Part shown: piece by piece, positions 1-44,721 of the stretch | How the letters are laid out: each line of letters opens with the position of its first letter | Position numbering within the stretch: the stretch's first letter is position 1 | NCBI GenBank assembly: GCA_021604005.1 | Contig: BQIV01000038.1 | Location: 1-44,721 of the forward strand | From: Nitrospirales bacterium | GTDB taxonomy: Bacteria; Nitrospirota; Nitrospiria; Nitrospirales; UBA8639 | Direction of reading: 5' to 3' | Length of the DNA: 44,721 nt | Position numbers and translations under genes: made by a program | The notes under the pieces: generated by a model | Databases searched by the model: none | What the model was told of the DNA's origin: nothing | What the model saw: only the letters and a program-made list of their open reading frames with translations

Positions 1-145
1 ACGAACCCCGGCAGAATGCAAAAATCTAGGACCATAAGAAATGCATACGAATAAGGGAATGGGAATGAGTAATGTTCTTGAGCAAAAGCTCTTCTGACAC
101 CACGACTTCCCAGATGAATAGGTCTTCATGAAAAGTTAAAATACT
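1..145. repeat. Left copy of ~145-bp terminal inverted repeat
   Basis: This sequence reappears in reverse complement at 44446-44590. Base p here pairs with base 44591-p there. Mismatches fall only at 25, 55, 64, 70 and 142, giving 140/145 identity. A small palindrome (GAGC-AAAA-GCTC, 80-91) lies inside. No protein is evident in it. The repeat starts at the first base of the window, so it probably continues outside. Confidence 0.93.
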
Positions 146-184
146 ATATGTATGTTTGTCATATGCTCGTGAGTCTGGATATCA

Positions 185-1261
185 ATGGCTGATCAGAGCA
201 TTTCACACATTGTCGTCCGAGCGCCTAATTGGATCGGTGATGCGGTCATGTGTACACCGGCTCTTATGGATATACGGGAATACTACCCGCATGCCAAGAT
301 TACCTTATGGGCAAGGCCTGCCATTGCAGAGTTATTACGAGATCATCCTAGCATCAATGCGGTGTTGTTGTATCAGCATCAGAATGCCCATGCAGGAATG
401 AGGGGGAAGGTACGTCTCATTCAAGAGCTGCGGGCGCAAGAATTTCAGGTCGCCATTCTTCTGCAGAATGCCTTTGAGGCAGCCTTTCTTTCTCTGTGTG
501 CCGGCATTCCCCATCGGTGGGGCTATGGCACTGATGGGCGAAGTGTGTTGCTTACTAAAGCGGTGCCGGTGGAACGCGGCAAAAAAGATCTGCATCAAGT
601 CCGGTATTATCAGCGCTTCATTCAGCAAGCATTAGGACGTACGTTCCCACGTCGCATGCAACTCGTGGCATGTGATCATGATGAAGATTCTGTGAATCAA
701 CATTTTCCGGAAGTTGTCGTTCGGAATGGAGAGTATTTGATTGGCCTCAATCCCGGCTCCGTCTATGGTTCATCGAAACGATGGTTGCCTGAACGATTTG
801 CCGAGTTGGCTGACCGCGTGCTGGATCACATTCGACAGTTTGCTGGCTCTGCGGTAACAGTGAAATGTGTGCTTGTCGGGGGAGCTGGAGAGGAGTCACT
901 GGCGAATAGCATTGCCTCGTTGATGCAGGCCACGCCAATCGTCCTATCCGGAAAAACCACGTTGCGCGAACTCATGGTGATTATTAAACGGTGTTCGCTT
1001 TTTATTACTAACGATACAGGTCCGATGCACATTGCCGCGGCATTGAATGTTCCCCTTGTGGCCATTTTTGGATCAACGGATCCTGGGTATACGGCTCCGT
1101 TCGGTTTGGAGGATGTGGTGGTCCAGGAGACCGTCAGGTGTGCACCATGTTTCTTGCGCTCCTGCCCGATTGACCATCGCTGTATGACACAAATAACGGT
1201 TCAGCAAGCCTATGAGATGGCTCTTCGTCAACTTGCAAAAGCAGGTGGGAGCAAATCGTGA
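185..1261 (+). CDS. waaF: Lipopolysaccharide heptosyltransferase II (GT9)
   Basis: A 358-residue GT9 enzyme that transfers the second L-glycero-D-manno-heptose from ADP-heptose to the LPS inner core on the cytoplasmic face of the inner membrane. Visible signatures are RAPNWIGDAVMCTPA near residues 12-26, typical of WaaF, the nucleotide-sugar motif TNDTGPMHIAAAL near residue 275, and a C-terminal Cys cluster (C-x2-C-x4-C-x5-C) seen in many WaaF proteins. Length is normal for the family. The ATG has only a weak Shine-Dalgarno sequence. The stop codon overlaps the gmhB start by 4 bp, so the two are translationally coupled. It is the first gene of the glycan locus. Confidence 0.93.
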   Translation: MADQSISHIVVRAPNWIGDAVMCTPALMDIREYYPHAKITLWARPAIAELLRDHPSINAVLLYQHQNAHAGMRGKVRLIQELRAQEFQVAILLQNAFEAAFLSLCAGIPHRWGYGTDGRSVLLTKAVPVERGKKDLHQVRYYQRFIQQALGRTFPRRMQLVACDHDEDSVNQHFPEVVVRNGEYLIGLNPGSVYGSSKRWLPERFAELADRVLDHIRQFAGSAVTVKCVLVGGAGEESLANSIASLMQATPIVLSGKTTLRELMVIIKRCSLFITNDTGPMHIAAALNVPLVAIFGSTDPGYTAPFGLEDVVVQETVRCAPCFLRSCPIDHRCMTQITVQQAYEMALRQLAKAGGSKS

Positions 1262-1839
1262 AGCATCAGGGCATTACGGTATTTGTCGATCGTGACGGAA
1301 CCTTAAACGAAGATCCCGGGTACTTGTCGAATCCCGATGCGCTAGTATTGTATCCCGGTGTGGTTGAAGCCGTTGCCAGATTAAAGCAGGCGGAGTGTGC
1401 TGTGATACTCGTCACGAATCAATCTGGAATCGGTCGAGGGTATTTCAGCCAAGTCGACTTGCGGGCTATTCATGATAAGCTTGAACGTTTGTTGCGTGAA
1501 GGGGGAGGGGGCTTGGATGGAATTTTTTTCTGTCCTCATCTTCCTGACGCAGGTTGTGAGTGTCGTAAGCCGAACCCCGGGCTTATCCATCAGGCCGTTG
1601 AGTCGTTACAGGTTTCAGTGACTCGTAGCTATATGGTTGGTGATAAGCGGAGTGATATGGAGTTAGCCAATAATATTGGAGCGATTGGTGTCTTGGTGAA
1701 TACGAGTTCCGTGAGTCAAGACGCGATAGATGCGAAGAGGCGAGGAGAGCTAAGAATCGAATGCATTACTTTAACTTTTCATGAGGCAGCTGAATGGATT
1801 CTTCAGGATGCACAGACGAGACAGTGGAGTAATGGATAG
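1258..1839 (+). CDS. gmhB: D-glycero-beta-D-manno-heptose 1,7-bisphosphate 7-phosphatase (HAD)
   Basis: A 193-residue HAD phosphatase that removes the 7-phosphate of heptose 1,7-bisphosphate during ADP-heptose synthesis, so it supplies the donor for the neighbouring heptosyltransferases. HAD motif I is D11-R-D13-G-T, motif II is the VTNQSG stretch near residue 53, and the acidic motif GDKRSD is near residue 128. Zinc-loop ligands C92-P-H94 and C100-E-C102 are present, as expected for GmhB. The start is GTG, overlapping the waaF stop in the arrangement GTGA. A histidinol-phosphatase role is formally possible, but the context favours GmhB. Confidence 0.92.
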   Translation: MKHQGITVFVDRDGTLNEDPGYLSNPDALVLYPGVVEAVARLKQAECAVILVTNQSGIGRGYFSQVDLRAIHDKLERLLREGGGGLDGIFFCPHLPDAGCECRKPNPGLIHQAVESLQVSVTRSYMVGDKRSDMELANNIGAIGVLVNTSSVSQDAIDAKRRGELRIECITLTFHEAAEWILQDAQTRQWSNG

Positions 1840-1934
1840 GTCTGTGTAGCACCGTGTCTCTTAATCTTTTTCATTTACTCATAATTCTAAACCGCTACAT
1901 TAACTAATGGATTTCACTGTAGACTGGTCTGTGT

Positions 1935-3029
1935 ATGATTCCTGAGCCGAAGCGAATACTGCTTTTGAAGCCCAGTTCTCTAGGAGATATCGTACACGCT
2001 CTTCCAACGCTTGCGTCATTACGTCGACGCTATCCTTTGGCAAGAATTACGTGGTTGATCAAAGAGGAGTGGGCTGAACTGTTGGAAGGCAATCCAGATG
2101 TTGATGAAATCATTCCTGTGAATTTTCGTTTGCGGTACTGGCCTTCGTTAGTTCGTCGGGTTCGCCAGGGGAAATACGATATGGTTATTGACCTTCAAGG
2201 ACTATTTCGAACGGGACTCCTTGCCGGTCTTTCCGGTGCGTCTGAACGAGTTGGATTTGCTGCGGGACGAGAAGCGAGTCCATGGTTTTATACACAACGG
2301 GTGAAATTACCCTTGCCGATGGATCGTGCATGGCGTCTTCTTGACATGCATGCAGTCGATAGAAATTTAGCGATTGCTCGGTATCTTGGAGCAGAGACAG
2401 ACACTCCGACTTTTCGGCTCCCTGATATCGAAGATGATCGGCGCAGTATTCGTCAACAGTTGGATGAAGCTGGAGTGAAAATGGACGATCGACTCATTGC
2501 GCTCGCGCCATTATCTCGAGAAGATATTAAAAATTGGCCATTGGATCGCTATGTGGATCTGACGCACAAACTGGTGCAGTGGCCGAATTGTAAGGTCGTG
2601 GTGCTTGGTTCATCTGCTCAGCACTGGATCATGGAGAAATTTTCTCGCGTGACGAAAGAGCAGTGCATTGATATGGTAGGGACGCTTCGTCTACGTCAAA
2701 TTGGGAGTCTCATGCGTGAGGTGGATGTACTGATTGCGAACGATTCGGCTCCCGTCCATCTTGCCGTGGCCGTAGGGGTTCCAGTTGTCGGGCTGTACGG
2801 TCCGACTCATGCTGGTGCGACTGGACCGTACAGGATAAGTGTACATCGGTCATTGCATACGCAAACGGCCCTCGCTTGTCGTCCCTGCGGACAAACCACC
2901 TGTCATCATGCCAAGGAAAAAGAATGCCTGACGATGATTTCCGTTGCTGAAGTCATGAGTGCGGTCGAATCCATTCTGGCTGAGACCAGCGCGAGCAACA
3001 CGCAGGTTACTGAACAACATCACTCATAA
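1935..3029 (+). CDS. waaC: Lipopolysaccharide heptosyltransferase I-like (GT9)
   Basis: A 364-residue GT9 enzyme. The N-terminus LLLKPSSLGDIVHALPTLAS (residues 9-28) matches the WaaC pattern K-x-SSLGD-(I/V)-(I/V)H, pointing to transfer of the first heptose onto Kdo. The donor-site motif IANDSAPVHLAVAVGVP lies near residue 270, with Ser-Ala in place of the usual Thr-Gly. A Cys cluster (C-x2-C-x4-C-x7-C) lies near the C-terminus. It follows gmhB after 95 bp on the same strand. Assignment as WaaC rather than another GT9 paralogue rests on the N-terminal motif only. Confidence 0.85.
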   Translation: MIPEPKRILLLKPSSLGDIVHALPTLASLRRRYPLARITWLIKEEWAELLEGNPDVDEIIPVNFRLRYWPSLVRRVRQGKYDMVIDLQGLFRTGLLAGLSGASERVGFAAGREASPWFYTQRVKLPLPMDRAWRLLDMHAVDRNLAIARYLGAETDTPTFRLPDIEDDRRSIRQQLDEAGVKMDDRLIALAPLSREDIKNWPLDRYVDLTHKLVQWPNCKVVVLGSSAQHWIMEKFSRVTKEQCIDMVGTLRLRQIGSLMREVDVLIANDSAPVHLAVAVGVPVVGLYGPTHAGATGPYRISVHRSLHTQTALACRPCGQTTCHHAKEKECLTMISVAEVMSAVESILAETSASNTQVTEQHHS

Positions 3030-3087
3030 TTGGTTGGCTGTGTGGGGTAGGAGAAAAATGAAGTCTGGAGGAAAGAATGTGTGATCG

Positions 3088-3858
3088 ATGACGAATCGTC
3101 CCAAAGTTTCTGCCGTCGTGATTGCCTTCAATGATGAAGCAAACATGCGTGACTGTTTAGAGAGTTTGGACTGGGCTGATGAAATCATCGTTGTGGATTC
3201 TTATAGTACAGACCAGACAACGAACATTAGTCTCGAATATACAGATAAGGTCTATCAGCATACCTTTCAGGGGTTTGGACGGTTACGAAACGAAGCCATG
3301 TCGCATGCGACGTATGATTGGGTATTTAGCCTCGACACCGATGAACGTGCAACGCCGGAAGTCCGTGACGAAGTTCGCCGTTATTTAGCGGAAGGTCCGA
3401 AGGCGCAAGCATATTTTGTCCCACGACTCAATCACTTTCTTGGCCGGTGGGTTACGCATTGTGGGTGGTACCCTGATTATCGACAACCACAATTTTTTCA
3501 CAAATCTCATATGCGGTATCACGATGATCTTGTGCACGAGAGCTATACCGTAACCGGGCAAACCGGCTACTTTACGAATCATGTGCGGCAATATCCCTTT
3601 CGTAATATCGATCAGTATTTTATGAAAATGGATCGATATTCGTCCTTAATGTCCGAAGAGATGCGAAAGCGTGGCCGTGAATTCCATCGTCACCAACTGA
3701 TTTCTCATCCGCTGTTCACATTTTTTAAAATGTATGTGTTGCGTTTGGGGTTTCTTGATGGAAAACCTGGCCTCGTATTGTCCGGGCTGTATGCCTACTA
3801 TACGTTTGTCAAATACGCCAAATTGTGGGAACTGACTCATCGTGAGTCTTCCTGTTGA
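3088..3858 (+). CDS. WaaE/KdtX-like family 2 glycosyltransferase
   Basis: A 256-residue GT2 (GT-A fold) enzyme. The N-terminal donor-binding core contains SAVVIAFNDEANMRDCLESL and DEIIVVDSYSTDQT, followed by the metal-binding motif SLDTDERA near residue 82. The C-terminal aromatic segment (TFFKMYVLR and YTFVKYAKLWE) is typical of WaaE/KdtX-like LPS core transferases that add glucose or a similar sugar to the inner core. It is clearly paralogous to the gene at 5904. A GGAGG lies about 17 bp upstream of the ATG, which is long. The 3' end overlaps the next gene by 17 bp. Confidence 0.85.
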   Translation: MTNRPKVSAVVIAFNDEANMRDCLESLDWADEIIVVDSYSTDQTTNISLEYTDKVYQHTFQGFGRLRNEAMSHATYDWVFSLDTDERATPEVRDEVRRYLAEGPKAQAYFVPRLNHFLGRWVTHCGWYPDYRQPQFFHKSHMRYHDDLVHESYTVTGQTGYFTNHVRQYPFRNIDQYFMKMDRYSSLMSEEMRKRGREFHRHQLISHPLFTFFKMYVLRLGFLDGKPGLVLSGLYAYYTFVKYAKLWELTHRESSC

Positions 3859-5065
3859 TGCAAGAACGCCTGCCCGGATGGGGTCAATGAGATCAGGTAT
3901 TTCGGGGAGCTCAAGACCATCGAATCGTCCATTACGAATTTTGCATTCTGAATCCTCTATGGAGCTTGGTGGTCAGGAATTTCGTATTCTTCATGAAGTG
4001 CGTGGCATGGTAAAGCAAGGCCATTATGTCGTTCTCGCCGTGCAACCACGCAGTCAACTGGCCATGCGTGCGAAGCAACAGGGTCTTGTTGTCGAAGAAG
4101 TGACCATGAGTCGTGTCAGATGGGTGTGGCTCATTGTGGTCTTTCTCAAGCTCATTGCACGGCATCATATTCAAGTCGTGAATACCCATGGATCGATTGA
4201 CAGTTGGACGGCGGCCATTGCGGGCCGTATTTCCCATTGCCGCCCGCTGATCATCCGCACTCGCCATAAGTCCACGATGATTGCCAAGACATGGCGTCAT
4301 CATGTGTTGTATCAACACTTGCCTCACGCTGTCGTGACGACTGGAGAGGCAGTCAAGGATCTCGTGATGCGGCAGACGGATGTCCCGGGTGAGCGAGTCA
4401 TCTCCATTCCAACCGGGGTCGACTTGGAGATATTTCGGTGTAATCTGGAAGAGCACAGTCGTAAGACTCAGTCCTCCATAGCTGAGCGGACTGTTGTGAT
4501 CGGAACCGTGACGTTTTTCAGGACGTATAAAGGATTATCGTATCTCTTAGAGGCATTTCACATGGTGTTGTCTCAAGTGCCAGATCTCGTTTTGCATATT
4601 GTTGGTGATGGGCCGGACTATGCGTCGATCGTCCGTAAACGGGATGAGCTGGGAATGCAAGATCGTGTCGTGTTGACCGGGTATCGAGAGGATGTCGCGT
4701 CACAGTTAGCGACGATGGATGTGTTTGTCTTGCCATCGATTGAGGCTGAAGGCGTCCCGCAAAGTTTGACGCAAGCGATGGCGATGGGGATTGCGGCCAT
4801 TGCGACAGACGTGGGGAGTATTCGAGAGGTTGTCCAGCATGAAGCAACTGGACTTTTGGTGGAGGCCAGAAACAGTGACGCACTCGCTCAAGCCATGATT
4901 CGTCTTGTCACGAATCAACAGCTTCGAGATGACTTAGGGCAAGCGGCCAGAACACATATTGAGCGGGCCTATAGCTTTACGGGCATGCTTGCGCGAACCG
5001 AATCCGTCTATCGGGAGTTTCTTGAGCAACGGGCGTTAGCAGGCATAAACGAGAGTAGTCGATGA
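3842..5065 (+). CDS. Family 4 glycosyltransferase (GT-B)
   Basis: A 407-residue retaining GT4 enzyme. An N-terminal acceptor domain begins at LRILHSESSMELGGQEFRI. The C-terminal Glycos_transf_1 domain has VIGTVTFFRTYKGLSYLLEA near residue 219 and the E-x7-E region VLPSIEAEGVPQSLTQAMAM near residue 297. The product probably transfers a hexose from a nucleotide sugar to the LPS core or a glycan chain. The GTG start at 3842 overlaps the previous gene by 17 bp. An internal ATG at 3878 would avoid the overlap. The stop overlaps the next gene start by 4 bp. Sugar specificity cannot be read from the sequence. Confidence 0.83.
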   Translation: MSLPVDARTPARMGSMRSGISGSSRPSNRPLRILHSESSMELGGQEFRILHEVRGMVKQGHYVVLAVQPRSQLAMRAKQQGLVVEEVTMSRVRWVWLIVVFLKLIARHHIQVVNTHGSIDSWTAAIAGRISHCRPLIIRTRHKSTMIAKTWRHHVLYQHLPHAVVTTGEAVKDLVMRQTDVPGERVISIPTGVDLEIFRCNLEEHSRKTQSSIAERTVVIGTVTFFRTYKGLSYLLEAFHMVLSQVPDLVLHIVGDGPDYASIVRKRDELGMQDRVVLTGYREDVASQLATMDVFVLPSIEAEGVPQSLTQAMAMGIAAIATDVGSIREVVQHEATGLLVEARNSDALAQAMIRLVTNQQLRDDLGQAARTHIERAYSFTGMLARTESVYREFLEQRALAGINESSR

Positions 5066-5901
5066 AAGTCAGCGGATTTACTTTTATTCGAAACGCCATT
5101 CAATATGATTTTCCGATTATTGAAGCGATTCAATCCGTCTTGCCTGTTGTCGACGAATTTATTGTAAATGTTGGAAATTCGGACGATGATACATTGGGCT
5201 TAATCCGGTCTCTCGACGATGTGCGCATCAAGATTGTTGAAAGTGTGTGGGATGACACCTTGAAACACGATGGGAAAATCTTAGGGCAGCAACAGGATAT
5301 TGCGCTTTCACATTGCTCAGGGGACTGGGCCTTTCTCGTTCAAGGTGATGAAGTGATTCATGAAGATGACCTGCCGGCCATTCAAGAGGCGATGACGACA
5401 TACATGTCTCACGAGCATATTCTCGGGCTGGTCTTTCGTGTGATTCATTTTAAGGGAGACTATTGGTCTGTCGATCCATGGATGTATCGGAAGGCCACAA
5501 GAATTATTCGCACAAACAGAAATCTTTACTCTTCCGCGGACGGGTGTGATTTTCGAACCGACCAGTCGTCACGAATGATCAAGTCATGTTCATCCGGACA
5601 GATGATTGCCGCGCGCGTCTTTCATTATGGGTGGGTGAAGGATCACGAGACGTTTCGTGCCAAAAAACGGGTTATGGAGTCCTGGTGGCATGGAAATACG
5701 CGTACACCTGAAGAATTGGACCGGGAAGCGGTGCTGCAAGCGCAATTTCCGAATTATTCAATTCTCAAGGATTTTCATGGGAATCATCCATGCGTCATGC
5801 ACCCGCGGCTTGCTCGTGCGCAGAAATTACGCCCAAGACACAATCGTTGGTTGAATTGGAAGTTTTATCGTGAAATCATGCAGCATGGATTTAAAGGGTA
5901 G
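5062..5901 (+). CDS. Divergent family 2-type glycosyltransferase
   Basis: A 279-residue protein with a GT2-like start (KVSGFTFIRNAIQYDFPIIE) and a probable donor loop LVQGDEVIHE near residue 94, where the usual D-x-D is replaced by Q-G-D-E. The middle contains KATRIIRTNRN and basic, aromatic segments as in bacterial glycosyltransferases acting on cell-surface glycans. It overlaps the preceding gene by 4 bp (ATGA) and is followed 2 bp later by the next gene, so it is part of the same transcript. The acceptor is unknown. Fold and family placement are inferred from motifs only. Confidence 0.75.
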   Translation: MKVSGFTFIRNAIQYDFPIIEAIQSVLPVVDEFIVNVGNSDDDTLGLIRSLDDVRIKIVESVWDDTLKHDGKILGQQQDIALSHCSGDWAFLVQGDEVIHEDDLPAIQEAMTTYMSHEHILGLVFRVIHFKGDYWSVDPWMYRKATRIIRTNRNLYSSADGCDFRTDQSSRMIKSCSSGQMIAARVFHYGWVKDHETFRAKKRVMESWWHGNTRTPEELDREAVLQAQFPNYSILKDFHGNHPCVMHPRLARAQKLRPRHNRWLNWKFYREIMQHGFKG

Positions 5902-5903
5902 CC

Positions 5904-6668
5904 ATGCACGCACGCCCAACTATCGCAGCTTTGGTCATTACAAAAAATGAGGAACGACATATTGCTGAATGTCTAGAAAGCGTGACTTGGGTCGATGAGA
6001 TTATTCTTGTTGATGCACAAAGTACGGATGGTACCGTTGCGATTGCCAAAAGGTTTACGGATTGTGTGTTCATTCGACCGTGGCCTGGATTTGGGCCGCA
6101 AAAGAATTTTGGTATGGAGCACGTCACCTCTGACTGGATTGTGATCGTAGATGCCGATGAGCGCGTGAGTGTGGAATTGGCCAAGGAAATCCAAGAAACT
6201 CTTACGACGGTTTCGGATGACCGTGCGGCTTTTCGTGTTCCACGGCGAAATTACTTCTACGGCCAATGGGTTCGATGGGGTGGCGCGTACCCTGACTATC
6301 AAATTCGTCTCGTTCGGAGAGGCAAGGCGCAGTATAATGACGTGGCTGTTCATGAAAATTTACTCGTTGATGGCCAGATTGGAACTCTCTCCGCTCATTT
6401 GGATCACCATACGGAAAGACAGATTACGGATCATTTCAGGAAGTTTAATCTCTATACGACGTTGGCAGCTTCGGAGAAAGGCAAATCACAACAATCTGTC
6501 GCTTGGTATCATTTGGTGTGTAACCCATTGGTGATTTTTTTCAAGACGTATGTTGTAAAAAAAGGCTATCGAGATGGGACGCGAGGAGTCATTTTTGCCG
6601 TATTTGCCAGCATGTATACCTTTGTCAAATATACAAAACTTCTAGAAACCCACGTAGTAAAAAAATAA
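5904..6668 (+). CDS. WaaE/KdtX-like family 2 glycosyltransferase (second copy)
   Basis: A 254-residue GT2 enzyme paralogous to the one at 3088. It has IAALVITKNEERHIAECLES, VDEIILVDAQSTDGT and the metal motif IVDADERVS near residue 80, then VRWGGAYPDYQIRL and a C-terminal FFKTYVVKK / YTFVKYTKLLE segment matching its paralogue. This family adds hexoses to LPS inner-core heptose. The start ATG lies 2 bp after the preceding stop codon. Two WaaE-like enzymes in one locus suggest two distinct core-branch additions, but which sugar each adds is not evident. Confidence 0.85.
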   Translation: MHARPTIAALVITKNEERHIAECLESVTWVDEIILVDAQSTDGTVAIAKRFTDCVFIRPWPGFGPQKNFGMEHVTSDWIVIVDADERVSVELAKEIQETLTTVSDDRAAFRVPRRNYFYGQWVRWGGAYPDYQIRLVRRGKAQYNDVAVHENLLVDGQIGTLSAHLDHHTERQITDHFRKFNLYTTLAASEKGKSQQSVAWYHLVCNPLVIFFKTYVVKKGYRDGTRGVIFAVFASMYTFVKYTKLLETHVVKK

Positions 6669-6764
6669 CGAAACGATGCGACAGTATTTGAATCGACGTG
6701 CGTATCGGTCACGGGGATGAAGCGAATGAACTGGCATGCAGCAACACATAAAGATTAACCACGT

Positions 6765-7859
6765 ATGAAGATTGTGATTGCTGCGTGGCATTTGAACGAT
6801 GTCAATGTTGGTCTTGGACGATATACGCGTAATTTGATTGAAGCTCTTGGTCGCGTTGATCGGAACAATGAATATGATATTCTCATGCCCGTCAAGGCCT
6901 CGAATTTTCCTTCCTATCCAAACGTCCATTACTGGTTCTGTCGTTACCCTGTGTTTAAAAGACGATTTTGGGAACAATTTGCAACGATGGGTGTGGGACG
7001 TTACGATCTCCTGCATTTTCCCTATGATTCGTGTATTGCCCTCAAGCGGGGAAAGTTTATTGTTACCATTCATGATGTCAAGCCGTTGCTGTATCCAAAG
7101 CCGAAGAAACATGTCAATTTCTACAGTCTGATGAAGCGCTTGTATCTTCCTCGTCCTTTCGAGACGATCGATCATGTCATTACCGTGTCAGACTGTTCGC
7201 GGAACGATATTGTGAAGAACCTTGGTGTGTCAGAAGATCGGGTGACGGTTATTCCGCAAGGGGTTGAACCGAATATTTTTATGCCGTTACCGACTGATGT
7301 TGCTCAAGAACAGCCGGAGGCGCCATACGTGTTGTGTGTGGCTGGGGCTGATCCGACAAAAAATATTCAGTCGCTTATTCTTGCCTTTTCGTTGTTGCCG
7401 GAAAAACTTCGGCACGATCATCAATTAATGCTTGTTGGAGATCTTAAAAAACAGGATGACCTTCTTCGATTGGTAAAGGAAAAAGGAATTGAGACGCAAA
7501 CGGTGTTTGCCGGCATTGTGTCGGATCAGCAATTGGTTCGGTATTATCAATATGCGGAGGTCTTCGTCTTTCCTTCCCTCTATGAAGGGTTCGGGCTGCC
7601 TGTGCTGGAGGCCATGGCTTGCGGCTGTCCGGTTGTCTGTTCGAATACATCCTCATTGCCTGAAGTCGTTGGTGAGGCCGCAATGATGGTCGGTCCCTTA
7701 GATATTACGGCCTTGGAATATGCGATGCGGCAAGTCCTCAGTGATTCAACGCTTCGGCACCGAATGCGAGAGGCCGGTCTGCAACGAGCCAAACAGTTTT
7801 CTTGGAATCAAACGGCAACTCGCACAGTTGAACTCTATGAACGTGTTGTGGGGCACTGA
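6765..7859 (+). CDS. Family 4 glycosyltransferase, mannosyltransferase-like
   Basis: A 364-residue GT-B enzyme. The N-terminus MKIVIAAWHLNDVNVGLGRY includes the glycine-rich acceptor loop. The interface segment VITVSDCSRNDIVKNLGV with VIPQGVEPNIF is near residues 138-172. The C-terminal domain has VAGADPTKNIQSLILAF and the catalytic E-x7-E stretch FPSLYEGFGLPVLEAMACG near residue 267. This pattern is common in mannosyl- or rhamnosyltransferases of O-antigen and core assembly. It is separated from the previous gene by 96 bp that may hold its own signals. Donor identity is a guess from family resemblance. Confidence 0.85.
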   Translation: MKIVIAAWHLNDVNVGLGRYTRNLIEALGRVDRNNEYDILMPVKASNFPSYPNVHYWFCRYPVFKRRFWEQFATMGVGRYDLLHFPYDSCIALKRGKFIVTIHDVKPLLYPKPKKHVNFYSLMKRLYLPRPFETIDHVITVSDCSRNDIVKNLGVSEDRVTVIPQGVEPNIFMPLPTDVAQEQPEAPYVLCVAGADPTKNIQSLILAFSLLPEKLRHDHQLMLVGDLKKQDDLLRLVKEKGIETQTVFAGIVSDQQLVRYYQYAEVFVFPSLYEGFGLPVLEAMACGCPVVCSNTSSLPEVVGEAAMMVGPLDITALEYAMRQVLSDSTLRHRMREAGLQRAKQFSWNQTATRTVELYERVVGH

Positions 7860-7908
7860 TCATGAGTGAAAGAAGAATCGGACCGTAATCCTTGAGAACC
7901 GTGTCTTT

Positions 7909-8973
7909 ATGTCGAGCGCGAGGCCTACACGACTCTTACTCTTAACGATACGGGCGATTGGCGATGTGGTGCTCATTACACCTATCATTCGCCAACTTCG
8001 AATGGTCTATCCCACTATGTACCTTGCGGCGCTTGCTGATGGCGCAAGCGCAAACATTCTTCAAAACAACCCACATCTCGACCGAGTATTTGTTCTTGAT
8101 CGTCGTGGGACCAAACGCCTATCCAAATTTTCACAATTCAGGCAGTGGCGGCAGCTCATTGCTGAAATCCGAGAAGAACGATTTGATACGGTTGTCGACG
8201 TATTTAGTGGACCACGAAGCGCGATGTTGGGATGGTTGTCCGGCGCCTCTCGTCGATATGGTGAAGATTATCGAAAGAGGATACGCGGATTTCTGTATAG
8301 TCATTGCATACAGGTATCTCGTGATCATCGACATTTGGTTGAACAAAAGTTGGACTTGATTCGTCCTCTAGTGGGAAACATTGATACTCATGAGGCACCG
8401 TTAGAACTGTTTCTTACTTCTGATGAGACGCAACATGCGTTGGGATTGCTTGGAGTCAACACTGGGGACTCTCAACGGCTGGTCGGTCTCGTGCCTGGTG
8501 CCGGGTCACCGTGGAGAATATGGCCGTCGGATCGGTTTGTTCAGTTAGCGGATATTCTTGCGGAGCGCTATCATGTCAACATTGTCTTAGTGGGTGGGGA
8601 TGATGATCGTGGGGTGTGCCAACGCATTGCTGAGATGATGCGCGTTTCACCAGTGAATTTGGCTGGACAGACAAGTCTGCGAGAGGCAATCGCGGTACTC
8701 GCGCAGCTTGATTTAGTCATTGCCAATGTCACTGGGCCGATGCATATTGCCTCGGCCTTAACGAAGCCTCACGTGATTGGACTGTACGGAGTGGCGGATA
8801 CGGTTCAATATGCACCCTGGGGGAGTCGTGCAAAGATGCTCACAAAAGGCAGCACCGAAGATGCCTATTGGCATCGGGTCGATTACGAGCAAGATTATCA
8901 ACGGTTATTGGAAATTTCTGTTGAAGACGTGCTGGATGTGATTCCCCACGTCATGAGCCATTGGTCAATCTAA
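7909..8973 (+). CDS. Family 9 glycosyltransferase (heptosyltransferase-like)
   Basis: A 354-residue GT9 protein with LLLLTIRAIGDVVLITPIIR at residues 8-27, the LVPGAGSPWRIWPSDRF segment near residue 200, VLVGGDDDRG, and donor motif IANVTGPMHIASALTKPHVI near residue 280. It lacks the C-terminal Cys cluster present in the other three GT9 proteins of the locus, and the donor motif reads N-V-T rather than N-D-T. It may transfer a heptose or another ADP- or dTDP-sugar to the outer core. It follows the GT4 gene after 49 bp. Confidence 0.84.
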   Translation: MSSARPTRLLLLTIRAIGDVVLITPIIRQLRMVYPTMYLAALADGASANILQNNPHLDRVFVLDRRGTKRLSKFSQFRQWRQLIAEIREERFDTVVDVFSGPRSAMLGWLSGASRRYGEDYRKRIRGFLYSHCIQVSRDHRHLVEQKLDLIRPLVGNIDTHEAPLELFLTSDETQHALGLLGVNTGDSQRLVGLVPGAGSPWRIWPSDRFVQLADILAERYHVNIVLVGGDDDRGVCQRIAEMMRVSPVNLAGQTSLREAIAVLAQLDLVIANVTGPMHIASALTKPHVIGLYGVADTVQYAPWGSRAKMLTKGSTEDAYWHRVDYEQDYQRLLEISVEDVLDVIPHVMSHWSI

Positions 8974-9043
8974 TACGCATGAACTATCTTTGCTGATGAA
9001 CCGACTTCATTTTTTGGTGTAATGAGAGTCATGTACCCTCGCG

Positions 9044-10060
9044 ATGAAGAATATCCTTGTGATTAAATTGCGGTATATCGGAGATGTGATTCTCTCGACT
9101 CCGGTTCTTTCACTCTTGCGACAGCAATTTCCTGAGGCCAATGTGGTGTGCCTGGTGAACCCTGGAACGGAAGAGGTACTTCGGCATAATCCCCATATCG
9201 ATGACGTGCTGGTCCTTTCGCGAGGAAGCATCATCGAGCAAGTTGGGTTCTGGCTTGCTGTGCGTCGTCGACAATTTGATTGCGTCATTGATTTAACTGA
9301 TGGCGATCGTTCAGCTTTGCTGACTTGGGTGACTGGTTCGTCTGTTCGAATTGGCTTGAATCACGAACATCGATGGAGAGGCCGATTGTACTCACATTGC
9401 CTGTCATGCGGACCTGAGGGGCGTCATATGATTGAGTATCATACGCAAACCCTTACGTTGATTGATGTGCATGCCGAGGCGCATATGCCGACGGTGCATG
9501 TTGGAACAGAACACGACCTGCGTGCTCAGGCCATTTTAGAGGAGCTTGGCCTTATTGACCAGCGTTGGGTGATGATTCACCCGACGGCACGATACTGGTT
9601 TAAAGCCTGGCCTTTGGAACGGTTTGCGCGATTAAGTGATCGGCTGGTTGAAGCATCGCTGCGAGTCGTGCTTGTGGGGGATGCTCACGATCACGCCATT
9701 GCATCGGCTATTCAAGAGCATGCTCAGGTATCTATTGACTCGCTCATGGGAAAAACGACGCTCTTGGAGCTCGCCGCGTTGATGCAATATGCGACATTGT
9801 TTATCGGGAATGATACCGGTCTCATGCATATGGCCTCCGCCGTTGGGTGTCCAGTGCTGGGATTATTCGGTCCGACCAATCCTCAAACCTGGGGGCCAAG
9901 GGGACATAACACCAAGGTTATCTATAAGGAACTTGATTGCCGCGCATGTTTTCACCCAGGATGTTTTCGTGGAGAAGACAACTGTATGAAACAGATTTCA
10001 GTCGAGGAGGTGTATACAGCGTCACTTGAATTGCTTAAAGATATGACGGGGGTGCTGTGA
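9044..10060 (+). CDS. Heptosyltransferase III-like family 9 glycosyltransferase
   Basis: A 338-residue GT9 enzyme. The start MKNILVIKLRYIGDVILSTP is typical of WaaQ-like (heptosyltransferase III) proteins, which add a side-branch heptose to the inner core. The donor motif IGNDTGLMHMASAVGCPVLG lies near residue 262, and a C-terminal Cys cluster (C-x2-C-x4-C-x6-C) lies near residue 303. It is the last gene of the glycan locus. The stop at 10060 faces the convergent gene ending at 10145. WaaQ is the best guess but not certain, so no symbol is given. Confidence 0.85.
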   Translation: MKNILVIKLRYIGDVILSTPVLSLLRQQFPEANVVCLVNPGTEEVLRHNPHIDDVLVLSRGSIIEQVGFWLAVRRRQFDCVIDLTDGDRSALLTWVTGSSVRIGLNHEHRWRGRLYSHCLSCGPEGRHMIEYHTQTLTLIDVHAEAHMPTVHVGTEHDLRAQAILEELGLIDQRWVMIHPTARYWFKAWPLERFARLSDRLVEASLRVVLVGDAHDHAIASAIQEHAQVSIDSLMGKTTLLELAALMQYATLFIGNDTGLMHMASAVGCPVLGLFGPTNPQTWGPRGHNTKVIYKELDCRACFHPGCFRGEDNCMKQISVEEVYTASLELLKDMTGVL

Positions 10061-10144
10061 AGAGAGAATAAGGTTTGCGGTGACAGTTTGAGCTGCTGAT
10101 CTTGACTTTGAACGTTAGACGTTAAACATTACACTTGTGGGGTC

Positions 10145-11206
10145 CTAAGGAAAGGCCGAGAGGGGAGCATAGGTTACCGGTCTCCCGATGACAGATTCCA
10201 ACCAATCCGTCGTGTCTTGTGGGTTAACCGGATATCGATTTAATCGGACTTCGATTTGGAATTTGCCCTGATGACCAACAAGACCGATAATGGCAGCGGA
10301 ATCCTCTCCGTTCGGGAGGATCGACGATGTTTGAAATTCGCAGAGTGTGGAATAGAGACGACCGGTGTTCCCAAGAATGGTCAGCAGTTCCGGCAGTTCA
10401 TTCATGACACAATGGACGGAACATCGATACACCGAATGTTTCTGGAGATCAAAGGAGTCAAAGTGAAGCAGTTCTTCTTCGGTAAATCCGGTAAGATAGG
10501 CTCGTACCGGCTGGGGTGCTCCCTGCCATGTTGCTGCCAGTTGACTGGCTGGAACGAGAAATTCAAATACGTCAGGAGAGTTTAATTCAAATTGGCAAGG
10601 TCCAAAGGCATCCGGCCATGAACAAAAAAGTGGAGTGTCCTGCCGGGGAGTGAGGAGTTGGACTTGTCTCTGGTCAGCCACGGCTTCTAGCGGTAAGTCC
10701 AGCGTCTTAATCGCGGCTTGAAATGCGGTTTGACGTTCGGTTAACCACATGGGGCGTTGATGATCTGCCCATGTTTCGCCAGGTGCGACGATTTCAGTCG
10801 TATGGACCCGAACTCGAATAAACGCATGCGCATGTCGAAATCCTAACCAAAACATCGCTTCCGGGAGTAACGTCACCATGTGTTCGTCAATGCGCCACGG
10901 GTGGCAAATTGAACAATAGGTGTTCACGGACTGGTACTGTTGAACGAGCGTATGGTATTGCCCAGCCAGTAAGAAAAAGTCACCTGTCCAATTATCTAAA
11001 ATATGAATGAGTGTGACGTCTTCCAATGGCCAGGGATCAAGCGCGTGTATCCCTTGTGGCCCAGATACGCTCCATTCTTCGATGTAGCAAATTATATCTT
11101 TTTCAATATGAGCTGGGGTCAGGCCTGCTTGTTGGAGTTGTTGCGTCGTCTGCAGAATATCATCAAAGGAGAGAAATGGTGGCGTTTCCCAGCGATGTTC
11201 ACGCAT
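10145..11206 (-). CDS. Unrecognised 353-aa protein
   Basis: A long open frame of 353 residues that I do not recognise. It lacks a signal peptide and membrane segments and is rich in Gln, Leu and aromatic residues. A possible metal site is C-x2-C-H near residue 100 (YCSICHPW), with other scattered His and Cys residues. The only in-frame start after the upstream stop is ATG at 11206. The upstream sequence has no convincing ribosome-binding site. It is convergent with the glycan locus, and its downstream neighbour on the other side is tRNA-Ser. Length and the absence of a competing long frame support a real gene. Confidence 0.7.
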   Translation of the reverse strand: MREHRWETPPFLSFDDILQTTQQLQQAGLTPAHIEKDIICYIEEWSVSGPQGIHALDPWPLEDVTLIHILDNWTGDFFLLAGQYHTLVQQYQSVNTYCSICHPWRIDEHMVTLLPEAMFWLGFRHAHAFIRVRVHTTEIVAPGETWADHQRPMWLTERQTAFQAAIKTLDLPLEAVADQRQVQLLTPRQDTPLFCSWPDAFGPCQFELNSPDVFEFLVPASQLAATWQGAPQPVRAYLTGFTEEELLHFDSFDLQKHSVYRCSVHCVMNELPELLTILGNTGRLYSTLCEFQTSSILPNGEDSAAIIGLVGHQGKFQIEVRLNRYPVNPQDTTDWLESVIGRPVTYAPLSAFP

Positions 11207-11404
11207 TATTCGAGGTGGATGGACGCCACGGGCTACACCTCATATGGAGTGTGGCTTGCAGCAGAATACCACAGAAAAGAAAAGCTAGTTGACAGCAGTT
11301 TGGCACCAAGAACCGTGGTCGTGGTGCCGACCGATTACCTGGATATGCTGGATGGAGAGTCAATTGAGGAATATCAAGAAATCATGTGGTTATAAATGAA
11401 GAAT

Positions 11405-11496
11405 TGGCGGAGAGGGCGGGATTTGAACCCGCGGTAGGTGTTACCCTACGACGGTTTAGCAAACCGTTGGTTTCAGCCAAACTCACCCACCTCTCC
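11405..11496 (-). tRNA. tRNA-Ser (anticodon GCT)
   Basis: Read on the minus strand, the 7-bp acceptor stem is GGAGAGG with CCTCTCC. The anticodon arm is ACGGT-TTGCTAA-ACCGT with anticodon GCT. A long variable arm (TCGTAGGGTAACACCTA) identifies a class II tRNA, and the T arm contains GGGTTCAAATCCC. The discriminator is G and the 3' CCA is encoded. It decodes AGC and AGU serine codons. It stands alone, with a MITE-like element 118 bp upstream. Confidence 0.97.
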
Positions 11497-11613
11497 GCGT
11501 TTTTTGTGTTCCAGCTGATGATGTTTTAGTCGTTATCGGAGTATTTGTCAATCTATTCCATGACGACTGTGGTGCGTAATGGTATTTTTCAGTTCGTTGG
11601 CAAGACATTTGGC

Positions 11614-11708
11614 TATAGCCGTTTCAAATAACTTCCACGTGCTTGAAGTGAGTAATCGCGCGGGGTTAGTTGATCGACTTCAGCTGAAACGTATTTGGAT
11701 TCGCTATA
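11614..11708. mobile_element. 95-bp MITE-like element, copy 1
   Basis: The element begins TATAGCCGTTTCAAATAA and ends TTTGGATTCGCTATA. The ends form imperfect terminal inverted repeats (TATAGC...GCTATA), consistent with a TA target duplication as used by IS630/Tc1-type transposases. An internal hairpin ACTTC...GAAGT lies near the left end. A second copy of identical length, with about seven differences, is at 37362-37456 in the same orientation. It has no coding capacity. The short open frame that crosses it is not credible. Confidence 0.85.
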
Positions 11709-11832
11709 GTCCCGGAAGAACGGTAATCGTGTAATGTCGTTTTGTTTCGTCCTGGGAAAGAGATTCTTATTGCATGGTTGCTTGTGGTCTGTCTGATTCT
11801 CATCTGATACGAACGGCATGCTGGTGGCAGGA

Positions 11833-12045
11833 TTATGCCTGACCTTGTGGGCCGTTAAATGGGAGATTATTATCGTTATTGTTCATGGTATTCACCATGG
11901 TTTCCATCAATGCTGAAAGTTTCTTATATTGTGGGTGATCTGGAGTCAATGGTTGGCCATTCTCATCTCGCATGAGATCTTCCATGCCTGCGACCAAATC
12001 GTTCATTTCTGGAAACGGGAGATCTGATTTGCTTTTTTTCCCCAT
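11833..12045 (-). CDS. Small hypothetical protein, 70 aa
   Basis: A 70-residue soluble, acidic, Asn- and Met-rich protein starting MGKKSKSDLPFPEMNDLV and containing the segment TPDHPQYKKLSALMETMVNT. An AAAGGG ribosome-binding site lies about 9 bp before the ATG. It sits 49 bp downstream of the DsbA-like gene on the same strand, so the two may be co-transcribed. No known domain is recognised, and there is no signal peptide or membrane segment. The good ribosome-binding site and protein-like composition make it a probable gene. Confidence 0.6.
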   Translation of the reverse strand: MGKKSKSDLPFPEMNDLVAGMEDLMRDENGQPLTPDHPQYKKLSALMETMVNTMNNNDNNLPFNGPQGQA

Positions 12046-12094
12046 GTGCTGAACCCTTTGTTTGATTGAACAGTCAGTGGTAATAACCTAGTTG

Positions 12095-12730
12095 TTATGA
12101 ATGTTTGTCTTGATCGAGGATACTTTGAATGATTGTCTTTAGGTTGTCTTCCGTCAAGTTTGCGACTCGAATATTTCCGTCGATGACAATGGTGGGGGTA
12201 TGCGTGACTTTGATGCGTTCGCCCCAGGCTTTACCTTTTTCAAGCGTCCGGTAGGGAACGCCGCTGGCTAATCCTTGTTCAAATGTCTCAACATCGAGTT
12301 CTAGCTTTTTGAGCAACAGTCGTCGTATGGTTTTATCGAAGACTTCAATTTTTTTTCCATGGATGGAGCTGAACAGTTCCTTTTTCATTTCCGGACCCTT
12401 GCCCATGGTGACCGCCTGTTCATACATTTCAAAAGCCGTGGGTAGTTTCCCCGGCATAACGGGAAATCCGACGAGGCGGGCTTCGAATTGATCACCGAAT
12501 TCTTCTTTGAGTTTGGTCACGACAATTCGCTCGAACATGTGGCAATGCGGGCAATAAAAATCTGCAAATTCAAAGAGAATAACTTTACCTTTTTCATGTT
12601 TAGATGGTTCATCAAGCAGTTCGAATTCACCTTGAATTGTGGAACTTGCAGCCCAAAGTGATGGGGAAAGAACCAGAGAAACCATAATGATGCTGATGAA
12701 CCAAGCGAAGAATAAACGAACGGTGTGCAT
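12095..12730 (-). CDS. DsbA-family thiol:disulfide oxidoreductase
   Basis: A 211-residue exported protein. An N-terminal signal peptide (hydrophobic core FFAWFISIIMVSLVL, cleavage probably after SLWA) is followed by a thioredoxin-fold domain with active site C60-P-H-C63 and the cis-Pro loop THTPTIVIDG near residue 177. CPHC is the classic DsbA dithiol, so it probably oxidises or handles thiols in the periplasm. I chose the ATG at 12730 rather than 12745 because AAAGGGA lies 6 bp upstream of it. It is divergent from the cupin gene. Its role in copper or cytochrome maturation near nirK is conceivable but not shown. Confidence 0.88.
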   Translation of the reverse strand: MHTVRLFFAWFISIIMVSLVLSPSLWAASSTIQGEFELLDEPSKHEKGKVILFEFADFYCPHCHMFERIVVTKLKEEFGDQFEARLVGFPVMPGKLPTAFEMYEQAVTMGKGPEMKKELFSSIHGKKIEVFDKTIRRLLLKKLELDVETFEQGLASGVPYRTLEKGKAWGERIKVTHTPTIVIDGNIRVANLTEDNLKTIIQSILDQDKHS

Positions 12731-12928
12731 CGTAGTCCCTTTCATACTATGCGATCAGCGATATGACCTGCTTTATGCGCAATCTTGCTTCAGGCTACCA
12801 TGATAGACGCAGGGGTTCAACCTGATCGATCCAGCGCGCTTGTGAGAGAAAGCCAGAGCGGAGATGAGCGGCGTGCCCCGTTCACATCGTGGCATGTTGG
12901 ACATAATTTCTATAAGGAGGGTAAGTGG

Positions 12929-13249
12929 ATGAAGGTTGTCAATCTTGCTGATTTTCAAGAGTTTTCTTCTGAGAAAATGAAAAAACACAACCTGTTTCAG
13001 TCAACGCGATTTTTTTGTGACGTGTATTGTCTTGAGCCGAGACAGGAACAAAAAGGTCATGTGCATGGCGATCAAGATAAAGTGTATCTTGTCATAGAAG
13101 GGTCTGGCACGTTTCGCGTTGGTGAGGAATGCCAAGTGCTTGGACTAGGGCAGGGAACGATGGCCCCCGCTGGGGAGGAGCACGGAGTTCTCAATCATAC
13201 GGATCAACGGCTTCGAGTCTTAGCGTTTATGGCACCGAATCCCTCTTGA
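12929..13249 (+). CDS. Cupin-domain protein
   Basis: A 106-residue single-domain cupin. The first cupin motif is GHVHGDQDKVYLVIEGSG and the second is APAGEEHGVLNHTD, giving a His/Glu metal-binding set and a beta-barrel fold. The function is unassigned, since small cupins of this type can bind metals or small ligands. I chose ATG 12929 because an excellent Shine-Dalgarno (TAAGGAGG, 12912-12919) precedes it. An open frame extends upstream to 12785, but that part looks non-coding. It converges on nirK with a hairpin between them. Confidence 0.82.
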   Translation: MKVVNLADFQEFSSEKMKKHNLFQSTRFFCDVYCLEPRQEQKGHVHGDQDKVYLVIEGSGTFRVGEECQVLGLGQGTMAPAGEEHGVLNHTDQRLRVLAFMAPNPS

Positions 13250-13263
13250 AAAACGGTAAACGT

Positions 13264-13336
13264 GAAACGGAAGACGATTGGGAAAAACAACATGTACTTG
13301 TCGTGTTCGTCTCACATTTCCCGTCTTCCGTTTTCC
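13264..13336. terminator. Hairpin between convergent cupin and nirK genes
   Basis: The left arm GAAACGGAAGACG plus GGGAAA (13264-13285) pairs with the right arm TTTCCCGTCTTCCGTTTTCC (13317-13336) around a 31-bp loop, with a 3-nt bulge. It sits between two convergent stop codons and could act as a bidirectional terminator. It has only short T or A runs, so factor-independent termination is not assured. Confidence 0.5.
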
Positions 13337-13371
13337 GAATATGACTTACATGAATTAGTCCGAATGGTTGA

Positions 13372-14391
13372 TCATTCCGGCTGATGTGCATCGAAGATTG
13401 AGGGGTTATCTTCTCCTGTAGCCGAAAGAATTCCCAACGCGCCTTTCGCGACGCGAAAGATACTGTGGTCGACGAGAAGGTAGGCTCCTGGCACGTCGAC
13501 CTTAAATTCGGCGATGACAGTACCAGCAGAAGGGACGAGGACAGTTTGCACGTTATGATTCAATGTACCGCCAATGGCTCCATCAACATAGACTGTGTCA
13601 AAGATTTCTCCAATGACGTGAAACGAGGAAACGCTATTCGGGCCGATGTTGCCAAAATACAAGCGCACACTTTCACCGGCCTTGGATGTCAATTCGCCTT
13701 CGCCGGTTAGCGCCCCAGTCTTTCCGTTAAACACGACATGATCAGGGTGTTCCGCAAGACCTTTCTCCATCGAGAGTTCAAACACACCGTTCTCTTGACT
13801 GGGCATCGTGAAAAACTCGCTTTGTACGATGGCATATTCCTGGTCGACCTTTGGGAGTCCTTCCTCGGGCTCGACGAGGATCATGCCATACATGCCGTTG
13901 GCAATGTGCGCAGGTATATTGGGAACGGGTGACGCGCAATGATACATATACAGTCCCGGATTTAATGCCTTAAAGGAGACAACGCCTTCTTGTCCTGGGG
14001 CTGCTAAGTTGGCCCCAGCTCCACCACCGGGTCCGTTGACGGCATGCAGGTCCATATTGTGAGGGAACTTACTGTCTTTGGAGTTTTTGAGATGAAGCTC
14101 AACTGTATCTCCCACACGAATACGCATCATGGGACCTGGGACCGTTCCGTTAAAACTCCAGAATTTATACTGTACGCCATCTGCTAAAGTACCAACAAAC
14201 TCTTTGGCTTCAAGATTGACCATAACGTGGGCAGGTTCCGAACGGTTGGTTGGCGCCGGTACTTTTGGTAACGTGGTCAGTTCTGCGGTAATAGAGTTCT
14301 TGGCAGTGCCTGTGGAAGAGAAAAGCAGGAGTAGGCTGAAGAAAAAGGCTAACATGTGTGTGTGTACATGATGGCGACCGAGGGTTTTCAT
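13372..14391 (-). CDS. nirK: Copper-containing nitrite reductase, NO-forming
   Basis: A 339-residue periplasmic two-cupredoxin enzyme that reduces nitrite to nitric oxide. A signal peptide covers about residues 1-30. The type 1 copper ligands are H111, C152, H162 and M167 (HNMDLHAVNG, MYHCAS, IPAHIANGMYG). The type 2 copper ligands are H116, H151 and H309 (VDHSIF). The catalytic pair is D114 and H258 (SSFHVIGE). All key residues are present and the length fits a compact class enzyme. GGAGG lies 7 bp before the ATG. A Crp/Fnr-type box and -10 element lie upstream. nirK is common in Nitrospira, where its physiological role is debated. Confidence 0.95.
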   Translation of the reverse strand: MKTLGRHHVHTHMLAFFFSLLLLFSSTGTAKNSITAELTTLPKVPAPTNRSEPAHVMVNLEAKEFVGTLADGVQYKFWSFNGTVPGPMMRIRVGDTVELHLKNSKDSKFPHNMDLHAVNGPGGGAGANLAAPGQEGVVSFKALNPGLYMYHCASPVPNIPAHIANGMYGMILVEPEEGLPKVDQEYAIVQSEFFTMPSQENGVFELSMEKGLAEHPDHVVFNGKTGALTGEGELTSKAGESVRLYFGNIGPNSVSSFHVIGEIFDTVYVDGAIGGTLNHNVQTVLVPSAGTVIAEFKVDVPGAYLLVDHSIFRVAKGALGILSATGEDNPSIFDAHQPE

Positions 14392-14436
14392 GTGGGCCTC
14401 CTATTGAGAAGATTACTTTATAAAGTGGCCGTAAAA

Positions 14437-14478
14437 ATCATATGGGAGGATTGACTGGAAAACTATGATCTAGATCAA
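14437..14478 (-). promoter_or_regulatory. Crp/Fnr-type box and -10 element of nirK
   Basis: Read on the minus strand, TTGATCTAGATCAT (14478-14465) matches the FNR/DNR consensus TTGAT-N4-ATCAA at 9 of 10 specified positions. A -10 element TATGAT lies at 14442-14437. The inferred start site at 14430 puts the box centre (14471.5) at -41.5, the class II activator position. This is a strong but untested prediction. Confidence 0.75.
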
Positions 14479-14774
14479 TGTTCAAGGAATATTTCAAAGT
14501 CTAGTGGGTGTTGAATAATTCATGAATAGCCAGAAATCAGCCAATATCTCTCTAATCCATGCCAGTATGGTAGGCAAGGCTTGCTCAAAACCTATCCTAA
14601 GTTTTGCGGGTGATCACCAAGGCCAAATTTGTAAAACCTTACTTTGCTTTTTTCGAAATACGAGATACGATTCACGAGCGACGAGTCAGGAGAACGGAAC
14701 GTCTCAGTGTTGCAGCCTATGGCGTTAGCGAAGGTCAGCGGATTTTTAACAGACTCACTCTGTAACTAAGTTGG
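14479..14774. other. Intergenic region between nirK and cca promoters
   Basis: The divergent genes nirK and cca are separated by 383 bp. The nirK-proximal part holds the Fnr-type box and promoter. In the rest I see no gene. The one short open frame (14522-14728) has no ribosome-binding site or recognisable protein content. The cca promoter should lie here but no clear hexamers stand out. Confidence 0.5.
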
Positions 14775-16169
14775 ATGGAACGACTCGCCTTGCACATAGG
14801 AGATGACTCCACAAATGGAGCATTGAACACGATTTTTCAAGAGGTTCGACGAGCGGGAGGACGAGCCTTATTCGTGGGGGGATGCGTACGTGATGCGATT
14901 CTTGACGATCAAGCCAAAGACCTGGACATCGAAGTCTATGGAATGACTCCTGAAGCATTGAAGCGACTCTTAGCGACCCGTTTCAAGACTGATTGCGTTG
15001 GTGAGGCGTTTGGAATCATCAAAATCCATGATTTGCCAATCGATATATCCATTCCTCGGCGTGAATCCAAGATTGGATTAGGCCATAAGGCATTTGACAT
15101 TCTTTCTGATCCCACGATGACACCAAGAGAAGCGGCGGTGCGTCGAGACTTTACGATGAATGCTATGGCCTATGACCCAGTGACTCAAGAACTGATTGAT
15201 CCTTTTTCGGGATTTCAGGATCTCAAAGATCATATTCTGCGACACGTCGGCGCACAATTTTCAGAAGATCCGCTTCGAGTCCTTCGTGGACATCAATTTG
15301 CCGGACGATTTTCCTTACAGGCAACACCAGAAACTCTACGATTATGCCAAGACCTGGTAGTTGAATATGACGTCTTGGCCATCGAACGCGTGTGGGGAGA
15401 ATGGTACAAGTGGGCTGCACAATCTCGGCTGCCTTCCGCCGGGTTAAAATTTCTTCAGCAATGTCAGTGGCTTCGATTGTATCCGGAACTTGCCGCACTT
15501 CAAGGTTGTCCGCAGGATTCCCGGTATCATCCCGAAGGGGATGTGTGGGTTCATACGCTACACGTGGTCGATCAAGCTGCCCGAATTGCTGAACGAGATT
15601 ATCTCAATTCAGAAGATCGTGTGGTACTGGTTTTTTCAGCTCTGTGTCATGATCTTGGAAAGCCTGAAACGACTGAAGTGTTGAGTAATCGGATTCGGTC
15701 TTATGGACATACCGGAACCGTCGAAACTTTTCGAACATTTCTTGGTCAAATTGGCATGCCAATCGGTTTGATGAACCGCGTGATGTATCTATGCCAGTAT
15801 CATCTGACCCATATCGATTTTATGGGTTCACCGCGGCATGTTCGTAGGGTGGCGGTCGCACTCGGGGAGGTGGGAGAAACGCTGCAAATGCTGGCGCGAC
15901 TCGTGGAAGCTGATCACAGTGGTCGTCCACCGCTCCCACAAGAACTTCCTGATGCTATGCGTCAAATGTTGTATGTGGCTCATGATTTAGCCATCCAGGA
16001 TCAAGCACCGAGGCCTCTGCTCATGGGAAGGCATTTATTAGAGATGAACATGCCACCCGGTCCCAAGATGGGTGAAATTCTGAAAGCTGCGTTTGAAGCG
16101 CAATTAGAAGGAAAATTCGATTCCGTGGAAGGTGCTCGCGAGTGGGTACAGAAGCACTATTTAGGATAG
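14775..16169 (+). CDS. cca: CCA-adding tRNA nucleotidyltransferase with HD domain
   Basis: A 464-residue class II nucleotidyltransferase that builds or repairs the tRNA 3' CCA end. The N-terminal catalytic domain has FVGGCVRDAILD near residue 34, the metal-binding motif KDLDIEVYG near residue 48, the RRDFTMNAMAYDP motif near residue 122, and DPLRVLRGHQFAGRF near residue 172. The C-terminal half contains an HD phosphohydrolase motif (VWVHTLHVVDQAA, then ALCHDLGKPETTE near residue 290), as in multifunctional CCA enzymes. Poly(A) polymerase activity is the alternative. The tRNA-Ser in this window already encodes CCA, so repair is the likely role. Confidence 0.9.
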   Translation: MERLALHIGDDSTNGALNTIFQEVRRAGGRALFVGGCVRDAILDDQAKDLDIEVYGMTPEALKRLLATRFKTDCVGEAFGIIKIHDLPIDISIPRRESKIGLGHKAFDILSDPTMTPREAAVRRDFTMNAMAYDPVTQELIDPFSGFQDLKDHILRHVGAQFSEDPLRVLRGHQFAGRFSLQATPETLRLCQDLVVEYDVLAIERVWGEWYKWAAQSRLPSAGLKFLQQCQWLRLYPELAALQGCPQDSRYHPEGDVWVHTLHVVDQAARIAERDYLNSEDRVVLVFSALCHDLGKPETTEVLSNRIRSYGHTGTVETFRTFLGQIGMPIGLMNRVMYLCQYHLTHIDFMGSPRHVRRVAVALGEVGETLQMLARLVEADHSGRPPLPQELPDAMRQMLYVAHDLAIQDQAPRPLLMGRHLLEMNMPPGPKMGEILKAAFEAQLEGKFDSVEGAREWVQKHYLG

Positions 16170-16195
16170 ATGTAAAGAGTTGGGTTTCATTTGAT

Positions 16196-16317
16196 GGGTC
16201 TGTTGAAAAAAGCCGCCAGCGGCGTTCTCGCCCTTTTGCCGTGCTCACGTAATGCCAGTACGCTGCGCGCGTCAAAACGGCTGCGGCCTTGCTGGACGGA
16301 CTTTTTTGAACCGACCC
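16196..16317. repeat. 122-bp palindromic (MITE-like) repeat
   Basis: The left end GGGTCTGTTGAAAAAAGCCG is matched in reverse complement by the right end (16291-16317), giving arms of about 25 bp with a few mismatches. The centre contains GCCGT...ACGGC. Elements with this TGTTGAAAAA...CGCCAGCGGCG...GGCCTTGCTGGAC pattern are widely scattered between genes in environmental bacteria and give rise to spurious short open frames. It lies between the convergent cca and Crp genes. Confidence 0.8.
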
Positions 16318-16611
16318 AAGGCTTCTGATAGTCAACGTCTTCCTGGGTATTTACGGCTGATGATCTTCTCAATATTCAACACTTCCTTGATGGACCGTCT
16401 CGAATTGAGTGAGGAGCCGTTCTGTTGAAAAGAATCTTTCGTACATGCCTGCGCTGTATCTAACGGATATCCAGACGTCGTACTGTTGATTGAGAGATTC
16501 GCTTTCTCTGGAATGATACGATGGATACCGGTTCGTCGTGTGTGTGTTACGAAGAGCTGCGCAAACAGTTTCTGAGAGAGGAGTCCCAGGTTTTTACACG
16601 TTCAGAACTTC
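16318..16611. other. Intergenic region, nothing recognised
   Basis: About 290 bp between the palindromic repeat and the Crp/Fnr gene stop codon. No credible reading frame, RNA gene or clear terminator was found. Confidence 0.5.
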
Positions 16612-17307
16612 CTACGTCAACGATTCACTCGAGAGGGTTTTCAGGTGACCTAAGTCACGGACAATCAAGTGACAGGCCGTTCCCACAATAAGATTTTCCT
16701 TTTTAAATCGGCTCATAATGCGGCTGGTCGTCTCAAGAGTGAGCCCCGCCATATCGGCAAAGTCTTGACGGGTGAGGCGTATATTGAGTCGCAGCCCTTC
16801 GGGCTCGCGAGTGCCAACTTTGGTGGCGAGATTGACCAACAGGGAGGCTAATCGACGTTCTGCAGAATCAAGGGCAAAAGCTTTAGCACTATCCTGAGCT
16901 TCACAAAGGCGATCCCCTAAATACCGAATGATTTGAATAGCCGTTTCAGGGTTTCGCTGAATTATGTCAAGTAATACCTTGCGGCTGATCTTGATGACCT
17001 TGGCATTGTCCATGGCCTGAGCACATCCGGGGTGTAAGGCTCCATTGAAGACAGAGCCTTCGCAACAAAACAGATCTCCCGGCATGAGAACTTTCAGTGT
17101 GACTTCTCTGCCTTCTGGTGTAGACTGAACGCATTTGACGGAGCCTTCCTTGAGGATATGAAACCACTCCACGGCATCGCCTTCTCGAAAAATAAATTCA
17201 TCTTTTCGACAAGACAGTTCGATAGACTGCCTCTCGAGTTCTTCACGGTCGGCATTGCTCAGACAGTTGAAGAGCGGCAAGGTCTCAAAAACGCTTTGAT
17301 TGGACAT
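16612..17307 (-). CDS. Crp/Fnr-family transcriptional regulator
   Basis: A 231-residue regulator with an N-terminal cyclic-nucleotide-binding-like domain (FIFREGDAVEWFHILKEGSV, VLMPGDLFCCEG) and a C-terminal winged helix. The recognition helix GLTLETTSRIMSRF has E192, S195 and R196, the E-x-x-S-R code used by FNR/DNR proteins to read TTGAT-N4-ATCAA. The FNR iron-sulfur cysteine spacing is absent, although C15, C33, C59, C81, C82 and C95 could sense redox or metal. The start lies 6 bp after the transketolase stop, so both share a transcript. nirK, with a matching box, is 2.2 kb away and is the obvious candidate target. Confidence 0.9.
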   Translation of the reverse strand: MSNQSVFETLPLFNCLSNADREELERQSIELSCRKDEFIFREGDAVEWFHILKEGSVKCVQSTPEGREVTLKVLMPGDLFCCEGSVFNGALHPGCAQAMDNAKVIKISRKVLLDIIQRNPETAIQIIRYLGDRLCEAQDSAKAFALDSAERRLASLLVNLATKVGTREPEGLRLNIRLTRQDFADMAGLTLETTSRIMSRFKKENLIVGTACHLIVRDLGHLKTLSSESLT

Positions 17308-17313
17308 GAGTGA

Positions 17314-19170
17314 TCACACGAGACGTTTGGCGGTCTCGACGATGACGCGGGCGCTGATGCCATACCGATCCAATAATTCATTGGATTTTCCGCTATGCGG
17401 GATTTCTCTGACCGCCAGCTTATGAAGCCGAATGCCTTCTCCTGATAATGCGCTGAGCACGGCATCGCCCAGCCCACCATGTGCGTAGTGGTCTTCGACG
17501 GTGAGGAATGTGTTGGACGTGGCGCGCGCGCATTCTAAGAGTGTTGCCCGATCGATCGGGACGATACTGTACAGATCGACAATACGAACATGAATGCCGG
17601 CCTCGGCGAGTTCGTCATAGGCTTTTAAGGCTTCGAACAGCGTGACGCCAGCGGCGACAATCGTTAAGCGGTCTTGATCGCTTTGTCGAAGAACTTTCGA
17701 CCCTCCAATATGGAAAATATCATCATTGCCATAGAGGATTGGGGTTTTGGGTCGGCTGGTCCGCATATAGACCATGCCTTCATGGGAAGCGGCGGCCTGT
17801 ACCAAATGATACGCACAAACGGCATCCGACGGGTATAAGACGGTAACTCCCGGCTGGACCGACATCATGGCTAAATCTTCAAGCCCCATTTGCGACGGTC
17901 CATCTTCGCCGATGCTGACTCCTGCATGCGATCCCATAAGTTTGATATTGGCGTGGCTGATAGCCGACATTCGAATGAAATCGTAGGCGCGAGTGAGGAA
18001 GCACGCAAAGGTTGCCGCAAACGGAATTTTACCGCATGCCGCAAGGCCTGCCGCGGCGCCGACCATGTTTTGTTCGGCAATAAAATTCTCAAAGAATCGT
18101 GTTGGAAATCGTTGGCCGAACTTGTCGGTAAACGTGGAATTTTTAACATCGGCATCGAGGGTGACAACGAGCGAGTTGGCTTCGCCTAGATGCACAAGTG
18201 CTTCTCCAAATGCTTCACGCGTGGCCACAGACTTTTGCGCATCATATGCCGGTGGAGCAACGGGTAAGATTTTGGGTGGAGCGGATTCGTGAGGAGTTGG
18301 TCCAGGAATGGTCGGAGATGGCTCTGCCGTATTCAACAAAGCGGAGAGCTCGTGGATCGCTTTTTCCGAATCCTCGCGGTTGAGCGGTTTTCCATGCCAG
18401 TTCATTTTATCTTCGGCAAAAGAAATGCCTTTGCCTTTTAATGTTTTGGCTAAGAGGACGGTTGGTCGATCGTGGGTATTGGCCGCTTCGTGAAAGGCCT
18501 CATGTAAGGCTGTGTGGTCATGTCCGTCGACAGGTATCGTATGCCACCCGAATCCCTTCCACCGTGCTTGATACGCGTTGATGTCATGTTGGAGCAGCGT
18601 TGGATCGGATTGCCCCAGCCGATTGATATCGACAATGGCGCAGAGGTTGTCGAGCTGTTGGTATTGCGCAATTTCCGCAGCTTCCCAGACCGATCCTTCC
18701 ACTGATTCTCCATCACCCATCAGAACATACACACGTGCATCGTTTTGATCTAAATATTTATGATTGAGGGCAATGCCCACTCCGCCACACAGGCCTTGAC
18801 CGAGTGAGCCTGTCGCCATGTCCACAAATGGCAGTCGAGGAGTTGGATGCCCTTCTAAATCCGAATGAAGTTTTCGTAAATTGACGAGGTCGTTCCGTTG
18901 AATCAACCCCGCTTCAGCCCAGGCAGCATAGAGTAGGGGGGCGGCATGCCCCTTCGATAAAATAAATCGATCATTCCCAGGATGTTTCGGATCGCTGGGA
19001 TCATACCGCATAATGCCAAAGAAGAGGGTTGCGACGATGTCGGCAGCAGAACAACAACTAGTCGGATGCCCGCTTCCCGCCTCGGTCGTTCCCTGAATAC
19101 TATGAATTCGTAATTGCGTTGCGTAATGTTGCAGCGATTGCATTGACTGGCCAGAAACAGTAGGTGACAC
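17314..19170 (-). CDS. tkt: Transketolase
   Basis: A 618-residue thiamine-diphosphate enzyme exchanging two-carbon units between ketose and aldose phosphates in the pentose phosphate and related pathways. The substrate-site motif TEAGSGHPTSCCSAADIV is near residue 30, the ThDP motif GDGESVEGSVWEAAEIA is near residue 151, and the pyrimidine domain has FFENFIAEQNMVGAAAG and GSHAGVSIGEDGPSQMG. The C-terminal domain is complete. I prefer GTG 19170 to TTG 19182 because GGAG lies 6-7 bp before it. It is a single-chain protein, somewhat shorter than the ~660-residue enterobacterial form, and is followed by the Crp/Fnr gene. Confidence 0.92.
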   Translation of the reverse strand: MSPTVSGQSMQSLQHYATQLRIHSIQGTTEAGSGHPTSCCSAADIVATLFFGIMRYDPSDPKHPGNDRFILSKGHAAPLLYAAWAEAGLIQRNDLVNLRKLHSDLEGHPTPRLPFVDMATGSLGQGLCGGVGIALNHKYLDQNDARVYVLMGDGESVEGSVWEAAEIAQYQQLDNLCAIVDINRLGQSDPTLLQHDINAYQARWKGFGWHTIPVDGHDHTALHEAFHEAANTHDRPTVLLAKTLKGKGISFAEDKMNWHGKPLNREDSEKAIHELSALLNTAEPSPTIPGPTPHESAPPKILPVAPPAYDAQKSVATREAFGEALVHLGEANSLVVTLDADVKNSTFTDKFGQRFPTRFFENFIAEQNMVGAAAGLAACGKIPFAATFACFLTRAYDFIRMSAISHANIKLMGSHAGVSIGEDGPSQMGLEDLAMMSVQPGVTVLYPSDAVCAYHLVQAAASHEGMVYMRTSRPKTPILYGNDDIFHIGGSKVLRQSDQDRLTIVAAGVTLFEALKAYDELAEAGIHVRIVDLYSIVPIDRATLLECARATSNTFLTVEDHYAHGGLGDAVLSALSGEGIRLHKLAVREIPHSGKSNELLDRYGISARVIVETAKRLV

Positions 19171-19513
19171 GATAGACTCCAATTGTTTGGTGAAATGGAA
19201 TGGACGTTATAGCCCCTCGATGTGACGATAGAAAACCTTCATTATCTTCAACAGTGCGGATCAGACTGACTCACTTGGTGACATTTCGCAGATGCTGAAG
19301 GAATATGGAACGGCTATAGGTGAGTTACGGTAACAGACGCTTCCTATCCAGTCAATTTGTGGATTCTCGTAGTTCCGTGATGGTCTTACCACCTTGAATA
19401 ACTATATATTGTGTCATGTGATAATTGAGCGTATATGCATATGGGAGAGAGGTTGTGTGTTACCATACACGTTTTTTATGAATGAATCGAAAGGCGTAGA
19501 CAAGGAGGAGGCA
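19171..19513. other. Divergent intergenic region, tkt and lipoprotein
   Basis: About 340 bp separate the transketolase gene from the small lipoprotein gene. It should hold both promoters. TTGAAT near 19394 and an extended -10-like TGTGATAAT near 19418 are possible elements for the rightward gene, but the 20-bp spacing is poor. No credible gene is seen. Confidence 0.35.
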
Positions 19514-19759
19514 ATGATGAATACGCAATTTTTCGGTCGATGGTGTGGACAAAAGCCACACGTCGTGATGGGAGGTATGGGTTCGATGATTGGCGGAATT
19601 GCGAGAGGTCTGTTGGTATTGTTGACGTGTCTTGGTGTTTTCGGGTGCAGTACGCCGGCCGAAACGGCACCAGAACCAACAAAAGAAGACATTCGAAATG
19701 ATGCCAATCGATTTTTTAACAAACTGGAACAAGAAAAGCACGGTGAGATGGAGCGTTAG
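19514..19759 (+). CDS. Small putative lipoprotein, 81 aa
   Basis: An 81-residue protein with an n-region, a hydrophobic segment (ARGLLVLLTCLGVF) and a lipobox-like LGVFGC, followed by a short charged mature part (PTKEDIRNDANRFFNKLEQE). It is probably anchored in a membrane by a lipidated Cys near residue 45. AAGGAGGAGG lies 2-8 bp before tandem ATG codons (19514 and 19517), which fixes the start there rather than at 19394. The n-region is unusually long, so the hydrophobic segment may function from a later start. Role unknown. Confidence 0.65.
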   Translation: MMNTQFFGRWCGQKPHVVMGGMGSMIGGIARGLLVLLTCLGVFGCSTPAETAPEPTKEDIRNDANRFFNKLEQEKHGEMER

Positions 19760-19860
19760 TCCCCATATTGACTTCTAATTACGTTTCATATCCTGGAATG
19801 TCTGTTGTCGGTTCATGACCGTAAAATCTTACGCTGCACTACTGCGACTCGTTCTCGATC

Positions 19861-20106
19861 ATGTGGCCAAAGTTGATGTCGCGGCTCACATGTCTGTTCG
19901 TGAAGCGGTCTGTTCCCGAAAGATTTGCTATTGGCTGTGTGCTCGTCCTCTTACTGACATGCCTGTCATCTGCGGGAGGGCACGGCTTTACTTTCAGTCT
20001 CATTCCGGGTGTTCTCTTTTTGGCCAGTCGCCACAACGTTGACCAAGCACATGCTGCTTACCGAAGTTTGCTAGAATGCCGAACGTTATCACCGCATGGC
20101 GGATAA
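19861..20106 (+). CDS. Possible small membrane protein
   Basis: An 81-residue frame with one hydrophobic segment (FAIGCVLVLLLTCLSS, residues 22-37) and a second apolar stretch (FSLIPGVLFLA), ending SLLECRTLSPHGG. It lies between the small lipoprotein and the peptide transporter on the same strand. There is no clear ribosome-binding site and no recognised family, so it could be a chance frame. Confidence 0.3.
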   Translation: MWPKLMSRLTCLFVKRSVPERFAIGCVLVLLLTCLSSAGGHGFTFSLIPGVLFLASRHNVDQAHAAYRSLLECRTLSPHGG

Positions 20107-20133
20107 TTTTCTTAGGTTTTTCGACTTGCTCCC

Positions 20134-21513
20134 ATGACTAACCGACCTTTCCGAACCACACCAGTGGCCACTGATGGCATGCCGCCTGGTGTGTATCATC
20201 TAGTCGTGAATGAGGGGGCTGAACGATTTAGTTTTTACGGGATGCGTGCCATTTTGATCGTCTTTATGACGGACCTGTTATTGAATCAGGATGGTGTGCT
20301 CGACGTCATGACCGATGCCGAGGCCCGAGCCCATTTTCATTTGTTTACCTCAGCTGTGTATTTTTTTCCGTTCCTGGGGGCGTTACTCGCAGATGGATGG
20401 TTGGGGAAATACAACACCATTATTCCTCTGTCTCTCGTGTACTGCGCTGGACATTTTGCGTTAGCCCTTGATCAAACGCGTGTGGGGCTTTTGATTGGTC
20501 TCACGCTCATTGCGATCGGATCTGGCGGGATTAAACCCTGTGTGTCGGCTGTACTAGGCGATCAATTTGGTGTGCGGAATCAGCACCGTCTCTCTCAAGC
20601 CTTTTCTTGGTTCTATTTCGCCATCAACTTTGGAGCCTTTATCTCAACGTTGCTGACGCCATGGTTACTTAAACGCTATGGTCCGGATGTGGCCTTTGGT
20701 GTCCCTGGTGTGCTGATGTTGTGTGCGACGTTTGTGTTCTGGATGGGCCGGTATTCCTATGTGCATGTCAGACCTGAGGCTCGTCAGTTTTTGACAGAGT
20801 TGAGAAGTGCCGCGGTATGGCAGGCAATCCTTAAATTGGCTGGGATTTTCCTTTTTGTGGCCTTCTTTTGGTCTCTCTACGATCAGACCTCTTCTGCCTG
20901 GGTATTACAGGCAAAACAAATGGATCGGCACTGGCTTGGGATCGAATGGTTACCGTCTCAGGTGCAAGCTGTGAATCCTGTCCTCATTATGATATTTATC
21001 CCAGTCTTTACCTATGGGATTTATCCCGCAATCAATCGGATATTTCCACTCACACCGTTGCGAAAAATTTCAATCGGGTTCTTTGTCACCATGCTGGCCT
21101 TTCTCATCTCGGCATCTATCGAACAGGATATTGAGGCTGGGCTTCGTCCGAATATTGTGTGGCAGCTTCTGGCCTATATGGTCATGACCGGAGCCGAGGT
21201 GATGGTCTCAATTACCTGCTTGGAGTTTTCATATACGCAAGCGCCGCTGAAGTTGAAGTCTGTCATTATGTCCCTCTTTCTCCTCTCGGTCTCCCTGGGA
21301 AATGCGTTTACGTCGTTTGTCAACTATTTCATCCAAAACCCGGACGGAACCACATGGCTTCAGGGGGCCAGTTACTATTATTTCTTCTCCTGCATCATGC
21401 TGCTTGTCTCGATACTCTTTATTTTTGTGGCGAAGAATTACCGGGAGGAGGTTTATCTACATGGGGAGGATAGAGTGGAGCCACATACTGTCCAATCAGA
21501 AACATTCAATTAA
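20134..21513 (+). CDS. POT-family proton-dependent oligopeptide transporter
   Basis: A 459-residue inner-membrane protein with about 12-14 hydrophobic segments. The N-terminal family motif E-x-x-E-R-F is present as NEGAERFSFYGMRA (about residues 26-39), followed by the PTR2 signature region LGALLADGWLGKYNTIIPLS and IGSGGIKPCVSAVLGDQFG. FFWSLYDQTSSAW near residue 246 matches the TM7 region of POT proteins. It probably imports di- and tripeptides with protons. Other POT proteins carry nitrate or other solutes, so the substrate is not certain. Confidence 0.9.
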   Translation: MTNRPFRTTPVATDGMPPGVYHLVVNEGAERFSFYGMRAILIVFMTDLLLNQDGVLDVMTDAEARAHFHLFTSAVYFFPFLGALLADGWLGKYNTIIPLSLVYCAGHFALALDQTRVGLLIGLTLIAIGSGGIKPCVSAVLGDQFGVRNQHRLSQAFSWFYFAINFGAFISTLLTPWLLKRYGPDVAFGVPGVLMLCATFVFWMGRYSYVHVRPEARQFLTELRSAAVWQAILKLAGIFLFVAFFWSLYDQTSSAWVLQAKQMDRHWLGIEWLPSQVQAVNPVLIMIFIPVFTYGIYPAINRIFPLTPLRKISIGFFVTMLAFLISASIEQDIEAGLRPNIVWQLLAYMVMTGAEVMVSITCLEFSYTQAPLKLKSVIMSLFLLSVSLGNAFTSFVNYFIQNPDGTTWLQGASYYYFFSCIMLLVSILFIFVAKNYREEVYLHGEDRVEPHTVQSETFN

Positions 21514-21985
21514 CACGGCGCGGGATAACGTTTCATCCAGCGACAGGTATCCGAAACGGCTAACGCCCTGCCTGGTTTGGTAAAAAATCAAAAAGTACCC
21601 TATCAAAATATCTTCTAAAGACAAGCATTATTTTCATGTGGATAACCTGTGAGATATGTTAAACGGCTTGACAGGAAAGGGGGAAAGCGTTCTCAATAAT
21701 ATTTTCTCCTGAAATTGCCATTTATTTGAAATGAATATCTCATAAGCTATTGAAATATTTATATTTATTGAATGTTGATGTTTTTGGAACGTGTGACGGT
21801 TTTTTCTCGAACCCGTATGAATGTTTCTGTGAAAATATCTTGATTTTTCGTCTGTGAATTGCTAGGGGATAAGTCCATTAAGATTGAATGCCTAGGTAGT
21901 AATCAGGTCGCGTTCCCTGGGTAGGCGGTTGATACGAGATGAGCGTATTCAAGCGAGGTACATCATAGTCAATTGGCGGGCAGTT
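21514..21985. other. AT-rich intergenic region
   Basis: A 472-bp gap between two convergent genes. The middle (about 21700-21860) is strikingly AT-rich, with runs such as ATTTATATTTATTGAATG, compared with the roughly balanced flanks. I found no reading frame with protein-like content, no tRNA and no obvious terminator. A possible -35 TTGACA at 21669 lacks a partner at normal spacing. Confidence 0.5.
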
Positions 21986-22741
21986 TTAGTCCTGGCTTAA
22001 ATACAGGATTTGGTTGATTCTGAATTTGTTCGTATAGTGTATTGGCTGGATATATTGTGAATGAAAACACCGTCCATCAAAAATCATAAGCCGGTTAGGT
22101 TTCATCTCAATAAGATGTAAGAGCTCCCAATATTCGTTCCCATCATTAATGTACCGATTTTCTCGACAGGCAAATAGCGGGTTGAAAATCATACTGTTTT
22201 GAAAGTTTTCATAACCCTCCTCATTTTTTAAAAATTCATCACTCAGTTCCAAGCGGTTTGCGAGGGCGCGAATCTCCTGATCCGGGATTCTGGGCAACCG
22301 CTCTAGGTTTGTGGGTTTGTGTCGAAACAGGCCGGTGCCTCCTGCGCAGGATTCTTGAGGATTAAGCCAAATCATGGCCGTGATATCTTGATCTATGTGT
22401 GGTTGACGTTGTCCGATATTGAGACGATAGCTCTTGTTCGTTATTCCAGAAAAGACAATTGGTTGCGGGTTGAATGCTGAATGCAGTGGGGCATCCCAAA
22501 GCTTGCTAATGATGTGGATAAGCGGTTGAGTATCTCTGTTGGCTGCAGCACGAACCCCTGGGAAATTTCCGATGATTTCGAATCGGTTGGTATATGGAAG
22601 TTCTAGTGCGTAGGTGAGGATTTTCTCTGGGTGCCGATAGAAGTGATCGGCCGTAACGACTTTGTGCTTACCTTCTCCAACATATTGGACTTGAACGTCG
22701 CAATCATCGTTGATTCCAAAGAGGTCGTCATTGATATTCAT
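21986..22741 (-). CDS. DUF6445-like protein, putative 2OG-Fe(II) oxygenase
   Basis: A 251-residue soluble protein resembling the DUF6445 family. It has the facial-triad pattern of 2-oxoglutarate/Fe(II) oxygenases: H115-x-D117 (QPHIDQDITAMIWLN) and H227 (FDGRCFHSQY), with R241 in KFRINQILYL positioned to bind the 2-oxoglutarate carboxylate. Such proteins occur near halogenase and peptide-tailoring genes in other bacteria, but none of those genes is seen here. The substrate is unknown. It looks slightly more AT-rich than its neighbours and is isolated between long non-coding stretches, which hints at acquisition. Confidence 0.72.
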   Translation of the reverse strand: MNINDDLFGINDDCDVQVQYVGEGKHKVVTADHFYRHPEKILTYALELPYTNRFEIIGNFPGVRAAANRDTQPLIHIISKLWDAPLHSAFNPQPIVFSGITNKSYRLNIGQRQPHIDQDITAMIWLNPQESCAGGTGLFRHKPTNLERLPRIPDQEIRALANRLELSDEFLKNEEGYENFQNSMIFNPLFACRENRYINDGNEYWELLHLIEMKPNRLMIFDGRCFHSQYIQPIHYTNKFRINQILYLSQD

Positions 22742-23188
22742 AATGAACCTAAAGAGGGTATGTGGATGAATTCAATATGACGTTGCGAGTGCATAGTGCC
22801 CATATCTTTGGTGAGAGTCAATTCCTGTCAAGACCGTTAGGTTTTGGCATGTATCTCGATAGTGTATCCATATTGATACAAGAAGATATACCTGGACACG
22901 GTCGTTGCGTGAATCAACAGAGCCTGACGGGTAATCGTTGTCTTGATCTTGCTGTTACTATTGTCTTAATTACAGGTGTGCTTGAACACGGTGGTTCAGT
23001 GACCCCTTGGTATAACTGAATCGGCTATCACCAATTAAGTGTTGTCCGAATTGGGTATGGGTTGGATGTCCGGTGCCGTCAGTCTCTGCAGTGTAAGGGT
23101 AGAGGGTGGTGAATCGCACAAACTTGATGTTTGTGCCGTTTGAGTCAATGAAAAAGAGGCTTGAGGGGGATTCTGGATATGATGAAGT
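22742..23188. other. Intergenic region with one hairpin
   Basis: A 447-bp stretch between the DUF6445-like gene start and the accA stop. A frame at 22762-23019 has an upstream GAGGG but no protein-like features. A perfect hairpin GCACAAAC-TTGAT-GTTTGTGC lies at 23116-23136 (annotated separately). Otherwise nothing was recognised. Confidence 0.45.
23116..23136 (-). terminator. Hairpin downstream of accA
   Basis: A perfect 8-bp stem (GCACAAAC/GTTTGTGC) with a 5-nt loop lies about 53 bp beyond the accA stop. No T tract follows it on the minus strand, so it may act as an RNA-stabilising or weak termination structure rather than a classical terminator. Confidence 0.35.
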
Positions 23189-24172
23189 TCAAGTGGCCGT
23201 ATTGACTTGATGATCGTGTTGGGTCTCGCAAATGGCTTCCATTTTTCTGAATTTTTCGTCTCGCTCACGCAAGAGCGTTGTCACTGAGAGTGTGCCGAGC
23301 TGTTCGAGTATTGAGTCGAGAGTTTGGCCAAGCTGTTGTGCGGTGGTTTCGATGTCACGATGGGCTCCTCCCAATGGCTCGGGAATCACATGATCGACGA
23401 TGCCAAGCTTGAGAAGTTCTGGAGCCGTGAGTTTCAGCGCCGAGGCAGCTTGCGCGGCTTTTGACGCATCATCCCATAAAATAGCTGCACATCCTTCAGG
23501 GGAAATGACGGAATAAATCGAATGTTCCAGAATACAGATTCGGTCGGCCACGCCTAAGGCTAAGGCCCCGCCGCTTCCACCTTCGCCGGTAATGATGGCG
23601 ATGATTGGGACATGTAGCCGTGCCATGGTCATCAAATTTCTGGCAATGGCTTCGGCTTGTCCCCGTTGTTCCGCATCGATCCCGGGATAGGCCCCAGGGG
23701 TGTCGATAAACGTGACAATCGGACGGCCAAACTTTTCCGCCATTTTCATGAGGCGAAGGGCTTTTCGATACCCTTCAGGGTTTGGCATGCCAAAATTGCG
23801 TCGCATGCGTTCTTTCAAGGTTTTGCCTTTTTCTTGTCCAATGACCATAACGGTCCGATCCTTTAGGGTAGCAAAACCTCCAAGGATGGCATGATCGTCG
23901 CCAAAGAGACGATCACCGTGGAGTTCAAGGAAATCTTGAGTCATCACGTCTAGATAGTTTGAGATGGATGGACGTTGGGGATGTCTGGCAATTTGACTAT
24001 GCTGCCATGGGGTGAGATTCCCGTAGAGCTCTTTCTCAAGTTCATTCAACCGTACGGTTTGTTTTTCAATCTGGTCGAGTACCGACTGTTTTTGAGAATT
24101 GGATTTTTGGAGGCGATGAATGCGCTCTTCAAGTTCACGTAGCGGTTTTTCGAAGTCGAGATATTCTCTCAC
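23189..24172 (-). CDS. accA: Acetyl-CoA carboxylase carboxyltransferase subunit alpha
   Basis: A 327-residue subunit that, with AccD, moves the carboxyl group from biotin to acetyl-CoA to make malonyl-CoA for fatty acid synthesis. The N-terminal coiled coil begins MREYLDFEKPLRELEERIH. The ACCA core has PNPEGYRKALRLMKMAEKFG, TFIDTPGAYPGIDAEQRGQ and ITGEGGSGGALALGVADR, the CoA-binding crotonase-like motifs. The start is GTG at 24172 with GGGAG about 7 bp before it. It follows dnaE after 23 bp, a dnaE-accA order common in bacteria. The length matches the family. Confidence 0.96.
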   Translation of the reverse strand: MREYLDFEKPLRELEERIHRLQKSNSQKQSVLDQIEKQTVRLNELEKELYGNLTPWQHSQIARHPQRPSISNYLDVMTQDFLELHGDRLFGDDHAILGGFATLKDRTVMVIGQEKGKTLKERMRRNFGMPNPEGYRKALRLMKMAEKFGRPIVTFIDTPGAYPGIDAEQRGQAEAIARNLMTMARLHVPIIAIITGEGGSGGALALGVADRICILEHSIYSVISPEGCAAILWDDASKAAQAASALKLTAPELLKLGIVDHVIPEPLGGAHRDIETTAQQLGQTLDSILEQLGTLSVTTLLRERDEKFRKMEAICETQHDHQVNTAT

Positions 24173-24195
24173 AAGGTTCTCCCTATTCTCTGCGG

Positions 24196-27100
24196 TTAAT
24201 CGTGAAGCGTGACGGTCGACTTGCCCAGGATATGCTCAACCTCTTCCATGAATTCGGCGTTGGGAAGGACGCCGATGTTAGGGAGTGGAGAGGTCTTCGC
24301 GCATATCTGACTTTGAAGAGAAAAATGAATCGAGACTGAGACTGGTCCCGGGTGCCGGAGGAAAATACCGTGCAAATGATCCAAGCTGTTGTCTTGGGTA
24401 ACCGATTCGTCAATGTTGAGGGTCAACGATTTGATGTTATGTGACAGGAGTTCATGAATGGGCCGGATTGCCGTCGCTTTGATGCGTGTGCCACTGTCCA
24501 TCTGATCGACGGTTCCGGTGATCTGGATAATCGACTCGGGAACCACGTGCTCGGCACTGGCCTTGTAGAGTTCGGGGAAGACAATAATCTCAACCGTTCC
24601 GTAGAGATCTTCAAGCTGGATATAGGCCATGGGATCCCCACGTTTGGTTGTATGGTGTTTGATTGAAGAGACGACGCCACAGAGTTTGATATCTTTCCCT
24701 TCCCGGACGTCGGTCAATGTCGCCGTCGTACTGGTAGAAAATTGTTTGATGGCGGCCGCATGTCTATTGAGTGGATGAGCGGTGATATAAAATCCCGTCA
24801 ATTCCCGTTCGTATTTCAAGAGCTCCGGTTGCGGCCATTCGCTCAGATTGGGCAAGGAAAATTCTAGTGGTGTCGCGGAGTCTTGGGTGCTGTCTTCCTC
24901 TATCGCTTCAAAGAGGCTAGTTTGACCATGTCGTTTCCGGCGTTGAACGGTGTTGGCTTCTTCTAACGCTTTTTCCAGTATCGCCATCAATTGAGACCGG
25001 GTGAGTTTCATGGAATCGAAGGCTCCGACTTTGATTAATCCCTCAATCACGCGTTTATTGACTTTCTGTAAATCGATCTGACAGCAAAAGTCATAAAATG
25101 AGCGAAAGAGGCCGTTGTCTTCGCGTGTCGCTAAAATACTTTCAACGGCTCCGCCACCTACGTTCTTAATCGCCGCCAACCCGAATCGTATACCGTCCGG
25201 AACTACGGAAAAATCCTTTCCGCTTTGATTGACATCAGGGGGGAGAATTTTCAGTCCCCGTTCGCGGCATTCCGTGAAATAGCCGACCATTTTGTCGGTA
25301 TTGCCCATTTCCGTGGTCAGTAAGGCCGCCATGAATTCCGTCGGATAATGTGTCTTGAGGTAGGCGGTCTGATATGTCACGAGGGCATAGGCCGCAGAAT
25401 GCGATTTATTGAATCCGTACCCTGCAAAAAAGGCCATTTGATCAAACAGCTTTTCGGCCTTTTTCTCTGGAATACGTTTCTGTTTCGCGCCTTCGATGAA
25501 TAAGGCTTTCTGTTTGGCCATTTCTTCGTGTTTTTTCTTCCCCATGGCTCGCCGGAGCAGATCCGCTTGTCCGAGGCTAAACCCGGCAAGCTGGTTAGCT
25601 ACAGCCATAACCTGTTCTTGATAGACGATGACACCATAGGTTTCTTTGAGGATTGATTCAAGCTGAGGCGGATCGTATGTCGTTTTCGATGGGTCTCGCT
25701 TTCGTGCGATAAAGTCATCAACCATGCCGCTTTCCAATGGACCCGGGCGGTACAGCGCCAGAATAGCAATGAGATCTTCAAAACTTTCCGGTTTAATCTT
25801 CACGAGTAAGTTCCGCATGCCCGAACTTTCAAGTTGGAAGATGCCGGTAGTTTTTCCCGTCGCCAGTAACGCGTAGGTCTTGGCGTCGGTGAGGGAAATA
25901 TGATTGATGTCGAGGTGCGCCGATTCAGGTGTGTTGGCATTGATGAGCTGCACGGCGCGATGGATCATCGTAAGTGTTTTAAGTCCAAGAAAGTCAAACT
26001 TCACCAATCCGACTTTTTCTACATCGGTCATGGTGTATTGGGTGACAATTTCGTCGTTGCTGGTTTTGTACAACGGGACATGTTCCATCAAGGGTTTTTG
26101 AGAAATCACCACGCCGGCGGCATGCGTGGAGGCATGCCGGGCAAGACCCTCCAAGGCTTGGGCCGTATCCATCAAGTCCTTCATGCGTGCATCGCTCTCG
26201 ATGAGCTCTTCCAAGCGAGGCTCTTGGGTTAAGGCCTCTTGCAAGGTAATATTCAATTGTGTGGGAACCAGTTTAGCCACGCGATCCACTTCGGCATAGG
26301 GAATATCCATGACCCGTCCCACGTCACGAATCGCCGCCTTTGCGCCGAGAGTCCCAAATGTGATGATTTGGCAGACGTGCTCTTCGCCATATTTTTCGAT
26401 GACGTAATTGATGACTTCGCCGCGACGGTCCATGCAGAAATCCATGTCGATATCTGGCATCGTGACGCGTTCAGGGTTCAAGAACCGTTCAAACAAGAGA
26501 TTGTATGACAGGGGATCGAGATCGGTGATTCGAAGGGCATAGGCGACAAGACTCCCTGCCGCAGAGCCGCGTCCAGGACCAACCGGAATGCCACGTGACC
26601 GTGCAAAATTGATAATGTCCCAGACAACCAGGAAATAGCCGGCATAGCCCATAGACGTTAAAATTCCGAGCTCGGCCTTAAGCCGTAATTCATAGGCGTC
26701 GCTTGCGATGCCGGTTGGCCGTTCCCGCAGTCTTGCGGCAAGTCCGTCTTCCGTAAGCTTTTGGAGGTAACTCTCACGGGTTTGACCGTCCGGTACCGGG
26801 TAATGGGGGAGATAGGTATCGCCAAATGACAGCTTGAGGTCGCAGAGTTCCGCAACTTGACAGGTATTCAAGACGGCTGACGGCAGTTCTGAAAAGTCGG
26901 CCACCATTTCATCTGTGGATTTGACATAGAGTTGATCAGTATCAAACTTCATACGTGACGGGTCTTTGAGGGTCTTGCCGGTCTGGAGGCAGAGCATGAT
27001 TTCATGTGGGCGGGCATCGCGTTTTTGGAGATAGTGGCAGTCATTGGTTCCGACTAACGGAATGCCGAGTTTCTTGTGAATGTCAACGAGTCCCCGATTG

Positions 27101-27666
27101 GCAATCACTTGATGGTCGAGTCCATTGGCTTGCACTTCCAGGTAATAGTGGTCTTTACCAAAAATCGATCGGTATTCATCAGCCACTCGCAGGGCCTCGT
27201 CCATCTCATTCTGTCCAATTAAATAGGGAATCTCTCCACTTAAACATCCGGATAAGGCAATAATGCCTTCGTGATGCTCAGCCAATAACTCCTTATCCAT
27301 CCGTGGTTTATAGTAGAAGCCTTCGAGATAGGCTTTGCTGGAGAGCTTCATAAGATTTTGGTACCCGGTGAGATTGGTTGCAAGGAGAATGAGGTGGTAA
27401 TAGTCGTTATGTGCCAGATGGCCATCACGCTTTTGTCGACGACTTCCCGGTGCCATATAGGCTTCACAGCCGATAATGGGCTTGACTCCATGGGTTTGGC
27501 CTTTTTGAAAGAAATCAATAGCACCAAACATATTGCCATGGTCGGTCATCGCTACTGCAGGCATGCCGAACTCACTCACCTGTTTGAACAGGGGATCGAG
27601 TTGGTTTGCGCCGTCTAGCAGGCTATATTGGGTATGGAGATGGAGATGAACAAATTGGGAGGCCAC
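24196..27666 (-). CDS. dnaE: DNA polymerase III subunit alpha
   Basis: The 1156-residue replicative polymerase. The N-terminal PHP domain starts QFVHLHLHTQYSLLDGA. The polymerase palm contains PDIDMDFCMDRRGEV near residue 396, and the fingers and thumb are complete. A beta-clamp-binding motif QTSLF is near residue 920, and a C-terminal OB-fold domain has IKLCGVVSSIKHH and DPMAYIQLEDLYGTVEI. I start it at GTG 27666, since AAGGGA lies 7 bp upstream and the protein then begins at the family-typical position. A TTG at 27684 is the alternative. It is probably co-transcribed with accA. Confidence 0.96.
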   Translation of the reverse strand: MASQFVHLHLHTQYSLLDGANQLDPLFKQVSEFGMPAVAMTDHGNMFGAIDFFQKGQTHGVKPIIGCEAYMAPGSRRQKRDGHLAHNDYYHLILLATNLTGYQNLMKLSSKAYLEGFYYKPRMDKELLAEHHEGIIALSGCLSGEIPYLIGQNEMDEALRVADEYRSIFGKDHYYLEVQANGLDHQVIANRGLVDIHKKLGIPLVGTNDCHYLQKRDARPHEIMLCLQTGKTLKDPSRMKFDTDQLYVKSTDEMVADFSELPSAVLNTCQVAELCDLKLSFGDTYLPHYPVPDGQTRESYLQKLTEDGLAARLRERPTGIASDAYELRLKAELGILTSMGYAGYFLVVWDIINFARSRGIPVGPGRGSAAGSLVAYALRITDLDPLSYNLLFERFLNPERVTMPDIDMDFCMDRRGEVINYVIEKYGEEHVCQIITFGTLGAKAAIRDVGRVMDIPYAEVDRVAKLVPTQLNITLQEALTQEPRLEELIESDARMKDLMDTAQALEGLARHASTHAAGVVISQKPLMEHVPLYKTSNDEIVTQYTMTDVEKVGLVKFDFLGLKTLTMIHRAVQLINANTPESAHLDINHISLTDAKTYALLATGKTTGIFQLESSGMRNLLVKIKPESFEDLIAILALYRPGPLESGMVDDFIARKRDPSKTTYDPPQLESILKETYGVIVYQEQVMAVANQLAGFSLGQADLLRRAMGKKKHEEMAKQKALFIEGAKQKRIPEKKAEKLFDQMAFFAGYGFNKSHSAAYALVTYQTAYLKTHYPTEFMAALLTTEMGNTDKMVGYFTECRERGLKILPPDVNQSGKDFSVVPDGIRFGLAAIKNVGGGAVESILATREDNGLFRSFYDFCCQIDLQKVNKRVIEGLIKVGAFDSMKLTRSQLMAILEKALEEANTVQRRKRHGQTSLFEAIEEDSTQDSATPLEFSLPNLSEWPQPELLKYERELTGFYITAHPLNRHAAAIKQFSTSTTATLTDVREGKDIKLCGVVSSIKHHTTKRGDPMAYIQLEDLYGTVEIIVFPELYKASAEHVVPESIIQITGTVDQMDSGTRIKATAIRPIHELLSHNIKSLTLNIDESVTQDNSLDHLHGIFLRHPGPVSVSIHFSLQSQICAKTSPLPNIGVLPNAEFMEEVEHILGKSTVTLHD

Positions 27667-27851
27667 GCAACAGTCCCTTCGCAAGGAAATTGTTTAACAA
27701 GGGTTTCAGGGGAAGTCAATGAACTTCAAATTGTATCATTTATTCCCGTTTCAATGGGAAGAAAAGATTCGTGAGTATTCGAGGTGGGGATAAAATGGGG
27801 ATAAGAACGGACACGTCCGGTTATGTGGAAAATCCAATGTAGGAGGATAGG

Positions 27852-28172
27852 ATGATCTTAACTACGACATCAGTCATCGAAGGCCGTCGCATTCGAGAGT
27901 ATTTAGGCGTGGTCACCGGGGAAGCCATCATGGGGGCGAATTTCTTTCGTGATTTTTTTGCCAATATCCGGGATATTGTTGGTGGCCGATCAGGCGCCTA
28001 TGAAAAAGAATTGGCACGTGCTCGTCACATTGCGTTTCAAGAAATTGAAGAAGATGCCAGGGACGTTGGTGCCAATGCGATCGTGGGGATTGATTTAGAT
28101 TATGAGGTGCTTGGTGAGAAGGGGAGTATGCTGATGGTCAGTGTGAGTGGGACGGCAGTCGTGGTCGAATAA
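27852..28172 (+). CDS. YbjQ-family (UPF0145) protein
   Basis: A 106-residue protein of the YbjQ/UPF0145 (DUF74) family, which forms a pentameric ring in known structures and is sometimes called heavy-metal-binding without clear function. Family landmarks are [20 protein letters not shown], the [19 protein letters not shown] segment and [24 protein letters not shown] lies 5 bp before the ATG. It is divergent from dnaE, with 185 bp between the two starts. No operon partner is close. Confidence 0.9.
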
Positions 28173-28507
28173 CACGAACATCCTGCGAGTGATGCAAGAT
28201 GTACCGAGCCATATAACTGTTCAATACGTGGTATGCGGTCAGGTAACCACTGCCTCAACACATTCGGATTTTTCTTGACAATTCTTCTCTTTGCGAGCAT
28301 TGCCTAGCTCTTTGTCGCCACGAGTCGACAAGCCTATCTCTTGCAATCAAGTCTCGCTTACAAAAGACCGAGAATAGAAGATTGAAACCATAGCAGCAAA
28401 ATCCTAACGGAATTTTCTTGATCGTGGCGGAACCAGCTAGAAATGAATGTCCGTTTTGCATGGATGAGAAAACGTGTTCATTCTTACGTGCTGAGTAAAG
28501 GGGACGT
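28173..28507. other. Intergenic region, nothing recognised
   Basis: A 335-bp gap between ybjQ and the LuxR-type gene. A TTGACA at about 28274 could be a -35 element, but no convincing -10 follows at normal spacing. No gene or structured RNA was seen. Confidence 0.4.
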
Positions 28508-29152
28508 GTGGCTGTTACGCAGAAAAATCTCTCTCACGTGAATTCACATGAAGATGGACATGCACGTCCATTGATGTCGTATTTGGAAACCATTGCAGAT
28601 CGTCGGTCTGTCCCGGGCGTTCTTTCCTTTTCCGCAACGGGAGAGGTGTTGTATATGAACGCCGAAGCGGAAACGGTGAGTCGTCAAATTCTTGGAAGCC
28701 GTGCGGGCGACAAGACACCTGATCACTTGCCATTGGAAGTTTTGGATTTGTGCACAGAACTTCAGAAATCCTTGCAAGAACAATTGAATCTCGAAGACTA
28801 TGAACATCTTGAAATTCGACGCGTGACTGGGAATGCAGAGCTGCCAATTCTCCTACGTGGGTTTTTGTTGCCAGATCCTCATCGCGGACACGATACCCGG
28901 ATCTTGATTCTCATGGAAAAAATTGGTCGGGAGAGTCGCGTGATTCCAGTTCAAGCCACGGAACGATTCCATTTGACGGAACGAGAGCAGGAAATTGTGC
29001 AGCATATCGCTGATGGCCGGACGAATAAGGATATTGCCAATGCGCTCTCGATTAGTGAGCATACGGTGAAAGAACACGTTAGACATCTTCTCAAAAAAAC
29101 CAAGTCTTCTACCCGAACAGCTATACTTGCGCAAATCTATCAGGATCCCTAA
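28508..29152 (+). CDS. LuxR-type transcriptional regulator
   Basis: A 214-residue protein. The N-terminal ~130 residues resemble a PAS-like sensor (VPGVLSFSATGEVLYMNAEAE near residue 36). The C-terminus is a LuxR/GerE helix-turn-helix: LTEREQEIVQHIADGRTNKD, then ANALSISEHTVKEHVRHLLK (about residues 160-200). There is no phosphoacceptor receiver domain, so it is not a standard response regulator. It starts at GTG with AAAGGGG close upstream. The ECF sigma and anti-sigma genes follow on the same strand after 190 bp. Signal and targets are unknown. Confidence 0.85.
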   Translation: MAVTQKNLSHVNSHEDGHARPLMSYLETIADRRSVPGVLSFSATGEVLYMNAEAETVSRQILGSRAGDKTPDHLPLEVLDLCTELQKSLQEQLNLEDYEHLEIRRVTGNAELPILLRGFLLPDPHRGHDTRILILMEKIGRESRVIPVQATERFHLTEREQEIVQHIADGRTNKDIANALSISEHTVKEHVRHLLKKTKSSTRTAILAQIYQDP

Positions 29153-29343
29153 CCGATAAAGGTTCTGTCTCTTCTCCTGAGAACAGTAGCCAGAGAGAAT
29201 CAATGCACAACTTCCATCTTGATTCTCCTGAGCAAAGGCGTAGATAATCCTCATTCGATCTCCAGCCTGATTCCTGGCCATACTTTTCGTGAGATCGTTA
29301 AAAAATAATGGTTCTCCTACGACTTGTTTACATAGCGTTCGCA

Positions 29344-30006
29344 ATGCCGAATGCATTTGAAAATCTTGATGAATCGCAAGTGCTGGAGTTATTGCGAAAC
29401 GGAGATGAGGCGACGTTTGCACAAGTTGTTGATCAGTATTCAGGGTCATTGCTCCGGTTGGCGATGGCCTATGTCCCCAGTCGAGCGGTGGCTGAAGAGG
29501 TGGTGCAAGAAACATGGCTCGGCGTCTTCGAAGGGTTGGCGAGATTTGAAGGACGTTCGTCCTTTAAAACCTGGTTGTTTACGATCTTAACGAATCGGGC
29601 GAAAACCAGAGGGCAACGCGAAAGCCGGTATGTCGGTTTGGCCGAGAAGACCGGGATGGACGATGATGATGCAGGGACAGGGGTTGACCTTGATTTATTT
29701 ATTCAAGCCGGCACAAGGGCAGGACATTGGATTGAGCCTCCTCATGCCTGGGATCATGGCACGCCTGAACGATTCGCGTTATCGAAGGAAATAGGGGAGC
29801 AGATTGAACGGGCGATTGCAGCGCTTCCGCACACTCAACGACAAGTGATTACGCTGCGAGATCTTGAGGGGGTGAGTTCCGAAGAGGTGTGTAACATTAT
29901 GGGCGTGACCGAGACTAATCAACGAGTCTTGTTACATCGGGCACGTACCCGGGTTCGCAAAACACTTGCCTCATTTGCCAAAGAGGATTCCGAGTCTCTT
30001 CAATGA
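29344..30006 (+). CDS. ECF-type RNA polymerase sigma factor
   Basis: A 220-residue sigma-70 family factor. Region 2 runs from ATFAQVVDQYSGSLLRLAMA through EEVVQETWLGVFEGLARFEG and SSFKTWLFTILTNRA. Region 4 is ALPHTQRQVITLRDLEGVSS and NQRVLLHRARTRVRKTL. The linker between them is long and acidic at first (DDDD), about 55 residues, longer than in most ECF factors. I prefer ATG 29344, which gives a normal cytosolic N-terminus. The frame allows 29308, adding 12 hydrophobic residues. Neither start has a clear ribosome-binding site. It overlaps the anti-sigma gene by 4 bp. Confidence 0.9.
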   Translation: MPNAFENLDESQVLELLRNGDEATFAQVVDQYSGSLLRLAMAYVPSRAVAEEVVQETWLGVFEGLARFEGRSSFKTWLFTILTNRAKTRGQRESRYVGLAEKTGMDDDDAGTGVDLDLFIQAGTRAGHWIEPPHAWDHGTPERFALSKEIGEQIERAIAALPHTQRQVITLRDLEGVSSEEVCNIMGVTETNQRVLLHRARTRVRKTLASFAKEDSESLQ

Positions 30007-30287
30007 ACTATAACTTGAAACAACAAGCCATGACGTACATGGCCGGCAACCTAACATGTCAAGAAGTGGCCAGTATTATCACCGAATATCTCGAAGACGC
30101 CATGCCGTTTTCGACGCGACTTCGGTTTCACCTGCACTTAGGTTTATGCTTTTCATGCAGAAATTACTTAAAGCAAATGAAGTATACGATTCAAACGCTG
30201 GGGAAACTTCCCACGGAACCTATCGCACCGGAAATTCGTGAAGAACTCCTTCGTCGGTTTCGTCATTGGAAAAAGGATAACCCCTGA
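30003..30287 (+). CDS. Zinc-finger anti-sigma factor
   Basis: A 94-residue zf-HC2-type protein with the zinc motif H-x3-C-x2-C (HLHLGLCFSCRNY, near residue 44) in the order seen in ZAS anti-sigma factors. It has no membrane segment, so it is a soluble regulator. The start ATG overlaps the sigma factor stop (ATGA), the usual sign that it binds and restrains that sigma factor. Zinc or thiol oxidation could be the release signal, which would suit the redox proteins nearby, but this is inference. Confidence 0.87.
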   Translation: MNYNLKQQAMTYMAGNLTCQEVASIITEYLEDAMPFSTRLRFHLHLGLCFSCRNYLKQMKYTIQTLGKLPTEPIAPEIREELLRRFRHWKKDNP

Positions 30288-30405
30288 TCTCTCTTGATCT
30301 TCGTGTGACGGGCGTGGATTATTCTCTGTATGCCAATCTTTGAGAATCACGAAGATTTCCATCAATAGTCGTCTGTATATCGTCTTCTAGCAAGGAGTGC
30401 TTGTC

Positions 30406-30984
30406 ATGGCGCTAAAAAACTCAACGATGTTGCCGCTTGGGACTGTGATACCTTCGTTTTCGTTACCAGATGTCATATCGGGAGAGATGATTTCACCTGA
30501 AACGTTTGACCTGTCTCACGGAATTTTAGTGATGTTTATCTGTAAACACTGTCCCTATGTCGTGCATGTCAAAGACGAATTAGCTCGCCTTGGAAAGGAT
30601 TATCGGCAATCCGGGCTTGGCATGGTGGCGATTAGTAGTAACGATGCCAGTTCGTATTCCGATGATTCACCGGATTCATTGAAGCGTATGGCTGAACAAG
30701 TAGGGTTTGTGTTTCCACTGTGTTACGACGAAAGCCAGGAAACGGCGAAAGCCTTTACCGCGGCCTGCACTCCGGATTTTTTCCTTTTTGACCAGAAGCA
30801 ACAGCTTGTGTATCGAGGGCAACTCGATGACAGCCGTCCGGGCAATGGAACGCCCGTGACGGGAAAAGACCTACGTGACGCTATCGACGCGGCCTTGAGC
30901 GGGAAAGATGTCCCCCACATGCAACGGCCGAGTGCAGGTTGTAATATTAAGTGGAAATCTGGAAATGAACCTGATTATGCGTAG
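30406..30984 (+). CDS. Thioredoxin-like (AhpC/TSA-type) protein
   Basis: A 192-residue cytosolic thioredoxin-fold protein. It has FSLPDVISGE near residue 19, the Cys pair CKHCPYVVHVKDELARLG near residue 47, a VAISSNDASSYSDDSPDSL stretch, and TPDFFLFDQKQQLVYRGQLD near residue 123. These match the peroxiredoxin/thioredoxin-family proteins often annotated simply as thioredoxin family. The ATG at 30406 has AAGGAG 8 bp upstream, which decides against the GTG at 30397. It may be a peroxiredoxin or a thiol reductase. It lies 118 bp after the anti-sigma gene. Confidence 0.86.
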   Translation: MALKNSTMLPLGTVIPSFSLPDVISGEMISPETFDLSHGILVMFICKHCPYVVHVKDELARLGKDYRQSGLGMVAISSNDASSYSDDSPDSLKRMAEQVGFVFPLCYDESQETAKAFTAACTPDFFLFDQKQQLVYRGQLDDSRPGNGTPVTGKDLRDAIDAALSGKDVPHMQRPSAGCNIKWKSGNEPDYA

Positions 30985-30990
30985 TCAGGA

Positions 30991-31074
30991 CGTGAAGCGA
31001 AAAGGGTGAAGCAATGGATAGGGATGAAGGATGGTCTTTGCGTCTTTCTTCACACTTCTCGTCTCACGTTCACG
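30991..31074. terminator. Imperfect palindrome between convergent genes
   Basis: CGTGAAGCG...GGTGAAGC (30991-31012) pairs imperfectly with CTTCACAC...GTTCACG (31048-31074). The right arm covers the DUF3047 stop codon. It resembles the palindrome between the cupin and nirK genes in composition and placement and may serve as a two-way terminator. Confidence 0.4.
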
Positions 31075-31933
31075 GTTTCTTTTTAAAGACAATATCTCCA
31101 AAGTACGCAATAGCTGCTTCTTTGGTATTGTCGGTATCCGTCATAATCGCTACACCGGAAATCATCGGCGGTTCTTCGCCGAATGCTCGTAGATAATCTT
31201 CATAGACATTGCGTTCTTCCGTGACCCATTGGCCGAGTTTTTTTGTCCCGCTTTGTGTCACGAACATTCGTACCCGGTCGGTATAGGGATTTGGGACCAT
31301 GGTCCCAATTGGGCTTTTGCTTTCCCAAATGTAGTTAATCGCGCCGAGGGGAGGGTATTGTCCGTAGAGTAATTTTGCCGTCTCATATTTTGCTTGTTCA
31401 AAAAACCCAACCTTCTGGCTATCGTAGGCAAAGGTAATGTAAATTCTTGCCGGATAGTCATCGCCTTCCTTTCGTGTCACGTCTCCATTTTTGAAGACAT
31501 TCTCCACTTTCCATCGCCAGGTTATAATCGGATACGTTTTCGGATCGATCGTAATGGCCCGTGTGAGTCCTGACGAGCTTTCCACACTTGTGGCTTTGAC
31601 GACAACCTGATCCTTGTCTTTGATTAATTCATAGCGCGTATGTTCTTTGATTTTTTCAAACGTCAGTGGCTGCCATTCTTTAGGAAAGGTCTCTCCTACC
31701 TGACTCCGTGAAAAGGCTCCAACCTCAAGGGTTTCGGGAGAAGATGTTTGTGCAAGGCTGAAGGGTGGCAGCATGCCAAGTATGAGCCAAAGACCTATGG
31801 TGAGGCAGATGGTGGGCTGTCGAGAAGTCGGGATGACCCGCAGGGCGGTCAGTCTGAGTCTGTCCGCATGTTCTGAGTGATGGTTGTTATCGTGTCCAGG
31901 CAAAGAGTCTTTGAAGGAATCGTTTTTTTCCAT
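31070..31933 (-). CDS. DUF3047-domain exported protein
   Basis: A roughly 287-residue protein with a DUF3047-like body. The hydrophobic signal segment ICLTIGLWLILGMLPPFSLA precedes a beta-rich domain with ITWRWKVENVFKNGD, PARIYITFAYDS, AINYIWESKSPIGTM and ISGVAIMTDTDNTKEAAIAYFGD, all typical of this uncharacterised periplasmic family. The start is uncertain: ATG 31933 is listed, ATG 31960 is possible, and both leave a long n-region that overlaps the preceding reductase gene by 47-74 bp. No ribosome-binding site is clear. Function unknown. Confidence 0.75.
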   Translation of the reverse strand: MEKNDSFKDSLPGHDNNHHSEHADRLRLTALRVIPTSRQPTICLTIGLWLILGMLPPFSLAQTSSPETLEVGAFSRSQVGETFPKEWQPLTFEKIKEHTRYELIKDKDQVVVKATSVESSSGLTRAITIDPKTYPIITWRWKVENVFKNGDVTRKEGDDYPARIYITFAYDSQKVGFFEQAKYETAKLLYGQYPPLGAINYIWESKSPIGTMVPNPYTDRVRMFVTQSGTKKLGQWVTEERNVYEDYLRAFGEEPPMISGVAIMTDTDNTKEAAIAYFGDIVFKKKP

Positions 31934-33440
31934 CGGTAAAGGTCGTTTTTCTCCAGGCATTGGCGACTTTTTTCATGACTTCTGCCTGGGTAGGGTAAGG
32001 GTGAATAGTGCCGGTGATTGTGCTGAGTCCGACCTTGGCATTCATGGCTAAGGTAAATTCACTGATCATATCTCCCGCATGTGAAGCAACAATGGTTGCG
32101 CCTAAGATTGTATCAGTTCCTTTTTTCACATGCACTCTTGCAAACCCTTCGTCTTCTCCATCCAGAATGGCCCGGTCTACTTCGTTGAGAGGAAATGTAA
32201 ATGTGTCGATAGCAATGTTCTTGGCTTTTGCGTCTGATTCGTAGAGGCCGACGTGCGCAATTTCCGGTTCGGTAAATGTACACCATGGAATGATGAGTGA
32301 GTCGGTACTGGCATACCCAAGTCCGAGAGGGTGGGGGAATAGCGCATTTTGAATGACGATTTGTGCCATCGCGTCAGCGGTGTGGGTAAATTTAAAGGGA
32401 GAGCAAATATCGCCTGCTGCATAAATTTTTGGATTGGTGGTTTGCAGCTTGTCGTTCACTGTTACACCGGAGCGTGTATGGTATTCGACATTGACGGTCT
32501 CCAGTCCCAAGCCTTCCACGTTTGGGGCACGTCCGATTCCAATCAATATTTCGTCGACAGCTAACTCCTTGGTATGCCCGTCCACTTCGTAGTGAATGAT
32601 TTTTTCAGAATGATGTTGAGAAATGTGGGTGATGTTGGCTTGGCAGGTAAATTGAACGCCGTCCTGAACCATGGCCTGTTTCACGACCTCTGCCGCTTCG
32701 GGATCTTCCCGCGGGAGTATCCGGCACTCTTGTTCGAAGACCAACACTTGGCTGCCAAACCTTGCAAACGCCTGAGCCAATTCACATCCGATAGGGCCTG
32801 CTCCGATCACCGCCAATCTGGTGGGGAGTGTGGTCAGATTAAAGATACTTTCATTTGTTAAAAATCCTGCTTCTTCAAGACCTGGTATTGGTAGGGCAAT
32901 GGCTCGTGCTCCAGTACAGATGACCGCTTTCGCGTAGTGTAAGGTCTTTTCCCCAACGGTGATTGTGCCATCTCTTGAGAAACGTCCTTCTCCGATATAA
33001 ACATCAACTCCAAGCTTTTTGTATCGATGAGCTGAATCGACATGGCTGATTCGAGCGCGAAGCTTTCTCATGCGAGCCATGGCCGCGCTGAAGTCACCGT
33101 TGACGTTGCCGGAAACATTCAATCCAAATTCCTCGGCATGTTTGAGCTCCGCCCAGGTGCGAGACGCACGAATGAGGCCTTTTGATGGGACACAGCCTAC
33201 ATTCAGACAATCTCCTCCCATGAGGTGTCGTTCAATCAAGGCCACTTTCGCGCCGAGCGCTGTTGCGACCGCGGCCGTAATCAGTCCCGCTGTTCCGGCA
33301 CCAATAATGACTAGATTATATGTTCCATGTGGTTCGGGGTTCGTCCATTGAGGCGGATGCACATTGTTGACTAATTCTTGATTGAATTCATCCATGGGAT
33401 GGATCTCAACGGCATGATTGGTTGTCGATGTGTGAATCAT
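31887..33440 (-). CDS. Mercuric reductase-like class I flavoprotein disulfide reductase
   Basis: A 517-residue FAD/NAD(P)H oxidoreductase. It has an FAD-binding GAGTAGLITAAVA near residue 33, the redox-active Cys pair in GGDCLNVGCVPSKGLIRA near residue 60, an NAD(P)-binding GAGPIGCELAQAFA, a second FAD segment IYAAGDICSPFKFTHTADA, and the C-terminal active-site IHPYPTQAEVMKK. The terminal vicinal Cys pair and NmerA domain of true mercuric reductase are missing, so mercury reduction is unlikely. GAGG lies 6 bp before the ATG. A TVP38 membrane protein gene lies directly upstream, an arrangement and fusion known in other bacteria. Confidence 0.88.
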   Translation of the reverse strand: MIHTSTTNHAVEIHPMDEFNQELVNNVHPPQWTNPEPHGTYNLVIIGAGTAGLITAAVATALGAKVALIERHLMGGDCLNVGCVPSKGLIRASRTWAELKHAEEFGLNVSGNVNGDFSAAMARMRKLRARISHVDSAHRYKKLGVDVYIGEGRFSRDGTITVGEKTLHYAKAVICTGARAIALPIPGLEEAGFLTNESIFNLTTLPTRLAVIGAGPIGCELAQAFARFGSQVLVFEQECRILPREDPEAAEVVKQAMVQDGVQFTCQANITHISQHHSEKIIHYEVDGHTKELAVDEILIGIGRAPNVEGLGLETVNVEYHTRSGVTVNDKLQTTNPKIYAAGDICSPFKFTHTADAMAQIVIQNALFPHPLGLGYASTDSLIIPWCTFTEPEIAHVGLYESDAKAKNIAIDTFTFPLNEVDRAILDGEDEGFARVHVKKGTDTILGATIVASHAGDMISEFTLAMNAKVGLSTITGTIHPYPTQAEVMKKVANAWRKTTFTDGKKRFLQRLFAWTR

Positions 33441-33519
33441 CGTGTCCTCAAATTAAGAGAGTGGAAAAAATATGCGGGTCGTTATGTTGTGTAGTTGAAT
33501 GTTTCGCACAGTGATTCCT

Positions 33520-34272
33520 CTATGCCCCCGGGCGACTCTTTCCGGTTACCTTTCGGTACACAATGGGCATGATGGCCAGGAGTCCGAGAAAGGTAAAAGC
33601 CAGTAACACCGGCGGCGATGCAATTTCAGATAATGAGTTAATTGTCCCGAGTTGCCGCCCGGCAAAGGCAAAGACGAAGCTGCCGGGAATAATGCCTAAG
33701 GCCGTTGCAACCACATAGGTGCCGAGATTAACCCGAGTAAGCCCTGAAACTAAGTTGACTAAAAAAAATGGAAAAGCCGGGATGAGCCGGAGTGTCATGA
33801 GATAACTAAAGGCGTTTTTGGCAAACCCAGCTTGAATAGGACCAAGCCGGTCTCCAAATTTGCTTTCAACCCAATCTCGCAGGAGATAGCGAGCAGCCAG
33901 AAACGCGAGCGTAGCGCCAGTTGTCGCTCCAAGATTCACGAAGAGCGTCCCCCAAATGCTTCCAAAGAGAAACCCTCCCGCGAGTGTTAGAATCGCGCCT
34001 CCGGGAAGGGAAAAGGCTGTTTGAACAATATAGACAAGAATGAAAATTGATACGGCAAGACTCAAGTTCTTTTCCGTATAGGCAAGAAGATTATCGCGAT
34101 TGGCTTTGAGTGATTCTAAAGAGAGGTATGTTCCCAAGTCGAAGAAGAAAAAGGCTCCAATGCCGGTCATCAATATGAGTGCGATGACAATTTTCCCCAG
34201 AGAACTCGAAGAACTCGTTTCATCCGTTTCTGTGGCATTATGCATGGTCAGCTCCACATGGTGAGTCCTCAT
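33520..34272 (-). CDS. TVP38/TMEM64-family membrane protein
   Basis: A 250-residue inner-membrane protein (DedA/VTT superfamily, SNARE-associated Golgi domain). It has five to six hydrophobic segments, a conserved re-entrant region SLPGGAILTLAGGFLFGSIW, the TGATLAFLAARYLLR segment, and the family motif MTLRLIPAFPFFLVNLVSG. Proteins of this superfamily are implicated in lipid scrambling or transport. Three ATGs are possible. I chose 34272 (AAAGGGAG 6 bp upstream), though 34245 also has a GGAG at good spacing. It is 79 bp upstream of the flavoprotein reductase, on the same strand, so both are probably one unit. Confidence 0.86.
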   Translation of the reverse strand: MRTHHVELTMHNATETDETSSSSSLGKIVIALILMTGIGAFFFFDLGTYLSLESLKANRDNLLAYTEKNLSLAVSIFILVYIVQTAFSLPGGAILTLAGGFLFGSIWGTLFVNLGATTGATLAFLAARYLLRDWVESKFGDRLGPIQAGFAKNAFSYLMTLRLIPAFPFFLVNLVSGLTRVNLGTYVVATALGIIPGSFVFAFAGRQLGTINSLSEIASPPVLLAFTFLGLLAIMPIVYRKVTGKSRPGA

Positions 34273-34522
34273 TGAATGCTCCCTTTCCATTATTGTGTCT
34301 TCGTGTCATGCTGATTGAAGATTCTGTGCCGTGATGCGCCTGGCTGAAAAGGAGTCTCGTGAAGTTGAAAGTTGTTACAACTGCGTTGAAGGTTTTGTGC
34401 CTCAGATCATGATCAAAGAGAATTGAGATTTATACTCTTGTTAGGTTCTACAACAGGCAAGAACTGAATAGAGCAATTTATGTATCGCGGCCGGAAATGA
34501 TTCATCAGGAAATAAAAAGCGA
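34273..34522. promoter_or_regulatory. Divergent promoter region of the two TVP38 genes
   Basis: About 250 bp separate the two divergent TVP38 genes. A short inverted repeat AGTTGT-T-ACAACT (34370-34382) and a Crp/Fnr-like partial site CAGATCATGATCAA (34403-34416, right half perfect and left half weak) lie here, with a TATACT -10-like hexamer at 34431. These are candidate control elements only. Confidence 0.3.
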
Positions 34523-35323
34523 ATGACTGACTTCAAGCAAACGAAAGTACATGTCGGTTTCAAACAATGGCTAAGTTTGTTCGGTTTCGTGATTATCTTA
34601 GCCTGTGCGTACTGGGCCTTCAACAATTCTGAGTTCACAGACTTTGTACAGCCTAACAGACTCGTCGAGTTTATTCAGTCGTTTGGCGTGATAGCTCCCG
34701 TTGTGTTTGTTGGCATCATGGCACTTGCCGTGGTGGTCAGTCCGATTCCCAGCATTCCTTTAGATCTCGCAGCGGGCGTGGCGTTTGGACCATGGCTTGG
34801 GACGCTGTATGCCGTCATTGGTGCAGAGATTGGTGCCATTGTGAGTTTTCTTATTGGGAGATTGCTCGGACGAGACGTTATCGCTCGCATTCTCAAAAAC
34901 GACGTGGTGTTTTGTGAGAAATGTTCTGATCATCATCTGTTTGGGTTTATCGTAATATCCCGTCTACTTCCAGTTTTTTCATTTGATCTTGTCAGTTATG
35001 GAGCGGGATTGACCACGATGAGCCTGAAAGCTTTCGCAGTTGCCACGTTTCTTGGAATGGTGCCACCCACCTTTGCCCTCGTCTATTTTGGCAGTAGTAC
35101 GCTCGCAGTCGATTGGATTGTGATGCTCTTGGGAGTCATCTTGGTAGGGTTTTTTATCATCCTGCCAAAATTGATTATGCGACATCAGTCGGCATGGTGG
35201 GTTCGGATGATTCAGGGGAAGAAACCGGAAGTAGAAGGGGAACACGTATCTACCCTGGCACCAATGTTGTCATCCGAGTCATCATCCCAGTGTTCGTGGT
35301 GTGGGACGAAGGAGCAAGTTTGA
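34523..35323 (+). CDS. TVP38/TMEM64-family membrane protein (second copy)
   Basis: A 266-residue TVP38/DedA-superfamily membrane protein with several transmembrane segments. It has a re-entrant motif SPIPSIPLDLAAGVAFGPWL, IGAEIGAIVSFLIGRLLGRD, and the family arginine motif VISRLLPVFSFDLVSYGAG. A hydrophilic C-terminal tail carries three Cys (SSQCSWCGTKEQ gives C-x2-C) not present in its paralogue, which may bind metal or a thiol partner. It diverges from the other TVP38 gene. Function is likely membrane lipid handling or solute passage, not established. Confidence 0.85.
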   Translation: MTDFKQTKVHVGFKQWLSLFGFVIILACAYWAFNNSEFTDFVQPNRLVEFIQSFGVIAPVVFVGIMALAVVVSPIPSIPLDLAAGVAFGPWLGTLYAVIGAEIGAIVSFLIGRLLGRDVIARILKNDVVFCEKCSDHHLFGFIVISRLLPVFSFDLVSYGAGLTTMSLKAFAVATFLGMVPPTFALVYFGSSTLAVDWIVMLLGVILVGFFIILPKLIMRHQSAWWVRMIQGKKPEVEGEHVSTLAPMLSSESSSQCSWCGTKEQV

Positions 35324-35472
35324 TGAAATGGAGGGGGAAGAAATAGTTATTGAAATATTACAGGGAGAAAGTCTCTCGCAAATACTCATCAATTTTTGGC
35401 ATAATCCATCAGTTGCTTACGTTCAAATCTCCTTAACTAAGTTACGACATCGCGACGAGAGGTATATCTGTA

Positions 35473-35742
35473 ATGAATTCAGAAGAATCCGAAGACATTA
35501 AACGATATTTTGGTGTGGTGGCTGAGGGGCTTCGCCACGATATTCAACAAGTGGCTGAAGGTCATGAAATCGTATTAACGCAAGTGAAGGAATTTCGAAA
35601 GGAGGTTCGAGAAGAATTTAGAGAAGTACGTGCGGTGATCAAGTTTTCTTTTGCTGAACTCGATCAACGAATTGGTACACTGGAAAATGAAATGTTGAGA
35701 ATGAAAAAGAGATTAGAGCAACTCGAAATGCAGAAAGGGTAA
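35473..35742 (+). CDS. Small coiled-coil protein, 89 aa
   Basis: An 89-residue highly charged helical protein. The heptad-like C-terminal part (ELDQRIGTLENEMLRMKKRL) is a coiled coil, and the N-terminal part is rich in Glu, Arg and Val. It has no enzyme motif or membrane segment. A GAGAGG lies about 12 bp before the ATG. It lies upstream of the FitAB-type module with a hairpin between them. Similar short coiled-coil proteins are common neighbours of toxin-antitoxin loci, but its role is unknown. Confidence 0.6.
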   Translation: MNSEESEDIKRYFGVVAEGLRHDIQQVAEGHEIVLTQVKEFRKEVREEFREVRAVIKFSFAELDQRIGTLENEMLRMKKRLEQLEMQKG

Positions 35743-35756
35743 TAATTTCAGACTCG

Positions 35757-35777
35757 ACTTCTTATCTGGGAAGTCGT
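35757..35777. terminator. Hairpin after the coiled-coil gene
   Basis: CGACTTC-TTATCTG-GGAAGTCG forms a 7-bp stem just after the stop codon at 35742. There is no clear T run immediately downstream. It may be a weak terminator. Confidence 0.35.
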
Positions 35778-35887
35778 AAGCCTGTATAAAAGTAACCTGC
35801 GAACACCATTTCCTTCTCTTGCCCTCACAAACCCTGATTTTTAGAGGTGCCCTACAGTCTTTTTCATCCTATTCCACGCTTTTAGAG

Positions 35888-35933
35888 TTGTCCGAATATC
35901 GCCATTATGATATCGTGATATCATAATGGGAGG
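35888..35933 (+). promoter_or_regulatory. FitAB-type promoter with 13-bp inverted-repeat operator
   Basis: A perfect inverted repeat CCATTATGATATC-GT-GATATCATAATGG spans 35902-35929. It overlaps a putative extended -10 (TGATATCGT, 35908-35916) that lies 17 bp after TTGTCC (35888-35893), and its right end touches the GGGAGG ribosome-binding site. This is the layout expected for autorepression by a ribbon-helix-helix antitoxin. Confidence 0.75.
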
Positions 35934-35939
35934 TTGACC

Positions 35940-36188
35940 ATGGGGCAATTAATTGTTCGAAATATAGAAGAAGACGTGAAGCTGCGCTTACGTCAACGAG
36001 CTTCCCGGCATGGCCGAAGTGTAGAAGAAGAGGTGCGCGATATTCTTCGGAATGCCACAAAGAATGAAGGGAAACGACAGGGTGGGGTTGGCTCAGCAAT
36101 GAGCCGTCTGTTTCAAGGTATTGGGTTCCAAGAAGACATTCCTGAACTCAAAGGAACGTCTCCTCACTCTACGGACTTCGAACCATGA
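35940..36188 (+). CDS. FitA-like ribbon-helix-helix antitoxin
   Basis: An 82-residue antitoxin. The N-terminal ribbon-helix-helix (MGQLIVRNIEEDVKLRLRQR then SVEEEVRDILRNA) binds DNA, and the acidic, flexible C-terminus (FQEDIPELKG) would wrap the PIN toxin. The ATG at 35940 has GGGAGG 6 bp upstream, which decides against the TTG at 35934. The stop overlaps the toxin start (ATGA), and the operator lies directly upstream. It should neutralise the downstream RNase and repress the operon. FitA is the closest family, and a VapB relative is the alternative. Confidence 0.88.
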   Translation: MGQLIVRNIEEDVKLRLRQRASRHGRSVEEEVRDILRNATKNEGKRQGGVGSAMSRLFQGIGFQEDIPELKGTSPHSTDFEP

Positions 36189-36607
36189 TTATCCTCGATA
36201 CGAATATCCTCTCTGCGGTGATGCAGGAGCAGGGTGATCCTCTCATCGTGTCGTGGCTCGACAGGCAGGCTTGGGAATCAATCTGGACCACCTCGATCAC
36301 GGTATTTGAAATTCGCTTAGGCCTCTCATCTCTTACGAAAGGCAAGCGACGCGTTAAACTTGAGGCGGCATTTCAGCAGATGCTAGAAAAAGTACTTGAA
36401 GGACGAATACTTCCCTTTGATGAAGATGCGGCAATAGCGGCAGGAGAGTTAGCTGCAGGCAGACGACGCCGAGGCATCACCGTTGACATGCGCGATACGC
36501 AAATTGCAGGAATTGCCATTGCGAAGCGAAGTGGTATTGCCACACGGAATACAAAAGACTTTCAAGGCCTCTCTGTCTCCGTCGTTAACCCCTGGAAAGA
36601 ACGTTGA
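36185..36607 (+). CDS. FitB/VapC-type PIN-domain toxin
   Basis: A 140-residue PIN-domain ribonuclease toxin. The acidic metal-binding residues are all present: D5 (MIILDTNILS), E42 (TVFEIRLGL), D104 (VDMRDTQIAGIA) and D125 (RNTKDF). This spacing is very close to gonococcal FitB. It overlaps the antitoxin gene by 4 bp, so the pair is translationally coupled. It would act as a Mg-dependent endoribonuclease when released. The gene appears intact. It converges on the broken MazF-like gene, with 52 bp between stop codons. Confidence 0.9.
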   Translation: MIILDTNILSAVMQEQGDPLIVSWLDRQAWESIWTTSITVFEIRLGLSSLTKGKRRVKLEAAFQQMLEKVLEGRILPFDEDAAIAAGELAAGRRRRGITVDMRDTQIAGIAIAKRSGIATRNTKDFQGLSVSVVNPWKER

Positions 36608-36659
36608 CGGGGCATGAGTCTTTTATGGGTTGCCGTGGTTGCGAAGGGAGCAGGAGACA

Positions 36660-37007
36660 TCATGCCTTACGGCTCGACCATGGAACTACGCCAATAAATA
36701 ATGCCAAGCTGCGATTCAAGCGAATGAGGGTATCCTCATCAACCCGCCCAATCTGCTGTGTTATGCGTTCTCGCCGCAACGCAACAGTTTTATCTACCAT
36801 GATTTGCGAGTTTTTCTTGAGGCCGGTTGGTTTTGCCGGTGGAATATCAATCCGAAAGAGTGGTGCGTTCTGTCAGTCGCTTGTCACCAAACACACGAGA
36901 ATGCTGGCATGGACTTCATTGAAAAAATAGGACTGAATCGCTAGGGCTGGACGTGGTTTCCCGTAATCCCCAGGGGCTGATACGATCACGAGGTCGCCGC
37001 GTTTCAT
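36660..37007 (-). pseudogene. MazF/PemK-type toxin, disrupted by one in-frame stop
   Basis: Read on the minus strand from ATG 37007, codons 1-44 give a MazF-like start (MKRGDLVIVSAPGDYGKPRP, then a VCLVTSD segment). Codon 45 is TGA (36875-36873). The same frame then continues QNAPLFRIDIPPAKPTGLKK and NSQIMVDKTVALRRERITQQ to a stop at 36660, covering the family's full C-terminal half (115 codons in all). No frameshift is needed, so a single nonsense change explains it. The ATG overlaps the MazE-like antitoxin stop (ATGA). Readthrough is possible but unproven. Confidence 0.85.
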
Positions 37008-37228
37008 TGAGATGGTGACAAATCGGCGACTGCTTCAATGAACTCTAGGGTTTCCTGTGCCGATTCATGTCGACTGACGAGTAATGATTGTCGACGGGCT
37101 TCCTTGGCTAATTGAGTTGATCGTGTGTCCGGTACCCAAATCTGAACAGGGCGCAGTCCTGTCGCTCTTAGCCGTTTCCGGTAATCCTGCATTTTCTTAT
37201 ATGGGGGTTTGGGTGTATGGATCGCCAT
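37004..37228 (-). CDS. MazE/DUF3018-type antitoxin
   Basis: A 74-residue antitoxin of the DUF3018 (antitoxin MazE) type: DYRKRLRATGLRPVQIWVPD is the characteristic core, followed by TRSTQLAKEARRQSLLVSRH and an acidic tail. ATG 37228 has AGGAG 7 bp upstream, so the open frame's extension to 37375 is not used. The gene is intact and overlaps the downstream, broken MazF-like toxin by 4 bp. It retains a role only if the toxin is read through or if the antitoxin acts on another toxin. Confidence 0.85.
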   Translation of the reverse strand: MAIHTPKPPYKKMQDYRKRLRATGLRPVQIWVPDTRSTQLAKEARRQSLLVSRHESAQETLEFIEAVADLSPSQ

Positions 37229-37361
37229 ACTTCTCTCCTGTATAACTTGATGTGTAGTAACATGTTGCCATGCATGTGCTAGACGTTCAATATTGAATAA
37301 TTGATGTTTGAGGGTAAGTAGGAACGCTAGCTTAAAATACAAGGGGAATTGGGTATTGGCA

Positions 37362-37456
37362 TATAGCCGTTTCAAATAACTTCCACATGCTTGAAGTGAG
37401 TAGTTGCGCGGGGTTAGTTGATCGACCTCAGCTGGAACTTATTTGGATTCGCTATA
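37362..37456. mobile_element. 95-bp MITE-like element, copy 2
   Basis: Starts TATAGCCGTTTCAAATAA and ends TTATTTGGATTCGCTATA with imperfect terminal inverted repeats and TA at each end. It matches the copy at 11614-11708 over its whole 95 bp with about seven differences. It lies directly beside the stop codon (TAA, 37457-37459) of the flavoprotein gene and upstream of the MazE-like antitoxin. Confidence 0.87.
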
Positions 37457-38851
37457 TTAATTCAGTGGTGTACCAAGTTGGTTAGCCAGTTCCTCTGCAG
37501 GATAGGTCAAGATCTCCGCTAGAGTAGGATGATAGTGTGGGATGCGGAGCATGTCATGGACGGTACCGTGGTAATACATAATCGTAATGAGTTCATGAAT
37601 CAGCTCTGAGGCTTCAGGACCAACAATATGTCCTCCAATGAGTTCGCCGGTTTTTGGATGACACAATATTTTGACATGTCCATGTGTTTCACCCAATGTC
37701 ATGGATTTCCCGTGATCACTAAACGGGTATGATGCGACGAGATAGTTGCTGCCTTGTTGGGTACATTCGCGTTCCGACAATCCGACATTCGCCACTTGCG
37801 GATCGGTAAAGACGACTTGGGCCTTCAGGCGATCGTCCTGTTGGCGAGGCGGCTTATCTGAGTGAACCGCATTCCAGCCGGCGATTTCTCCTTGTTGAAT
37901 CGCGATGTGCACAATTTCATGGAGGCCGTTCACGTCGCCGACGGCAAAAATGTGTGGTGTTGATGTTCGCATGTCGCTCGACACCGTAATCGCTCCATTC
38001 TTGGTGTCCACGTTTGCCTTTTCTACATTCAGGCGGTCGATATTGGGCCGACGACCTAGCGCTTGGAGTATGTGTTCTGCTGAAACGGTTTGCTCTTTGC
38101 CATGGTGCAGGAAGTGGGCAGTCTTGAGGTTTCCGGATTGACTGAACTGTTGAAGTTGGGTAGACGTGAAGACGTCCATGCCTTCTTCGCGAAACCGCGC
38201 TTCGACCGGACGAGCCAGGTCTTCGTCGCCTTCGGACATGATGTGGTGACTTCGCTGGATGAGAGTCACCTTCGTACCTAATCGTGCAAAGAATTGTGCA
38301 AATTCTAGCGCCACAGCCCCTCCACCTAAGACCATCAGTGATTTCGGCAGTGTCCGTAGCTTCAAGGCTTCGTCGCTGGTGATGTACCCCACTTCTTCAA
38401 GCCCGGGAATTGGAATTCGAGAGACAATAGATCCGGTTGAAATAATAAAAGTCTTGCCGGTCAAGCGGTGCGGGCCGGCTTGAATTTCGGTTGGTGAGAG
38501 AAATGCTGCGCGTTCTTGATAGAGGGTGAATCGTGGATCATGAAGTGCCTCAATCCGGTAATCGGCAAATTCTTGAATGAGCTGTGCCTTCCGGTCAATA
38601 ATGGCAGAGAGGTTTGCCCCTGCCGCTACGGGGTTTAGCCCGAATTCCTCTGCTCTGCGCATCAGTGATATGATATCGGAAGAGCGCAGGATGGTTTTGG
38701 TGGGCATGCAACCGCGAAGAATACAGAGGCCTCCTAATGGCCCGTGGTCGATGATGGCCACATTAGCTCCTTCATCTCGTGCGGTGCGAGCGGCAGCATA
38801 CCCGGCAGAGCCGCCGCCAATAATAATCACGTCGTAATGCTCGGTAGACAT
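37457..38851 (-). CDS. Dihydrolipoyl dehydrogenase-like flavoprotein reductase
   Basis: A 464-residue class I pyridine nucleotide-disulfide oxidoreductase. It has FAD-binding GGGSAGYAAARTA near residue 12, the redox Cys pair in GGLCILRGCMPTKTILRS near residue 39, NAD(P)-binding GGGAVALEFAQFFARLG, IFAVGDVNGLHEIVHIA, and the C-terminal active site HYHPTLAEILTYP. It resembles dihydrolipoyl dehydrogenase or mercuric reductase but is not beside lipoamide enzyme genes and lacks the MerA C-terminal Cys pair. Substrate unknown. Its stop codon touches the MITE. It is the second such reductase in this cluster. Confidence 0.86.
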   Translation of the reverse strand: MSTEHYDVIIIGGGSAGYAAARTARDEGANVAIIDHGPLGGLCILRGCMPTKTILRSSDIISLMRRAEEFGLNPVAAGANLSAIIDRKAQLIQEFADYRIEALHDPRFTLYQERAAFLSPTEIQAGPHRLTGKTFIISTGSIVSRIPIPGLEEVGYITSDEALKLRTLPKSLMVLGGGAVALEFAQFFARLGTKVTLIQRSHHIMSEGDEDLARPVEARFREEGMDVFTSTQLQQFSQSGNLKTAHFLHHGKEQTVSAEHILQALGRRPNIDRLNVEKANVDTKNGAITVSSDMRTSTPHIFAVGDVNGLHEIVHIAIQQGEIAGWNAVHSDKPPRQQDDRLKAQVVFTDPQVANVGLSERECTQQGSNYLVASYPFSDHGKSMTLGETHGHVKILCHPKTGELIGGHIVGPEASELIHELITIMYYHGTVHDMLRIPHYHPTLAEILTYPAEELANQLGTPLN

Positions 38852-38944
38852 GGTTTGGGCTTTTCTCCTTGATGATTGTACGCGACGGTCAGACCTTCTG
38901 ACGCAAGTGATGAATGACGTGTCCGCGAATAGGAGTTGATAGAC

Positions 38945-39352
38945 ATGAAGATAGCATGGAGTTTTCCGTTTGTCTTGCTGTGGTGTTTGATTGGTGTGGG
39001 TTGCGTCAAAACCAGCGGGCCACTCGCGACATTACCCATTGTGAGTCCAACGGCGTCAGAGTTGAATTTAGCTGGCATTGAGGCTTACAACGATGGCAAG
39101 TGGGAGCTTGCCCAACAACGTTTTGAAGAAGCGCTGCATGCCGATGATCAACTGCCTGAGGTGTATTTTAACCTCGCGTTGACCTTGCATAAACGTGAAG
39201 ACCATCAACAGGCCACCGAGTATTTTCGAAAGGCAGGTGAGTTAGCTCCACACAACGACAGTATCGTGCAGTCATCGATCTACCGGAATCATCTTGGTCT
39301 CACCTCGACGTTTGAACGGCATATAAGTGGGGGCTATCGGTACAGTCACTAA
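38945..39352 (+). CDS. TPR-repeat lipoprotein
   Basis: A 135-residue lipoprotein. The signal peptide MKIAWSFPFVLLWCLIGVGC ends in a lipobox (IGVGC, lipidated C20). The mature part holds about two tetratricopeptide repeats: NLAGIEAYNDGKWELAQQRF and VYFNLALTLHKREDHQQATE. Such proteins usually scaffold envelope complexes. ATG 38945 has AGGAG 9 bp upstream, which rules out the TTG at 38936. It ends 2 bp before dinB and is probably co-transcribed with it. Confidence 0.82.
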   Translation: MKIAWSFPFVLLWCLIGVGCVKTSGPLATLPIVSPTASELNLAGIEAYNDGKWELAQQRFEEALHADDQLPEVYFNLALTLHKREDHQQATEYFRKAGELAPHNDSIVQSSIYRNHLGLTSTFERHISGGYRYSH

Positions 39353-39354
39353 CT

Positions 39355-40533
39355 ATGCGATCTATTCTTCATGTCGATATGGATGCGTTTTACGCCTCCA
39401 TTGAACAACAGGACAATCCCGCCTATCGCGGAAAGCCAGTTGTGGTTGGGGCGAATCCACAGCATGGAAAGGGGCGTGGGGTTGTCTCGGCGGCATCGTA
39501 TGAAGCTCGAACGTTTGGCATTCACTCCGCCATGCCTATTGGGCAAGCGTATCGACGCTGTCCGTCTGCGATTTTCCTTCCTGTCCGTATGGCGCGATAT
39601 GAAGAGGTGTCCAAACGGATTTTTGAAATTTTTTCCCGATACACGGATTTAGTGGAACCCTTGAGTTTAGACGAGGCATTTTTAGATGTAACGGGAAGCT
39701 ATGCCCTATTCGGTTCCGCAGAAACGATTGGTCGCCGTATTCAAGCAAGGATTTTAAAAGAGGAACATTTGTACGCTTCGGTCGGGGTTGCCACTAATAA
39801 GTTTGTTGCAAAAGTTGCCTCAGACCTTGAAAAACCCCAAGGTTTTGTCGTGGTGCCGCATCAGAAGATACGTGAATTTTTGCGAGGTTTGCCCTTGACC
39901 CGTTTATGGGGCGTAGGTCCCAAGACGGCACGATCCTTACAGCATATGGGCTATCAAACCATCGGGGACATCGCACAGCAATCGCAAGAAGCCCTTCGAG
40001 CGTGTTTTGGCAAACGCGGTGTGCATGTATGGCAATTAGCCAATGGGTTGGATGATCGTCTTGTGGAATCACGCTCCAGTGCGAAATCCATTGGTGCTGA
40101 GACGACATTTTCCTATGATACTGATGATGGGGAGCGTATTCGACGAACACTACTGGCATTGTCTGAACGTGTTGGCGAGAGATTGCGAGCCGAGCAGCAC
40201 GGGGCTCGAGGGCTTACGCTGAAGTTTCGAAATGCGGCATTCGATACGATAACGCGTTCACAGGCTTGGTCAGAGCCTATTAATCAATCCGGTGATATCT
40301 GGCGGCATGCCCTGACGCTTCTCGGACGTGTTGGTATTGGTGGGCAAAAGGTGCGGTTACTTGGTTTATCCGCGACAAGACTGACGCCTCTTGAAGCACA
40401 AGAGCAATTGACGTTGTTCGAGTCGACCTGTGGGCAACGTGGTACCTTGTCGCAGGCCGTGGATACCATTCGCTTGCGTTTTGGGGATGAAGCTATACAG
40501 TTGGGGTCGTTGCTCGGAAAAGAGAAGCCCTGA
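39355..40533 (+). CDS. dinB: DNA polymerase IV (Y family)
   Basis: A 392-residue translesion polymerase. The catalytic motifs are ILHVDMDAFYASIEQ near residue 3 and EPLSLDEAFLDVTGS near residue 100 (Asp and Asp-Glu metal ligands). The thumb and little-finger domains follow, with LWGVGPKTARSLQHMGYQT. A beta-clamp-binding motif QLTLF lies near the C-terminus. No SOS box was recognised in the narrow gap upstream, so it probably depends on the TPR lipoprotein's promoter. Length and motifs are complete. Confidence 0.94.
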   Translation: MRSILHVDMDAFYASIEQQDNPAYRGKPVVVGANPQHGKGRGVVSAASYEARTFGIHSAMPIGQAYRRCPSAIFLPVRMARYEEVSKRIFEIFSRYTDLVEPLSLDEAFLDVTGSYALFGSAETIGRRIQARILKEEHLYASVGVATNKFVAKVASDLEKPQGFVVVPHQKIREFLRGLPLTRLWGVGPKTARSLQHMGYQTIGDIAQQSQEALRACFGKRGVHVWQLANGLDDRLVESRSSAKSIGAETTFSYDTDDGERIRRTLLALSERVGERLRAEQHGARGLTLKFRNAAFDTITRSQAWSEPINQSGDIWRHALTLLGRVGIGGQKVRLLGLSATRLTPLEAQEQLTLFESTCGQRGTLSQAVDTIRLRFGDEAIQLGSLLGKEKP

Positions 40534-40595
40534 AACGAACCACATGCATGCCAGGCAAAGTGTGTGTGTCTTCAGTCCAGCTACTGAGCCGATGT

Positions 40596-42275
40596 TCAGG
40601 CTGCGGTGAGCCATTGCCGGCTTTCGTGAGCAGGGATGGGCGGCGTGACCCAAAACCCTTGAATGGCATCGCAGGCATGTTCAGCGAGAAAGTCTGCTTG
40701 GGTTTGCGTTTCAACGCCTTCGGCGATCACCTTGAGCCCCAGTGTATGCGCCAGTGCGAGAATGGCTTTGACGATGGCTGCATTATTCATGTCGGTATCG
40801 AGGTCTGTGATTAATGACTGATCCAGTTTGAGTCCGTCAAGTGGAAAGGTCTTGAGGTAGCGGAGCGAGGCATAGCCAACGCCAAAGTCGTCAATGTAAA
40901 TTTGCACGCCCATGGCTTTCAAGTCTCGTAACATGGCAAGCGTACTCGGTGTTTCATGAATCAGAAAACTTTCCGTCAGTTCCACTTGAAGAGCGTGTGG
41001 GGCCAGTTGCGTGGTCTGAAGGATCTGTTCGATCACTGCGGGAAGATTTCGTTGGTGAACCTGTCGTGCTGAAAGATTCACTGAGATGGGCGGAACCGGC
41101 AGTCCTTCACGCTCCCATTGCTTGGCCTGTTTGCTTGCGGTTTGCAAGGCCCACTCCCCAATAGGCACGATAATACCGGATTCCTCAGCTTTCGGAATAA
41201 AATGCATTGGACTGATCATGCCTTGGTAGGGGTGTTGCCAGCGAAGCAACGCTTCCATCCCGACAATGTGTTGCGTACGAAGATCCATTTGAGGCTGATA
41301 GTGCAAGAGAAACTCTCCCTTTGTGAGCGCGCGGCGGAGTTCGACGTTAATGGTGGTTCGATCAAGGGGAGAGGACTGCATACCCGCTGTGTAGAATTGG
41401 AAGTTGTTGCCGCCTTGGGCTTTCGCGCGGTACATGGCTGTGTCGCTATGTTTCAAAAGATCTTGTGCTGTAGCGCAGTCCCAAGGATAAATCGTCACTC
41501 CCACGCTTCCGGTAATATGGAGTTCGCGTTCGAGCACGACCATTGGTTGCGCGATGAGATTCAGTATGCGTTCCGCAATGGTGCCAACATCGTCGACCGA
41601 CACGACTTCATCAAGCAGAACAGCAAACTCATCACCTCCCATCCGTACGCCCGTGTCGACTTCGCGAATGCATTTCCGGAGGCGGCCGGCGACGGTTTTC
41701 AAGACCTGATCGCCAGATTCATGCCCAAAGGTATCATTGATGGTTTTAAAGTGATCGAGGTCGAGAAAGAGAAGCGCAATGGCCGCATCATTACGATGAC
41801 AACGGGCTAATGCGTAATGCAGTCGCTCATAAAATAAGCCTCTATTAGCGAGACCTGTCAGATGATCATAGTGGGCTTGATGGGTGACCTGTTCTTGGGC
41901 TCGATGCCGTTCGACGGCATACCGAATCGCACGGCTCAATGCCTGGCTATTGATTTGGCCTTTGATCAGATAGTCCTGTGCGCCGCTTTGGACGGCTTGT
42001 ACGGCCAGGGCTTCGTCTTGTAGGCCACTCATAATGAGCGTGGCTGCGCGTGCATGTGTTTGCCGGAGTTCGCGTAGGGTGTCGAGTGCAATCGAATCAG
42101 GCAAGTTGAGATCGAGAAGAATAATATCGAATGTCTGGTTCTGCATGTACGTGCGTGCGATGCAAACTTCAGAGGCATGTGAAAATGTAAATTGAGTCCC
42201 AAGCCCTTCTTTCAGCATCTCATGCGTGAGGTGGACATCGGCAATGTTGTCGTCAATGACAAGGATGTTGAGCAT
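40596..42275 (-). CDS. Response regulator with GGDEF and EAL domains
   Basis: A 559-residue c-di-GMP protein. A receiver domain comes first (LVIDDNIADVHLTHEML, LLDLNLPDS with phosphoacceptor D55, and a late Lys in YLIKGQ). A diguanylate cyclase GGDEF domain follows near residues 140-300 with intact MGGDEFAVLL, a DLDHFKTINDTFGHE motif and an RxxD inhibitory site (REVD) five residues before GGDEF. The EAL phosphodiesterase domain starts near residue 320 with EALLRW, DDFGVGYASL, LKLDQSLI and AEGVET. Both enzymatic halves appear intact. No sensor kinase is adjacent. Confidence 0.93.
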   Translation of the reverse strand: MLNILVIDDNIADVHLTHEMLKEGLGTQFTFSHASEVCIARTYMQNQTFDIILLDLNLPDSIALDTLRELRQTHARAATLIMSGLQDEALAVQAVQSGAQDYLIKGQINSQALSRAIRYAVERHRAQEQVTHQAHYDHLTGLANRGLFYERLHYALARCHRNDAAIALLFLDLDHFKTINDTFGHESGDQVLKTVAGRLRKCIREVDTGVRMGGDEFAVLLDEVVSVDDVGTIAERILNLIAQPMVVLERELHITGSVGVTIYPWDCATAQDLLKHSDTAMYRAKAQGGNNFQFYTAGMQSSPLDRTTINVELRRALTKGEFLLHYQPQMDLRTQHIVGMEALLRWQHPYQGMISPMHFIPKAEESGIIVPIGEWALQTASKQAKQWEREGLPVPPISVNLSARQVHQRNLPAVIEQILQTTQLAPHALQVELTESFLIHETPSTLAMLRDLKAMGVQIYIDDFGVGYASLRYLKTFPLDGLKLDQSLITDLDTDMNNAAIVKAILALAHTLGLKVIAEGVETQTQADFLAEHACDAIQGFWVTPPIPAHESRQWLTAA

Positions 42276-42473
42276 GTATTCGTTCCAGGTGAGTGAGGCG
42301 CATTTTGCACAACGCGAGATTCTTGAGTGTTCTGTGTTTTCACGGTTCCTTTTCGGAATATTTCGAATGATTCTTGAGGTTGGAGGTCGATACTGTGTAT
42401 AGGGTGCATGTTGACGTTGTTGCGGCCTGCTGCTCTCTGTTCTTTACGTATGTTGTGTGGTAGAGAGAAAGAG

Positions 42474-42779
42474 ATGAATCGGACATTCAGGGATAGTACA
42501 TGGGGGAAGGCTGGTGGAAGAGATTCGACGTTTTTTTACCGGGTAACATGTTTGGTTCGTGAATCGCGTCCCTATGTTTTGGCGATGCCTGGTGTGACGG
42601 TTTCGCGTGTTGGCGGTCGAAATCGAATGAGGCAGATTTCTGGCAGGCCAAGACTTGCTCATCCGACACATTGTGACGATCCCGGGTGTCGAGCGGTCCT
42701 TGGCGATCGATATTTCCGACGCCGCGATGGCTGGGTCTTGTGTCCGCAATGTTTTCTCGGCAGTCGCCTGATTCGTTGA
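42474..42779 (+). CDS. Small putative zinc-ribbon protein
   Basis: A roughly 101-residue basic protein with no recognised family. The C-terminal segment HCDDPGCRAVLGDRYFRR followed by CPQCFLGSRLIR gives C-x4-C and C-x2-C, spaced as in a zinc ribbon. The upstream portion is rich in Arg and Gly and has no clear fold. ATG 42474 has AGAGAAAGAG upstream, a modest ribosome-binding site. An upstream ATG at 42408 is possible. The assignment is plausible but unproven. Confidence 0.45.
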   Translation: MNRTFRDSTWGKAGGRDSTFFYRVTCLVRESRPYVLAMPGVTVSRVGGRNRMRQISGRPRLAHPTHCDDPGCRAVLGDRYFRRRDGWVLCPQCFLGSRLIR

Positions 42780-42946
42780 ACTCGTGATACTCCTCGCCTC
42801 TTTTTTCTATCCCATCAGGACTCAATAACGTTCTCGATTTGTCCGACGAAGTAGAGGATGAGCCTGCGGGCTGTGTTGCGAGTTGGGATGGAGGAATGTT
42901 TCTAATCTACACTATGGCTCACTGGGGTGTCGTATAGGGGGTACCC

Positions 42947-44311
42947 ATGGACTGTCAAACTTTAGAATTGCCTGTGAAACCTCAGGTACCAGGATGGGTG
43001 TCGTGGACGCCACAAGAGAAATGGGTGTGGGAGCGGATTTGCAAAGGGCAGTTGGCCGATCTGAATTATTATGATGGGAGCGGGAAGGTTCTTGATCCAA
43101 CACAACCGATGCAATGGCCTGCAGCGCGGATGCTCCGTTCCTCGTTTCTCTGGAAAATGTTATTGGAAGAACCCTATGCGAGCGCCATTCCGGCTCACGG
43201 GGTTCGAATCAAGGGCGCATGGTGGGAGGAGAAGCTATGCTGTCCAACGGGCAAGATTGTCCATGACCTTTGGCTGCATGCCTGCCGCTTTGAACATGCG
43301 GTGCAGTTTCAAGATATACGGATGACTGGGACCCTGTCGTTTGATGGATCGGCATTTGCTCAGGAATTAGTCTTGAGTAGAGCCGCCATTGATGGAGATC
43401 TTGTGTTCGATGGCTGTACGATCTCGACCCCGTTGGATATGACGCAACTGCATGTCAGTGGATTATTGTGGGCAGGGACAGCTGGTAGTTTTACTTCAAT
43501 CAACCTCCAAGGCAGTCGTTTGGATCGCGGGCTCACGATCTCTGGCGTCACCGTGTATGGACAGGTGAATCTTGAACAAACAGAAATAGGGGGGAATGTC
43601 TATGTGGAAGGCACGGAAATACTTGCCTCGCTATCGTTGGAACAGTCAACCGTTCACGGTCATGTTTCCCTGAAGGAGTCAGTGATTTTTAGTGCGTTGA
43701 CGATGCGTGAGATGACGGTGCATGGAAGCGTCTTTCTCCGGTATGGCCTGAAATGCGAAACCATTGATCTTCGTGGAGCGTATTGTCAGGCTCAGGTGAC
43801 GGTTCTTGGTGCGCAGATCGGTCGCTTGATCAATCTTGAAGGTGGGCATATTAAAGGCTCGCTTTTTCTTGGTGGACATGTCGTATGTAAAGAGCTGAAC
43901 TTTGGTGAGTTGTCTATTGCTCAGAATTTGACGTGTGTGGATGCCCACATATCCGGAATTGTGAATTTGACGCATGCCCATGTTTTTGGAGAAATTATCT
44001 TTGGTGCCCATACGCTCCTGCAAGCGGTGAATCTCTCGCAGGCTCATGTCGGTGGACCGGTCTTATTTATTGACTCCAATGTGCTTGGCGAACTGAATAT
44101 GGAGTCGATTCAGATCGGAGGTAGTTTGAATTTGTATGATAATGATGACTTTGGTTCCGTGAAGCTTGACGGAGCCCAGGTGCTGGGGCGATTAGCTATT
44201 GTTGGTGCCACGTTCTCAAGGAATCTGAGTATGGATAAGATTCAGGCTAATGGCGGAGTGTTCATTGGCGAAGGGTCTCACTTTAGTCAGGTCAGTTTAT
44301 TTCATTCCTAA
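42947..44311 (+). CDS. Short-repeat beta-solenoid-like protein
   Basis: A 454-residue protein I do not recognise by name. After an N-terminal region (to about residue 130) the sequence is a run of about 10- and 20-residue repeats with recurring V/I-x-G-x-V-x-L, for example QTEIGGNVYVEG, STVHGHVSLKES, MTVHGSVFLRYG, AQIGRLINLEGG and IQIGGSLNLYDN. This periodicity is typical of right-handed beta-solenoids related to pentapeptide-repeat proteins, but the exact pentapeptide consensus is not met. There is no signal peptide. AGGGGG lies about 5 bp before the ATG. Possible roles include DNA mimicry or scaffolding. Confidence 0.75.
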   Translation: MDCQTLELPVKPQVPGWVSWTPQEKWVWERICKGQLADLNYYDGSGKVLDPTQPMQWPAARMLRSSFLWKMLLEEPYASAIPAHGVRIKGAWWEEKLCCPTGKIVHDLWLHACRFEHAVQFQDIRMTGTLSFDGSAFAQELVLSRAAIDGDLVFDGCTISTPLDMTQLHVSGLLWAGTAGSFTSINLQGSRLDRGLTISGVTVYGQVNLEQTEIGGNVYVEGTEILASLSLEQSTVHGHVSLKESVIFSALTMREMTVHGSVFLRYGLKCETIDLRGAYCQAQVTVLGAQIGRLINLEGGHIKGSLFLGGHVVCKELNFGELSIAQNLTCVDAHISGIVNLTHAHVFGEIIFGAHTLLQAVNLSQAHVGGPVLFIDSNVLGELNMESIQIGGSLNLYDNDDFGSVKLDGAQVLGRLAIVGATFSRNLSMDKIQANGGVFIGEGSHFSQVSLFHS

Positions 44312-44445
44312 CGGCACGCGGTCGCACTGTGTTGTCTCATGTACTTCCGTTAATTCCCTCCTATCTCAGCCCTCACTTTGCCTAAACGGTTTTTGTCGAA
44401 CGATAGAAATTCCATTTACCAATTACGTAATGTAGGCTTTCCTAC

Positions 44446-44590
44446 AGTTTTTTAACTTTTCATGAAGACCTATTCATCTGGGAAGTCGTGGTGTCAGAAG
44501 AGCTTTTGCTCAAGAACATTCCTCATGCCCATTCCTTTATTCGTATGCATTTCTTATGGTCCTAGGTTTTTGCATTCTGCCGGGGTTCGT
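44446..44590. repeat. Right copy of ~145-bp terminal inverted repeat
   Basis: Reverse complement of 1-145 with five differences. The sequence continues past the repeat into a GC-rich tail to the window end, so the repeat unit may be longer than what the left end shows. Confidence 0.93.
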
Positions 44591-44721
44591 CCCGGCGGCC
44601 GAGGCCCTTTTGTTTCGGCAAAAGGACCCAAAACCATGAACGCCCAGGCCAGGCTCGTCGGATGAGCTGAACCCCGGTTGGTGGGGCGGGCTAACTCGCT
44701 GCGCTCAAACAAGCCCGCCCA
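44591..44721. repeat. GC-rich tail with two hairpins
   Basis: This tail is much richer in GC than the rest of the window. CCTTTTG-TTTCGG-CAAAAGG (44606-44625) is a perfect hairpin, and GGGCGGGCT...AGCCCGCCC (44684-44720) is a second perfect stem with a 19-bp loop containing the word ACTCGCTGCGCTCAAAC. Similar words occur as dispersed intergenic repeats in environmental genomes. No gene is supported. Confidence 0.6.

Follow-up and report, generated by a model that had tools for sequence, protein, structure and literature searches.

nirK, its promoter and the neighbouring regulator gene

The window analysed here is a stretch of 44,721 nt from a Nitrospirales bacterium (contig BQIV01000038.1). 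Its minus strand carries nirK, encoding a copper nitrite reductase, at 13372..14391; the initial annotation had named this gene as the one downstream of the promoter, and the assignment is borne out by alignment and by a score of 328.9 bits against the equivalog model TIGR02376 (cut-off 296.3). Upstream of the nirK ATG at 14391, on the same strand, lie a dyad, TTGATCTAGATCAT (14478..14465), and a −10 element, TATGAT (14442..14437), which matches TATAAT at five of six positions. The two elements are separated by 22 bp. With the last base of the −10 element set to −7 by convention, nirK transcription is predicted to start at about position 14430, which puts the centre of the dyad at −41.5. This is where the initial annotation had placed it, although the claim that the distance is exact hinges on the numbering convention. 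No −35 hexamer matching at more than 2/6 positions precedes TATGAT at spacers of 15–19 bp, and a consensus scan of positions 14300–14800 detected no ordinary sigma-70 promoter. With a site centred near −41.5, as judged from the −10 element, and a weak −35, the region has the features of a class II activator-dependent promoter.

A Crp/Fnr-type regulator, probably an activator, is encoded at 16612..17307 on the minus strand. The protein combines an effector domain (PF00027) with a Crp-type helix-turn-helix (HTH; PF13545), both above cut-off, and its structure model (pLDDT 83.5) matches the folds of CRP, GlxR and FNR; the structural comparison recovered only this general CRP/FNR fold, with no pointer to a ligand. 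As previously proposed for this protein, the aligned recognition helix contains an E-x-x-S-R motif (E192-T-T-S195-R196). This genome encodes three Crp/Fnr HTH proteins that exceed the Pfam cut-off, and the other two lack the motif.

The orthologue of the regulator gene adjoins nirK in most relatives, and is usually directly upstream of it in three Nitrospirales families. In the genus of the window the two are separated by a CCA-adding-enzyme-like gene (14775..16169, plus strand; PF01743 and an HD domain), which occupies the same place in two further genomes, G002 and G003, and lies outside the nirK circuit. On the other side of the regulator is a transketolase gene (17314..19182, minus strand; NF004559), in an order that is the same in relatives. 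Since only 6 bp separate the transketolase stop from the regulator start, these two genes are probably co-transcribed.

Conservation of the dyad with the regulator gene

A match of this quality could in principle be a chance occurrence of a common palindrome. The single-sequence evidence for an operator is modest: the 4.7-Mb genome contains 404 sites with no more than one mismatch to TTGAT-N4-ATCAA, a density at which ~0.03 such sites are expected in the 383-bp intergenic region. The sole perfect match in the window, at 26932–26945, is inside a 1162-aa ORF. We therefore turn to related genomes, having collected loci of nirK and the regulator from 59 relatives plus further family members. Those near relatives that have names are Nitrospirales MAGs, and the window probably belongs to family UBA8639 (Nitrospira lineage IV). 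A dyad was scored as TGAY-N4-RTCA no more than 350 bp ahead of the nirK start codon, with TANNNT 22–24 bp further on scored as a −10 element.

In genomes with a regulator orthologue, 28 of 29 nirK genes (the window counted) have the dyad upstream, and in 23 of these 28 it is followed by TANNNT at 22–24 bp. The five exceptions all belong to one genus, and most have CATNNT or GACAAT at 23 bp. Among 38 nirK genes from genomes without the regulator, a set that includes eight Nitrospinota loci for which absence was judged from the fetched flanks only, the dyad is present at two and a correctly spaced −10 at none. The difference between 28/29 and 2/38 corresponds to a Fisher p of ~2e-15 if kinship is ignored. 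Twenty new Nitrospiraceae loci, obtained in a separate search and not used in setting the rule, gave the same picture: the dyad is present at 19, all with a −10 at 22–24 bp. Each set contains one regulator-nirK locus with no clear box, L023 in the first and L246 in the second. At L246 (G215, a 1.8-Mb genome) a regulator with the helix ETVIR adjoins nirK, and there is no recognisable operator.

Position, spacing and linkage to the regulator are thus kept in 47 loci, against an expectation of ~2.8% per 350-bp upstream region. Because of this conservation we accept the nirK dyad as real and consider a chance match to have a negligible probability. We used a NirK tree of 87 rows to take account of kinship. 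The regulator label switches nine times on this tree, and well-supported branches require four of these switches. Among independent pairs, the box either tracks the regulator or shows no difference, and never goes in the opposite direction; there are too few such pairs for a kinship-corrected sign test to reach 0.05.

Individual loci illustrate how these elements are kept, lost or exchanged. In one relative (L219, G013:C1) the transketolase gene runs straight into nirK, and the regulator and the box are both missing. In another, from the genus of the window (L218, G003:C34), the transketolase-regulator-CCA gene-cupin-dsbA block persists without nirK, and the regulator is reduced to a remnant (3912–4137) in which only codons 1–40 and 134–170 are recognisable. 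Locus L055 (G055) shares with window positions 12785–19182 a block of transketolase, regulator, nirK and cupin genes. Its NirK is 40% identical to that of the window, whereas the flanking proteins are 58–74% identical, and a deep split on the tree separates the two NirK clades; given these differences, nirK at L055 looks to have been replaced in place behind the same operator.

Copies of nirK that lie away from the regulator gene were also considered. The dyad was not found at such paralogues in G000, G011 and G015; the genome of the window carries a second, remote NirK-like gene (G000:C16:10534-11457) that has no operator. By contrast, a second nirK copy away from the regulator in G053 (L216) has TGACAATTGTCA, with TATCCT 24 bp on, as would be expected under control in trans. 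One contig of G066 (C192, 7256–8173 and 21492–22409) carries nirK twice in inverted orientation; the two copies score equally and share one operator sequence, and may be an assembly artefact.

The search for further targets gave little beyond nirK. A strict FNR-consensus search of the genome returned hundreds of sites, and the exact ones that were inspected are mostly within coding sequence, such that this consensus does not delimit a regulon. When seven genomes were searched for the box plus −10 pattern, nirK was among the hits in six of them but not in G002, which has TAATAT. A few other sites with this pattern recur in more than one of the seven genomes; no second target is clearly shared.

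Operator sequence, recognition helix and candidate sensing site

Alignment of the operators gives ATGAY-N4-RTCAT as the family motif, usually ACATGAC-N4-GTCATGT in Nitrospiraceae. The window site had been described as one base off the FNR/DNR consensus. The count is correct, with one mismatch to TTGAT-N4-ATCAA (13/14 identical when the spacer is counted), and the site thus departs from a strict FNR/DNR operator; however, the final T that had been scored as the mismatch is the base conserved among the operators of relatives, and the left half of the site is its FNR-like half. The comparison indicates that the site fits ATGAY-N4-RTCAT better than it fits a mutated FNR/DNR box, and we rejected a damaged FNR box on these grounds.

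The operator also varies with the recognition helix. TGAT makes up 23 of 24 half-sites where the helix is ETTSR. Where I or T takes the place of the helix Ser (195), half-sites are mostly TGAC; the ETVIR helix of L248 was counted with the I group. With V at this position, found in one genus, the operator is a full TTGAT-N4-ATCAA, and this is the sole relative genus with that consensus. In these alignments the fourth half-site base (the Y of TGAY) follows helix residue 195, with lineage as a confounder. Helix-operator covariation is known at other positions in the Crp/Fnr superfamily (PMC1274295). The linked variation of a helix residue and an operator base is a naturally occurring data set for the study of DNA specificity in Crp/Fnr proteins.

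The regulator lacks sensor features of both FNR proper and CRP. The N-terminal cluster cysteines of FNR were not found in the regulator, and the position of the fourth FNR cysteine is occupied by Ile in the alignment. The score against the Fnr model NF008365 is 87.5 bits (cut-off 228). With the four [4Fe-4S] cysteines absent, FNR proper was rejected as the identity of the regulator. CRP proteins anchor cAMP with a PRTSSA-type effector segment; in the alignment with M. tuberculosis CRP, the regulator has HPGCAQ in its place, and it was not assigned to the cAMP receptors. Four effector-domain residues (Cys59, Cys81, Cys82 and His92) do not vary among 19 regulator orthologues and form a candidate sensing site. 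They suggest that the cue is redox state, a metal or a nitrogen oxide, and not cAMP or a cluster of the FNR type. The sequence lends no support to low oxygen or NO, which the initial annotation had given as possible signals. CooA, which has a heme-ligating cysteine in the corresponding GDxFC segment, may offer a lead.

Probable activation of nirK and comparison with known systems

In the mechanism we propose, the dyad serves as operator for an activator dedicated to nirK. The 16612–17307 protein would bind the dyad as a dimer, and E192, S195 and R196 in its recognition helix would read the TGAT half-sites. From about −41.5, the bound dimer would recruit RNA polymerase to a promoter with a −10 element and no usable −35. 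The pairing of operator and regulator is supported by the conserved spacing, the gene linkage, the co-loss and the helix-operator covariation, and by the regulator being the only ExxSR protein among the Crp/Fnr HTH proteins of its genome. We have high confidence that this regulator truly uses the dyad as an operator, and the same lines of sequence evidence make direct activation of nirK, as put forward in the initial annotation, very likely, with class II geometry. Our strongly favoured reading is that the 16612–17307 protein is a class II activator dedicated to nirK and acts from the dyad.

The regulator might instead repress nirK from the dyad until a signal releases it. A dyad over the −35 region can block polymerase, and class II spacing is also seen at sites of superfamily repressors. 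However, the fixed 22–24 bp to the −10 element and the missing −35 are signs of activation, and favour it. The persistence of nirK where the regulator has been lost also speaks against repression, although the promoters there differ. Activation is the probable mode, and we consider repression unlikely. Less likely still is a classical oxygen-responsive circuit, in which an Fe-S FNR on an FNR box turns nirK on as oxygen falls. The TGAT half-sites and ExxSR residues are both FNR-like, and the closest solved sequences are those of Aliivibrio fischeri FNR, but the cysteine cluster is lacking and the outer base of the operator is A/T rather than T/A in most relatives. A third circuit, resembling those of DNR and NnrR, would have the regulator sense NO, for example via heme, and activate nirK; it would amount to the dedicated activator with its signal supplied. 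NO is the product of the enzyme encoded by the target gene, DNR is among the sequence matches of the regulator, and NnrR has been predicted in Nitrospira (PMC8510549). On the other hand, other denitrification targets were not found in our searches, and homology to DNR is weaker than that to FNR and CRP. We regard this circuit as possible but doubtful. Returning to the dedicated activator, we tentatively suggest, at somewhat less than even probability, that it represents a Nitrospirota Crp/Fnr subfamily dedicated to nirK, which has an operator of its own, ATGAY-N4-RTCAT, and an undescribed Cys59/Cys81/Cys82/His92 sensor, the promoter having been retained when nirK was exchanged for one of a remote NirK clade.

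NirK is widespread in nitrite-oxidizing Nitrospirales, where its role has been described as unknown (PMC8115632, PMC6606698). The main text of a low-oxygen proteome study of N. marina names NirK once, giving its function as unknown and not listing it as induced (PMC8115632); this is neutral for the activator model, as N. marina may or may not carry the regulator-nirK pair. Operator and regulator gene are kept together across many nitrite-oxidizing Nitrospirales, and the predicted on-switch for nirK is thereby well supported. Having a regulator dedicated to this gene, and an operator defined for it, provides a handle, in that the signal of the regulator would tell when these organisms make NO.

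The adjacency of regulator and nirK in Nitrospira is already published. Camejo et al. 2017 (PMC5596200) described a gene, named as Fnr, that lies upstream of nirK in UW-LDO-01, N. moscoviensis, N. defluvii and OLB3, and proposed it as the controller. Our analysis concerns the same gene pair and the same proposed control of nirK; that account does not deal with an operator, its spacing, co-loss or the relation between helix and operator, and it names the protein Fnr, whereas the orthologues examined here lack the cluster cysteines. The literature we searched yielded this gene adjacency but no earlier account of the operator. The NnrR predicted in Nitrospira with a motif matrix from R. sphaeroides and enterobacteria (PMC8510549) is likewise a Crp/Fnr protein linked to nitrifier denitrification, and may or may not be the same protein. 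DNR and NnrR of Proteobacteria (PMC1274295) resemble the present case as Crp/Fnr activators beside or controlling nirK via a dyad of similar size, but the DNR motif is CTTGAT-N4-ATCAAG rather than ATGAY-N4-RTCAT. With FNR of E. coli and A. fischeri, the regulator described here shares the fold, the ExxSR helix and class II geometry; it differs from them in lacking the cluster cysteines and in the outer base of its operator.
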